The position numbers and the translations under genes were made by a program. A stretch of 49,352 bases of DNA from an uncultured Gemmiger sp. (GTDB lineage Bacteria; Bacillota; Clostridia; Oscillospirales; Ruminococcaceae): NCBI GenBank assembly GCA_947631565.1, contig CANRLV010000011.1, forward strand, positions 1 through 49,352, written 5' to 3'. Position 1 is the stretch's first letter. The number at the start of each line of letters is the position of its first letter. Positions 1 through 49,352 of the stretch are shown piece after piece. The notes under the pieces were generated by a model. That model was not told where the DNA came from. It made no database searches and saw nothing but the letters and a program-made list of their open reading frames with translations.

Positions 1-1244
1 GTCGGCTCAAAAAAGCGGCAGGCCAGGTTGACGAGCGTGCTCTTGCCGGCGCCCGTCTCGCCGACCAGCGCCACCGTGGTGCCGGCCGGGATGTGTAGAT
101 CGAAGTGGCTCAAGACCTCCTCGCCGCCGTCCGGGTAGCGGAAGCTGACGTCCCTGAATTCGATCTCCCCTTGCAGGGGCGGCCAGTTTTCGGTTTTTGG
201 CGTGAACACGTCGCCGTACTGCGCCACGACCTCGGGGCTGTCGGTGATCTGCGGCTTCTCGTCAAACAGGTCGGTCACGCGCTCGATGGAGGCCTGTATC
301 GAGATGAACTCGGCGATGTTGGCGGCGGTGTTCTGGATGGGCTCAAAGATGCCCACCGCGTAGCTCGTGAACACCGACAGCGTGGCGATGTCCAGCACGC
401 CGTCCAGCGTCATGTAGCCGCCGCGCAGCAGCACGATGGCCACCGCCGCCGTCGAGAAGAACAGCACCAGCGGGATGTACACGGCGTTGAGGCGGAAAGC
501 CTGCACGCCGGCATGGCGGGCCCTCTCGCTCAAATTTGTAAAGGCCTGGGTGTTGGCCTCCTCGATGACCAGCGTCTTGCTGGTCTTGGCGCCGGTGATG
601 CCCTCGTTGAAGGCGCCGGTGATTTCAGAATTGAGCTTGCGCACCCGGCGGTTCCAGCGCAGGATGTGGTTCTGGAAATACCACGTCAGCACGGCGATGA
701 CCGGCACGACCAGGATGACCGGCACGGCCAGCTGCCAGTTGAGCGCCAGCATGGCCGCAAAGGTGCCGCCGACGTAGAGCAGCGCCCACAGAATGTCGGT
801 CAGGTTCCAGGCCAGCGTCGAGGCGATGCGCATGGTATCGTTCATCAGGCGGGAGATGAGATACCCCACAGGGGTGACATTGTAAAACGACAGCGACAGC
901 GTTTGCAGGTGTCGGAACAGGTCGCGGCGCATATCGCGCCCGAGGTTCATCTCGATGACCATCGACCCGCGGCCGAAGCCGATGACGGCCAGCGTCTGCA
1001 GCAGGATGGCCGCCAGATAGGCGGCCGCGTAGGGCCACAGCCCCTGCAGCGTGCCGGCGGTGATGAAGTTGGCGATGGCGTAGCGCTGGAACAGCGGCAG
1101 GATGACGTCGATGAGCGCTGTCAGGCTGTTGAACGCCACCACGCTCAAAAAGACCCGGCGGTAGGGCCGGCAGAAGGGCCACAGCCGCTTCCAGACCGAA
1201 AGGTCGAGGTCCTTGGTATATTCCTTTTCTTCATAGGCGGGCAT
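1..1244 (-). CDS. ABC exporter, second half (BmrD/YheH-like), 3' end cut by window
   Basis: This is the membrane plus ATPase half of a multidrug or lipid ABC exporter. The visible 414 codons cover an N-terminal segment (MPAYEEKEYTKDLDL), the six-helix transmembrane domain, and the start of the nucleotide-binding domain. Walker A (GETGAGKST) lies close to the window edge, and the rest of the ATPase domain is outside. The ATG overlaps the TGA of the upstream ABC gene by one base (TGATG), so the two are translationally coupled and presumably form a heterodimer. Family knowledge: BmrC/BmrD and LmrC/D pairs are encoded this way. The substrate cannot be read from the sequence. Confidence 0.9.
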   Translation of the reverse strand, partial: MPAYEEKEYTKDLDLSVWKRLWPFCRPYRRVFLSVVAFNSLTALIDVILPLFQRYAIANFITAGTLQGLWPYAAAYLAAILLQTLAVIGFGRGSMVIEMNLGRDMRRDLFRHLQTLSLSFYNVTPVGYLISRLMNDTMRIASTLAWNLTDILWALLYVGGTFAAMLALNWQLAVPVILVVPVIAVLTWYFQNHILRWNRRVRKLNSEITGAFNEGITGAKTSKTLVIEEANTQAFTNLSERARHAGVQAFRLNAVYIPLVLFFSTAAVAIVLLRGGYMTLDGVLDIATLSVFTSYAVGIFEPIQNTAANIAEFISIQASIERVTDLFDEKPQITDSPEVVAQYGDVFTPKTENWPPLQGEIEFRDVSFRYPDGGEEVLSHFDLHIPAGTTVALVGETGAGKSTLVNLACRFFEP

Positions 1245-3103
1245 CAGGCGGCACCTCCTTCCGGGCCGGCGGGCGCGGCGTCTGCCTCCAGCAGCAGGCG
1301 GTCGTCGCTGTTCATCTGGATGTCGTAAATTTGCTTGTAGATGCCGGGGCGGCTGATAAGCTCGGCATGGGTGCCGATGTCGGCCACACGGCCGCCGTCC
1401 AGCACCAGGATCTTATCCGCCTGCATCAGCGTCGTGACGCGGTGGGAGATGAGGATGACCGTGCTGCCGCCGAGGTTCTGCCGCAAGGCGGCGCGGATGG
1501 CGGCGTCTGTCTCGGCATCGACGGCGGAGAGCGAATCGTCAAAAATCATGACGGGGGCCTTTTGCAGCAGCATACGGGCGATGGCGATGCGCTGCTTCTG
1601 CCCGCCCGAGAGGGTCACGCCGCGCTCGCCGACGAGGGTGTCGTACCCGTCCTTGAACTCGGTGACGGCGTCGTCGACGCAGGCGATGCCGGCCACATGG
1701 CGGATGTCCGCAAGCGGGGCATCGGGCCGGGCGGCGGCGATGTTCTGGCCGATGGTCTGGCTGAACAGGAACGGCTCCTGCAAAACCAGCCCCACCTGCC
1801 GGCGCAGGTCGGCGCGGGTGAACTGCTCCAGCGGCACGCCGCCGATGGTGATGCGCCCCTGCTCCGGCGGCAGGTCATAGAGGCGGTCCAGAAGATGCAC
1901 GAGCGTGCTCTTGCCGCTGCCGGTGCCGCCCAGCACGGCGAAGGTCGTGCCGGCCGGCACGGTGAAGCTGACGTCCCTGAGCACCTCGGCCCCGTCGCCG
2001 TAGCCGAAGCTGACGTGGTCGAAGACGATATCGCCGGTGGCCGGGTGCGGCGCGGCGCCGGGGGCGTCGGTCTCGCGCGGGGCGCGCAGGATGTAGCCGA
2101 CGCGGTCCATGGATACGCCGGCCTTGCTCATGTCGGACAAAACGCGCCCGAGCATACGCACCGGCCACGCCAGCGAGCCGTTGTAGGTGACGAAGGCGAG
2201 GAAATCACCCAAGGTGATGGCGCCCTGCACGGCGCGCACGCTGCCGGCGATGATGACGACCATGACCTGCAGGCAGGTCAGCAGCGTGCCGGAGGCCCAG
2301 TAGACGGCCAGCAGCCCGCCCAGTTTGATCCACAGCTGTGAGAAGCGGTCGTTTTTGGCGTTGAAGCGCTCGACCTCGAACGCCTCGCGCCCGAAAGCAC
2401 GCACCACGCGCACGCCGGTCAGGTTCTCCTGCGCCGTGGTGGTGAGCGCGCTCTCGGCCTCGTCGGCGGCCTTGAAGCGGCTGGCGATGCCGCGGTAGAA
2501 CAGCCCCGAGGCCAGCCCCGAGACGGGGATGAAAGCGACGGCGACGAGGGTCAGGGGCACGTCCATGCGGAACATCAGCGCCAGATACAGCACGATGAGG
2601 AACACCGTGCGCACCACCTGCACGATCTGCCGGCAGACGAAATCCTGCACGACCTGCACGTCCGACGTGCAGCGCTGGATCAGGTCGCCGGTGGAATGGG
2701 CGGTGTGCCAGGCAAAGCTCAGGTGCTGGATGTGCTCATACAGCGTGTCGCGCATCGACTTGATAAAGCGCTCGTTGCCGGCCGCGAACAGATACCGCTG
2801 CCCGAAGCCGAACACGCTGCGCAGCGCCGCCGCCAGCAGCACCGCCCCCGCCGCCAGCCACAGCGCGCGGATAACGTCGGCGCGCAGGTAGGCGAGCCAT
2901 GCCGCGGGCAGGATGCTCTGCGGCGTAGTGCCCAAAATACTGTCCACCGTGACGCGGATGATCTGCGGCGTCAGGGCGAGGAAGCCCGTGTCGAGGCAGG
3001 CACAGACCAGCCCGCCCACGAACAGCCCCACACAGGGGCCCAGAAAGCGCCAGATCAGCGCCAGCTTCTCCCGTCCCGTCAGATGAAAAGGTTTTTCGGT
3101 CAT
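1244..3103 (-). CDS. ABC exporter, first half (BmrC/YheI-like), degenerate catalytic site
   Basis: A 619-residue half transporter: an N-terminal six-helix ABC membrane domain, then an ATPase domain with Walker A (GGTGSGKST), an intact signature (LSGGQ), and the H-loop (ISHR). The Walker B block reads MIFDDSLSAVD, so the usual catalytic Glu is Asp. This is the known hallmark of the degenerate site in heterodimeric exporters such as BmrCD. An open frame extends 18 nt further upstream, but AAGGAG sits 5 nt before the ATG at 3103, so I choose that start. A leader ORF and a terminator precede it (see 3147-3272), suggesting inducible expression. The substrate is unknown; a drug or peptide exporter is the likely role. 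Confidence 0.92.
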   Translation of the reverse strand: MTEKPFHLTGREKLALIWRFLGPCVGLFVGGLVCACLDTGFLALTPQIIRVTVDSILGTTPQSILPAAWLAYLRADVIRALWLAAGAVLLAAALRSVFGFGQRYLFAAGNERFIKSMRDTLYEHIQHLSFAWHTAHSTGDLIQRCTSDVQVVQDFVCRQIVQVVRTVFLIVLYLALMFRMDVPLTLVAVAFIPVSGLASGLFYRGIASRFKAADEAESALTTTAQENLTGVRVVRAFGREAFEVERFNAKNDRFSQLWIKLGGLLAVYWASGTLLTCLQVMVVIIAGSVRAVQGAITLGDFLAFVTYNGSLAWPVRMLGRVLSDMSKAGVSMDRVGYILRAPRETDAPGAAPHPATGDIVFDHVSFGYGDGAEVLRDVSFTVPAGTTFAVLGGTGSGKSTLVHLLDRLYDLPPEQGRITIGGVPLEQFTRADLRRQVGLVLQEPFLFSQTIGQNIAAARPDAPLADIRHVAGIACVDDAVTEFKDGYDTLVGERGVTLSGGQKQRIAIARMLLQKAPVMIFDDSLSAVDAETDAAIRAALRQNLGGSTVILISHRVTTLMQADKILVLDGGRVADIGTHAELISRPGIYKQIYDIQMNSDDRLLLEADAAPAGPEGGAA

Positions 3104-3146
3104 GGTTTCTCCTTGTTGCATTGCAAGTCATTTCGGCGCAGAAAAA

Positions 3147-3172
3147 GCGCCCCGCCGCATTGGGTGGGGCGC
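3147..3172 (-). terminator. Leader terminator/attenuator before the ABC exporter genes
   Basis: On the minus strand, GCGCCCC (3172-3166) pairs with GGGGCGC (3153-3147), followed directly by TTTTTC. The hairpin lies between the leader ORF stop and the exporter start, so transcripts from the upstream promoter must read through it. The segment GGGGCGT inside the leader ORF (3228-3222) can pair with the 5' arm GCGCCCC, giving a mutually exclusive antiterminator. Confidence 0.75.
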
Positions 3173-3194
3173 CTGGTTGCGTTCACGGGCCGGG

Positions 3195-3272
3195 TCAGAA
3201 CGACCGGCAGACGCGCGCACTACGCCCCTTGCAGGTAAATTTCCGGGTCATTTTCCAAACCTTGTTCAGCAT
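3195..3272 (-). CDS. 25-residue leader peptide of the ABC exporter operon
   Basis: A short ORF, ATG at 3272 to TGA at 3195, encodes a basic peptide beginning MLNKVWKMTRK and ending VCRSF. It is preceded by AAAGGAGG eight bases before the ATG, among the strongest ribosome sites in the window. It sits between a near-perfect promoter and an intrinsic terminator ahead of a BmrCD-like exporter. Established parallel: Bacillus bmrB is a leader peptide whose translation controls read-through into bmrCD when antibiotics stall ribosomes. I infer the same role here. The sequence is not recognisably homologous to BmrB. Confidence 0.7.
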   Translation of the reverse strand: MLNKVWKMTRKFTCKGRSARVCRSF

Positions 3273-3305
3273 CGTGCGCGCCTCCTTTCTGTAATGTCCT
3301 TGTGT

Positions 3306-3334
3306 AGTATACCGGCTCTGGCAGGGTTTGTCAA
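3306..3334 (-). promoter_or_regulatory. Sigma-A promoter of the leader/ABC exporter operon
   Basis: TTGACA (3334-3329), a 17-nt spacer, then TATACT (3311-3306) on the minus strand. This is close to perfect consensus and begins transcription about 30 nt before the leader ORF. Confidence 0.88.
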
Positions 3335-3343
3335 CAATAATTT

Positions 3344-4834
3344 TTAAAGCTCATACAGCGCGGTGTACTTTTGGGTCAGGTAGCGCGTGTAGTGCGCGGG
3401 GTCGAACGGCCCGCCGCAGAGGCTCTCGGCCAGCCAGTCGGCCGTTTTCAGGCAGCCGTATCGCCACAGCCTCTCGCACAGGGCATTTTTGACCGGTCCC
3501 AGATCGCCCCTGGCCCACTGCGCGTCCAGGTCCATGGTTCTGCGCAGGTCATCGAGCGCCTGCGCGCCGTAGGCCGAGCCCAACGCGTAGCTCGGGAAGT
3601 AGCCGATGTCGCCGCCCGCCCAATGGATATCCTGCAGAACGCCCTCGGCGTCATTTTTCGGCGTTATGCCGAGGTATTCCTCATATTTGGCGTTCCACGC
3701 CGCGGGCAGGTCGTTAACGGCCAGCTCACCGTGGATGAGTGCCTTCTCCAGCTCGTAGCGGACCATGATGTGCAGCGGGTAGGTCAGCTCGTCGGCCTCG
3801 GTGCGGATGGGGCCGGGCACGGCGCGGTTGACGGCGCGGTAGAATTCCTCCGCCGTGACGCCGGCCAGCCGCTGCCCGAACAACTCGCACAGCGTCGGCC
3901 ACAGATAGCCGATAAAAGCGCGGCTGCGGCCGACGTAGTTTTCAAACAGGCGGCTCTGGCTCTCGTGCAGGCCCATGCTGGCGCCGCCGGCCAGCGCCGT
4001 GAAATCGAGCTCGGGGTCGATGTGGCGTTCATACAGCGCGTGGCCGCCCTCGTGCATGACGCTGAACAGGCTGCTGGTGAAATCGTCCGGCTTGTAGTGG
4101 GTGGTGATGCGCACGTCGCCGCGCCAGAGGTCGTCGGTGAAGGGGTGCGCGCTCTCGCCGATGATGCAGTGCTCCGGCTCCAGCCCCCACAGCGCCATGA
4201 CGCGGCGGCTGAGCGCCCGCTGCGCGTCCAGCGGCCAGTCCGCTTGCAAAAAGTCGGTCCGCACGGGCGTGCCGCGCTGTTGGATGGCGGCGAGCAGCGG
4301 CACGACGGCGGCGCGCACGGCGGCGAAAAATGTATCGCACCGGGCCGAGGTCAGGCCCGGCTCGTACTGGTCGAGCAGCACGTCGTAGGGGTCGCGGCCG
4401 GGGTCGATGTACTGTGCCTGGCGGCGGCGCGCCGTGACGATCTGCTCCAAAAACGGCGCAAAGGCGGCAAAATCGTTGTTGCTCCGCGCGCGGGCCCAGG
4501 CCGGCGTGGCGCGCTGGACCAAGCCCGTGAAGGCGGCGTACTCGTCGGCCGGGATGCGGCAGATGCGGTCATATTCCCGCCGCAGCTCGCGCACCTCGGC
4601 GCGCTCGCGCTCGGTCTCGGCCTCGGCGGCGGCCGCCGTGAGCAGGGCGTCGGTCCCGGGGCTGACGAGCAGCGCGAAGCGGGCGGCCGAGAGCGTCTCG
4701 GCCGCGACGGCGCGCCCGTCCTCGCCCGCGGGCGGGGCGACGGCGGCCTCGTCATAGGTGAACAGGGCGTCGGCATAGCGGTAGGCGAACAGCTGCCGTT
4801 CGAGTGCGCGCAGCGCGGCGATGGATTCCTTCAT
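3344..4834 (-). CDS. M32 family metallocarboxypeptidase (carboxypeptidase Taq)
   Basis: A 496-residue cytoplasmic zinc carboxypeptidase that removes C-terminal residues from peptides. The zinc motif HEGGH is in VMHEGGHALYERH, followed about 30 residues on by the M32-specific HESQSR box (MGLHESQSRLFEN). The length is normal for M32 (about 500). The frame is open to 4924, but AAAGG lies upstream of the ATG at 4834 (MKESIAALRALE), and the upstream extension overlaps the nfnB terminator, so 4834 is preferred. It is probably monocistronic or read through from nfn. It is likely a housekeeping peptide-recycling enzyme. Confidence 0.92.
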   Translation of the reverse strand: MKESIAALRALERQLFAYRYADALFTYDEAAVAPPAGEDGRAVAAETLSAARFALLVSPGTDALLTAAAAEAETERERAEVRELRREYDRICRIPADEYAAFTGLVQRATPAWARARSNNDFAAFAPFLEQIVTARRRQAQYIDPGRDPYDVLLDQYEPGLTSARCDTFFAAVRAAVVPLLAAIQQRGTPVRTDFLQADWPLDAQRALSRRVMALWGLEPEHCIIGESAHPFTDDLWRGDVRITTHYKPDDFTSSLFSVMHEGGHALYERHIDPELDFTALAGGASMGLHESQSRLFENYVGRSRAFIGYLWPTLCELFGQRLAGVTAEEFYRAVNRAVPGPIRTEADELTYPLHIMVRYELEKALIHGELAVNDLPAAWNAKYEEYLGITPKNDAEGVLQDIHWAGGDIGYFPSYALGSAYGAQALDDLRRTMDLDAQWARGDLGPVKNALCERLWRYGCLKTADWLAESLCGGPFDPAHYTRYLTQKYTALYEL

Positions 4835-4884
4835 AGTACAGACCTTTCTTTCGGGCCGCCACATGGGGCCGCCCCTGCGCACAG

Positions 4885-4917
4885 AAACGGGGCGGGCGCT
4901 CGCGCCCGCCCCGTTTT
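4885..4917 (-). terminator. Terminator after nfnB
   Basis: A 14-bp GC-rich inverted repeat, AAACGGGGCGGGCG paired with CGCCCGCCCCGTTT, with short T runs on both strands. It sits 14 nt beyond the nfnB stop and ahead of the M32 gene. Confidence 0.7.
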
Positions 4918-4930
4918 GCTGCATTGTTTG

Positions 4931-6328
4931 TTACGCGTTCTTTTCCTTGATGGCCTTGTCGATGGCGCGGGCGGCTTCCTTGCCGGCGCCCATGGCCAGG
5001 ATGACGGTAGCGGCGCCGGTCACGGCGTCACCGCCGGCCCACACGAAGTCGCGGCTGGTCAGGCCCTCGGGGCCGTTGGTGATCAGGCAGCCGTGCTTGT
5101 TGGCCTCAAGACCCGGGGTGGTGGAACGGATGAGCGGGTTGGGGCTGGTGCCGAGCGCCATGATCATGGTGTCGACGTCCAGCGTGAACTCGCTGCCCTC
5201 CTTGACGATGGGGCGGCGGCGGCCGGTCTCGTCCGGCTCGCCGAGCTCCATCTCGACGCAGGTCATGCCCTTGACCCAGCCGTTCTCGTCGCCCAGGACC
5301 TCAACGGGGTTCGTCAGCGTCTTGAAGATGATGCCCTCCTCCTCGGCGTGCTCGACCTCCTCCTTACGGGCAGGCAGCTCGGCCATGCCGCGGCGGTAGA
5401 CGATGTACACCTGCTCGGCGCCCAGGCGCTTGGCGCAGCGGGCGGCGTCCATGGCGACGTTGCCGCCGCCGACGACGGCCACGGCCTTGCTGTGCTGGAT
5501 GGGGGTGCGGCAGTTGGGGTCATAAGCCTTCATCAGGTTGACGCGGGTCAGGTACTCGTTGGCGGAGTAGACGCCGTTCAGGCTCTCGCCCGGGATGCCC
5601 ATGAAGCGGGGCAGGCCGGCGCCGGAGGCGATGTACACGGCCTCGAAGCCGTAATCATTGAACAGCTCGTCGATGGTCAGCACCTTGCCGATGACCATGT
5701 TGCACTCGATGTCGACGCCGAGGTCCTTGAGGCCCTCGACCTCCTTCTGGACGATGCTCTTGGGCAGACGGAACTCCGGGATGCCGTACATCAGCACGCC
5801 GCCGGCGACGTGCAGGGCCTCGTAGATGGTGACCTTGTAGCCCATCTTGGCCAAGTCCCCGGCCACGGTCAGGCCGGAAGGCCCGGCGCCGATGACCGCC
5901 ACCTTGTGGCCGTTGGGCGCGGGAGCAACGGGCTTGGAATCGTTGTGCTCACGGTGCCAGTCGGCGACAAAGCGCTCCAGGCGGCCGATGCCGACGGGCT
6001 CGGCCTTGATGCCGCGCACGCACTTGCCCTCGCACTGGCTCTCCTGCGGGCAGACGCGGCCGCACACGGCGGGCAGCGCGCTGGATGCGGCGACGACCTG
6101 GTAGGCGCCCTCAAAGTCGCCCTCGGCGACCAGCTTGACGAAGCCGGGGATGTCGATCTCGACGGGGCAGCCGGAACGGCAGGGATGGTTCTTGCACTGC
6201 AGGCAGCGCTGGGCCTCGCCCATCGCCATCTCGGCGGTGTAGCCGAGCGCGACCTCTTTAAAGTTCTTGTTGCGGACGTTGGGGTCCTGGCTGGGCATGG
6301 GGCACTTTTTCGGATCCATATTGGGCAT
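4931..6328 (-). CDS. nfnB: NADH-dependent ferredoxin:NADP+ oxidoreductase, large subunit (NfnB/GltA-like)
   Basis: A 465-residue flavoprotein of the glutamate-synthase small-subunit family. The N-terminal iron-sulfur region has Cys42, Cys45, Cys50 and Cys54 (CLQCKNHPCRSGC), then CGRVCPQESQCEGKC. Two dinucleotide-binding folds follow (AVIGAGPSGLTVAG and AVVGGGNVAMDAAR). The start at 6328 follows AAGGAGG and lies 2 nt after the nfnA stop. No large glutamate synthase gene is nearby. Its partner is an NfnA-type reductase, so the electron-bifurcating transhydrogenase role is more likely than GltD: reduced ferredoxin plus NADH reduce two NADP+. Length matches known NfnB (about 465). Confidence 0.85.
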   Translation of the reverse strand: MPNMDPKKCPMPSQDPNVRNKNFKEVALGYTAEMAMGEAQRCLQCKNHPCRSGCPVEIDIPGFVKLVAEGDFEGAYQVVAASSALPAVCGRVCPQESQCEGKCVRGIKAEPVGIGRLERFVADWHREHNDSKPVAPAPNGHKVAVIGAGPSGLTVAGDLAKMGYKVTIYEALHVAGGVLMYGIPEFRLPKSIVQKEVEGLKDLGVDIECNMVIGKVLTIDELFNDYGFEAVYIASGAGLPRFMGIPGESLNGVYSANEYLTRVNLMKAYDPNCRTPIQHSKAVAVVGGGNVAMDAARCAKRLGAEQVYIVYRRGMAELPARKEEVEHAEEEGIIFKTLTNPVEVLGDENGWVKGMTCVEMELGEPDETGRRRPIVKEGSEFTLDVDTMIMALGTSPNPLIRSTTPGLEANKHGCLITNGPEGLTSRDFVWAGGDAVTGAATVILAMGAGKEAARAIDKAIKEKNA

Positions 6329-6330
6329 GG

Positions 6331-7173
6331 TTACTGGACCTCCTTGTTGAGCAGGTTGCATTCCGCCTCGCGGGCGTGGGCCTCGAACGGCTTGTACATG
6401 CCGCCGCGCTTGAGCGCTTCGTCAAAGTCGACCTCAAAGCCGTCAAAGTCCGGGCCGTCGACGCAGGCGAACTTCGTCTGCCCGCCCACGGTCAGGCGGC
6501 AGCCGCCGCACATGCCGGTGCCGTCGACCATGATCGGGTTCATGCTGACGGTGGTCTTGACGCCGAAGGGTTTGGTGGTGGCGACGACGAACTTCATCAT
6601 GATCAGCGGGCCGATGGTGATGACCTCGTCGAACTGAGCGCCGGCCTCGAGCTTCTCTTTGAGCGGCACGGTGACGACCGCCTTGCGGCCGTAGGAGCCG
6701 TCGTCGGTGACGACGATGAGCTCGTCACAGCAGGCCTTGAACTCGTCCTCAAGGATGAGCAGGTCCTTGCTGCGGAAGCCGATGATGCCGGTGACCTTGG
6801 TGCCCTGCGCGTGCAGCGCGCGGGCCACGGGCAGCGCGATGGCGCAGCCGACGCCGCCGCCGACCACGCAGACGCTCTTGAGGCCCTCGATGGCGGTGGG
6901 CTTGCCCAGCGGGCCGACGAAGTCATGCACGCACTCGCCCTCTTTGACGGCGTTGAGCTGCATGGTGCCGGCGCCCACCACCTGGAAGATGATGGACACG
7001 GTGCCGGCCTCGGGGTCGGTGCCGGCGACGGTGAGCGGGATGCGCTCGGAATCATCGCGGGCGCGGACGATGATGAACTGCCCGGCCTTCGCCTTTTTGG
7101 CGACCAGCGGGGCCTCGATGACCAGTTCGGTCACGGTGGGGTTCAGTTCCCGTCTTTTCACGATTTTGAACAC
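6331..7173 (-). CDS. nfnA: NADH-dependent ferredoxin:NADP+ oxidoreductase, small subunit (NfnA)
   Basis: A 280-residue ferredoxin-NADP reductase-like/PyrK-like subunit. The N-terminal flavin-binding barrel (residues about 1-100) is followed by an NAD-binding domain (VCVVGGGVGCAIALPVAR). A C-terminal Cys-rich [2Fe-2S] motif (MCGGCRLTVGGQTKFAC, then VDGPDFDG) completes it. It starts at GTG with AAGGAG eight bases upstream. It forms an operon with nfnB (2-nt gap), the usual nfnAB arrangement in clostridia. Together they supply NADPH from NADH and reduced ferredoxin, which feeds the NADP-linked GdhA and biosynthesis. Confidence 0.85.
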   Translation of the reverse strand: MFKIVKRRELNPTVTELVIEAPLVAKKAKAGQFIIVRARDDSERIPLTVAGTDPEAGTVSIIFQVVGAGTMQLNAVKEGECVHDFVGPLGKPTAIEGLKSVCVVGGGVGCAIALPVARALHAQGTKVTGIIGFRSKDLLILEDEFKACCDELIVVTDDGSYGRKAVVTVPLKEKLEAGAQFDEVITIGPLIMMKFVVATTKPFGVKTTVSMNPIMVDGTGMCGGCRLTVGGQTKFACVDGPDFDGFEVDFDEALKRGGMYKPFEAHAREAECNLLNKEVQ

Positions 7174-7281
7174 GGTCGTCTCTCCTTAGCTGTTGGATTT
7201 TTCGTTAAGTTTTTGACAAAGCGCGGCATAATGACACGCGGCCGGGCCGCTTTTTCGGCCCCCGCGCCCTGTTCTTACCTT

Positions 7282-7310
7282 ATTGTAGCGAATCCGGCGT
7301 CGTTTGTAAA
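7282..7310 (-). promoter_or_regulatory. Promoter of nfnAB
   Basis: TTTACA (7310-7305), a 17-nt spacer, and TACAAT (7287-7282) on the minus strand. The leader of about 100 nt contains a GGCCG/CGGCC hairpin near 7240-7260. Confidence 0.8.
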
Positions 7311-7335
7311 GGTGCTTTGCGCCCCAAAACGGCAG

Positions 7336-7362
7336 AAAAGGCTGGCAATTTTCCAGCCTTTT
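7336..7362 (-). terminator. Terminator after the TagA-like gene
   Basis: AAAAGGCTGG (7336-7345) and CCAGCCTTTT (7353-7362) form a 10-bp hairpin with T runs on both strands. It separates the glycosyltransferase gene from the nfn promoter. Confidence 0.8.
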
Positions 7363-7368
7363 CCGACC

Positions 7369-8109
7369 TTATTTGTGTGCAATTTGCCAGAGCAGGAATT
7401 TGGTGTTGGTGTGCAGGTAGCGCCCCAGCAGCCGCCCGGGGTCCTGCGAGAGCCGCCACAGCCATTCCAGGCTGTGGTCCTGCATCCATTTGGGCGCGCG
7501 CGCCACGGTGCCCGTCTCAAAGTCAAAGGCGGCGCCGACGCCGAGCATGACGGCCTCGATGCGCCCCGCATGGGCGGCCATCCAGTTCTCCTGCTTGGGC
7601 GCGCCGAGGCCCACCCACACATAGTCCGGCCTGGCGGCGTTGATGCGCGCCACCGCCGCGGCGTCCTCCTCGGCCGTCAGCGGGCGGAAGGGCGGGCTCT
7701 CGATGCCGGCGATGGCGAGACCGGGGTAACGCTGCGGCAGAACGGTGCGCAGGGCGGCGGCCGTCGCCTCGCTGCCGCCGTAAAAATAATGCCGGCGGCC
7801 GGCGGCAACGCCGGCGCCCAGCATGGCCCTGAACAGGTCCGGGCCGGCCACGCGCTGCGCCTGCGCAAAGCCGTGCCGGCGGCTGTAAGCCGCAAGCGGG
7901 GCGCCGTCCGGCAGCACAAGTGCGGCGCCGTTCTGCACGGCGCGGTAGGCGGGGTCCCCGTAGGCGGTGACGGCGGTATGCACATTGGTCACACAGACGT
8001 AGCGCCCGCGCCAATCCTCGCGATGCTCCTCGAGCAGGGCAAGGGCGGCGGGCATATCCAGCACGGCCACGTTCACCCCCATGATGGGGCATACCGGAGG
8101 CAGCGGCAT
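7369..8109 (-). CDS. WecG/TagA/CpsF family glycosyltransferase
   Basis: A 246-residue GT26 family enzyme, likely transferring N-acetylmannosamine(uronate) or a similar sugar to a lipid-linked acceptor at the inner membrane face. Family motifs: TNVHT (41-45), LPDGAPL with the conserved Asp (68), GLGAPKQE, GVGAAFDF, and the C-terminal basic segment LEWLWRLSQDPGRLLGRY that associates with membrane. The frame is open to 8241, but that would overlap the upstream gene by 130 nt. ATG 8109 lies 1 nt past the upstream TGA and follows AAAGGGGG. It is paired with the sugar-1-phosphate transferase, so both act early in exopolysaccharide or teichoic-acid-like glycan assembly. Confidence 0.88.
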   Translation of the reverse strand: MPLPPVCPIMGVNVAVLDMPAALALLEEHREDWRGRYVCVTNVHTAVTAYGDPAYRAVQNGAALVLPDGAPLAAYSRRHGFAQAQRVAGPDLFRAMLGAGVAAGRRHYFYGGSEATAAALRTVLPQRYPGLAIAGIESPPFRPLTAEEDAAAVARINAARPDYVWVGLGAPKQENWMAAHAGRIEAVMLGVGAAFDFETGTVARAPKWMQDHSLEWLWRLSQDPGRLLGRYLHTNTKFLLWQIAHK

Positions 8110-8110
8110 A

Positions 8111-9574
8111 TCACCTGGCCCCCTTTCCGCTGAAGACGGCAGACACGGTGCGCAGCAGGATGCGGATGTCCAGCCAGAGGGACCAGTTGTCGATATAAAA
8201 GACGTCCAGCCGCACGACCTCCTCAAAATCCTGGATATCATTGCGGCCGCTGGTCTGCCACAGGCCGGTGATGCCCGGCTTCATCGACAGGCGCCGCTTG
8301 TGATGGCTCTGGTACAGCTCGTACTCGTCCGCCGTCGGCGGGCGGGTGCCGACCAGGCTCATGTCGCCCCTGAGCACGTTCCAGAACTGGGGCAGCTCGT
8401 CGATGGAGAAGCGGCGGATGAACCGCCCGACCTTGGTGATGCGGGGGTCGTCGGTGACCTTGAACATCGGGCCCTGCATCTCGTTTTTGTCCGTCAGCTC
8501 GGCCTTGCGGGCCTCGGCGTCCGGCCACATACTGCGCAGCTTGTACAGCATGAACGGCCGCCCGTTGAGCCCCATCCGCTTCTGCCTGAAGAACAGCGGG
8601 CCGGGGCTTTCCAGCAGCAGCGGCACGGCGGTGACGGCGATGACGGGCACGCTGAAGGCAAGCCCCACCAGCGCGCCGGCAATGTCCATCAGCCGTTTGA
8701 GGACCAGGTCGGCCAGCGTGCGGCGGGTGGCGTCCATCGTCAGCAGCGGGGCGCCGCCGTCGGTCTCCAGCGCATAGTTGAGTGGAGGCAGCGGCGCCGC
8801 CGCCTCGGCCGATTCCCGGCGCAGGTTCTCAAGCAGCGGCAGGTTGAGGCGCACGTCCAGCCCCATGCTCTCGAGCTCGCGCAGGGTGACGGCGAGGGCG
8901 GCCCCGTCGGCGTAGGGGACGTCGATGTAGATCTCGTCCAGCGGTTCGCGGCGGATCCAGTCGAGAAAATCGTTGTAGCCGGCCGTGACCGGCACGCCGT
9001 CCAGCTCGGTGCCTACCTGCCCGGGCGCAGCGTCGACCAGGGCCACGCCGCACAGCCGCTTGGTCCAGTCCGCCCGCAGGCGTTGGAGCAGGGCGGGCGC
9101 GCGGTCGGCGGTGGTGAGCACGCCGGTCAGCCGCGCCAGCCGGCGGATAAAATCGGAATGGACCAGATACGCCTTGAGCGCGGCGCGGAACAGCTGCATG
9201 AAGCCGAGGTTGGCCAGCAGCGTGCCCAAAAACAGGTAGCGGGATTCCAGCATCGCCGCCTTGGTGACGAGCAGCAGCAGCGCCAGCACCATACCCAGCA
9301 CCACGTCAAAGCGGACCACACAGACAAGCTCCGCCCAAAAGCTGCGGCGGACGGCCTTGATCTCGCCCTCGCTGCGGCTGGCGGCCGTGAAAGTGATGAA
9401 AAATGCCACCGCCAGCACCAGCCCGAACTCAAACACGTCCCGGCGGGTGTAGATGGCCTGGATCAGCCCCAGCCAATAGCCGAACACCAGCCACGCCAGA
9501 AAGACGCTGCACAACAGCGCCGCGGCGTCGGCCAGGAAGGTCAGCCCGTATTGGATCTTTTCACGGTTGGACAT
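8111..9574 (-). CDS. Polyprenyl-phosphate sugar-1-phosphate transferase (WbaP/CpsE type)
   Basis: A 487-residue initiating transferase of surface polysaccharide synthesis, loading sugar-1-phosphate onto undecaprenyl phosphate. The N-terminus has about four membrane helices (ADAAALLCSVFLAWLVFGYW; GLVLAVAFFITFTA; VVLGMVLALLLLVTKAAML). A Rossmann-like middle domain follows. The C-terminal catalytic domain has KRLMDIAGALVGLAF, FFRQKRMGLNGRPF, YKLRSM, KVTDDPRITKVGRFIRR, SIDELPQFWNVLRGDMSLVGTRP and KPGITGLWQTSGRN. The frame can start at GTG 9589, but ATG 9574 has TAAGG at good spacing. It forms an operon with the TagA-like gene. Confidence 0.9.
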   Translation of the reverse strand: MSNREKIQYGLTFLADAAALLCSVFLAWLVFGYWLGLIQAIYTRRDVFEFGLVLAVAFFITFTAASRSEGEIKAVRRSFWAELVCVVRFDVVLGMVLALLLLVTKAAMLESRYLFLGTLLANLGFMQLFRAALKAYLVHSDFIRRLARLTGVLTTADRAPALLQRLRADWTKRLCGVALVDAAPGQVGTELDGVPVTAGYNDFLDWIRREPLDEIYIDVPYADGAALAVTLRELESMGLDVRLNLPLLENLRRESAEAAAPLPPLNYALETDGGAPLLTMDATRRTLADLVLKRLMDIAGALVGLAFSVPVIAVTAVPLLLESPGPLFFRQKRMGLNGRPFMLYKLRSMWPDAEARKAELTDKNEMQGPMFKVTDDPRITKVGRFIRRFSIDELPQFWNVLRGDMSLVGTRPPTADEYELYQSHHKRRLSMKPGITGLWQTSGRNDIQDFEEVVRLDVFYIDNWSLWLDIRILLRTVSAVFSGKGAR

Positions 9575-9627
9575 AGCGCGCCTTACCACTCAGCGCCCCT
9601 GCGAAGGGGCAGAATTTGTCGTATACC

Positions 9628-9656
9628 AGTATAGCACAGGGCGGCGGGCATTGCAA
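9628..9656 (-). promoter_or_regulatory. Promoter of the sugar-transferase/TagA operon
   Basis: TTGCAA (9656-9651), a 17-nt spacer, and TATACT (9633-9628) on the minus strand, about 55 nt upstream of the chosen start. Confidence 0.8.
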
Positions 9657-10060
9657 GGCGGGCGCCCTCAGCGTGTCGAAAATTCGACATGCTGCAAAAG
9701 AGGGGTTTTGCGCTCGGCGGGCTATGCCCGCCGCACACGCGCAGCGTGCGGCGCAAACGCCCGTGCCTGTGCGCCAAGAGCCGCCGCTTTGCGGCGATTG
9801 CGCTCCGGCAGGCGCCTGCGGGCGCACAGCGTTGAGCGAGGGCGAAACCGAAATATATGTCCGCGAACGCGGACCATAAACCTCTCTTGGACACACCCCA
9901 TCGCAAAAATGCCTTGCGCATACCTAAAGGCGACTTGCTGCGGCATTTTTGCTCTAAAGGTATCGGCCTCGTCGGTACACGCCCGCCGAGGCCGATGGAT
10001 TTGAAATATATCCAGTCTGGTGCGGCAGTTGTAAAATCTGGCGGTGCGGGCCCGGCCCAG
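9657..10060. other. Non-coding, hairpin-rich intergenic stretch
   Basis: About 400 nt with no convincing gene. It holds many inverted repeats: GTCGAAAATTCGAC near 9675; a 37-nt palindromic repeat (9771-9807) shared with 15977-16013; GCAAAAATGCC (9903-9913) with GGCATTTTTGC (9942-9952); and ATCGGCCTCG (9962-9971) with CGAGGCCGAT (9987-9996). Open frames of 110-145 residues run through it on the minus strand. They are Arg/Ala-rich, overlap each other in two frames and lack ribosome sites. Confidence 0.6.
9771..9807 (-). repeat. Copy A of a 37-nt palindromic interspersed repeat
   Basis: Read on the minus strand it begins CGGAGCGCAATCGCC and ends GGCGGCTCTTGGCGC. The core CGCCGC-AA-GCGGCG is a perfect hairpin. 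It matches 15977-16013 (plus strand) at 33 of 37 positions. Confidence 0.75.
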
Positions 10061-10070
10061 AATTTTGCAC

Positions 10071-10099
10071 TTGTATGCGCGCCCCAAATGCGCTATAAT
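10071..10099 (+). promoter_or_regulatory. Promoter of lipoprotein gene at 10144
   Basis: TTGTAT (10071-10076), a 17-nt spacer, and TATAAT (10094-10099). Transcription would start about 37 nt before the ATG. Confidence 0.8.
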
Positions 10100-10143
10100 A
10101 GTTTTGTATCTGCGCGCAAAGCCTTTGGGAGGTTTTTTCGGAT

Positions 10144-10794
10144 ATGAAACTGGCAAAACGTGTGTCGGCGCTGTGCCTGGCGTGGCTGCTGGCCTTGAGC
10201 CTGAGCGGCTGCTCCAAGGAGGAGCTGCGGGCCAAGGCGTCGGACATCATCGTCGATATGGCGACCAAAATGGGCTTTATCGGGGGCGAGGACGAGGGCG
10301 AAGAGGAAGAGGTCGTCCACACCGAGGCCACGCCTGGCGGCGACGTCGTCTTCCCCGAAGGGTTCGACCCCTCGCAGGGGCGCATCCCCACCACCCTGCA
10401 GGACGGCGTGCTCTACGTCGCCTTCAACGGCATCCAGTACCGTTCGACGGCCTACTTCGTCGCCGCCGACAGCAGCGTGACCGTGACCGCCTACGCCAAC
10501 CATGACAACCCCTATCAGGACACCATCCAGTACAAGATCGCGCTGTGGCAGCTGTCGGAGGACCAGACCACGACCACCTATGTGGACGGCACCACCGTCT
10601 ACTTCACCGCCATGGCGGAGGAGGGCGGCAAATCCTGCTATACCCACACCATGACCGGGCTGACCCCCGGCCGCCGCTACAAGCTGGCCATCAGCTACGA
10701 CACCGGCGCATATTATATCACCGGCGGGGTGACGGTGACCAACGTCAGCGACCAGGAACTGACCGACCTGGCCGGCGCCGAGGGCGCCGTCTGA
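10144..10794 (+). CDS. Lipoprotein of unknown function (216 aa)
   Basis: The N-terminus MKLAKRVSALCLAWLLALSLSGC is a lipoprotein signal with lipobox LSGC (Cys about 23), so the protein should be lipid-anchored outside the membrane. Residues about 50-62 are strongly acidic (EDEGEEEEVV). The remainder (about 75-205) is rich in Thr, Tyr and Val and looks like an all-beta, fibronectin- or Ig-like fold (VTVTAYANHDNPYQDTIQYK; GLTPGRRYKLAISYDTGAYYITGG). I do not recognise a named family. GGGAGG lies 11 nt before the ATG. It is monocistronic with its own promoter and terminator. Confidence 0.85.
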   Translation: MKLAKRVSALCLAWLLALSLSGCSKEELRAKASDIIVDMATKMGFIGGEDEGEEEEVVHTEATPGGDVVFPEGFDPSQGRIPTTLQDGVLYVAFNGIQYRSTAYFVAADSSVTVTAYANHDNPYQDTIQYKIALWQLSEDQTTTTYVDGTTVYFTAMAEEGGKSCYTHTMTGLTPGRRYKLAISYDTGAYYITGGVTVTNVSDQELTDLAGAEGAV

Positions 10795-10817
10795 GCCATA
10801 TCCCGGGTGACCGCTGT

Positions 10818-10848
10818 GCTCCCCGCGCCCCGCGCGGGGAGCTTTTAT
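10818..10848 (+). terminator. Terminator after the 216-aa lipoprotein gene
   Basis: GCTCCCCGCG (10818-10827) pairs with CGCGGGGAGC (10833-10842), followed by TTTTAT. Confidence 0.85.
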
Positions 10849-10870
10849 CGCCAAAACAGGAGTGGACTGT

Positions 10871-11809
10871 ATGCATCTTGACCGTACCCGGCTGCGCAAC
10901 ACGCTGCTGTTGCTGCTGGCCTCGTTTTTGTGGGGAACCGCCTTCGTGGCCCAGAGCGTGGGCAGCCGGCATATGGGCCCCTACACCTTTCTGGCCTGCC
11001 GCAGCTGGCTGGGCTGCGCCTTTCTGGGGGCGCTGGCGCTTGTGCGGGGGCGGCGGCGGGCGGCGGAGGCCCCGTTCTGGCAGGCGCCGCGGCGGCTGTG
11101 CCGCGGCGGGCTTACCTGCGGCGCCGTGCTGTTTGCGGCCAGCGCGTCCCAGCAGATGGGCGTGGGCAGCACCAGCACCGCCAAGGCCGGGTTTCTGACC
11201 GCCCTGTATGTGGTGCTGGTGCCGGTGTTCGGCATCTTTTTCGGCCGACGGCAGCGCCCCGGGCTGTGGGGGTGCGTGCTCTTGAGCGTGGCGGGGCTGT
11301 ACCTGCTGTGCATGGCCGGGCGGGATACCCTCTCGCTGACCGGCGGCGAATGGCAGCTGCTGCTGTGCGCCGTGCTGTTCAGCTGGCAGATCATGGCCGT
11401 GGGGCACTACAGCCCCGGGCTGGACGGCGTGCAGCTGAGCCTGGCGCAGTTCTCGGTGGTGACGGTGCTTTCCACCGTCGCCGCCGTCTGGCGGGAGGGC
11501 TTCTCCCCCGCCCTGCTCACCGTTCTGCCGGCGGCGGCGTGGGGCGCCGTTGCCTACTGCGGCATCTTTTCCACCGGCGTGGCCTATACTTTACAGATCG
11601 TTGGCCAGCAGGACCTGGACCCCACCATCGCGAGTCTCGCCATGTGCCTGGAAAGCGTGTGGAGCGCCGTCGGCGGCTGGGTGGCGCAGGGCCAGGCGCT
11701 GACGCCGGTGGAGCTAAGCGGCTGCGCGCTGATGTTCGCCGCCATCGTCGGCAGCCAGCTGGTCACGCGGCCGGCCCCGGGCGAAGCGCCGGCTGTCCGC
11801 GGTTCGTAA
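10871..11809 (+). CDS. EamA/DMT superfamily permease
   Basis: A 312-residue membrane protein with ten hydrophobic segments arranged as two EamA repeats. The first is about residues 8-140 (TLLLLLASFLWGTAFVAQSVG, then STAKAGFLTALYVVLVPVFGIFFG). The second is about 150-300 (AYCGIFSTGVAYTLQIVGQQ, LESVWSAVGGWVAQGQAL). The family exports or imports small metabolites such as amino acids; the substrate is not predictable. GTG at 10862 is in frame but overlaps the AGGAG site. ATG 10871 has AGGAG eight bases upstream and is chosen. The terminator just before it implies its own promoter or read-through; I see no strong promoter. Confidence 0.88.
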   Translation: MHLDRTRLRNTLLLLLASFLWGTAFVAQSVGSRHMGPYTFLACRSWLGCAFLGALALVRGRRRAAEAPFWQAPRRLCRGGLTCGAVLFAASASQQMGVGSTSTAKAGFLTALYVVLVPVFGIFFGRRQRPGLWGCVLLSVAGLYLLCMAGRDTLSLTGGEWQLLLCAVLFSWQIMAVGHYSPGLDGVQLSLAQFSVVTVLSTVAAVWREGFSPALLTVLPAAAWGAVAYCGIFSTGVAYTLQIVGQQDLDPTIASLAMCLESVWSAVGGWVAQGQALTPVELSGCALMFAAIVGSQLVTRPAPGEAPAVRGS

Positions 11810-13282
<1,473 letters not shown>

Positions 13283-13308
13283 CGCGCCTGCCTTTGCCGA
13301 CGCGATGC

Positions 13309-13347
13309 GTCCGGGCCGCCCTTTTGGCGGCCCGGACGGTTTTATTT
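13309..13347 (+). terminator. Terminator of gdhA
   Basis: GTCCGGGCCGCC (13309-13320) and GGCGGCCCGGAC (13326-13337) form a 12-bp stem followed by GGTTTTATTTT. Confidence 0.92.
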
Positions 13348-13375
13348 TGCGGGACGTGCAAGTTTTGCCTGCCGG

Positions 13376-13386
13376 TATGCTATAAT
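13376..13386 (+). promoter_or_regulatory. Extended -10 promoter of vanW operon
   Basis: TATGC-TATAAT with TATAAT at 13381-13386 and a TGn extension. No good -35 at 17 nt. It lies about 38 nt before the vanW ATG. Confidence 0.6.
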
Positions 13387-13423
13387 GGAGAGGTACTGTT
13401 CCTGCCGCCCGGGAGGTGAGCGT

Positions 13424-14260
13424 ATGCCCCGCAAGCTGTTTTGCCAGATCAGTCCCCTGTGTTACCGCATCGCGGTCTTCAAGGAGAACCGCCGCCGCGA
13501 CCTATGGGACCTTTTCCACCGCACGCGCTTTGCTCGCCGGCGGCAGGCCGAGCCTTTGCCGGCGCTCGTCAAGGCGCACCGCTCGCTGATTTTACGCCAA
13601 TTGCCGGGCGTGGACCCGCAGCTGCAAAAAAACAAGCAGGTCAACCTGGCGCTGGCGGCGGGCAGGCTCAACGGTCTGCTCATCCGCCCCGGCGAGGTGT
13701 TCTCGTTCTGGCACACCGTCGGCGACGCCACCGCCCGCCGCGGCTACCTGCCCGGCCTGACCGTGAGCAACGGGCGCCTGGGCGCCGACTACGGCGGCGG
13801 GCTGTGCCAGATGGCCAACCTCATCCACTGGATGGTGCTGCACAGCCCGCTGACCGTGACCGAGCTGCACCACCACAGCGACGCCATCTTCCCCGATGCA
13901 GGGCGGCGCGTGCCCTTTGGCACCGGGACCAGCATCTTTTATAAAAACGTCGATTACCGGTTCAAAAACACCACCAGTCAGACCGTGCAGCTGCTGGTCT
14001 GGCTGGCCGACGGCGATGTGTGCGGCGAGCTGCGGGCCGAACGCCCGTTTGCCGAGCATTACCGCATCGTCGAGGAGGACCACCACTTTTCCCGCGAGGC
14101 GGACGGTGAATACTACCGCAACAGCCGCATCTGGCGCCTGACGCTGGACGCTGCCGGGCAGGTGACCGACAAAACACTGCTGCTGCAAAACCATTCCCGC
14201 GTGCTGTATGACCCGGCCCTGATCCCGCCGGACCAGCTGCGCGCGGCCGGGGAGGGCTGA
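13424..14260 (+). CDS. VanW family protein
   Basis: A 278-residue VanW-domain protein, the family named from vancomycin-resistance clusters but of unproven biochemical function. The core is visible as LIRPGEVFSFWHTVGDATARRGY, GGGLCQMANLIHWMVLHS, VTELHHHSDAIFPD, VPFGTGTSIFYKNVDYRFKN and QLLVWL. There is no signal peptide or membrane segment, so it is probably cytoplasmic. ATG 13424 follows GGGAGG; an upstream in-frame ATG at 13385 lies within the -10 box and is rejected. It ends 3 nt before the adenylation gene, so the two are co-transcribed. Confidence 0.9.
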   Translation: MPRKLFCQISPLCYRIAVFKENRRRDLWDLFHRTRFARRRQAEPLPALVKAHRSLILRQLPGVDPQLQKNKQVNLALAAGRLNGLLIRPGEVFSFWHTVGDATARRGYLPGLTVSNGRLGADYGGGLCQMANLIHWMVLHSPLTVTELHHHSDAIFPDAGRRVPFGTGTSIFYKNVDYRFKNTTSQTVQLLVWLADGDVCGELRAERPFAEHYRIVEEDHHFSREADGEYYRNSRIWRLTLDAAGQVTDKTLLLQNHSRVLYDPALIPPDQLRAAGEG

Positions 14261-14263
14261 CCC

Positions 14264-15655
14264 ATGCTGCGTCAGGCGCTGTGGAGCCACCGCCGCGGGC
14301 CCGCCTGCCGCACGGCGGGGGGCACGGTACTGCCCTGGGCCGATCTGCATGAGCAGGCCGCGCGGGCGGCGGGCTTTCTGGCCGCACGCGGGGCGCGCCG
14401 CGCGGTGCTGTACGGCCCGCCCGGGCCGCAGGCGATGACCACCATCGCCGCCTGTCTGCTGGCCGGCGTGACCTACATCCCCGCCGACGCCGGCACCCCG
14501 CCGGCCCGCCTGTGGGCCCTGTGCACCGCCGCCGGGGCTGATGTCCTGCTGGCGTCGGACGCCCCGCCGCCGGACATAACGGATACGGGCCTGCCGGCCA
14601 TCCCCTTCGCCGCGGCGGCCGCCTTCTCGCCGGCGCTGGCGGCGCCGGTGCCGGTGCGGCCGGACGACATCGCTTACATCCTGTTCACCTCCGGCAGCAC
14701 CGGCACGCCGCGCGGCGTCTGTGTGACCTACGCCAACCTGGCGCATTTTCTGCGCTGGTTCGGCGCCCTGCCCCCCATCGCCGCGGCGCCGCCGCGGGTC
14801 ATCGCCTGCGCGGCGCGCTTTGGTTTTGATCTGTCGGTGGCGGCGCTCTATCCGGTGTTTGCCGCCGGCGGCTGCCTGGAGGTCGGCACGCCGACGCCGG
14901 ACAGCAAGGCCGAATTGCTGGTGGCCACGCCCTCGGCGCTGGACCTTTGGCTGCTGGAGGACACGCTGCCGGCGCGGCTGCGCACGGTCTTTTGCTGCGG
15001 CGAGGTGCTGCGCCCCGCCACGGTGCGGCGGCTGTGGCAGCGCTTTCCGGCGGTGCGCGTGCTCAACGCCTACGGCCCCACCGAGGCGACCTGCGCGGTG
15101 TGCGCGGCCGAGATCTTACCCGCCATGCTCACGCTGCCGGCCCTGCCCGTCGGCCGGGCGAGCGGCGAGGCCGTGCGCATCGAGCCGACCGGGCCGGACG
15201 GCTGCCTGCGCCTGACGGGGCCGAGCGTCGCCGCCGGGTATCTGGACGGCGACGGCGGCGTGTTCACCGAAAACGGCGGCGCGCGCAGCTTTCTGACCGC
15301 CGACCGCGGCGCCGTGCGGGACGGGTACCTGTGGTTTTTGGGCCGCGCGGACGACCAGCTCAAGTACAAGGGCTACCGCATCGAGCCGGCCGAGATCGAG
15401 GCGGCGCTGTGCGCGGTGCCGGGCGTGCGCGCCGCCGCGGCGGTGCCCCGCCGCACGGCCGACGGCCGCGTGACGGCGCTCGCCGCCTATGTCGCGGCGG
15501 ACGGCACGGTGACCGAGGCGGCCCTGCGCGCGGCGCTGGCGGCGGCCCTGCCCCCGTATATGGTGCCCAAACAGTTTGTGCTGTGCCCCGCCCTGCCGCT
15601 GACCGCAAACGGAAAAATCGACCGAAAGAGGCTGTGCGATGCTGACCGAAGCTGA
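14264..15655 (+). CDS. AMP-forming adenylation enzyme (DltA/NRPS A-domain-like)
   Basis: A 463-residue stand-alone adenylating enzyme that activates a carboxylic or amino acid as an adenylate for loading on a carrier protein. Core motifs: A3 YILFTSGSTGTPRG (about 138-151), A5 NAYGPTEATCAV, A7 LTADRGAV, A8 FLGRADDQLKYKGYRIEPAEIE, and A10 LPLTANGKIDRKRL with the catalytic Lys. It is slightly shorter than DltA (about 500). The last 17 nt overlap the carrier-protein gene, which is the presumed partner. DltB and DltD are absent, so D-alanylation of teichoic acid is possible but not supported. A small peptide or lipid modification is an alternative. Confidence 0.85.
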   Translation: MLRQALWSHRRGPACRTAGGTVLPWADLHEQAARAAGFLAARGARRAVLYGPPGPQAMTTIAACLLAGVTYIPADAGTPPARLWALCTAAGADVLLASDAPPPDITDTGLPAIPFAAAAAFSPALAAPVPVRPDDIAYILFTSGSTGTPRGVCVTYANLAHFLRWFGALPPIAAAPPRVIACAARFGFDLSVAALYPVFAAGGCLEVGTPTPDSKAELLVATPSALDLWLLEDTLPARLRTVFCCGEVLRPATVRRLWQRFPAVRVLNAYGPTEATCAVCAAEILPAMLTLPALPVGRASGEAVRIEPTGPDGCLRLTGPSVAAGYLDGDGGVFTENGGARSFLTADRGAVRDGYLWFLGRADDQLKYKGYRIEPAEIEAALCAVPGVRAAAAVPRRTADGRVTALAAYVAADGTVTEAALRAALAAALPPYMVPKQFVLCPALPLTANGKIDRKRLCDADRS

Positions 15656-15869
15656 CGTTTTGGAGATCCTGTGTGAATGCTGCGGGCGGGACCTTGCCCC
15701 GGACAGCGAGCTGCTGGCCGGCGGCCTGCTCGACTCGCTGGGGCTGGTGCTGCTGGCCGAGGCGCTGGAGGCGCGCGGCGCCGCCGTCTCGGTGGCGCGC
15801 ATCCCCAAGGCGGCGCTGGCCACGCCGCGCGCGCTGGCGGGCTGGCTGCAGGAGAACGGCGGCATTTAA
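15639..15869 (+). CDS. Acyl/peptidyl carrier protein (DltC-like)
   Basis: A 76-residue four-helix carrier protein with phosphopantetheine attachment at Ser33 in GGLLDSLGLVLL. Length and the DS-L-G motif match DltC or a free-standing PCP. It starts inside the adenylation gene (17-nt overlap), indicating tight coupling and a functional pair. No dedicated phosphopantetheinyl transferase or downstream acyltransferase is encoded nearby; the next 260 nt are non-coding. Confidence 0.85.
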   Translation: MLTEADVLEILCECCGRDLAPDSELLAGGLLDSLGLVLLAEALEARGAAVSVARIPKAALATPRALAGWLQENGGI

Positions 15870-15910
15870 AAAAGGGCCGGACCGATGATTTTGTCGTCCG
15901 CCCGCTGCCG

Positions 15911-16074
15911 CAGGCCATCCAGGACTTTCCCGCGGGCTGACGAACCGTCCGCACGCCGAGCCGCAGCGAGGCGTTTCGGAGCGCAACCGCCGCGCAGCGG
16001 CGGCTCTTAGCGCGGAGATGGACGGATTCGTCCCGGCGCGGCGGCGCCGTCGCCCTTTTCAAGTCCGGATGGCC
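15911..16074. repeat. Imperfect palindromic element bounded by tRNA 3'-end copies
   Basis: About 164 nt with inverted ends: GGCCATCCAGGACTT (15912-15926) at the left, and AAGTCCGGATGGCC (about 16060-16073) at the right. Inside are GACGAACCGTCC and GGACGGATTCGTC, also inverted. In the middle is copy B of the 37-nt repeat. The ends match the 3' half of the neighbouring tRNA-Ile gene. No ORF is inside. It has the form of a small non-autonomous element or integration scar. Confidence 0.5.
15977..16013 (+). repeat. Copy B of the 37-nt palindromic interspersed repeat
   Basis: Begins CGGAGCGCAACCGCC and ends GGCGGCTCTTAGCGC; the core is CCGCCGC-GC-AGCGGCGG. 33 of 37 positions equal copy A at 9807-9771 on the other strand. 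Confidence 0.75.
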
Positions 16075-16080
16075 GCGCAG

Positions 16081-16131
16081 CATAACGGCAAGCCCCCTTG
16101 GCGGGACACGCCAAGGGGGCTTGCCGTTATG
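16081..16131 (-). repeat. 23-bp perfect inverted repeat abutting the tRNA 3' end
   Basis: Arms 16081-16103 (CATAACGGCAAGCC...GGCG) and 16109-16131 are perfect complements with a 5-nt loop. The right arm runs into the last acceptor base of the tRNA gene. It may terminate or protect the tRNA transcript, but it lacks a T run on either side, unlike the other terminators here. Confidence 0.75.
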
Positions 16132-16202
16132 GGCCATCCAGGACTTGAACCCGGAACCAAGCGGTTATGAGCCGCCAGCTCTGACCATTGAGCTAATGGC
16201 CC
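16130..16202 (-). tRNA. tRNA-Ile(CAT), lysidine type
   Basis: A 73-nt cloverleaf on the minus strand. The acceptor stem is GGGCCAT/ATGGCCC with discriminator A, the D arm is AGCTC...GAGCT, the anticodon arm is GGCGG-CTCATAA-CCGC and the T arm is CCGGG-TTCAAGT-CCTGG. The anticodon is CAT. The body resembles E. coli tRNA-Ile2 (GCTTGGT...TTCAAGTCC) rather than elongator Met, and A73 suits isoleucine, so C34 is presumably converted to lysidine by TilS. CCA is not encoded. Confidence 0.9.
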
Positions 16203-16229
16203 GGCTGTGCCGCTTTTGCGGCGCCCCTT

Positions 16230-16258
16230 ATTATAGCAGGTTTTGCGCCGCTTGCCAA
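16230..16258 (-). promoter_or_regulatory. Promoter of tRNA-Ile
   Basis: TTGGCA (16258-16253), a 17-nt spacer, and TATAAT (16235-16230) on the minus strand. Confidence 0.88.
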
Positions 16259-16315
16259 GGGGGCGGGCGGCATTTTTCGCCCCGCGCGCGCATAGGCATG
16301 GCAGGGGGTGAGGGG

Positions 16316-17587
16316 ATGCGCGGGCTGGGGCGGGCATTGGCGGTGCTGGCGGCGGTCTCGCTGCTGTGGGCGCTGCCGTGCCTGCTGCCGCCGGCCGATG
16401 CCGGGCCAGGCCCGGCGCCAACGCCCGCGCCGGCGCCGCTTTCTGCCGCGGCCCCGGCCCCGGCCGACACGCCGGAAAGCGCCGAAGCCGCCCTTACTTC
16501 TGCCGCCGCCCCCTACCGCGCCGTGTGGGTGAGCTACCTGGAATGGCAGCAGGCGGATTTTTCCTCCTCCGCCGCCTTTGCGGCCGACATCGGCGCCATG
16601 CTGGACGATATCGCCGCTTTGGGCGCCACCGTGGTGCTGGCGCAGGTGCGGCCGTTCGGCGATGCGCTGTACGAGAGCGCGCTCTACCCGTTCAGCCACC
16701 TGTGCACCGGCACACAGGGGCAGAGCCCCGGCTTTGACCCGCTGGCTCTGCTCATCGCCGCCGCGCATGCGCGCGGGCTGGAGCTGGAGGCCTGGGTCAA
16801 CCCCTACCGCATCCGGGCCGGCGGTGTGCCGGCAGCCCTGTGCGCGCAGAGCCCCGCCATGCTCCACCCGGAATGGGTCAAGGAGACCGCCGGCGGGACC
16901 TATCTTGACCCGGCCAGCCCGGATGTGCGGCAGTACATCGCCGCCGGGCTGGAGGAGCTGTGTGCCAATTATGCCCTGGACGGCATCCACTTTGACGATT
17001 ATTTTTACCCCACCACCGACCCTGCTTTTGACGCCGACGCCTACGCCGCCTACCGGGCCGGCGGCGGCACGCTGGACCTGGCCGGGTGGCGGCAGCAGAA
17101 TGTGAACGACCTGGTCGCCCTGTGCTGGCAGACCGTGCACGCGCACCCGGGCGTGCGCTTTGGCATCGCGCCGCAGGGGGACCCGGCCACCAATCTGGCC
17201 ACCCAGTACAGCGACGCCGCGCACTGGCTGGCCGTGCCCGGCTATGTCGATTACCTGATGCCGCAGCTCTATTGGGGGCTGGACTGGCCCGACCCCGCCC
17301 GCCGGGCGGACGCGCTGGCTGCCGCCTGGGCGGCGCTGCCGCGCGCCGACGGCGTGGCCCTGTACGCCGGGCTGGGCGCCTACCGCATCGGCAGCAAGGA
17401 CAGCGGCGAGAGCTGGCTGTCCGGCACGGCGCTGGCCGGGCAGGTGCAGGCGCTGGCGCGCTGCGGCATCACCGGGTTCGGGCTGTATCGCTATGCCTCG
17501 CTGTTTGCAAACGCCGGGCAAAGCGCTCTGGCCCGGCAGGAATGCGCCGCGCTCACCGCGCTCTGGGCCCCGGCCCCGCCGGCCTGA
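16316..17587 (+). CDS. Exported GHL10/DUF187-type glycosyl hydrolase-like protein
   Basis: A 423-residue protein with an N-terminal signal segment (MRGLGRALAVLAAVSLLWALP) and a Pro/Ala-rich linker (about 25-60). A TIM-barrel of the YngK/GHL10 family follows. Family motifs: YRAVWVSYLEW, VLAQVRPFGDALYES, LELEAWVNPYRI, PEWVKE, DGIHFDDYFYP (acidic active-site region), RFGIAPQGDP and YLMPQLYWGLD. It is probably a cell-wall or glycan hydrolase outside the cell; the substrate is unproven. The open frame extends back through the tRNA gene, so it is trimmed to ATG 16316, which follows AGGGGGTGAGGGG. No promoter is obvious in the 113 nt upstream. Confidence 0.87.
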   Translation: MRGLGRALAVLAAVSLLWALPCLLPPADAGPGPAPTPAPAPLSAAAPAPADTPESAEAALTSAAAPYRAVWVSYLEWQQADFSSSAAFAADIGAMLDDIAALGATVVLAQVRPFGDALYESALYPFSHLCTGTQGQSPGFDPLALLIAAAHARGLELEAWVNPYRIRAGGVPAALCAQSPAMLHPEWVKETAGGTYLDPASPDVRQYIAAGLEELCANYALDGIHFDDYFYPTTDPAFDADAYAAYRAGGGTLDLAGWRQQNVNDLVALCWQTVHAHPGVRFGIAPQGDPATNLATQYSDAAHWLAVPGYVDYLMPQLYWGLDWPDPARRADALAAAWAALPRADGVALYAGLGAYRIGSKDSGESWLSGTALAGQVQALARCGITGFGLYRYASLFANAGQSALARQECAALTALWAPAPPA

Positions 17588-17716
17588 AAAAAGCCGCAAA
17601 CTGCTTGCGCCCCGCCGGGTTTTGCCCGGCGGGGCGCAGCACAGAGGAGCAGAAAAAAAGCGGATCGGAAGTTGTCTTGCCGCTGTACAAAAGCAGTAGA
17701 TGCGACTGCTTTTGAC
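17587..17716 (-). ncRNA. Candidate small RNA (about 130 nt)
   Basis: A minus-strand promoter at 17752-17723 would start a transcript near 17716. It begins with the hairpin CAAAAGCAGT/ACTGCTTTTG (17714-17705 and 17697-17688) and contains a 14-bp hairpin (17638-17606). It ends in GCAAGCAGTTTGC then GGCTTTTTT at 17587, exactly at the stop codon of the convergent hydrolase gene. There is no ORF with a ribosome site. The role is unknown; the GC-rich hairpin could instead just be a terminator for the hydrolase. Confidence 0.45.
17606..17638 (+). terminator. GC-rich hairpin downstream of the GHL10 gene
   Basis: TGCGCCCCGCCGGG (17606-17619) pairs with CCCGGCGGGGCGCA (17625-17638). No T run follows on the plus strand, so termination is uncertain. 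Confidence 0.55.
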
Positions 17717-17722
17717 AAAATA

Positions 17723-17752
17723 AGTATACCATGCCCGCGCCCCAAACCGCAA
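17723..17752 (-). promoter_or_regulatory. Promoter of the candidate sRNA with upstream direct repeats
   Basis: TTGCGG (17752-17747), an 18-nt spacer, and TATACT (17728-17723). Upstream, CCGTCAATTAAG occurs twice (17763-17774 and 17784-17795) with a 21-nt period. Confidence 0.55.
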
Positions 17753-17797
17753 GATGGCGGGGCCGTCAATTAAGTGAGGATTCCCGTCAATTAAGGG

Positions 17798-17820
17798 CCG
17801 GGCGCCTTTCAGACGCCCGG
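17798..17820 (-). terminator. Hairpin after the 211-aa lipoprotein gene
   Basis: CCGGGCG (17798-17804) and CGCCCGG (17814-17820) form a stem 35 nt beyond the lipoprotein stop. There is no T run. Confidence 0.45.
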
Positions 17821-17855
17821 CACGCCGGCCCTGCCGGGGCCGGACCGGCGACCGT

Positions 17856-18491
17856 TTACAGGCCAAGGATGCTGTCCACCGTGTTGAGGAAAGCGTCCAC
17901 CCCACTCATGTCCAGCTTGGAGAAGTCGGCGGTGATGCCGGCATCGGCCAGGATGTCCTTGCTGCCCTCATAGTCGTCGTGGATGGCGCGGGCACGGTCG
18001 CGCACGCCGGCCCAGGTCTGCTTGACCTGCTCGCGCTCGGCATCGGTCAGAGCGTCCAGCCAGGCCTGGGCGTCGGCGCCCAGGGTCGCCGTCTCGGTCC
18101 CGCAGTCGGCCGCGAACTCGACGAGGGCGGCCGCCGCCTGCGCGGTCTGCAGGCTGCCGCCGGCGGCATCGGGCGCCACGTCCAGCAGACCGCTGAGGGC
18201 CTTGCGCAGGCCCTCGGCGCTGTAGGCGGTACCGGACGCCTGGGCGGTGCCGGCCGTCTCGCCGGTGGCCGTCTCGCCGGTGGCCGTCTCGCCGGTGGCG
18301 GTGCTGTCCGGGCCGGCGTTGTCCGGCATCGCGTCGCCGGCATCGGTGCCGGGGGTGGCCGCGGGCGCGGCGGTGGCGATACCGCCCTTGTTGTCCGCAC
18401 CGGTATCGTTGGTGTTGCCGGCATCGCCGCAGCCGGCCAGCAGGGCCGCGCACACCGCGGCCGCGGTCAAAACAGAAAACAGTTTGCGCAT
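17856..18491 (-). CDS. Lipoprotein of unknown function (211 aa)
   Basis: Signal MRKLFSVLTAAAVCAALLAGC with lipobox LAGC (Cys about 21). A low-complexity linker of about 70 residues is rich in Ala, Thr, Gly and Asp and contains GETATGETATGETAG. A helical domain (about 95-211) follows (DALTDAEREQVKQTWAGVRDRARAIHDDYEG). The family is not recognised. The linker repeat is a 15-bp DNA tandem repeat (about three copies near 18255-18300) and could vary in length. ATG 18491 follows AAGGAG; the longer open frame to 18569 lacks a ribosome site. Confidence 0.85.
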   Translation of the reverse strand: MRKLFSVLTAAAVCAALLAGCGDAGNTNDTGADNKGGIATAAPAATPGTDAGDAMPDNAGPDSTATGETATGETATGETAGTAQASGTAYSAEGLRKALSGLLDVAPDAAGGSLQTAQAAAALVEFAADCGTETATLGADAQAWLDALTDAEREQVKQTWAGVRDRARAIHDDYEGSKDILADAGITADFSKLDMSGVDAFLNTVDSILGL

Positions 18492-18629
18492 GGTCGTTTC
18501 TCCTTTTTTCCGTGGTGGGACGGGGAGCCCGTCCGCCCTATAGTATGAGCCGGGGCCGGGGGCCGGCATACGCCGTTGCGGGATTACAATTTGGTATCAG
18601 CCGGGGGGCGGTTTTCTTGCCGCGGCGGC

Positions 18630-18658
18630 TTGCCTTGGCCGCCGTTTTGCCGTACAAT
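18630..18658 (+). promoter_or_regulatory. Promoter of the M18-gluQ-acyP-rsmI-birA operon
   Basis: TTGCCT (18630-18635), a 17-nt spacer, and TACAAT (18653-18658), about 45 nt before the first ATG. Confidence 0.8.
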
Positions 18659-18707
18659 AGAGGCATAAGCGATGCTGTCGACGTATAAGGGAAAGGATCG
18701 TTTTGCC

Positions 18708-20012
18708 ATGCGCGAATTTTTGTTTGAGTTCCTGCGCGCCGGGGCCAGCCCCTGGCACGCCGCCGCCCACGCCGCCGCCTTGCTGGACGGCGCCGGCTTT
18801 ACCCGGCTGGAGGAGCCGGCCCCCTGGGCCCTGGCCCCCGGCCGCGGCTACTATACGGTGCGGGACGGCTCGGCCGTCATCGCCTGGCGTATGCCCCAGG
18901 GCGAGGTGCTGGGCTGGCGCATCACGGCCAGCCATGCCGATTCGCCCGCCTGGCGGCTGCGCGGCACCGCCGACACCGCCTGCGGCGTCTACCGCCCGGG
19001 CGTGGAGGGCTACGGCGGTATGCTGATGGCCACCTGGTTCGACCGCCCGCTGACGGTGGCCGGCCGCGTTATGGTGCGCACCGCCGCGGGGCTGGAGGCC
19101 CGGCCCGTGTATCTGGACCGGGACCTGGCGGTCATCCCCAGCCTGGCCGTGCAGATGGACCGCACCGCCAACGACGGCCACAAATATGACCCCGTGCAGG
19201 AGCTGCAGCCCTGCATGGGCGATGCCGATGCCTGCCGCCTGCCCGCCCTGCTGGCCGGGGCGCTGGGCGTGGCCGAGGTCGACATCGTGGACAGCGACCT
19301 CTACCTGTGCGTGCGGCAGGCGCCCGTCCGCCTGGGCGCGGACGGGGCGTGGTACATGGCCCCGCACATCGACGACCTGGCCTGCGCCGCCGTCACGCTG
19401 CAGGCGTTTTTGCAGGCCGGGCCCACCCCCGGCGATGTCGCCCCGGTGTGGATGCTGCTGAACAACGAGGAGGTCGGCAGCCTGACCGCGCAGGGCGCCG
19501 CCAGCCATTTTGCCCGCGACGTGCTGGAGCGCACGCTGCAGGCCTCGGTCAATGGCTGCTGTGCCAACTCACAGGGGATGGCGCGGGCGCTGGCCGGCAG
19601 CTTCTGCCTTTCGGCCGACAATGTCCACGCCCTGCACCCGGCCCACCCCGAGGTCGCCGACCCCGGCGCGCCGGTGTATCTGGGCAAGGGGCCGGTGCTC
19701 AAGTGCAGCGCCGCCAGGACCTACTGCACCGACGGCGCCAGCGGCGCCGTGGTGCGCGAGCTGTGCCGCCGTGCCGGCGTGCCGCTGCAGGTGTTCACCA
19801 ACCGGCCCGGGCGGCGCGGCGGCAGCACGCTGGGCCGCCTGCTGCTGGGCTCCCTGCCGGTGCCGACGGCGGACGTCGGTATGCCGCAGTGGGCCATGCA
19901 CTCGGCGGTGGAGACCGCCGCCCTGGCCGACGCCGAGGCGATGGGCACGCTGGTCCGCGCCTACTATGCCGCCGCCCTGGCCCCGGACGGCCGCGGCGGC
20001 TGGCTGTTGTGA
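18708..20012 (+). CDS. M18 family aminopeptidase
   Basis: A 434-residue metalloaminopeptidase of the M18 (DAP/ApeB) family, cytoplasmic, removing N-terminal (often acidic) residues. Metal-site motifs: SHADSPAWRL, NDGHKYDP, APHIDDLACA, NNEEVGS and the C-terminal GMPQWAMHSAVET. ATG 18708 has AAGGGAAAGGA upstream; an in-frame ATG at 18672 has no clear site. The stop TGA overlaps the GTG of the next gene, starting a six-gene coupled operon. Confidence 0.92.
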   Translation: MREFLFEFLRAGASPWHAAAHAAALLDGAGFTRLEEPAPWALAPGRGYYTVRDGSAVIAWRMPQGEVLGWRITASHADSPAWRLRGTADTACGVYRPGVEGYGGMLMATWFDRPLTVAGRVMVRTAAGLEARPVYLDRDLAVIPSLAVQMDRTANDGHKYDPVQELQPCMGDADACRLPALLAGALGVAEVDIVDSDLYLCVRQAPVRLGADGAWYMAPHIDDLACAAVTLQAFLQAGPTPGDVAPVWMLLNNEEVGSLTAQGAASHFARDVLERTLQASVNGCCANSQGMARALAGSFCLSADNVHALHPAHPEVADPGAPVYLGKGPVLKCSAARTYCTDGASGAVVRELCRRAGVPLQVFTNRPGRRGGSTLGRLLLGSLPVPTADVGMPQWAMHSAVETAALADAEAMGTLVRAYYAAALAPDGRGGWLL

Positions 20013-20962
20013 ACGGTATCGGCGGCGTTTGCGGCCGTTACGCGCCCAGCCCCAGCGGGCGCATGCACCTGGGCAACCTGTGCTGCTGCCTGCTGGCCTG
20101 GCTTTCGGCCAAAAGCAAGGGCGGGCGGGTGGTCCTGCGCATCGAGGACCTGGACGCCGAGCGCTGCCCGCGCCGCTTTGCCGACCTGCTGGAGGATGAC
20201 CTGGCCTGGCTGGGCCTTGCCGCTGACGAAGGCGGCCGTGCCGGCGGCCCCGCCGGCCCCTACTACCAGAGTGATCGGGCCGAAATCTACCGGCATTACT
20301 ATGACATACTGGCCGCCAAGGGCCTTGTCTATCCCTGCTTTTGCAGCCGCAGCCAGCTGCACGCGGCCAGCGCGCCGCACCGGGCCGACGGGCAGGTCGT
20401 CTACCCCGGCACCTGCCGGGGCCTGGCCCCGGCTGCGGCGGCGGCCATGGCCGCCCGCCGCGCACCCGCCTGGCGGGTGCAGGTGCCGGATGAGGATGTT
20501 GCCTTCACCGACGGCCACCTTGGCCCCTGCCGCGAAAACCTTGCCGCCGACTGCGGCGATTTCATCCTGCGGCGGGCGGACGGCGTGTTCGCCTACCAGC
20601 TGGCCGTGGTGGTGGACGATGCCCTGATGGGCGTGACCGAGGTGGTGCGCGGGGCGGACCTGCTGGCCAGCACGCCGCGCCAGCTGTGGCTCTACCGCGA
20701 GCTGGGCCTGCCGGCGCCGCGGTTTTACCACCTGCCGCTGCTGCTGGCCGCCGACGGGCGCCGGCTTTCCAAGCGCGACGGCGACCAAAGCCTGGAAAAC
20801 CTGCAGGCGCGCTACACGGCCGAGGAAATCATCGGCAAACTGGCCTTCGTGTGCGGGCTGCGCCCGGCCCCGGACCCCTGCCGCCCGCAGGAGCTCGTGG
20901 CCGATTTCAGCTGGGACAGGGTGCCAACGCAGGACATCCGCCTGCCGGAGGGGTTGTTTTAG
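20009..20962 (+). CDS. gluQ: Glutamyl-Q tRNA(Asp) synthetase
   Basis: A 317-residue truncated class I synthetase without an anticodon domain. By family it attaches glutamate to queuosine of tRNA-Asp. It has a HIGH-type motif (YAPSPSGRMHLGNL), LRIEDLD, a zinc-site pattern CFCS...YPGTC, DFILRRADGVFAYQLAVVVDD, and a KMSKS equivalent (RRLSKRDGD). The start is GTG 20009, overlapping the upstream TGA (GTGA), since RYAPSPSG must be near the N-terminus. The frame upstream of this has no other sensible start. Full glutamyl-tRNA synthetase is excluded by length (about 470+). Confidence 0.9.
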   Translation: MNGIGGVCGRYAPSPSGRMHLGNLCCCLLAWLSAKSKGGRVVLRIEDLDAERCPRRFADLLEDDLAWLGLAADEGGRAGGPAGPYYQSDRAEIYRHYYDILAAKGLVYPCFCSRSQLHAASAPHRADGQVVYPGTCRGLAPAAAAAMAARRAPAWRVQVPDEDVAFTDGHLGPCRENLAADCGDFILRRADGVFAYQLAVVVDDALMGVTEVVRGADLLASTPRQLWLYRELGLPAPRFYHLPLLLAADGRRLSKRDGDQSLENLQARYTAEEIIGKLAFVCGLRPAPDPCRPQELVADFSWDRVPTQDIRLPEGLF

Positions 20963-20965
20963 GGT

Positions 20966-21268
20966 ATGGAGAACACAGTCGAGCGCCGGTCCTTCCACTT
21001 TTACGGCACCGTGCAGGGGGTCGGGTTCCGCTACCGCGCCCACTGGGCGGCGCAGCACCTGGGCCTGACCGGTTGGGTGGCCAACCTGTGGGACGGCAGC
21101 GTATTGATGGAAGCGCAGGGCGCACCGGAACAGCTGGACAAGGTCGTGCGCGCCATCCTCAACAACAGCCACTACATCGAGCTGACCGACCTGCAGATGA
21201 AGACGCTGCCCGCGGTGGAGAACGAGCGTGGGTTTTCGGTGCGCAGCGGCGGCGAGTACGGTTGGTAA
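20966..21268 (+). CDS. acyP: Acylphosphatase
   Basis: A 100-residue acylphosphatase hydrolysing carboxyl-phosphate bonds. Catalytic Arg22 is in GTVQGVGFRYRA and Asn40 is in GWVANLWDGSV, matching the family pattern. The usual length is 90-100. It begins 3 nt after the gluQ stop and has a partial GG-rich ribosome site (GGAGGGGTTG). Confidence 0.93.
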   Translation: MENTVERRSFHFYGTVQGVGFRYRAHWAAQHLGLTGWVANLWDGSVLMEAQGAPEQLDKVVRAILNNSHYIELTDLQMKTLPAVENERGFSVRSGGEYGW

Positions 21269-21284
21269 ACAGGCAAGGAGGCCC

Positions 21285-22130
21285 ATGTATATGCCCGGTA
21301 CGCTCTATCTGGTGGGCACGCCCATCGGCAACCTGCAGGACATCACCCCCCGCGCCGCCGCGGTGCTGGGGCAGGCGGATTTCGTCGCCGCCGAGGACAC
21401 CCGCGTGACCCTGCGCCTGCTCAACCATCTGGGCCTCAAAAAGCCGCTGGTCAGCTACCATGAACACGCTCTGCAGCACGGTGCGGCCATCCTGGACCGC
21501 GTGCAGGCGGGCGAGAGCTGCGCCGTCTGTACCGACGCCGGTATGCCCTGCATCAGCGACCCCGGCGAGCCGCTGGTGCGCGACGCCCTGGCCCGCGGTA
21601 TCCCGGTGGTGCCGGTGCCGGGGCCGAGTGCCGTCGTCACGGCGGTGGCGGTGTCCGGCCAGAGCACGGCGCGCTTTGTGTTCGAAGGGTTTTTGCCCGC
21701 CGCCAAAAAGGAGCGCCGCGCCCGGCTGGAGGCGCTGGCGCACGAGGAGCGCACGGCCGTTTTGTACGAGGCCCCGCACCGCCTGCGCGCCACGCTGGCC
21801 GAGCTGTGCGCGGCCCTTGGCCCCGCGCGCGGTGTGACGCTGTGCCGCGAGCTGACCAAGATCCACGAGCAGATCCTCAAGACCACACTCGGCGAGGCCG
21901 CCGCCCTGTATGAGAGCAGCGACCCGCGCGGCGAGTATGTGCTGGTGCTGGCGGGCGCCGCGCCCGCTGACGGGGATGCCCCCACGCTGGAACAAACGGT
22001 GGCGGCGGCCCGCGCTCTGCTGGCCGGGGGCCTGCCCCCCACCGCGGCGGCCCGCCAGGCCGCCGCCGGTACCCCCTTTGCCAGAAAGGAAATCTACCGT
22101 GCCCTGATCCGGGGCGCGGACGAGGAGTGA
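21285..22130 (+). CDS. rsmI: 16S rRNA (cytidine-1402-2'-O)-methyltransferase
   Basis: A 281-residue TP-methylase fold enzyme methylating the ribose of C1402 in the decoding centre. Motifs: LYLVGTPIGNLQDITPRA, EDTR, SYHEH, CAVCTDAGMPCISDPG, VPGPSAV, FEGFLPAAKKER and REL(T)KIHE. AAGGAGG precedes two ATGs (21285 and 21291); the first is given, the second is equally possible. It lies mid-operon. Confidence 0.94.
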   Translation: MYMPGTLYLVGTPIGNLQDITPRAAAVLGQADFVAAEDTRVTLRLLNHLGLKKPLVSYHEHALQHGAAILDRVQAGESCAVCTDAGMPCISDPGEPLVRDALARGIPVVPVPGPSAVVTAVAVSGQSTARFVFEGFLPAAKKERRARLEALAHEERTAVLYEAPHRLRATLAELCAALGPARGVTLCRELTKIHEQILKTTLGEAAALYESSDPRGEYVLVLAGAAPADGDAPTLEQTVAAARALLAGGLPPTAAARQAAAGTPFARKEIYRALIRGADEE

Positions 22131-22136
22131 CAGAAA

Positions 22137-22634
22137 TTGCCCAAAATCCGCATCCTGGTGGTCAGCGACGTGCACGGCGAGGTGACCGCGCTGCGCTGGC
22201 TGCTGCGCCACGAGCAGGCCGACGCCATGTTCTTTTTGGGCGACGGTGCGCGCGACCTGGACACCGCCATTGCCCTGGAGCAGGAGCAAAAGCACCCGCC
22301 GCGCTGGCCGGTCTACCGCGTGCGCGGCAACTGCGATACCGGCTGCCCCGACCCCATCGAGGCGCTGGCCCCCTTTGGCGGCGTGCTGTTCTTTTACACC
22401 CACGGCCACGCCTACGGCGTCAAGGCCGGCAGCGAGCGCCTGGCCGAGACGGCCGCCGCCCGCGGCGCCGACGTGGCGCTGTACGGCCACACGCACGAGC
22501 CGGACCTGGAAAGGCCTCTGGCCGGGCGGCCGGCGGTGTTCAACCCGGGGGCGCTGCTGCGCGGCAGCTACGGCGTCATCACGGTGCAGGACGGGCAGCG
22601 CAGCTTTGGCTGGCGCCGGGTGCCGCCGCTGTGA
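22137..22634 (+). CDS. YfcE/MJ0936-type metallophosphoesterase
   Basis: A 165-residue calcineurin-like phosphodiesterase. Metal-binding motifs: VSDVHGE, FLGDGARD, RGNCD, FYTHGHAYGVK and YGHTHEP. The substrate is probably a phosphodiester such as a cyclic or bis-nucleotide; it is not determined. The start is TTG 22137 (LPKIRILVVSD) with GAGGAG about 9 nt upstream, inside the end of rsmI. Its stop overlaps the next GTG. Confidence 0.9.
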   Translation: MPKIRILVVSDVHGEVTALRWLLRHEQADAMFFLGDGARDLDTAIALEQEQKHPPRWPVYRVRGNCDTGCPDPIEALAPFGGVLFFYTHGHAYGVKAGSERLAETAAARGADVALYGHTHEPDLERPLAGRPAVFNPGALLRGSYGVITVQDGQRSFGWRRVPPL

Positions 22635-23371
22635 GCGCGCCTGTGTTCCGCCTGCCCCGTGCGGACAGCACCAACGCCTGGGCCAAGGCCCACCCCGACC
22701 GGTCAGACGGCGTGTGGGCCGTGTATACGCTGGACCAGACCGCCGGGCGCGGCCGGCTGGGCCGGCGCTGGGCGGATGCTGCCGGGCAGGCGCTCTATTA
22801 CACCGCCGTTCTGCCCTGGGCCCCGGCGCAGCTGCCGGCCTTGGGCCTGCTGGCGGGCCTGCTGGTGTGCGAGGCGCTGCAGGCACGCTATGCCCCCGGC
22901 CCGGACCTTAGGCTCAAATGGCCCAACGATGTGCTGCTGGCGGGCAAAAAGCTCGCCGGCATTCTGTGCGAGGGCGTGCCCGGGCAGAGCAGGACCGTGT
23001 GCGGCATCGGCATCAACCTGTGCCAGCCGGCGACGGTTTTTGCCGCCGCCGGCCTGCCCCACGCCGCCAGCCTGACCATGCAGGGCGTGGACGCCGACGC
23101 CGCGCGCGACGCGGCGCCCCTGGCCGAGGCTTTGACCGCGGCCCTTGCGCGCGAGGCGCCGGTACTCGCCGCCAAAGGCTTTGCGCCGTATCTGGACCGC
23201 TACCGTGCCCTCTGCGTCAACCTCGGCCGGCGCGTGGCCTGGGACGGCGGCGCCGGCACAGCGCTGGACGTGGACGAGGCCGGCCGCCTGCTGGTGGCCG
23301 AGGACGGCAGCGGCACGGTGCGGCTGTTCACCGGCGAGGTGAGCGTGCGCGGCATCTACGGCGCCGTGTAA
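22631..23371 (+). CDS. birA: Biotin-[acetyl-CoA-carboxylase] ligase, monofunctional
   Basis: A 246-residue biotin protein ligase. Motifs: DSTNAWAKAH, TAGRGRLGRRWADAAGQALYYT (biotin/AMP loop), LKWPNDVLLAGKKLAGILCEG and GIGINLCQ, then the small C-terminal SH3-like domain. There is no N-terminal helix-turn-helix, so it is the ligase-only class, not a repressor. It starts at GTG 22631 overlapping the upstream TGA (GTGAG). It is last in the operon; the AT-rich island region begins after it. Confidence 0.93.
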   Translation: MSAPVFRLPRADSTNAWAKAHPDRSDGVWAVYTLDQTAGRGRLGRRWADAAGQALYYTAVLPWAPAQLPALGLLAGLLVCEALQARYAPGPDLRLKWPNDVLLAGKKLAGILCEGVPGQSRTVCGIGINLCQPATVFAAAGLPHAASLTMQGVDADAARDAAPLAEALTAALAREAPVLAAKGFAPYLDRYRALCVNLGRRVAWDGGAGTALDVDEAGRLLVAEDGSGTVRLFTGEVSVRGIYGAV

Positions 23372-23507
23372 ACAGGAAGATTTAACAGTTTATTCATACC
23401 GGTATCATAGTTTTTTCTTATTAAGGTGGTATCGTATAAGCACAGGGACGGAGCCGCAACCGTACCCTGAACATGATTCCTCCTCACACCGAGCGATACC
23501 CCAAAAT

Positions 23508-23535
23508 GTCCCCCTGCCGCCGCAAGCAGGGGGAC
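23508..23535. repeat. 10-bp hairpin in island boundary
   Basis: GTCCCCCTGC (23508-23517) and GCAGGGGGAC (23526-23535). There is no T run; the function is unknown. Confidence 0.6.
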
Positions 23536-23547
23536 GACCTTATGTAA

Positions 23548-23733
23548 GGGGGAGGTTCGGCGTCACTGGCTGCGCCGGTCCGGCTGCACTGGTTGCGGTA
23601 CCCGCCTCGCACCGCGGCCCTGGTGTGGTCTTTCGCTTGCCGGCCACTCGATCAAATGGCATGGGTCGGCGCTATGAACAACATCAGGCACAGCGTGGAG
23701 GAAATCGCGCAGCACGGCCTTTTGTACGTCTAA
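23548..23733 (+). pseudogene. Possible gene remnant (C-terminal fragment)
   Basis: A stop-to-stop open frame of 61 codons with no good start. Its last part reads LDQMAWVGAMNNIRH then SVEEIAQHGLLYV, which looks like a helical C-terminus of a real protein rather than random sequence. The parent family is not recognised. Its position beside the horizontally acquired restriction genes suggests a relic of the same or an earlier insertion. Confidence 0.25.
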
Positions 23734-23742
23734 ATGATATTT

Positions 23743-23784
23743 CAAGAGAGGTATAGGCGCCATAAGCTGTCTATACCTCTCTTG
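23743..23784 (+). terminator. 14-bp hairpin upstream of the restriction-modification operon
   Basis: CAAGAGAGGTATAG (23743-23756) and CTATACCTCTCTTG (23771-23784), followed by TTTCATCCTTTTT. It would stop transcription entering the island from the left. Confidence 0.75.
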
Positions 23785-23804
23785 TTTCATCCTTTTTGGC
23801 CGTC

Positions 23805-23833
23805 TTGCTTTTCATTTAGGTGCGTTGTATAAT
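23805..23833 (+). promoter_or_regulatory. Promoter of the restriction-modification operon
   Basis: TTGCTT (23805-23810), a 17-nt spacer, and TATAAT (23828-23833), about 55 nt before the ATG. Confidence 0.8.
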
Positions 23834-23893
23834 GTTTTTGGCAGAGAAAACGATTTGCCCGTCAATTCGACATTTGGACAAGGAGCGCCAAAA

Positions 23894-26263
23894 ATGAGCA
23901 AAGCAAGTGAAGAAACAACAAAAGGGTTAACCGCAGATGTTTTAAGAGATATTATAGATTATCCAGCAAAACAGAACAAAAAAGTTGATGGGATTACATG
24001 GTTTAAAGAAGATAGCTACAAGGGTACAGATTACGACTGGCTTTCTGCTGCTTTTGAAAAAGCAAGTAAGACGCAAAGCATGGAAAAAAAGGGTACTCCC
24101 GATTTTATTGTTACTAAAGATAATTCCAATATTATTGTCGTTATTGAATGTAAAGCCAAAACTTCTGACCACAGCAAGTATTCGGATTTGGATGATTACA
24201 AGGTTAATGGATTTGGCACATCGAACGACACGGCAAAATATGCAATAAACGGTGCTTTATGGTATGCTTCATTTTTGTCCTATAAATACGACGTTATTGC
24301 CATTGCTGTTTCGGGTCAAACTTTGTTGGAAAACCGAATAACATCGTTTGTTTGGCCAAAAAATGGTAATGTTTCAGATATAGAATTATTGGCTGATGGT
24401 TTATTACAAAATGAGATGCAATCAATCAATAAGTACGAAAAAGAGATCGAGGTCGTTTTAGAAAGATTTGCCGCCACGGAAGCAGAGGTCAAGAAAGAAT
24501 TAAGAAGATATACGCTTTCCTGTGCTAATTTCCTGAGAGCGAACGGCATTGAAGATGACTCAAAAGCGGGTTTTGTTTCGGCCATCATTTTGGGTTTGAC
24601 CAACTCCGAATCAAAATTATATAAAGATACAAAATCGGCTATTGAAACAAAAAGATTCACAAAATCCAAGAAAATCCTATCCGATCAAATTGGGAAAAAT
24701 TCTGTAAAAATGCTAAAAGCCGCCCTATACGGAGACGGCGATGAACTTGAAGATGATTACATAAGAGGTATTTGGGATATAGACAATATACCAAAAGGTA
24801 AAAGAACAGCACTAAAAAAATTCTACAACAATCTTTTGGCAAAAGATGAATTGCTGCGTGCTCCAAAAGGTGAAAACAGGGATTTTTTAGATGGCGATAC
24901 CGTATTATCCCGCTGCATATATTCTCTTTATGAAAATGTTATTGAAGTGCTCGACCATTATAAAGGCATAGATATAATGGGTGAGTTTTATACGACCTTT
25001 CTTCGCTTTACCAAAGGGAACGCAAAAGAAAAAGGTATCGTGTTGACTCCAAAGCATATTACGGAGTTGTTTTGTGATATTGCTGAATATTATTCAGATG
25101 AAAAAATGACAGAAAAAACAAAAATAATTGATATTTGCTGTGGCACAGGAGCTTTCTTGATATCTTCACTTGCAAGGATAAAAGAAAATATTTGGAATGA
25201 AAAAATAAGTGAGTCAAAGAAAAAAGAAAAATACAGCGATGCGCAAGCCAACAGTCTTATCGGTGTGGAAAGAAATCCGTCCATGTATGCTTTGGCTTAT
25301 GCTAATATGCGGTTTCACGGTGACGGCAAGTCGAATTTGTTTAACTGTTCTTCGTTGCTGATCGATTCTTATGCCCCGGTTGACGATAGCGGTAAAACAT
25401 ATCTGAACGATAATGTGAAAATACCACTTCACGAAGCGTTGGCAAGCTTTGGAGATATAGATATAGCTATGATCAACCCGCCGTATTCACTTGACAAAAA
25501 AGAGAATTCATCCTCACAGAATTATAATATCATTTCAAGAAAAGAGGAATGCGAAGGTAAGATTAAAGTCTTAAAGAAAAAACTCTTCCAAGCAAAAAAG
25601 GCTAAAGAAGAATCCGAAATAAAAAAGATTCAAAATGAAATAGAAGAGCAAGACGATTTGATAGAAAAAATAAATAAAGAACTTGAAGATACTCGAATGG
25701 ATGAAGTAGTATTTTCAAAAGGTCAAGATGAATTAGACTTTGTGGCCTCCATGCTGCATTATTTGAAAGTTGGCGGAATAGGCATCGCCATCGTTCCTAT
25801 GTCCTGCGCAAGCAATAGCGGGAAAACACTTAGAACAGAATTATTACAGCACCATACCCTGTTAGCTTGTATGACAATGCCAACCCAATTGTTTTTTGAC
25901 AGCAGAGTTGGTATTCCTACTTGTATCATGGTATTTAAGGCTCATATCAAGCACGATAAAAACAAGGCCGTTTTCTTTGCGAGATGGAAAGATGATGGAT
26001 TTAAGGTCATTCCACACAATGGGAGAAAAGACATTGGCGCGTGGTCCTCAATCAGAACGGAATGGATCGAACAAATAGATGGTACTGCTGAAGCAAATCC
26101 GTATGTTTGGTTAAAGAAAAAAATATCGCCTGCGGATGAAGCATTATCAGAAGCGTATATCGAGACGGATTATACCCAGTTGATGGATGATGATTTTGAA
26201 AGAACTCTTAAAAAATACGCTCTGTTCAAATATATGGAGGATCATGGGATTTTGGAGGAATAA
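23894..26263 (+). CDS. Fused restriction endonuclease-N6-adenine methyltransferase (BcgI-like A subunit)
   Basis: A 789-residue protein. The N-terminal PD-(D/E)xK nuclease signature is GTPDFIV (Asp70) and VIECKAK (Glu85, Lys87). A helical linker follows. The N6-adenine methylase has motif I DICCGTGAF (from Asp413) and motif IV NPPY (528-531). A Lys/Glu-rich coiled coil (about 545-600) is inserted after NPPY, and the target-recognition side lies at the C-terminus. The architecture matches type IIG/IIB enzymes of the BcgI class, where cleavage and methylation share one chain and specificity is in a partner subunit. The ATG follows AAGGAG. Base and codon usage is AT-rich (AAA, GAT, ATT), unlike all neighbours: acquired by transfer. 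Confidence 0.85.
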   Translation: MSKASEETTKGLTADVLRDIIDYPAKQNKKVDGITWFKEDSYKGTDYDWLSAAFEKASKTQSMEKKGTPDFIVTKDNSNIIVVIECKAKTSDHSKYSDLDDYKVNGFGTSNDTAKYAINGALWYASFLSYKYDVIAIAVSGQTLLENRITSFVWPKNGNVSDIELLADGLLQNEMQSINKYEKEIEVVLERFAATEAEVKKELRRYTLSCANFLRANGIEDDSKAGFVSAIILGLTNSESKLYKDTKSAIETKRFTKSKKILSDQIGKNSVKMLKAALYGDGDELEDDYIRGIWDIDNIPKGKRTALKKFYNNLLAKDELLRAPKGENRDFLDGDTVLSRCIYSLYENVIEVLDHYKGIDIMGEFYTTFLRFTKGNAKEKGIVLTPKHITELFCDIAEYYSDEKMTEKTKIIDICCGTGAFLISSLARIKENIWNEKISESKKKEKYSDAQANSLIGVERNPSMYALAYANMRFHGDGKSNLFNCSSLLIDSYAPVDDSGKTYLNDNVKIPLHEALASFGDIDIAMINPPYSLDKKENSSSQNYNIISRKEECEGKIKVLKKKLFQAKKAKEESEIKKIQNEIEEQDDLIEKINKELEDTRMDEVVFSKGQDELDFVASMLHYLKVGGIGIAIVPMSCASNSGKTLRTELLQHHTLLACMTMPTQLFFDSRVGIPTCIMVFKAHIKHDKNKAVFFARWKDDGFKVIPHNGRKDIGAWSSIRTEWIEQIDGTAEANPYVWLKKKISPADEALSEAYIETDYTQLMDDDFERTLKKYALFKYMEDHGILEE

Positions 26264-26267
26264 AAAA

Positions 26268-27371
26268 ATGCTGAAAGGTGTTCAATGGTGCAAATATCAC
26301 TTATATGATTTGTTCTATATTTATTCGGGAAATAAATTCGATAAAAGCAAAATGACAACCTTTGATCCAGCGGTCGATTTTGTGGGCAGGTCAAGTAAAA
26401 ACAATGGTGTTACTGCCTATGTTGATTATGTTGAAGGTGTAAAGCCCTATCCTGCCGGTTGTATGACGATCGCATTAGGCGGCGAATATATAGGTTCTTG
26501 TTTTATTCAGCAACACTCGTTTTATACAAGCCAAAATGTTTTTGTACTATCGGAAAAAGAACCTATGGATGATCGTGTCAAGCTGTTTATCGCTCATTTA
26601 ATAAGGTTTGAAAGCAAACATAATTATATGGCTTTTGCCCGAGAATTAAATTCGCATATAAGAACGGATTTTACAATCAAACTGCCAAGTGTTAAAGAAG
26701 GTGTTTTAGATATTGATTTCATAAAACAATATGTTGATGGCTTCAAGATCGATATCAACTCCATTCCGGATAGCTTTTTAAATGAGGGATATAATAGAGC
26801 CTGTTGGTATATAGATAATATCGATAAGGATCTATTTGATAATGTATATTCAAAATGCAAAGAAAAGAAGCCTGTATCATTACAAGGCAAAAAGTGGGCC
26901 TGTTTTTCTTTGGAAAAAGATTTGGGTATGAAAATTTACAATGGAAAATCCTACAATGCATCTGATTTGGTTGAAGCAGTTGACGAGAATTATGTTTTGT
27001 ATATCACCAGAAAAGATGAACAAAACGGGATTTCAATGTATGTACAACCGCTGGAATACGATGGTTTGGAAAAGGCGAATGCAATTACAATAGGCGATAC
27101 TACAGCAACTATTTTTTATCAAGATCGCAAGTTTATAACAGGACCCCACATGATCGTTTTAAGGGCAGATTGGTTAAATGTATTTACAGCTGAGTTTATT
27201 ATTACTTTGTTGAACAAAGAAAAATACAGATATCCTGTTTTTGGCAGAGCTTTTACAAAAGATCTCATTAAACAAACCAAATTGTACTTGCCAATGGATC
27301 ATAACGGCAACCCTGATTATCAATTTATGGAGGATTATATCAGATCCTTACCGTTCAGTGCAAAGATATAA
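26268..27371 (+). CDS. Restriction-modification specificity subunit (HsdS/BcgI B-like)
   Basis: A 367-residue protein, 4 nt after the fused nuclease-methylase gene with GGAGG upstream. It is read as two similar target-recognition halves. The first is about 1-180 (VQWCKYHLYDLFYIYSGNKFDKSKM...YIGSCFIQQHSFYTSQNVFVL). The second is about 200-367 (KWACFSLEKDLGMKIYNGKSYNASDL...GRAFTKDLIKQTKLYLP). Each half has the pattern of an S-subunit TRD followed by a short helix. It would bind the bipartite recognition site and assemble with the A subunit. It is AT-rich like its partner. The recognition sequence cannot be predicted. Confidence 0.78.
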   Translation: MLKGVQWCKYHLYDLFYIYSGNKFDKSKMTTFDPAVDFVGRSSKNNGVTAYVDYVEGVKPYPAGCMTIALGGEYIGSCFIQQHSFYTSQNVFVLSEKEPMDDRVKLFIAHLIRFESKHNYMAFARELNSHIRTDFTIKLPSVKEGVLDIDFIKQYVDGFKIDINSIPDSFLNEGYNRACWYIDNIDKDLFDNVYSKCKEKKPVSLQGKKWACFSLEKDLGMKIYNGKSYNASDLVEAVDENYVLYITRKDEQNGISMYVQPLEYDGLEKANAITIGDTTATIFYQDRKFITGPHMIVLRADWLNVFTAEFIITLLNKEKYRYPVFGRAFTKDLIKQTKLYLPMDHNGNPDYQFMEDYIRSLPFSAKI

Positions 27372-27401
27372 GTGTGCTTTGCGTGAAATGAAAACATCAC
27401 A

Positions 27402-27434
27402 GAAAGGCGTTGCCCATGCGAAGCCTTTCACTTT
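27402..27434 (+). terminator. Terminator of the restriction-modification operon
   Basis: GAAAGGC (27402-27408) and GCCTTTC (27423-27429), followed by ACTTT; a moderate hairpin. Confidence 0.55.
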
Positions 27435-27576
27435 GAAACCAAAGCAATGCGTATATTCTCTGGCAATGCTTATGAAGATACCCCCTGACTGTCCAGACAC
27501 GTCTGATCCATCGTTAAAAATCGGAAGATATCCTTCTCCGTTTGGCAAGCTTGCCAACGACAAACCTAAAGGCAAA

Positions 27577-27614
27577 AAAGCAGGAAAGCCGCCGTTACGC
27601 GGCTTTCCTGCTTT
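27577..27614. terminator. Bidirectional terminator between the island and the L,D-transpeptidase gene
   Basis: A 16-bp perfect stem: AAAGCAGGAAAGCCGC (27577-27592) with GCGGCTTTCCTGCTTT (27599-27614). It lies between convergent genes. Confidence 0.88.
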
Positions 27615-27696
27615 CCTCTCAAAAGGGGCGCGATAGGCCACTCCCTCATATCCGCCAAGGCCGATGGATCTTAAAATGCCTTATCGGTCTGTCAGC

Positions 27697-28896
27697 TCAC
27701 CCGCGGGTGCCCTCAACGCTGGAATCGGTGCTGAAGCCCTGCAGGTCGGTGGGGTTGAGGTCGGCGTTCCAGGTGCCGGCCGCCTCCTCGGCGGCCTGGT
27801 CGGCCTTGGCGGTCTCGCTCAGGATGGTGGTGCCGCGGCGGTATTCGGCCGGCCAGGGGTTGTCGGGGTTGGGGTCGGTGGGGTCCCAGCCGCGCAGCGT
27901 CTCGTCCGCGGGGTCGGTGTGGATGGTGCCGGGCTTGCCCATAGGGCCGGGGTCGTCGGCGATGTCATAGATGACGACCGGCGTGCCAATGGGGCAGTGG
28001 GTGTAGATCCAGCGCACGTCCCGCACGGCCAGGCGGATGCAGCCCAGCGACACCGGCTTGCCCAGGTCATTGTACTGGTCGTACTCCAAATCGTCCTGGT
28101 GCTGGGTGTAGTACGGCACACTGTGGAACAAAATGCTGTTGACGATGCGGGTGGCGTACTGCCCGTAGCAGGGGCCGTAGAGCAGCTGCCAGCCGTACTT
28201 GATGGGGGTGTAGAAGTAGCCGGCCGGGGTGTCGGGTCCGGTCGAGCAGACCATGGCCATATAGGGCACGGTGTAGCGGCCGTCGCTGTCCGCCGTGTAG
28301 ACGGTGACGGTGTCGGCCGCGCGGTTGACGGCGATCAGGTAGGGGTAACCGTCCGGCAACTGCATACCGGCCGTGTCCTGCCAGCGGCTGATGGCATCGA
28401 GCGCGCTGTTGCGGTCGGCACGCACGCCGTCGACGCTGGCGGTAAAGCCCTGGCTCTGGTAGACGGGGTCGGCCTCCAACTGGTCCATCAGCGCCTTGCC
28501 GGCGGCGTTCCAGCCGTCGGGGTCATGGATGACGGCGGGGGTGCCGGTGCACAGGGCCTCGGTCTCGGCGGTCACAGCCGCGATGCGGTCCTCGGCCGTG
28601 GTGCGGCTGACGCCGGCCGCCGCGGCCAGCGCCTCCTCATCAATGGGGGGCGGGGTCACCTCGGGCGTGGCCTCCGGCTGCGGCGCTTCGTCCGCCGCCG
28701 CATTGCCGGCGGTGCCGGCATCCGGCTTGTCGGCCCCGGCGTCCCGCAGGAGCACCCACAAAAGGATGCCCGCCGCCACCAGCACGGCGGCGCCGATGCC
28801 GGCGTATTGCAGCAGCTTTTTGCGCTTGGCCGCCTCGGCCAGCTTTTGGCGGCGGTAGGAAAACTGCCCGGAATTGTTCTGCGGGCTCTTGTCCAT
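27697..28896 (-). CDS. L,D-transpeptidase (YkuD domain), membrane anchored
   Basis: A 399-residue cell-wall cross-linking enzyme. A short cytoplasmic N-terminus is followed by one membrane helix (LLQYAGIGAAVLVAAGILLWVLL, about 29-51) and an acidic/Pro linker. The C-terminal YkuD domain begins near LIAVNRAADTVTVY. Catalytic motifs are ILFHSVPY (His) and SLGCIRLAVRDVRW with the nucleophilic Cys. It acts outside the membrane on peptidoglycan. GGAAGGAGG precedes the ATG. Confidence 0.92.
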   Translation of the reverse strand: MDKSPQNNSGQFSYRRQKLAEAAKRKKLLQYAGIGAAVLVAAGILLWVLLRDAGADKPDAGTAGNAAADEAPQPEATPEVTPPPIDEEALAAAAGVSRTTAEDRIAAVTAETEALCTGTPAVIHDPDGWNAAGKALMDQLEADPVYQSQGFTASVDGVRADRNSALDAISRWQDTAGMQLPDGYPYLIAVNRAADTVTVYTADSDGRYTVPYMAMVCSTGPDTPAGYFYTPIKYGWQLLYGPCYGQYATRIVNSILFHSVPYYTQHQDDLEYDQYNDLGKPVSLGCIRLAVRDVRWIYTHCPIGTPVVIYDIADDPGPMGKPGTIHTDPADETLRGWDPTDPNPDNPWPAEYRRGTTILSETAKADQAAEEAAGTWNADLNPTDLQGFSTDSSVEGTRG

Positions 28897-28947
28897 AGGG
28901 GGTGCCTCCTTCCCGTATTTGCAGCGTCCTGTATGCAGTATTGCGTG

Positions 28948-30138
28948 TCAGCGGCGCGGGTATTCGGTCGCGACGAAACGTTCCAGCGCCGCAAAGCTGC
29001 GGCGGACCTTCTCGGTGGGGATACAGTAGGCCATGCGAAACCACCCCGGGCAGCCGAAGCTGTCACCCGGAACAAGCGCCAGGTCGTACTTTTTGGCCTT
29101 CTCACAGAAGGCGACGGAATCCGCCTCCAGCGCCTTGGGGAAGATGTAGAACGTCCCGCCCGGCCGCTGCACGGTAAAGCCAAGCTTGCGCAGCTCGGCA
29201 TAAATGAGCTCCATATTCTCGGCGTACACACCAAGGTCGCTGGTGTCCTCCAGGCATTCGGCGACGGCCAGCTGGATGAGGCTGGCCGGGCAGTTGTGGC
29301 CGGTGCCGCGGCTGATCTGGGCAAACATCGCCACCAGCTCATCGGCGCCCTCGCAGGCGGGGTGCACGGCCACATAGCCGATGCGCTCGCCGGGGATGCT
29401 CAGGCTCTTGGAGAAGGAATAGCACATCAGCGTGTCGGCATAGTATCGGGCGGGGCAGGGCACGGTACCGCAATAGGAAATTTCACGGTAGGGCTCGTCG
29501 GAGATCAGGAAGATATGATGCCCGTACCGCGCGCCGGCCGCCGTGAGCAGCGCGGCCAGCCTTTGCAGCGTCTCCTCGCTGTAGACGGCGCCGCTGGGGT
29601 TGTTGGGGCTGTTGATGAGCACGGCGGCGGTGTTTTCATCGAGCAGGGCCTCCAGCGCGGCAAAATCGATCTGGAAATCCTGCGTGCGCGGCGGCACGAC
29701 GCGCAGCTCAAGCCCCGCGCCGGTGACGTAGGGCCCGTATTCCGGGAAAAAGGGCGCCGCGGTGATGACGTTCTGCCCCGGCGTGCCGACGGCGCGCAGC
29801 GCGTGGGCCAGCGCCCCGGCCGCGCCGCTGGTCATGAAGATGTGCTCGCCCCTCCAGGGCAGCCCGAAGCGCCGCTGCAGGCTGGCGGCGACGGCGGCGC
29901 GCACGCCGGGCAGCGTGAGTGAGGGACTGTAGCCGTGCAGGGCGACGGTGTCGGGGTTTTTGAGCAGCCTTTGGCAGACGGCGGTGAAATGCGCCGGGCA
30001 GGGCACGCTGGGGTTGCCCAGCGAATAGTCGAAGACGTTGTCGTAGCCGATCTCGGCCCCGCGGGCGGTGCTCCATTCGCTGAGCTGGCGGATGACCGAG
30101 CGTTCTTTTAACATATCGATGTATCGTTGGTTGAGCAT
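28948..30138 (-). CDS. Pyridoxal-phosphate aminotransferase, class I/II (AspB-like)
   Basis: A 396-residue fold-type I aminotransferase. The substrate loop is DYSLGNPSVPCP, cofactor contacts are in TSGAAGALAHALRA and NSPNNPSGAVYSEET, SDEPYREISY is present, and the PLP lysine is in CYSFSKSLSIPGERIGY. The C-terminal FYIFPKALE and PGDSFGCPGWFRM fit the aspartate/branched-chain-like subgroup. Substrates are not certain. ATG 30138 follows AAAAGGAGGGGGAG. It is co-transcribed with the HAD phosphatase (24-nt gap). Confidence 0.9.
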   Translation of the reverse strand: MLNQRYIDMLKERSVIRQLSEWSTARGAEIGYDNVFDYSLGNPSVPCPAHFTAVCQRLLKNPDTVALHGYSPSLTLPGVRAAVAASLQRRFGLPWRGEHIFMTSGAAGALAHALRAVGTPGQNVITAAPFFPEYGPYVTGAGLELRVVPPRTQDFQIDFAALEALLDENTAAVLINSPNNPSGAVYSEETLQRLAALLTAAGARYGHHIFLISDEPYREISYCGTVPCPARYYADTLMCYSFSKSLSIPGERIGYVAVHPACEGADELVAMFAQISRGTGHNCPASLIQLAVAECLEDTSDLGVYAENMELIYAELRKLGFTVQRPGGTFYIFPKALEADSVAFCEKAKKYDLALVPGDSFGCPGWFRMAYCIPTEKVRRSFAALERFVATEYPRR

Positions 30139-30162
30139 GGACGCTCCCCCTCCTTTTCTGGT

Positions 30163-30819
30163 TTACTGCGGCAGCAGGATGGCGCGCAGCGCCGGCACGT
30201 CGGCGGCAAGCCGTTCGGCGCCGGCGGCGGTGAGCTCCGCTTTGGTCCGGAAGCCCCACAGCACGCCGCAGCACACAAGACCGGCGTTGTGGGCGGTGTG
30301 CACGTCGACGTCGCTGTCGCCCACGAACAGCGTCTTGACCGGGTCGGCGCCGAGCTCTGCCATCAGCGCCAGCACCCCCTGCGGGTCCGGCTTGGTGGGC
30401 ACGCCGGGGCGCGCCCCATGCACGGCGGCAAAGGTGCCGGCGCCGAAATAGTGGGCAACGATGCGCTTGGCGAAGGCATCGTTTTTGTTGGAAAAGACAG
30501 CCTGCTGCACGCCGGCGGCGGCCAGATCGGCCAGCAGCGCCGGGATGCCGGCGTAGGGGTGCGTTTCGTCCATCATGTGGGTGGCATACTCGCCCTCAAA
30601 CTGTGCGAGCGCCGCGGCCAGCGTGGCCGCATCGCGCCGGTCGGGCGGGGCGATGCGCTCGACCAGCTTGGGGATACCGTTGCCCACAAAGCCGCGGTAG
30701 GCCTGCGGCGCGTGCGGCGGCCAGCCGCGGGCGGCACACACCCGCTCGCCGGCGGCGGCCAGGTCGCCCAGCGTATCGAGCAGGGTGCCGTCCAAATCAA
30801 AGATCACGGTGCGGTAAAT
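30163..30819 (-). CDS. HAD phosphatase (phosphoglycolate phosphatase-like), probable AUU start
   Basis: A 218-residue HAD subfamily IA phosphatase. Motif I is VIFDLDGTLLDT with the nucleophilic Asp, motif II/III is VFSNKNDAFAKRI, and motif IV is LFVGDSDVDVHTAHNAG. Likely substrate is phosphoglycolate or a sugar phosphate. The only in-frame ATG/GTG/TTG near the start is GTG 30807, which begins inside motif I and is 21 nt from the nearest ribosome site. ATT at 30819 lies 9 nt after AGAGG and gives IYRTVIFDLDG, the usual N-terminal length for the family. I therefore annotate an AUU start, as known for infC. Confidence 0.85.
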   Translation of the reverse strand: MYRTVIFDLDGTLLDTLGDLAAAGERVCAARGWPPHAPQAYRGFVGNGIPKLVERIAPPDRRDAATLAAALAQFEGEYATHMMDETHPYAGIPALLADLAAAGVQQAVFSNKNDAFAKRIVAHYFGAGTFAAVHGARPGVPTKPDPQGVLALMAELGADPVKTLFVGDSDVDVHTAHNAGLVCCGVLWGFRTKAELTAAGAERLAADVPALRAILLPQ

Positions 30820-30855
30820 GCCGGTCCACCTCTTTTTTGGGTACTTGTATTTTTT

Positions 30856-30884
30856 ATTATAGAGCGCTTTTTGCCAAACGGCAA
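30856..30884 (-). promoter_or_regulatory. Promoter of the HAD/aminotransferase operon
   Basis: TTGCCG (30884-30879), a 17-nt spacer, and TATAAT (30861-30856) on the minus strand. Confidence 0.82.
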
Positions 30885-30947
30885 GAGGGTATCGACCTTT
30901 GTTTGTAAAAAAGCGGCCACAAGGGCTGGATTTTTACAAACGATGTG

Positions 30948-30956
30948 CTACAATAT
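30948..30956 (+). promoter_or_regulatory. Probable extended -10 promoter of uppP
   Basis: TGTGC-TACAAT about 35 nt before the uppP ATG; no good -35. A weak call. Confidence 0.4.
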
Positions 30957-30988
30957 ACAGTAGCATGACCTTATGAAGGGAGCCGGAT

Positions 30989-31888
30989 ATGGAATTTCTG
31001 CTGGAGGTATTGAAGGCCGTTGCCTACGGCGTGATCGAGGGCATCACCGAGTGGCTGCCCATCTCGAGCACCGGGCACATGATCCTGGCCGAGCAGGTGC
31101 TGCAATTCGAGCTTTCCGACGCGTTCATCGAGATGTTCCGCGTCGTCATCCAGCTGGGCGCCATCCTGGCCGTGGTGGTGCTGTACTGGAAAAAGCTGTG
31201 GCCCTTCTGTGCCGACAACGGGCGCGACAGCGGCTTTGCCCGCCACCTGCGCTGGCCGGTGCTGTGGCTGTGGTTCCGCATCATCGCGGCCTGCCTGCCG
31301 GCGGCGGTGCTGGGCATCCTGCTCGATGACTGGATGGACGAACACCTGTACAACAGCGTGGTCGTCGCCCTGATGCTGATTTTGTACGGCGTCGCCTTTA
31401 TTTTGCTGGAGCGCCGCCCGCGCGCGCCCACCACCGTGCGGCTGGGGCGCATCACCTATAAGCAGGCGTTTTTGATCGGCGCCTGGCAGGTGCTGGCGCT
31501 GGTGCCGGGCACCTCGCGCAGCGGCGCCACCATTTTGGGCGGTATGCTCTGCGGGCTGAGCCGGCCGGTGGCCAGCCAGTTCACCTTCTTTCTGGCCATC
31601 CCGGTGATGGCGGGGGCAAGCGGACTCAAGCTGGTCAAGTTTTTTGCCGACGGCAACACGCTGCTGGCCGGCGAGGTCGCGGTGCTGCTGATCGGCTGCC
31701 TGGTGGCGTTCGCGGTGTCGCTGCTGGCCATCCGTTTCCTGATGGACTACGTCAAGCGGCACACCTTCACCGCCTTCGGCTGGTACCGCATCGCCCTCGG
31801 CGTGGTGGTGCTGGCCATCTGGCTGGTGCAGACGGTGCGGGGCGGCGGCAGCGCTCCGGTCCCGACGCCTGCCCCGCCGGCAGTCTGA
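30989..31888 (+). CDS. uppP: Undecaprenyl-diphosphatase (UppP/BacA)
   Basis: A 299-residue membrane phosphatase recycling undecaprenyl pyrophosphate to the monophosphate carrier for peptidoglycan and polysaccharide synthesis; it can give bacitracin tolerance. The active-site blocks are EGITEWLPISSTGHMIL (about 13-29) and LVPGTSRSGATILGGM. About eight membrane helices are visible. GAAGGGAG precedes the ATG. It complements the sugar-transferase pair earlier in the window, which uses the same lipid carrier. Confidence 0.95.
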   Translation: MEFLLEVLKAVAYGVIEGITEWLPISSTGHMILAEQVLQFELSDAFIEMFRVVIQLGAILAVVVLYWKKLWPFCADNGRDSGFARHLRWPVLWLWFRIIAACLPAAVLGILLDDWMDEHLYNSVVVALMLILYGVAFILLERRPRAPTTVRLGRITYKQAFLIGAWQVLALVPGTSRSGATILGGMLCGLSRPVASQFTFFLAIPVMAGASGLKLVKFFADGNTLLAGEVAVLLIGCLVAFAVSLLAIRFLMDYVKRHTFTAFGWYRIALGVVVLAIWLVQTVRGGGSAPVPTPAPPAV

Positions 31889-31903
31889 TTTTGGCAGAGA
31901 AAA

Positions 31904-31942
31904 CCGCCCGTTCCCCCCAGGGGAACGGGCGGCCGCTTTTTC
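31904..31942. terminator. Bidirectional terminator between uppP and the 400-aa gene
   Basis: CCGCCCGTTCCCC (31904-31916) and GGGGAACGGGCGG (31920-31932), with T runs on both sides (TTTTC on minus, CCGCTTTTTC on plus). Confidence 0.88.
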
Positions 31943-31945
31943 AAT

Positions 31946-33148
31946 TCAATAATGCCGGTGGGCGCTGCGCTCCTGCTCGACGGCGAAGAGGATGAAGAAC
32001 ACCGCCATGCCCACGATGGCCGCCCCGGCCAGCACCAGCAGCAGCGCGCGGAAGAAACGGATGTCAAAGCCGCCGCGCAGCGCCTCGGCCACGCTGTCCA
32101 CCCGGCTGGTGCTGCCGGTGGTGGTGTCGGCGCTGGTCAGCGCGCCCTGGGCGGCCTGGGCGGCATCGCTCTCGCCCAATGTGTTGAGCGCGTCGATGAG
32201 CGCCTCCGGCGCCAGCGTGAGCATCCGCACCTCCTCGGCGGTGTAGACGGTCTCGCCGTTCACGGCGCCGATCAGGTAATCCGCCAGCAGCTCGCTGGCC
32301 GCCTGCAGGGCGGGCTGGGCCGCCGGGTCCAGCTGCCATCCGTCCTGCTGCCACAGGCCGTTGATGTACAGCAGCAGCTGCATACCGGTATCGCTGACCA
32401 GCGTGTCATACACCGTCTGCCGGAACGTGCTCTGGCGGCCGGTGTCGGTGGTGCCGAAGCTCAGCCCGATAAAGTTGTAGGCGCGGTCATAATCGGTCAG
32501 GTAGGCGTAATAATCCCGCATCAGGTCCGCCAGGCGCGTGCCCTCGCCGATGCGGGAGCCCAGGACCACGGCGTCCATATCGGCGCGCAGGTCCTCGTCG
32601 CCAAAGCTGCTCAAGGTGCCGTCGTCCGGGATGTTGAAGGTCGCGGCCATCAGGTCCCGGTAGCCGGCCGCGTCGCTTGCCTGCCCCAGGCAGCTCTGGG
32701 CCAGCTGCATACAGTCGCCGCCCCAGCTGCCGGTGATGGGGACGCCGGTGTACACGAGCTCGGTGGCGGCCAGCAGATGGCCGAAGTCGATGTTCTGCCC
32801 GCCGGGCAGCGTGACGCTGCGCACCCCCTGCAGGTCCAGCACCTCGGGCGCCTGCTGCGCCACATACTGCTCAAATTCCGGGTCGCGGGTGCCGGCGGTC
32901 AGCTGCCAGATGGCCGTGTTGTACTCGCCCACGCGCGTGTAGGACAGCGCGAGGTGGATGGGGTCCATCTCCCCGCCGTTCTGCGCGGCGTACTCCTCGG
33001 CCACGGTCTGCAGCCGGTCGATATACCCGAGCAGGGTCTCGTAGTCGGCCGCATGGGCCGGCAGGGCCAGCACGCACACCAGCGCCAGCCCGCACATCAG
33101 GGCCCAAAGCTGCTTTGCGGTCTTCGTTTCGCCCACCTCCGGCATCAT
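31946..33148 (-). CDS. Exported membrane-anchored protein of unknown function (400 aa)
   Basis: An N-terminal signal sequence (LWALMCGLALVCVLALPAHA, cleavage about residue 35) is followed by an extracellular domain of about 315 residues (starting ADYETLLGYIDRLQTVAEEYAA). A C-terminal membrane helix (FFRALLLVLAGAAIVGMAVFFILFA) and a basic tail complete it. I do not recognise a family. The extracellular part contains SWGGDCMQLAQSCLG, vaguely reminiscent of a Cys-peptidase motif, but no matching His is evident. The first ATG pair (33148, 33145) lies only about 10 nt after the predicted transcription start and lacks a ribosome site, so translation may be nearly leaderless. Confidence 0.78.
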   Translation of the reverse strand: MMPEVGETKTAKQLWALMCGLALVCVLALPAHAADYETLLGYIDRLQTVAEEYAAQNGGEMDPIHLALSYTRVGEYNTAIWQLTAGTRDPEFEQYVAQQAPEVLDLQGVRSVTLPGGQNIDFGHLLAATELVYTGVPITGSWGGDCMQLAQSCLGQASDAAGYRDLMAATFNIPDDGTLSSFGDEDLRADMDAVVLGSRIGEGTRLADLMRDYYAYLTDYDRAYNFIGLSFGTTDTGRQSTFRQTVYDTLVSDTGMQLLLYINGLWQQDGWQLDPAAQPALQAASELLADYLIGAVNGETVYTAEEVRMLTLAPEALIDALNTLGESDAAQAAQGALTSADTTTGSTSRVDSVAEALRGGFDIRFFRALLLVLAGAAIVGMAVFFILFAVEQERSAHRHY

Positions 33149-33163
33149 GTGTTGCTTGGTACC

Positions 33164-33192
33164 ACTATACCACAACAAATTGCGTTTGTAAA
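33164..33192 (-). promoter_or_regulatory. Promoter of the 400-aa exported protein gene
   Basis: TTTACA (33192-33187), a 17-nt spacer, and TATAGT (33169-33164). Confidence 0.8.
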
Positions 33193-33261
33193 GCTGCAGC
33201 GAACAATATACAGCATACCGCCGCCCCGGTCCCGCCGGGACGGCGGCCAATTTCACCCCGC

Positions 33262-34443
33262 TTACAGCGCCGCCAGCACCTTTTGCAGCACGGCGAGGGC
33301 GGCGTCGATGTCGGCGTCGGAGAGCACCAGCGGCGGCAGCAGGCGCAGGCGGCTCTTGGCGGTCAGCACCAGCAGGCCCTCGCGCTCACAGGCCGTGCGC
33401 ACGGCGGCGGCGGTGATGTCCGCGCGGTCAAAGGCAAGGCCGAGCATCAGGCCGAGACCGCTGACGGCGGCCACATGGGGCAGGACCTCGAGCCCGGCGC
33501 GCAGGCGGGCGGCCTTCTGCCGCACGCCGGCCAGAAAATCCTCGGTCAGGGTGGCCAGCACGGCGTTGGCGCCCGCGCAGGCCACCGGATTGCCGCCGAA
33601 GGTGGAGCCGTGGCTGCCGGCGCCCATGTGGTCGGCGACCTTCTCGCGCATCAGCACGGCGCCGATGGGCAGCCCACCGCCCAGGCCCTTGGCGCTGGTG
33701 ACGATGTCGGGCAAAATGCCGAACTGCTCGAACGCGAACAGTGTGCCGGTGCGGCCGATACCGGTCTGCACCTCGTCGACGATGAGCAGGATATCCTTCT
33801 CGGCGCAGAACGCCGCCAGCGCCCGCACATAGCCGGCGTCCAGCGCCACCACGCCGCCCTCGCCCTGCACGAGCTCAACGAGCACGGCGCAGGTGTTCTC
33901 GTCGGCGGCAGCGCGCAGGGCCGCCATGTCGCCGGCCGGCACATAGGCGAACCCGGCCGGGAAGGGCCCGAAATCGCGGTGGAAGACCTCCTGCCCGGTG
34001 GCGGTCAGGGTGGCCAGCGTGCGTCCGTGGAAGCTGTTCTGCAGCGTGATGATGCCGCTGCGCGCCGGGCCGTGGATGTCGGCGGCATACTTGCGGGCCG
34101 CCTTGATGGCGCCCTCGTTGGCCTCGGCGCCGGAATTGCCGAAAAACACCTTGTCCAGGCCTGTGCGCGCGCACAGCGTCTCGGCCAGGGCGATGTAGGG
34201 CGGGTTATAGTAGAGGTTGCAGGTGTGCTGTAAGGTGCCCGCCTGCTGCGCGACGGCCTGCACCCAGGCCGGGTGGCAGTAGCCCAGGCTGTTGACGCCG
34301 ATGCCGCTGGTGAAATCCAGGTAGGCGTTGCCCCCGGCGTCCCACGCGGTCAGGCCCTGCCCGCGCACCAGCGCCAACGGGCTGCGGGCGTAGGTGGGCA
34401 GGACGTGGGCGGCATCGCGCTGCATCAGGTTCGCGTTGTCCAT
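33262..34443 (-). CDS. argD: Acetylornithine aminotransferase
   Basis: A 393-residue class III PLP aminotransferase converting N-acetylglutamate semialdehyde to N-acetylornithine. Markers: DFTSGIGVNSLGYCHP, FFGNSGAEANEGAIKAARKY, SFHGRTLATL, VDEVQTGIGRTG, and the PLP lysine in TSAKGLGGGLPIGA. Its ATG overlaps the argB stop by one base (TGATG). It is the last gene of the arg operon. Confidence 0.95.
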   Translation of the reverse strand: MDNANLMQRDAAHVLPTYARSPLALVRGQGLTAWDAGGNAYLDFTSGIGVNSLGYCHPAWVQAVAQQAGTLQHTCNLYYNPPYIALAETLCARTGLDKVFFGNSGAEANEGAIKAARKYAADIHGPARSGIITLQNSFHGRTLATLTATGQEVFHRDFGPFPAGFAYVPAGDMAALRAAADENTCAVLVELVQGEGGVVALDAGYVRALAAFCAEKDILLIVDEVQTGIGRTGTLFAFEQFGILPDIVTSAKGLGGGLPIGAVLMREKVADHMGAGSHGSTFGGNPVACAGANAVLATLTEDFLAGVRQKAARLRAGLEVLPHVAAVSGLGLMLGLAFDRADITAAAVRTACEREGLLVLTAKSRLRLLPPLVLSDADIDAALAVLQKVLAAL

Positions 34444-35312
34444 CAGGCGTCCTCCTCCTTCTTCTCATACAGCAGCGTGCCGGAGCCGCGGTCGCTGAAC
34501 AGCTCCAGCAGCAGCGCGTGGGGCACGCGGCCGTCGATGATGACGGCCTCCCTGACGCCGGCGCGCACGACGCGGGCCAGCCCCTCGAGCTTGGGCAGCA
34601 TCCCGCCGCTGACGGTGCCGTCGGCCTCCAAGGCCGACAGCTCACCGAGCTCGATCTCGTGGATGAGGGTGTCCTCATCGTTGGGGTCACGCAGTACGCC
34701 GGCGATGTCGGTCATCGAGATGAGCTTCTGCGCGCCCAGCGCCACGGCGATGGCCGCGGCGGCGGTGTCGGCGTTGACGTTGTAGGGCGTGCCGTTTTTG
34801 TCCATGCCGACGGTGGCGACGACGGGGATGAACTGGTCCGCGAGCAGATGCTCAAGCAAGGTGGTGCGCACCTGCCTGACCTCGCCCACATAGCCGAGGT
34901 GGCTGCCGTCGGGCGCGGTCTTGCGCTCACAGATCAGCGTATGGCCGTCCATACCGCAAAGGCCCACGCCGCGGCCCTTGAGCAGCGCGACGAGGTCCTT
35001 GTTGACCTGCCCGGCCAGCACCTGCTGCACCACCGCCATGGTGGGGGCGTCGGTGTAGCGCAGGCCGCCCACAAAGCGGGACTCCAGCCCCAATTTTTTG
35101 AGCATCTGGTCGATGGCCGGGCCGCCGCCGTGCACCAGCACCACCCGCACGCCGAGCAGCGTGAGGGTGACAAGGTCGTTCATCACGGCCTGCTTGAGCG
35201 TCTCGTTGACCATGGCGTTGCCGCCGTACTTGATGACGACGGTCTTGCCGTGGTATTTCTGGATGTAGGGCGTCGCCTCGGAAAAAAGCAGCGCCATCTC
35301 CTCGTTTTTCAT
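34443..35312 (-). CDS. argB: Acetylglutamate kinase
   Basis: A 289-residue amino-acid kinase phosphorylating N-acetylglutamate. Motifs: VVIKYGGNAM (phosphate loop), VLVHGGGPAID, VNADTAAAAIA, MTDIAGVL and SGGMLPKLE. Length is typical. It is probably the feedback target of arginine: the MALLFSEATPYIQKY N-terminal helix is the segment present in arginine-sensitive, hexameric kinases. GGGGGA precedes the ATG. Confidence 0.95.
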   Translation of the reverse strand: MKNEEMALLFSEATPYIQKYHGKTVVIKYGGNAMVNETLKQAVMNDLVTLTLLGVRVVLVHGGGPAIDQMLKKLGLESRFVGGLRYTDAPTMAVVQQVLAGQVNKDLVALLKGRGVGLCGMDGHTLICERKTAPDGSHLGYVGEVRQVRTTLLEHLLADQFIPVVATVGMDKNGTPYNVNADTAAAAIAVALGAQKLISMTDIAGVLRDPNDEDTLIHEIELGELSALEADGTVSGGMLPKLEGLARVVRAGVREAVIIDGRVPHALLLELFSDRGSGTLLYEKKEEDA

Positions 35313-35335
35313 CGCTGTCCCCCGGTCGCACCTGT

Positions 35336-36562
35336 TCAGGTGCGGTAGTCGCCGTTGATCTTGACATAGTCATAGGTCAAATCGCAGCCCCAGGCCTTGG
35401 CGGCGGCGCTGCCGCAGCCCAGATCGACATGGATGCCGATCTCGTCCTCCTGCAAGATGACGGCGGCCTCCTCCTCGCTGTAGGGATGGTGGGCGGCGTT
35501 CTCGCAGACGTAGATCTCCCCGGCCTTGCTCTTCAGCCACACGCAGGTATGGCGGATATCAAAATCGCCCGGCGTGTAGCCGATGGCGCAGAGGATGCGC
35601 CCCCAGTTGGCGTCGGCGCCGAACATTGCCGCCTTGAACAGCGTCGAGCTGATGACGCTCTTCGCCACGGCGCGGGCGGTGGCAAGGTCCGGCGCGCCGG
35701 TGACCGTGCATTCCAGCAGCTTGGTCGCGCCCTCGCCGTCGCCGGCGAGCTCACGGCACATCGCCTCGGCGACCTCGGTCAGGGCCGCCGCAAAGGTGGC
35801 ATAGTCCGCCGTGCCGGGCGTGAGCGGCGCGTTGCCGCAAAGGCCCGAGGCCAGCAGCGTGACGGTGTCGTTGGTGGAGGTGTCGCCGTCCACCGAGATC
35901 TGGTTGAAGGTCGCGGGGACGACCTCATTTAAAATCCCTTGCAGCACATCCGGCGCCACGGCGGCATCGGTGGTCATGAACAGCAGCATGGTGGCCATGT
36001 TGGGGTGGATCATGCCGGAGCCCTTGGCGATGGCGCCGATGCGGCAGGGTCTGCCGGAAAGCGTGAACTCCACCGCCTTCTGCTTGGGGTGGGTGTCGGT
36101 CGTCATGATGGCCTCGGCGGCGGCCAGGCTGCCTGCCGGGCCGTGGTCCAGCGCCGCGGCCGCGGCCGGGATGCCGCGCGCAAAAGGCTCCAGCGTCATC
36201 GCCTGCCCGATGACCCCGGTGGAGCTGGGCAGGATATCCCCGGCCGGCAGGCCCAGCGCCGCCGCAGCCAGGTCACAGGTGGCCAGCGCCAGCTCCCGCC
36301 CGCCGGGGGCGCAGGTGTTGGCGTTGCCGCTGTTGACGAGGATGGCCTGTGCATAGCCGTCCTTGAGGTGTTCACGGTCGATGTCGATGGGGTGGCCGTG
36401 CACCTTGTTGGTGGTGTAGCAGGCGGCGGCGGCGCAGCGCACGTCGGCCCGGATGATGGCCAGGTCCTTTTTGGCGTTGTTGTGCCGGATGCCGCAGTGC
36501 ACGCCGGCGGCGGCAAAGCCCTTTGGCGCGCAGATGCCGCCCGCGACCGATTGATATGCCAT
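35336..36562 (-). CDS. argJ: Bifunctional ornithine acetyltransferase/N-acetylglutamate synthase
   Basis: A 408-residue ArgJ that transfers the acetyl group from acetylornithine to glutamate, making the cycle self-sustaining and replacing ArgA and ArgE. The autocleavage site is in MIHPNMATMLLFM (Ala-Thr; Thr becomes the nucleophile). Other motifs: NSGNANTC, SSTGVIG, KGSGM, VDGDTSTNDTV and DANWGRILCAIGY. It starts at MAYQSVAGGI with GAGGA upstream. Confidence 0.95.
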   Translation of the reverse strand: MAYQSVAGGICAPKGFAAAGVHCGIRHNNAKKDLAIIRADVRCAAAACYTTNKVHGHPIDIDREHLKDGYAQAILVNSGNANTCAPGGRELALATCDLAAAALGLPAGDILPSSTGVIGQAMTLEPFARGIPAAAAALDHGPAGSLAAAEAIMTTDTHPKQKAVEFTLSGRPCRIGAIAKGSGMIHPNMATMLLFMTTDAAVAPDVLQGILNEVVPATFNQISVDGDTSTNDTVTLLASGLCGNAPLTPGTADYATFAAALTEVAEAMCRELAGDGEGATKLLECTVTGAPDLATARAVAKSVISSTLFKAAMFGADANWGRILCAIGYTPGDFDIRHTCVWLKSKAGEIYVCENAAHHPYSEEEAAVILQEDEIGIHVDLGCGSAAAKAWGCDLTYDYVKINGDYRT

Positions 36563-36586
36563 GAAAATTCCTCTTTCCGCGTTCTT

Positions 36587-37490
36587 TTACAGGCTCAGGC
36601 CGGCCGTTTCGGGCAGGCCGAGCATCAGGTTCATGTTCTGCACGGCGGCGCCGGACGCGCCCTTGCCGAGGTTGTCGAACAGGGCGGTGACGGCGGTGCG
36701 GTCGCCGTGGCCGGTCACATACAGCGTCAGGCTGTCGCGCCCGGCCATGGCGTTCGCATACAGGGCCGGGACCGCGTCCGGCGGCGCCACCGTGATGAGC
36801 GCCTGCCCGGCATAATGCTCCGCCAGGCATTGCCAGACCGCCGCGGCGTCCAGGCCCGGCAGCGGCACCGTCGTCGCCATGCCCTTGTAATAGTCGTCCA
36901 CCACCGGCACGAACACCGGCGGCTTGTCCAGCCCGCAGACCGTTTGCATCTCGGGCAGGTGCTTGTGCCGCTGGGCCAGGCCGTAAGGTGACGGAGCGTA
37001 TAAACTTTGTGTTTTATCCGTTTCGTATTGTTTGATCATCTTTTTGCCGCCGCCAGAATAGCCGGTCAGCGAGAAGCAGCCAAGCTCGGCGCTTTTGGGC
37101 AGCAGGCCGGCGGCGACAAGCGGCGCGGCCACGGTGATGAAGCCGGTGGCGTGGCAGCCGGGGTTGGCCACGCGTTTGGCGCCGGCGATGGCTGACCGCT
37201 GCGCGGCCGAGAGCTCCGGCAGGCCGTAGACCCAGCCCGGCGCCGTGCGGTGCGCGGAGGAGGCGTCGATGACGCGGGTGCGGTCGTTTTGTATCAGCGC
37301 CACGGCCTCGCGCGCGGCGTCGTCCGGCAGGCACAGGAAGACGATGTCGGCCGCGTTCAGCGCCGCGGCGCGGGCGGCGGGGTCCCTGCGGTGCGCCTCG
37401 TCCAGTGTGCGCAGCGTGATGTCGGTGCGGGCGGCGAGCCGGTCATAGATCTGCAGGCCGGTGGTGCCGGCGGACCCGTCGATAAAGACC

Positions 37491-37498
<8 letters not shown>
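36587..37498 (-). CDS. argC: N-acetyl-gamma-glutamyl-phosphate reductase, type 2
   Basis: A 303-residue short-form (type 2) ArgC. The NADP-binding start is VFIDGSAGTTGLQIYDRL, catalytic Cys is in ANPGCHATGFI, and LTGYSGGGKKMI follows. The open frame extends to 37627, but the start is set at ATG 37498 (GGAGG 8 nt upstream), overlapping the end of argH by 8 nt. Type 1 ArgC is about 345 residues; the shorter form is typical in some clostridia and proteobacteria. Confidence 0.93.
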
Positions 37499-38879
<1,381 letters not shown>

Positions 38880-38897
38880 GGCGTTCTCCTTTTATGT

Positions 38898-40133
38898 TCA
38901 GTCCTGCGGCCACTTTTTGGCCAGCTTGGCGCGCTCGGCGATGGGCAGGCCAAAGAGATTGATGAAGCCGGCCGAATCCTTCTGGTCGTAGTCGTCGTCC
39001 TCGCCGAAGCTGGCGGTCTGCTCGTCGTACAGCGTGTAGGGACTGGTGACGCCGGCGTTGATGAGGTTGCCCTTGTACAGCTTGAGCGTGACGTCGCCGG
39101 TGACGGTGGCCTGCAGGCTGTCGGTGAAGGCGGAGAGCGCCTCGCGCAGCGGGGTGAACCACTGGCCGTTGTAGACGAGCTCGGCCATCTTTTGGGCCAC
39201 CATCTCCTTGAAATGGAAGCTCTCTTTATCCAGCGTCACGGTCTCGAGCACGTTGTGCGCCTTGTACAGGATGGTGCCGCCGGGGGTCTCGTAGACGCCG
39301 CGGCTCTTCATGCCGACAAGGCGGTTCTCGACGATGTCCAGCAGGCCGATGCCGTTGGCGCCGCCGATTTTGTTGAGCGTCTCGACCAGCTCGACCGCGC
39401 CCATCTCCTTGCCGTCGACGGCGGTGGGGATGCCCTTTTCAAAATGGATGGTCACATAGGTCGGCGTGTCGGGCGCCTGCTCGGGCGAAACGCCCAGCTC
39501 CAAAAAGCCGGGCTTATTATACTGAGGCTCGTTTTTGGGGTCCTCGAGGTCCAGGCCCTCGTGCGAGAGATGCCAGAGATTTTTATCTTTCGAATAGTTG
39601 GTCGTGCGGTCGATGCGCAGCGGGACCTTGTGCGTCTCGGCGTAGTCGATCTCCTCGTCGCGGCTCTTGATGTCCCACTCGCGCCAGGGGGCGATGATGG
39701 CCATATCGGGCGCAAAGGCCTTGAGCGTGAGCTCGAACCGCACCTGGTCGTTGCCCTTGCCGGTGCAGCCGTGGCAGATGGCGTCGGCGCCCTCTTTCCT
39801 GGCGATCTCGGCCAGCGCGCGGGCGATGCAGGGGCGCGCGTGGGATGTGCCCAGCAGGTAGTCCTCATACTTGGCGTCGGCCTTCAGGCAGGGCCAGATG
39901 AACTGCTCGACGTACTCCTTTTTGAGGTCCAGCACATACAGCTTGGACGCGCCGGTCTTTTTGGCCTTCTCCTCCAGCCCGTCCAGCTCGGTGCCCTGCC
40001 CGACGTCGCCGGAGACGGCGATGACCTCGCAGTTGTTGTAGTTCTCCTTGAGCCAGGGGATGATGATGGAGGTATCCAGCCCGCCGGAGTAGGCCAGAAC
40101 GACCTTTTTGATGTCCGCTTTGTTCTTTTTCAT
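38898..40133 (-). CDS. argG: Argininosuccinate synthase
   Basis: A 411-residue ATP-dependent ligase joining citrulline and aspartate. The P-loop-like motif [15 protein letters not shown] is near the N-terminus; [23 protein letters not shown] and [13 protein letters not shown] are present. ATG 40133 follows GGGAGAGA; the ORF extension to 40169 lies in the operator region and is rejected. It is first gene of the arg operon. ArgF and carbamoyl-phosphate synthase genes are not in this window. Confidence 0.95.
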
Positions 40134-40153
40134 GGTCTGTCTCTCCCTTGTAT

Positions 40154-40173
40154 TTGCATATTTATGCATTCAA
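40154..40173 (-). promoter_or_regulatory. Operator-like palindrome at the arg operon (ARG-box-like)
   Basis: TGCATATTTATGCA (40155-40168) is a perfect 14-bp palindrome. With flanks it reads TTGAATGCATAAATATGCAA on the minus strand, similar to ArgR/AhrC boxes. It lies 10-30 nt downstream of the proximal -10, where a repressor would block transcription. Confidence 0.55.
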
Positions 40174-40181
40174 CGTGTACT

Positions 40182-40210
40182 ATTATACATTTTGGACCGC
40201 CCGCTGGCAA
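40182..40210 (-). promoter_or_regulatory. Proximal promoter of arg operon (P2)
   Basis: TTGCCA (40210-40205), a 17-nt spacer, and TATAAT (40187-40182). Confidence 0.88.
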
Positions 40211-40298
40211 GTGGCAAAGCGCACAACGGTTTTGCGGTTTGCCCGCAGGTTCTGTACAGTTTGCCACCGGCCGCCGGGCGGGGCGGCACGCAGTCTCT

Positions 40299-40327
40299 AC
40301 TATAGCATCATTTGCCGCCGCGCGCAA
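40299..40327 (-). promoter_or_regulatory. Distal promoter of arg operon (P1)
   Basis: TTGCGC (40327-40322), a 17-nt spacer, and TATAGT (40304-40299), about 115 nt upstream of P2 in the same direction. Confidence 0.65.
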
Positions 40328-40352
40328 GATGGATATGCAAAATTTATACACA

Positions 40353-40386
40353 AAAGGGGCCGCATGCAGCGCACACGGCTCCTTTG
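40353..40386 (-). terminator. Terminator after the 657-aa membrane protein gene
   Basis: On the minus strand AAAGG-GCCG...CGGC-CCCTTTTG forms an imperfect stem directly after the stop codon. Confidence 0.6.
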
Positions 40387-40396
40387 GTTTTGTGTT

Positions 40397-42370
40397 TTAC
40401 GCGGCGGGCGTCGGCGTCGGCTCAACGGGTTCTGCCGGGGCGTCCCCCTCGGGCAGGGCCGGGCCGGGGCCGGTCATCATGTCGCTGTAGGCGGGTCGCT
40501 CCGGCTCGGTGGAGGGCGGCGCGGGCTCCGCCTCGGCGGTGCGCTCCAGCGTGGCGCCGGTCAGGATGCTGCCGGCGGCGCCGGCGTCATAGCCGATGCG
40601 CACCGTGTCGCCGACGTTGAGGATGACGGCCAGCGGGTTTTCGGCGGCGTTGACGGTGACGAAAGCGTCCTGCCCGTCCAGCCGCAGGAAGTAGTAGCTG
40701 TCGCCGTCCAGCACGGCGGTGCGGATCTCGGCGATGACGCCCTCCAGCGTGTCGCGCTCGGGCTCGGCGACCTCGGTCTGGTCGTCGCGGATGAGGCCGT
40801 TGTTGGCCAGCGCGCGGCGGTAGTTGGTCTCGCACTCGGCCACGGTGCCGCCGGTGGAAACGATGGAATACTGCTGCACGTTGACCATCGCGTACATCTT
40901 GACAAGGCCGTCCTCGCCTTTAAGGGCCATAAAATAGGTCGGCTGGTCGGCGATGTTCAGCAGCAGCGGGAAGGTTGCCGCGTAGCGCATCTGCTGCACC
41001 TGGCTCTGGGCCGAGGCCTGGGCCGAGGTCTCGGTAGCGCCGGCGATGGAGTAGAAGTGCGTCTCCTTGGTGCGCTGGTTGGAGAGGATGAAGCCGATGT
41101 TGGACTGGTCGGAAGTCACCGAGGTGACGCCGGTATACATATACACGTCGTCGTCGATGGCGATATAGTTGTAGCCCTCGCTGGTCAGCGTGACGTCGCG
41201 CTGACCGAACAGGCTGTTCAAAAAGCCGTTGTGGTAGAGCCCGTAGTAGTCATACTGCTGCATGATGAGGTCGGCCGAATACACGCGGTCGACCCAACTG
41301 GGGACCTCCTCATAGTACTCGCTCTCGCCGGTGATGGCGTTGACCAGCACCGCGCCCTGCACGTCGACGCCGCCGAACAGCCCGATGGTGCGCACCAGGC
41401 GCGAGCACACCCACCACGGCGTGCCGTCGTCGTCGATCTCGAACACGGGCTCGTCAAACATCATGGTCGGATAGGCAAAGCGCAGATGGCGGTACAGGTT
41501 GCGGCCGAAATGCTCGGCCGGTGTGTATTTGATGCCCTGCGGGTCGTCGCCGCGGTCGAGGCGCACGACCTCGGCCTCCTGCGTGACCATGTCGACGACG
41601 ATGTAGGCGGGCAGACCGCCGGCGCGGTTGGTGAACCACTTGATGATGTCGCCGTACATCAGCGAGGTGACGCGCACGGGGCGGCCTCCGACGTTGATCT
41701 GGGAGTAGCCGGGGATGATCTCGAACTGGCTGACCATGTCGCTGAGCTCGCCCAGCTTGCGGCTGCCCAGCCGCGCGGCGGAGTCAGCGTCCAGCATGGG
41801 GATCTGGTCGTAGGAGATCTCCTCGATGTCCTCGGCGAAGTCGCCGGTCTCAATGGTCAGCAGCTTGGCGTAGGCTCCGGCGCGCAGCACCACCCAGCTG
41901 GACAGCGAGCCGAACAGATAGCACGCCACCAGCAGCACCGCCACCCCGAAGGGGAGCAGGCACTGCTTGCGCAGAAAGCCGAAATACCCGCGCCAGCCGG
42001 TGCCCTGAAAGCCCGATGTCAGGATGGCGCAGCCGCAGTAGACGGCGCACAGCGCGAAGGCGAAGAGGTAAAAGCCCTCGTCGTGCAGGTTGATGGCCGG
42101 CAGCTCGAGATAGAACCACACGAGCGCCACCGCCAGCGTGACGCCCAGGTTGATGAGCGTGCGCGTGAAGCCGTTGCCGATGGGCTTTCGCGGCGGCCGC
42201 GGCGGGCGCGGCCCCCCGCCAAAGCCCCCGAAGCCGGGGCCCTCGGCGCCGTCGGGCGCGCCTTGAGCGCCGCCGTTCATGCCCTGAAAGGCGCGGTTGA
42301 TATCGTCAAAATTGATGCCAGCCCCCTGCGGCCGGGGCTGTACGGCGTTGGCTGTGTTTTGTGCTGACAC
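40397..42370 (-). CDS. Membrane protein of unknown function (657 aa)
   Basis: A Gly/Pro-rich cytoplasmic N-terminus (about 1-60; GFGGGPRPPRPPRKP) is followed by three or four membrane helices (about 65-160: FTRTLINLGVTLAVALVWFY, YLFAFALCAVYCGCAIL, LLPFGVAVLLVACYLFGSL). A large presumably external domain of about 450 residues comes next, then a C-terminal Pro/Glu/Thr tail (VEPTPTPAA). I do not recognise the family. The external part has repeated DxxTxE-like strands (VVDMVTQEAEVVRL; INAITGESEYYEEV), resembling PepSY-like domains, weakly. It starts at GTG 42370 with AAGGAGG 9 nt upstream. It is single-gene with its own promoter and terminator. Confidence 0.78.
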   Translation of the reverse strand: MSAQNTANAVQPRPQGAGINFDDINRAFQGMNGGAQGAPDGAEGPGFGGFGGGPRPPRPPRKPIGNGFTRTLINLGVTLAVALVWFYLELPAINLHDEGFYLFAFALCAVYCGCAILTSGFQGTGWRGYFGFLRKQCLLPFGVAVLLVACYLFGSLSSWVVLRAGAYAKLLTIETGDFAEDIEEISYDQIPMLDADSAARLGSRKLGELSDMVSQFEIIPGYSQINVGGRPVRVTSLMYGDIIKWFTNRAGGLPAYIVVDMVTQEAEVVRLDRGDDPQGIKYTPAEHFGRNLYRHLRFAYPTMMFDEPVFEIDDDGTPWWVCSRLVRTIGLFGGVDVQGAVLVNAITGESEYYEEVPSWVDRVYSADLIMQQYDYYGLYHNGFLNSLFGQRDVTLTSEGYNYIAIDDDVYMYTGVTSVTSDQSNIGFILSNQRTKETHFYSIAGATETSAQASAQSQVQQMRYAATFPLLLNIADQPTYFMALKGEDGLVKMYAMVNVQQYSIVSTGGTVAECETNYRRALANNGLIRDDQTEVAEPERDTLEGVIAEIRTAVLDGDSYYFLRLDGQDAFVTVNAAENPLAVILNVGDTVRIGYDAGAAGSILTGATLERTAEAEPAPPSTEPERPAYSDMMTGPGPALPEGDAPAEPVEPTPTPAA

Positions 42371-42417
42371 GGTAGGTCCCCTCCTTGCCCGTTCCCTGGC
42401 GGGAACGCTTACTAAGC

Positions 42418-42446
42418 AGTATAGCACAAATCAACGCCCGAAACAA
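42418..42446 (-). promoter_or_regulatory. Promoter of the 657-aa protein gene
   Basis: TTGTTT (42446-42441), a 17-nt spacer, and TATACT (42423-42418), divergent from the CRISPR array. Confidence 0.82.
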
Positions 42447-42489
42447 CACAATATAAAGGATTGTCCGGGTATGGTAAAACGGCGCGCAT

Positions 42490-42500
42490 TGTGCTATAAT
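42490..42500 (+). promoter_or_regulatory. Extended -10 promoter upstream of the CRISPR array
   Basis: TTGTGC-TATAAT with TATAAT at 42495-42500; the -35 is poor. About 40-70 nt before the first degenerate repeat. ACGGTCA (42531-42537) and TGACCGT (42554-42560) form an inverted repeat next to it. Confidence 0.55.
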
Positions 42501-42541
42501 GATAAAATCCATTGGGCCGCAGGTACGTTGACGGTCATGGA

Positions 42542-44295
42542 GTTGCCGTTTCCTGACCGTTGGTGGGTATGGTATAACGGCCGGGGTCCAGATGCCGCCG
42601 CTGAAGAAGGTGTAGTTCCCCGGCAGTTCCTGGTATGGCATAACAAAGGGCCTACAGGCCATCGTCCTGTTGAAGTTGTAGCTCCCCGGCAGTTCTTGGT
42701 ATGGTATAACGCCCGGCCTTCGCGGTGCAACGCAAAACGGGTTGTAGCTCCCCGGCAGTTCTTGGTATGGTATAACGGTGCCGTAAACGGTGACGATGCT
42801 CGGCTGGTTGTAGCTCCCCGGCAGTTCTTGGTATGGTATAACCGAGGTCGAGGCGGCAACGTCGCACCGATTGTTGTAGCTCCCCGGCAGTTCTTGGTAT
42901 GGTATAACGACTGGTACGACTTCAATATCGCACCAAACGTTGTAGCTCCCCGGCAGTTCTTGGTATGGTATAACTGATGGACTACCCATGTGACACCTGC
43001 CCAGGGTTGTAGCTCCCCGGCAGTTCTTGGTATGGTATAACGTCGCCTATCGTCATAACCCTGGCCGCGTCGTTGTAGCTCCCCGGCAGTTCTTGGTATG
43101 GTATAACGCCGAGGAGCTGACCGAGATTGCAGCAGCGGTTGTAGCTCCCCGGCAGTTCTTGGTATGGTATAACCGACCACGGCGCGAGCAGTTCCCAGTG
43201 GAGGTTGTAGCTCCCCGGCAGTTCTTGGTATGGTATAACTCGAGTTCGCGCCTTTGCGCTCATAGAACAGTTGTAGCTCCCCGGCAGTTCTTGGTATGGT
43301 ATAACGTCGCCTATCGTCATAACCCTGGCCGCGTCGTTGTAGCTCCCCGGCAGTTCTTGGTATGGTATAACGGAGAATGTGTCTTTGACATCAAACCGAA
43401 AGTTGTAGCTCCCCGGCAGTTCTTGGTATGGTATAACCAAAGAGGGCTGCCGCGCCGTCGATCTTGAGTTGTAGCTCCCCGGCAGTTCTTGGTATGGTAT
43501 AACCAAGGCTCAAATCGAATGTTATCGTCACTTGTTGTAGCTCCCCGGCAGTTCTTGGTATGGTATAACATGGGACGGCCTCGATGGTACTGTCACCGGG
43601 TTGTAGCTCCCCGGCAGTTCTTGGTATGGTATAACTGTGTGGGACGAGGACGCGCCAGAGGATGCGTTGTAGCTCCCCGGCAGTTCTTGGTATGGTATAA
43701 CCCCACCACTACCCATCCGCGAGGTGCAGACGTTGTAGCTCCCCGGCAGTTCTTGGTATGGTATAACGCTCAAAGACATTGGTATCGACTATGCCAGGTT
43801 GTAGCTCCCCGGCAGTTCTTGGTATGGTATAACAGCTTCAAGGCGCTGATGGCCGACGGGCAAGTTGTAGCTCCCCGGCAGTTCTTGGTATGGTATAACA
43901 ACCGATCCGGCGCAGCCTTTCCGCATCTAGTTGTAGCTCCCCGGCAGTTCTTGGTATGGTATAACCCTGTTCCGGGTCGCCCGATGCAATCGTAAGTTGT
44001 AGCTCCCCGGCAGTTCTTGGTATGGTATAACGGGCGGTATGACTGGAACGATGGAAAGGCCGTTGTAGCTCCCCGGCAGTTCTTGGTATGGTATAACCCA
44101 GCTTTCGCGCGTAGTTCTCCACGGCGTGTTGTAGCTCCCCGGCAGTTCTTGGTATGGTATAACTTGGAAAACGTCACCTCTTTCGATATTACAGTTGTAG
44201 CTCCCCGGCAGTTCTTGGTATGGTATAACATGGACCGCTGCATCGAAACGCTGCTGCCCGTTGTAGCTCCCCGGCAGTTCTTGGTATGGTATAAC
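42542..44295 (+). CRISPR. Type II-C CRISPR array, 27 repeats and 26 spacers
   Basis: The 36-nt repeat begins GTTGTAGCTCCC and ends GGTATGGTATAAC. There are 25 identical copies from 42675 to 44295. One copy at 42609-42644 has four mismatches. The leftmost copy (42542-42578) keeps only its 3' part. Spacers are 30 nt, with one of 31 nt (42975-43005). Two spacers (43042-43071 and 43306-43335) are identical. The 5' part of the repeat is the same as in Neisseria type II-C repeats. The orientation is set by that match and by the tracrRNA anti-repeat: transcription is rightward, converging on the cas operon. The 66-nt period keeps all frames open, producing spurious ORFs. Confidence 0.97.
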
Positions 44296-44305
44296 AGGCT
44301 GCTGC

Positions 44306-44340
44306 AAAAGGCGCCTCCGTACGCAGCGGAGGCGCCTTTT
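44306..44340. terminator. Bidirectional terminator between array and cas2
   Basis: A 14-bp perfect stem AAAAGGCGCCTCCG (44306-44319) with CGGAGGCGCCTTTT (44327-44340), with T runs on both strands. It ends both the rightward crRNA transcript and the leftward cas operon. Confidence 0.9.
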
Positions 44341-44353
44341 GCGTTGTAAAAAA

Positions 44354-44674
44354 TCAAATCGTTGTCAGTTGTTCGCAGGCAAATGCGGTGTCGTCCGGCG
44401 TCAGCTCGCCCAGCAAGATCTCGATGGATTCGTACTGTTTTTCGGTCACCACCAGCAGGCGCACCGCACCGGCGGCGGGCAGATGGGCATACAGCCGCGC
44501 GCGGTGCTTTTGCACCGCGTCCTGCCCGTTGCACACCCGCGCATAAACAGAAAACTGTACCATATGGTACCCGTCCTTGCGCAAAAAATTGCGGAACGCC
44601 GTTGCCGCGCGCCGCTGCGGCTTGGTCTGCACCGGCAAATCGAACAAAACGATCATGCGCATAAATCTACTCAT
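44354..44674 (-). CDS. cas2: CRISPR-associated endoribonuclease Cas2
   Basis: A 106-residue Cas2, structural partner of Cas1 in spacer integration. The ferredoxin-fold start is MRMIVLFDLPVQTKPQRR with the conserved Asp, then FLRKDGYHMVQFSVYARVC and ARLYAHLPAAGAVRLLVVTEKQYE. It overlaps cas1 by 8 nt; ATGs at 44674, 44662 and 44656 are possible, and the first is given by analogy to type II Cas2 with MSRFMRM. A longer open frame to 44806 runs inside cas1 and is rejected. Confidence 0.92.
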   Translation of the reverse strand: MSRFMRMIVLFDLPVQTKPQRRAATAFRNFLRKDGYHMVQFSVYARVCNGQDAVQKHRARLYAHLPAAGAVRLLVVTEKQYESIEILLGELTPDDTAFACEQLTTI

Positions 44675-45566
44675 AGCTGTGCTGCTGCAACGGCAGCAGC
44701 TTGGGCAGCAGCAGCGGGGCGTCTTCCCGCGTTTGGCGGCGCAGGCCCTGCACCTGCCGCTCCATCGCATAGGCAACGCTGTGCCGCTGCCCGCCGGAAA
44801 GTACATCCGCGTTGAGCAGATTGAACAGCCGTCCTTTCAGGCGGGTGTCCAGCTCGCTGGCAGCATCGACCTGCTCCGCCACGAACAGGTCCACGACCGG
44901 GCGATAAGGCTCCATCATGTCATCGGCCAGGTTGAAGGCATTCAGACCGCTGGCATGGTGCAGGCCCAGCCAGGGCAGAAAGCCGTATACCGCTACGGCG
45001 CGGGCCATACAGCCACGCAGGATGGCGTAGCCGTAGTTGAGCGCCGCGTTGCGGGTATCGGCTTCATCGCCGCGGGTGAACCCTGCCCCGAACAGGGCGG
45101 GGAAATAGTACGCCGCCGCGGCCGCTTCAACGTTCTCCTTGTCGCCGCTGTGCACGGCCTTGGCGCGGCTGAACAGCCACGCCGCCTGCACCTGCCTGCC
45201 GCACAGGGCCAGACATTCGGCCTGGTTCTGGATCTTGGCGGTCACGATGTGCTGCCAGGCCCGCTTGCGGACCGGCAGCGGCAGGGCCAGCTGCGCCTGC
45301 GTGACTTCCAACTGGCGGCTGTGCTGCGCAAAGGGCAGCAGCAGCGCGCAGGGCAGATGCTTTTCGTCGCAGAAATAGACCGCCGTACCGTTTTGCGCCA
45401 ACGCCGCCAGGGCCGCCGCCGTCACTATGCTCTGGCGGCTTTCGATGAGGACGGCGCTCAGGTCCTCAATGGGAAAGGTCTGTTCCTCCTGCGCGCGCAC
45501 CACCAGCTGCCCCAGGCGGCAGCTGACGCGGGCCGGGTTTGCTACCAGCAGGCTGCGGTAGGCCAT
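44667..45566 (-). CDS. cas1: CRISPR-associated integrase Cas1 (type II)
   Basis: A 299-residue Cas1, the metal-dependent integrase of spacer acquisition. The N-terminal beta domain is YRSLLVANPARVSCRLGQLVV, LSAVLIESRQSIVTAAAL and VYFCDEKHLP. The catalytic helical domain has RNAALNYGYAILRG (Glu/Asn region), LPWLGLHHASGLNAFNLADDMMEPYRPVVD with the His and Asp ligands. ATG 45566 follows AAAGGGGGG and is 14 nt after the cas9 stop. Length is normal for type II (about 290-300). Confidence 0.95.
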   Translation of the reverse strand: MAYRSLLVANPARVSCRLGQLVVRAQEEQTFPIEDLSAVLIESRQSIVTAAALAALAQNGTAVYFCDEKHLPCALLLPFAQHSRQLEVTQAQLALPLPVRKRAWQHIVTAKIQNQAECLALCGRQVQAAWLFSRAKAVHSGDKENVEAAAAAYYFPALFGAGFTRGDEADTRNAALNYGYAILRGCMARAVAVYGFLPWLGLHHASGLNAFNLADDMMEPYRPVVDLFVAEQVDAASELDTRLKGRLFNLLNADVLSGGQRHSVAYAMERQVQGLRRQTREDAPLLLPKLLPLQQHSYE

Positions 45567-45580
45567 GCGACCACCCCCCT

Positions 45581-48500
45581 TTAGCGGAAGCGCTGCCGGG
45601 TCTCTTTTTTGACCTCGCTGAGGTTGCCCAGCACATCGACCTGGTATTTTTTCAAACTGGCAAGCGTTTTTACGCCCAGACTGTTGATGCGGTATGCCCG
45701 TTCGTGCGTTTCGACGGTGATCGTTCCCCCTGCTATCCCCGCACTGACAAAATAGACCAGTGCCCGGCGGGCGGTGTACTCCTTTTCCAGCGTGCTGTCG
45801 GCATTGACCCGGGTGAATTTCAGCCCCCGCTTGTGTTCCACCATGAGCAGATCGTTCGGATACAGAGAGAAGAGGAAATCCTCCTCCCGCATCGGCTTCC
45901 ACTCTGCATAGGGCTTGAACGCCACCACCGCCCGATCCGGCAGCTGCGGCTTGCGGGTATCGGCCACATAGACTGGCACCCAGTAGTACCCGTCGCCCGG
46001 CACCAAAAACACGTCGATGCGCACCATGCCGCCGGTCTGGTTCCTGGCTACGCCTCTGCCCCCATGCACGGGCACGGTAAGGGTGGCCGGTTCCACGATT
46101 TTCACCTTGCGCACCAGGGGGCCGGGCGTACCGTCCGCCCGGGGCTTGTAAAACGGCTCGGCAAAAGCCTTTTTGGCGTTGCCGCCATACGCCTGCAGGC
46201 GGTCGCACAGCGCCTTGTACAGCAGGCGGTCACTGTCGGGCTTGTAGTAGTTTTCCATCTTTTTCGGCGTAAGGTCGGTAAGTGCCACCTTGCTGACCAC
46301 CAAGCCCTCGCCGCCTTTGGGGCTGCGAACGGTAGCCTCGTGCGCTTCCCCGGTCACCTTGTACCGCGGCATACGGCTGACGAACACCGGCCGGATGCTG
46401 TCCACGGGGAAATTTTCATAGAACATCGGGTTGAGCTGCAGCAGGTTTTCCTGCGGGCAGGCGCTCAGGCGGGTAAGCAGCTCGTCGCGGAAATGCGGCC
46501 ACGGCGCCGGGAAATGCTCCCTGGTGCGGCTGTGCACCGAGCCGCTGCCGTCCGCCGCCTGCCTATAGGCGCCCTCGATGCGCCCGTACCAGCGTGAGAT
46601 CTGCTGCACCATGCCCTGGGTGGCGCAGGCGATGACCACGGCGTCCAGCGCGTGGTGGGTGTCGCCGTCGGCGCGCACCTTGGTAAGCCCCCAGCGCTTG
46701 CGCAGGTGGGCCGTGATGCCGCCCGCAAGCGCTGCCACCCGCTGTTTGCCGGCCGCCGGGTGCGGCTCGAACGCCAGGTGGTCACGGATGAAATTGAGCA
46801 AAAAGCGGGCCATATACTGTGTGTCCTGCAAGTTGCGCTGGCGGAAGCCCTCGGCCTCCTCCCCGCCCCAGCTCTGCCGCAGCAGGTTCTGGCGCTTGCG
46901 GCTGCTGCGCACCCGGGCTTTCGTCCAGGCGATGAAGCGCTCCCGCTTTTCCCCCTGCAGATACTGCAGCGGCAAACGGTTGCCCTTCTGGCGGTTTTCC
47001 GAGGCCAGCACCAGCACCTTGTTGGCGCGGGTATCGTCAAAGCTGAGGCTGTAGGGCACGATGTGGTCCACCTCGGCGTAGCCGGGCTCAAACAGGCGGT
47101 CGGCCGCCAGCGGCTGCAGGCTGTAGGCGCACACGCCGTCCTGCTCCTTCCACAGGCGGAATTTGACCAGGTCCTGCCCGGTGGGCTGCAGCAGGCCGTA
47201 GGTCTCGCGCAGCTCCGCCATCAGGCGCTCGTTTTGGCGGGCGTTGTCCTCTTGCTCGCGAGTCATCTTCTGCCGCTCGGCAAAATCGCGGCTGAGCTCA
47301 CGCGCCAGCTCGATGTGGCAAAAGACCGGGCTGTGCCCCTGCTCGCGGATGATGGCGTTGACCACCTTGACCGTTTGGGCTACGGCGCGGCGCACCACCG
47401 GGCTGGTGATGTCCTCCATCTCGGGCACGGCGGCCGGCAAAAGGGTCTGCTTTTCCCCGCCCGCATGGGCGCGGAAATCGTACCCGGCGGCGGCACAGGC
47501 CTTGTCATAGGTCATTCCCTGCTCCAAAAACGGGAGGATGCTGCGGCAGGCTTTGACCGAAAGGTGCCCCGTTTTGGCAAAGCGCAGCCCCAGCAGCGCC
47601 TCGGCCTGCGCGGCCGAAAGGCCCAGCGCGGTGAGCTTTTTGCGCCGGGTATCCTCATTGCGGTGCAAAAACAGCACCTGGGCGATATCGTCCTGCTGCT
47701 GTACGGTCAGCTCTGCCAATGCCGCCGCGCCCAGCGCCTTGCGCAGGGCATGGTAGCCCTTGAGCGGCGGCAGCCTGTGCTTTTTCTCGCATTCGGCGGC
47801 GGTCTTGTCGGGCTGGTAGCGCACCTCGGTATACTGCGTGCCGTCCGGCCAGCCAAAGGCCTTGCGCAGGCGGGCATAGTCGACGTTTTCGCTTTTGTAC
47901 GCCAGTTCGACCGCGGCGGCGCGCTCGGCATCCGTCAACGGGCGGGTCATGCCGTCCTCCGCCGCGCGGATGTGGTTGAGCTTTTGCAGCAGGGCAAAGC
48001 GCTCAAAGCTGGCACTGTTTTTGGGCGCACGTTTTTCGCCCGGCTCCAGCGTGCAGGAGCCTGCCTCCCAGCCGCCGTGGTAGGGGCTGTTGCCGCCGGG
48101 ACCCTCGTCAAAGGTGCGCTGGCGGCGCAGGATCGAAAGGTACTCGGCCTCAAATTCCGGCGTGGCCCACGCCTGGCCAAATCGCCGCTGGGCGGCGAAC
48201 AGCTGGCAGGCCTCGTCCAGCACGGCCTCGCGGCTGACCGTGGCCAGGTAGTTTTCGGCCTTGTTGCGCTTGTGGTCGGCAAACAGCGGGTCCCTGGCAT
48301 ACATCTCGCCGGGGGTGCGCCAGCCGTGCTCGGCCATGCGCGCGGCGTTGGCCTGCATGGCCCCCAGCAGCTTGCCGTCCTCGGCCTCCGTCTCGCTCAG
48401 GCGGTTGCTTTTAAAGCCGCGCCGCTGGGCCAGATGCAAAAGGATGCGGGCAAAGGCCTCCGGCGGCACCGGCCCGTCCAGGGCGCGGGCGCGCAGCGCG

Positions 48501-48811
48501 TAGATATCCTCCAGATGGCCGGCCGCGAACAGCGCCGCCATCTGTGCCCGGTCCGGCAGGCCGTACTGCGGCAGCAGGCGGTAGATGTCCGCCTTGCGCA
48601 GCGCTTTGCGGCGCAGGCGGCGGCGCAGACTGCGCGCCGTGCGCCGCGGCGCGGCCAGGCTTTCCCCGCTTTGGGGGTGCTCCGCCGCCGGAAAGATGCG
48701 GCTGCCCAGCCGGATGATGCCGCAGGGCTGGGCGTTTTCGTCCAGCGCCAGCACCGCCCAGCCGACCGAGGCGACGCCGATGTCCAGCCCGATCCCATAA
48801 GGCCATTGCAT
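45581..48811 (-). CDS. cas9: Cas9 endonuclease, compact type II-C
   Basis: A 1076-residue RNA-guided nuclease. RuvC-I is GIGLDIGVASVGWAV (Asp10), the Arg-rich bridge helix is RRTARSLRRRLRRKALRKAD (about 55-75), RuvC-II is FCHIELAREL (Glu501), HNH is EVDHIVPYS...SENRQKGN (Asp582, His583, Asn606), and RuvC-III is GDTHHALDAVV (His720, Asp723). The C-terminal PAM-interacting part covers about 840-1076. Catalytic spacing is within a few residues of N. meningitidis Cas9 (1082 aa). ATG 48811 is preferred over GTG 48820, with AGCAGG upstream. No csn2 or cas4 is present, which defines type II-C. All catalytic residues are intact, so it should be active. PAM cannot be read here. Confidence 0.96.
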   Translation of the reverse strand: MQWPYGIGLDIGVASVGWAVLALDENAQPCGIIRLGSRIFPAAEHPQSGESLAAPRRTARSLRRRLRRKALRKADIYRLLPQYGLPDRAQMAALFAAGHLEDIYALRARALDGPVPPEAFARILLHLAQRRGFKSNRLSETEAEDGKLLGAMQANAARMAEHGWRTPGEMYARDPLFADHKRNKAENYLATVSREAVLDEACQLFAAQRRFGQAWATPEFEAEYLSILRRQRTFDEGPGGNSPYHGGWEAGSCTLEPGEKRAPKNSASFERFALLQKLNHIRAAEDGMTRPLTDAERAAAVELAYKSENVDYARLRKAFGWPDGTQYTEVRYQPDKTAAECEKKHRLPPLKGYHALRKALGAAALAELTVQQQDDIAQVLFLHRNEDTRRKKLTALGLSAAQAEALLGLRFAKTGHLSVKACRSILPFLEQGMTYDKACAAAGYDFRAHAGGEKQTLLPAAVPEMEDITSPVVRRAVAQTVKVVNAIIREQGHSPVFCHIELARELSRDFAERQKMTREQEDNARQNERLMAELRETYGLLQPTGQDLVKFRLWKEQDGVCAYSLQPLAADRLFEPGYAEVDHIVPYSLSFDDTRANKVLVLASENRQKGNRLPLQYLQGEKRERFIAWTKARVRSSRKRQNLLRQSWGGEEAEGFRQRNLQDTQYMARFLLNFIRDHLAFEPHPAAGKQRVAALAGGITAHLRKRWGLTKVRADGDTHHALDAVVIACATQGMVQQISRWYGRIEGAYRQAADGSGSVHSRTREHFPAPWPHFRDELLTRLSACPQENLLQLNPMFYENFPVDSIRPVFVSRMPRYKVTGEAHEATVRSPKGGEGLVVSKVALTDLTPKKMENYYKPDSDRLLYKALCDRLQAYGGNAKKAFAEPFYKPRADGTPGPLVRKVKIVEPATLTVPVHGGRGVARNQTGGMVRIDVFLVPGDGYYWVPVYVADTRKPQLPDRAVVAFKPYAEWKPMREEDFLFSLYPNDLLMVEHKRGLKFTRVNADSTLEKEYTARRALVYFVSAGIAGGTITVETHERAYRINSLGVKTLASLKKYQVDVLGNLSEVKKETRQRFR

Positions 48812-48845
48812 ACAAAACACCTGCTTTCGTTTATGTCCCCTATAT

Positions 48846-48943
48846 ATAAAGGATGACGCCCCGCAAAGCGCGGGGCGTCAGAGCCTTACGGTGTACTACC
48901 TTATTGTAGCAACCATAGCAGTTCTTGGTATGGTATAAGAACT
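48846..48943 (-). ncRNA. tracrRNA
   Basis: A minus-strand RNA of about 98 nt. The anti-repeat (48938-48904) pairs with the CRISPR repeat: 21 bp continuous with repeat positions 15-35 and 7 bp with positions 2-8, separated by a bulge. After it comes GTTGCTACAATAAGG, identical to the Neisseria tracrRNA at this point, then a GGCTCTG linker. A terminator hairpin (48879-48855, GACGCCCCGC/GCGGGGCGTC) is followed by ATCCTTTATAT. It lies directly upstream of cas9 on the same strand. Confidence 0.92.
48855..48879 (-). terminator. Terminator hairpin of the tracrRNA
   Basis: GACGCCCCGC and GCGGGGCGTC, 10-bp arms with a 5-nt loop, then ATCCTTTATATA. The weak U run may allow read-through into cas9; I see no strong separate cas9 promoter. 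Confidence 0.8.
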
Positions 48944-48949
48944 GCATCC

Positions 48950-48978
48950 ACTATACCATACGGCCGCGCATTTGTAAA
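48950..48978 (-). promoter_or_regulatory. Promoter of the tracrRNA
   Basis: TTTACA (48978-48973), a 17-nt spacer, and TATAGT (48955-48950). The predicted start at about 48943 falls at the edge of the anti-repeat. The -10 block GTATGGTATA (48961-48952) is identical to the 3' part of the CRISPR repeat. Confidence 0.88.
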
Positions 48979-49001
48979 GTATTTTTTGCCAGAAAGCCGC
49001 C

Positions 49002-49184
49002 CTACACGAACGGCAGCAGCAGCACCCGGCCCGCCAAAATCAGCACCAGCACCACGCCCAGGCAGCCGCCGTTGCCGCCGCTGCCCTTGCCGCCGCCACC
49101 GCCGCCGTGCGCGGCGTTGAACGTCTGCATATAGTGCGCATAGCCGCTGGAGCCCTTGCCGAAATACCCGTAATCCCCTGCCAT
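49002..49184 (-). CDS. Small Gly-rich membrane protein of unknown function (60 aa)
   Basis: ATG 49184 has GGGAGG about 9 nt upstream. The N-terminus is MAGDYGYFGKGSSGYAHYMQ, a Gly-rich stretch follows (HGGGGGGKGSGGNGG), and one hydrophobic segment ends the protein (CLGVVLVLILAGRVLLLPFV). The combination of a strong ribosome site, an extended -10 promoter and sensible topology supports a real gene. It is just upstream of the tracrRNA promoter on the same strand. No family is recognised and a link to CRISPR is not shown. Confidence 0.65.
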   Translation of the reverse strand: MAGDYGYFGKGSSGYAHYMQTFNAAHGGGGGGKGSGGNGGCLGVVLVLILAGRVLLLPFV

Positions 49185-49215
49185 AAAAAGCCCTCCCTGC
49201 CTTTTGACTGATGCC

Positions 49216-49225
49216 ATTATACCAC
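49216..49225 (-). promoter_or_regulatory. Extended -10 promoter of the 60-aa gene
   Basis: TGTGG-TATAAT with TATAAT at 49221-49216; the -35 is poor. From here to the window end (49352) I see no gene, only two TTGCAAT direct repeats near 49320-49350. Confidence 0.55.
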
Positions 49226-49352
49226 AACAAAAGTCCCATAGTCCGTATTTTCAAAACGCCGCGCCGATTTTTATGGCCCGTTAAATGACAAAGTAAACGC
49301 AAAAAGCCCCCCCTGAAAAATTGCAAGTACCCTGACAAACATTGCAATTACA

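Follow-up and report, generated by a model that had tools for sequence, protein, structure and literature searches.

A complete type II-C CRISPR-Cas9 locus in a Gemmiger draft genome, with complementary stretches at its tracrRNA start and 3' leader

Organization and assignment of the locus

The window examined here is a 49,352-nt stretch of an uncultured Gemmiger draft genome (2.47 Mb, 89.2% complete, 5.05% contamination). A CRISPR locus occupies the final 7 kb of the 49 kb contig; its three cas genes (cas9, cas1, cas2) lie on the minus strand, and its plus-strand array converges on cas2. The locus is real and complete, with the following parts:

45581..48811, minus strand: cas9, 1076 aa from the ATG at 48811; TIGR01865, 739 bits (cut-off 100)
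44667..45569, minus strand: cas1; TIGR03639 (type II), 283.6 bits
44354..44668, minus strand: cas2; TIGR01573, 72.9 bits, and Cas2_II, 138.7 bits
42543..42578, plus strand: decayed first repeat that retains its promoter half and has lost its handle half
42579..42608, plus strand: spacer 1, which precedes the 26-repeat array
42609..44295, plus strand: CRISPR array with 26 copies of a 36-nt repeat; 25 are identical and the one at 42609 has 4 mismatches
44230..44259, plus strand: spacer 26, nearest cas2
44260..44295, plus strand: last repeat, with the extended -10 GGTATGGTATAAC within bases 24-36
44304..44344, plus strand: terminator-like hairpin between array and cas2, from the RNA fold
48854..48943, minus strand: tracrRNA, from the predicted start A48943 to the terminator
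48950..48978, minus strand: predicted tracrRNA promoter, TTTACA-17-TATAGT with TG before the -10

An earlier note on this DNA had described a complete, compact II-C locus, and both the family scores and the relatives in family and genus genomes support that description. By family score, the identities of Cas9, Cas1 and Cas2 are certain, and a promoter/terminator scan and RNA fold support the tracrRNA that the note had listed beside them. The count of 27 repeats and 26 spacers given there holds if the decayed repeat is included; 25 of the spacers are distinct. The suggestion that all parts look functional has intact reading frames, a promoter and a terminator as its whole basis. A self-matching spacer, an identical spacer pair and two self-pairing stretches, described below, go beyond that account.

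By the tests made on the sequence, the system is assigned to type II-C. The Cas9 reading frame is intact from the ATG, with only the terminal stop, and Pfam places HNH_4 and RuvC_III domains in the protein, as expected of a type II-C nuclease. The motifs GLDIG, IELARELS, EVDHIVPYS and HHALDA, which we take to have catalytic roles in Cas9, line up with solved Cas9 chains. The type II cas1 and cas2 are present without csn2 or cas4, and the 42.5 to 48.8 kb interval is too full for a further gene; the contig ends ~0.4 kb beyond the tracrRNA promoter, a distance past which further upstream genes are possible. Neither csn2 nor cas4 was found in the 10 flanking frames scanned in three relatives (L052, L053 and L091). 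A tracrRNA with an anti-repeat and a terminator is predicted by sequence, fold and pattern scan. Rfam gave three matches over 42000-49352, all below their gathering scores and none to a tracrRNA or CRISPR family. The hairpin at 44304..44344 was seen in the fold and was absent from the pattern-scan output.

Among neighboring genes, a 676-aa protein beside the array (40397-42427, minus strand) had no NCBIfam, PADLOC or Pfam match at the cut-offs used. A Type IIG-like restriction-methylase (23825-26263; PADLOC 190.5 bits, N6_Mtase) adjoins a Methylase_S specificity protein (26187-27371), both on the plus strand.

The locus had been called Neisseria-like, a label that proved loose. Against solved structures, the Cas9 scored 859 bits with 21dz and 813 bits with 9ar4 (which we take to be GeoCas9), followed by 597 bits with 6jdq (presumably NmeCas9). 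Provided that these names are right, NmeCas9 is thus not the closest relative, and by score the 9ar4 group is closer to the protein than the 6jdq group is. The stretches GTTGCTACAATAAGG in the tracrRNA and GTTGTAGCTCCC in the repeat, cited as shared with Neisseria, are both present; that Neisseria has them is our assumption. Compared on gene set and layout, the window shares with GeoCas9-like and NmeCas9-like II-C systems its genes, Cas9 size, domain order, putative promoters within repeats, a tracrRNA upstream of cas9 and an array converging on cas2; the self-pairing tracrRNA start and the complementary 3' leader may be differences. Close Cas9 relatives (at least 44% identity, over nearly the whole protein) occur in 9 of 396 family genomes and 6 of 35 genus genomes, its own included in each count. 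Relatives of the locus include gut MAGs and, among named organisms, Subdoligranulum variabile, a record of which carries an array and a Cas9 63% identical to the window's; it is these relatives that point to a gut Firmicute as the probable host.

By sequence, every repeat has an extended -10 in its 3' half, a putative promoter, and the guide handle would lie in its 5' half; the first repeat reads as promoter only. The decay of this first copy is one-sided (13 mismatches within bases 1-18, 3 within bases 19-36), while the second repeat has 2 and 2. The same one-sidedness appears in the first repeats of L052, L053 and L054 (13, 7 and 6 mismatches against 0) and in that of L033 (12 against 3), the last being spaced 97 bases from the next copy rather than 66; it was not seen in the first copies of L060, L091, L056, L058 and L031. 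Promoters inside repeats, spacer entry at the last repeat – here the cas2 end – and mutated first repeats are already published II-C biology, as described in the passages available from PMC12080349 and PMC13187072; the promoter role given to GGTATGGTATAAC follows the former.

Two spacers, at 43042-43071 and 43306-43335, are identical, as are their flanking repeats, perhaps through duplication, double acquisition or an assembly effect. Separately, in the related genome G417, a 39-base stretch at C1:262649-262687 (loci L089 and L092) is 95% like repeat plus flank and lies on another contig than that genome's array; it may be a lone repeat or a second array.

Spacer matches and candidate PAM

Matching spacers to protospacers, which the earlier note had proposed as a route to the PAM, gave a thin return for the window itself, with matches for three of its 25 distinct spacers. 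Spacer 26 matches another contig of the same draft at 30 of 30 bases (C16:19782-19812, flank GCCG-GTGA); the gene hit there encodes a family 2 glycosyltransferase. A viral contig is matched by spacer 20 at 27/30 (flank GGGA-ACTT), and spacer 1 matches a genus genome, G401, at 25/30 (flank CGGC-GTGA). The last match may be chance, since the two proteins encoded there have no Pfam match.

Searched whole, the array matched no phage even at E 10. The joined distinct spacers returned 57 phage records (E 0.8 to 9 among the 30 listed), which we read as chance – an odd result beside the whole array's zero. The one conspicuous match among plasmids was to an array of Subdoligranulum variabile; with the self-matching spacer omitted, the 24 distinct spacers returned 14 plasmid records (best E 0.06). 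Viral contigs were scanned with pieces of seven spacers (seven scans) and with the repeat (one scan), giving a match in one of the eight. In genus genomes, the 24 spacers had a match at E 0.2 in 26 of 35, a count that takes in the window's own array and rests on scoring up to 15 candidates in each genome, and among the matches listed only that of spacer 1 in G401 fell within 5 mismatches. Besides the own genome, 20 of the 396 family genomes had a match, with two candidates scored per genome and judged by query spans.

A relative, G397, was more informative. Its Cas9 is 67% identical to the window's (71% over residues 901-1000, 55% over 1001-1076), and all six of its protospacers (0 to 4 mismatches) carry N4-RYAA: GTAA, GTAA, GTAA, ATAA, ACAA and GCAA after four free bases. 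Three of these lie on one contig of G403 that encodes portal, head and tape-measure proteins, and one lies on G397's own genome. We therefore read the PAM of G397 as a candidate N4-RYAA, a motif picked after the flanks had been seen. At positions 5-8, the corresponding flanks in the window are GTGA (self), ACTT (27/30) and GTGA (25/30), and those of other relatives are GCGA, TTTA and GTAA (G389) and CCAC (G417). Of these 13 flanks together, every one has a pyrimidine at position 6, 11 have a purine at position 5, 11 have A at position 8 and 8 have A at position 7. The list covers matches closer than those with 6 or 7 mismatches, which were set aside (L053 spacer 1, window spacer 14 twice and window spacer 1 in L173). 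Among the literature matches listed, as far as their available text goes, neither N4RYAA nor NNNNRYAA occurs. If N4-RYAA holds in vitro, it would be a further target rule for a compact Cas9.

The perfect self match raises the prospect that the system is impaired or switched off. The target site is found in 26 of 35 genus genomes (own included) at 87-100% identity and so belongs to the conserved chromosome; a working Cas9 would have one of its own genes as a target. We consider an impaired system improbable, given intact frames and motifs and a self flank, GTGA, that differs from the relative's RYAA, so that the site may lack a PAM. The contig could also be foreign, because about 5% of the draft is contamination, and this too counts against impairment.

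Complementarity at the tracrRNA start and in the 3' leader

Two further features of this locus are less usual:

48918..48945, minus strand: self-pairing stretch at the tracrRNA start, GCAGTTCTT / loop ATACCATACC / AAGAACTGC
44296..44309, plus strand: beginning of the 3' leader, with complementarity to the last repeat in two possible registers

The tracrRNA promoter (10 of 12 consensus positions plus TG; 48978 is the first base of the -35 box) predicts a start near A48943. As DNA, the first arm GCAGTTCTT is identical to repeat bases 15-23, and repeat bases 24-33, within the promoter half, have their complement in the 10-nt loop ATACCATACC. In the predicted fold, AGUUCUU pairs with AAGAACU, followed by a hairpin between the lower anti-repeat and the nexus region and then by the terminator. 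The whole RNA folds at -43.5 kcal/mol (z -6.3), and the 5' hairpin appears in both the minimum and the centroid structure. The repeat:tracrRNA duplex, at -78.9 kcal/mol, is 28.6 better than its parts at -50.3; the hairpin could therefore only delay pairing. As a side observation, the opposite strand of the anti-repeat bears the repeat's extended -10 (GGTATGGTATAAG; 48927-48940, plus strand), and a promoter pointing away from the tracrRNA is therefore possible.

Across 25 loci, the mean score of arm with anti-repeat was 13.74 for matched pairs; swapping between loci lowered it to 10.13 (0 of 5000 as high) and shuffling to 8.70 (0 of 500). No swap reached the matched value among 19 less redundant loci (0/5000), and 82 of 5000 did so for nine loci fetched after the idea had been written down; a nine-locus divergent subset (2/5000) was chosen for having the hairpin and is not independent. 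Arms vary between loci yet stay matched, as in TAGTCCT/AGGACTA (L033), TTGTTCTT/AAGAACAA (L093) and CCCTT/AAGGG (L096). At least 7 contiguous pairs lie near the loop in 10 loci, 5-6 pairs lie within two bases of it in four, two have 4 pairs, and pairings in the other 9 of 25 are only short or misplaced.

The 25 were drawn from 34 loci. Omitted were L037, L039, L100 and L106 (upstream side missing), L105 (not split), L034 and L059 (near-copies of L035 and L058), and L097 and L098, which, unlike most relatives, show no tracrRNA in the 300 bases upstream of cas9. The boundaries of all arms, loops, repeats and leaders were set by hand; MAFFT was rejected for the pair counts, as it did not keep the tracrRNA arms in register.

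The leader comparison covered 26 of the 29 loci with arrays, leaving out L101 (repeat end unclear) and L039 and L100 (repeat and leader the same as in L037); the array of L032 runs in the opposite direction and was read by hand. Leaders scored a mean of 15.46 against their own repeats, compared with 12.08 for swaps (sd 0.42, 0/5000), 11.21 for shuffles (sd 0.42, 0/1000) and 10.72 for 164 spacer starts. The result held when leader length was varied from 10 to 16 and when the set was cut to 20 loci, each standing for a close group. In the 10 loci where the leader was read only once the idea existed, 2 of 5000 swaps matched it. Runs of 7 or more contiguous pairs, counting G-U, occur in 17 of 26 loci. 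Three phylum loci, fetched last, show neither convincing tracrRNA arm pairing nor leader pairing; adding them to the leader set gave 14.83 against 11.80 (0/5000). Both complementary stretches are thus above chance in this set of loci, by sequence comparison, and are found in many relatives without being universal.

The window's own leader pairing is middling: either TTGTAGC with GCTGCAA, or the GGCAG region with the leader, the latter register coming from a fold that included spacer and terminator. Two side observations concern relatives. About 20 bases past the last repeat of L214, beyond the 14 leader bases tested, GGGACTGTAA could by eye pair, with a bulge, with the repeat's TTACAGTTCCC. 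The leaders of L097 and L098 have the longest gap-free Watson-Crick pairings except for L031 and L103/L104.

Possible roles of the two stretches

We give about even odds to a joint explanation: a complete II-C locus with a tracrRNA hairpin that shields and delays, and a leader that acts as RNA or DNA. The promoters in the repeats would drive array transcription, new spacers would enter at the cas2 end, and Cas9 would be guided by crRNA base-paired with a tracrRNA that is itself transcribed from a separate promoter upstream of cas9. At its start this tracrRNA would form a hairpin, with part of the repeat copied in the 5' arm and the repeat's promoter half complemented by the loop. The hairpin may shield the 5' end of free tracrRNA, and crRNA pairing may be delayed until an incoming repeat, seeding on the loop, has displaced the arm. 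A precedent is the long tracrRNA of S. pyogenes (tracr-L), whose 5' part pairs with its own anti-repeat; the window's tracrRNA, in contrast, has no guide-like stretch in front, and its arm sits at the predicted start.

In Firmicutes, 5' stem-loops protect RNA from 5'-to-3' decay, and in an otherwise plain II-C system the hairpin might do this without delaying crRNA pairing. In hairpin-bearing loci the first base of the arm lies, by eye, 4-8 bases beyond the -10, at or near the expected start, as such protection would predict. A stem that only stabilizes could do without an arm identical to the repeat; still, pairing with the anti-repeat in itself requires likeness to the repeat. We regard protection alone as possible but on the unlikely side.

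For the leader, two roles seem about equally likely: a hairpin in RNA, at the 3' terminus of array transcripts, or a signal in DNA that serves the entry of spacers. Support for pairing is comparative rather than energetic, because repeat and leader folded alone were no stabler than shuffles (z 0.7 in the window, -0.8 in L053, -1.2 in L097). This weak stability fits an inverted repeat that Cas1-Cas2 or another protein recognizes in the DNA, a reading to which we give slightly less than an even chance. So do the non-Watson-Crick pairs, which lack the strand bias that would favor RNA (G-T against A-C, 12 to 9 in the leader set and 3 to 5 in the tracrRNA arms), and the position of the leader stretch, which touches the last repeat, where II-C spacers enter according to the available passages of PMC12080349. 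Against a protein site, the paired stretch shifts along the repeat between loci, beginning anywhere from base 2 to base 20, which would be unusual.

The leader also invites comparison with the leader-repeat hairpins of II-A systems (Liao et al. 2022, as cited in the available parts of PMC12080349 and PMC13187072). There, as in type VI, the leader adjoining the acquisition repeat is complementary to that repeat. The II-A leader lies upstream and pairs with an extraneous first repeat, whereas the window's stretch lies downstream, next to the last repeat, and that repeat provides the newest spacer's handle; it is not a II-A style hairpin. In the literature searched, as far as its available text goes, neither a repeat-copying tracrRNA arm nor downstream leader pairing is described for II-C.

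A bolder extension, which we consider rather unlikely, joins the two stretches in one circuit of mimicry. The tracrRNA copies the repeat and the leader resembles the anti-repeat; both RNAs would stay folded until they met by way of the loop, and the newest repeat would become a distinct substrate through the leader hairpin, tuning the loading of the newest spacer into Cas9. Such a circuit would be the II-C counterpart of II-A leader control.

Pairing of the 3' leader would extend the leader-repeat story to II-C arrays, for which the accessible parts of the II-C study deal with the upstream side alone. If the tracrRNA hairpin forms in cells, the tracrRNA itself would hold back crRNA pairing in this Cas9 clade, and guide designs that trim the 5' end would lose that control.
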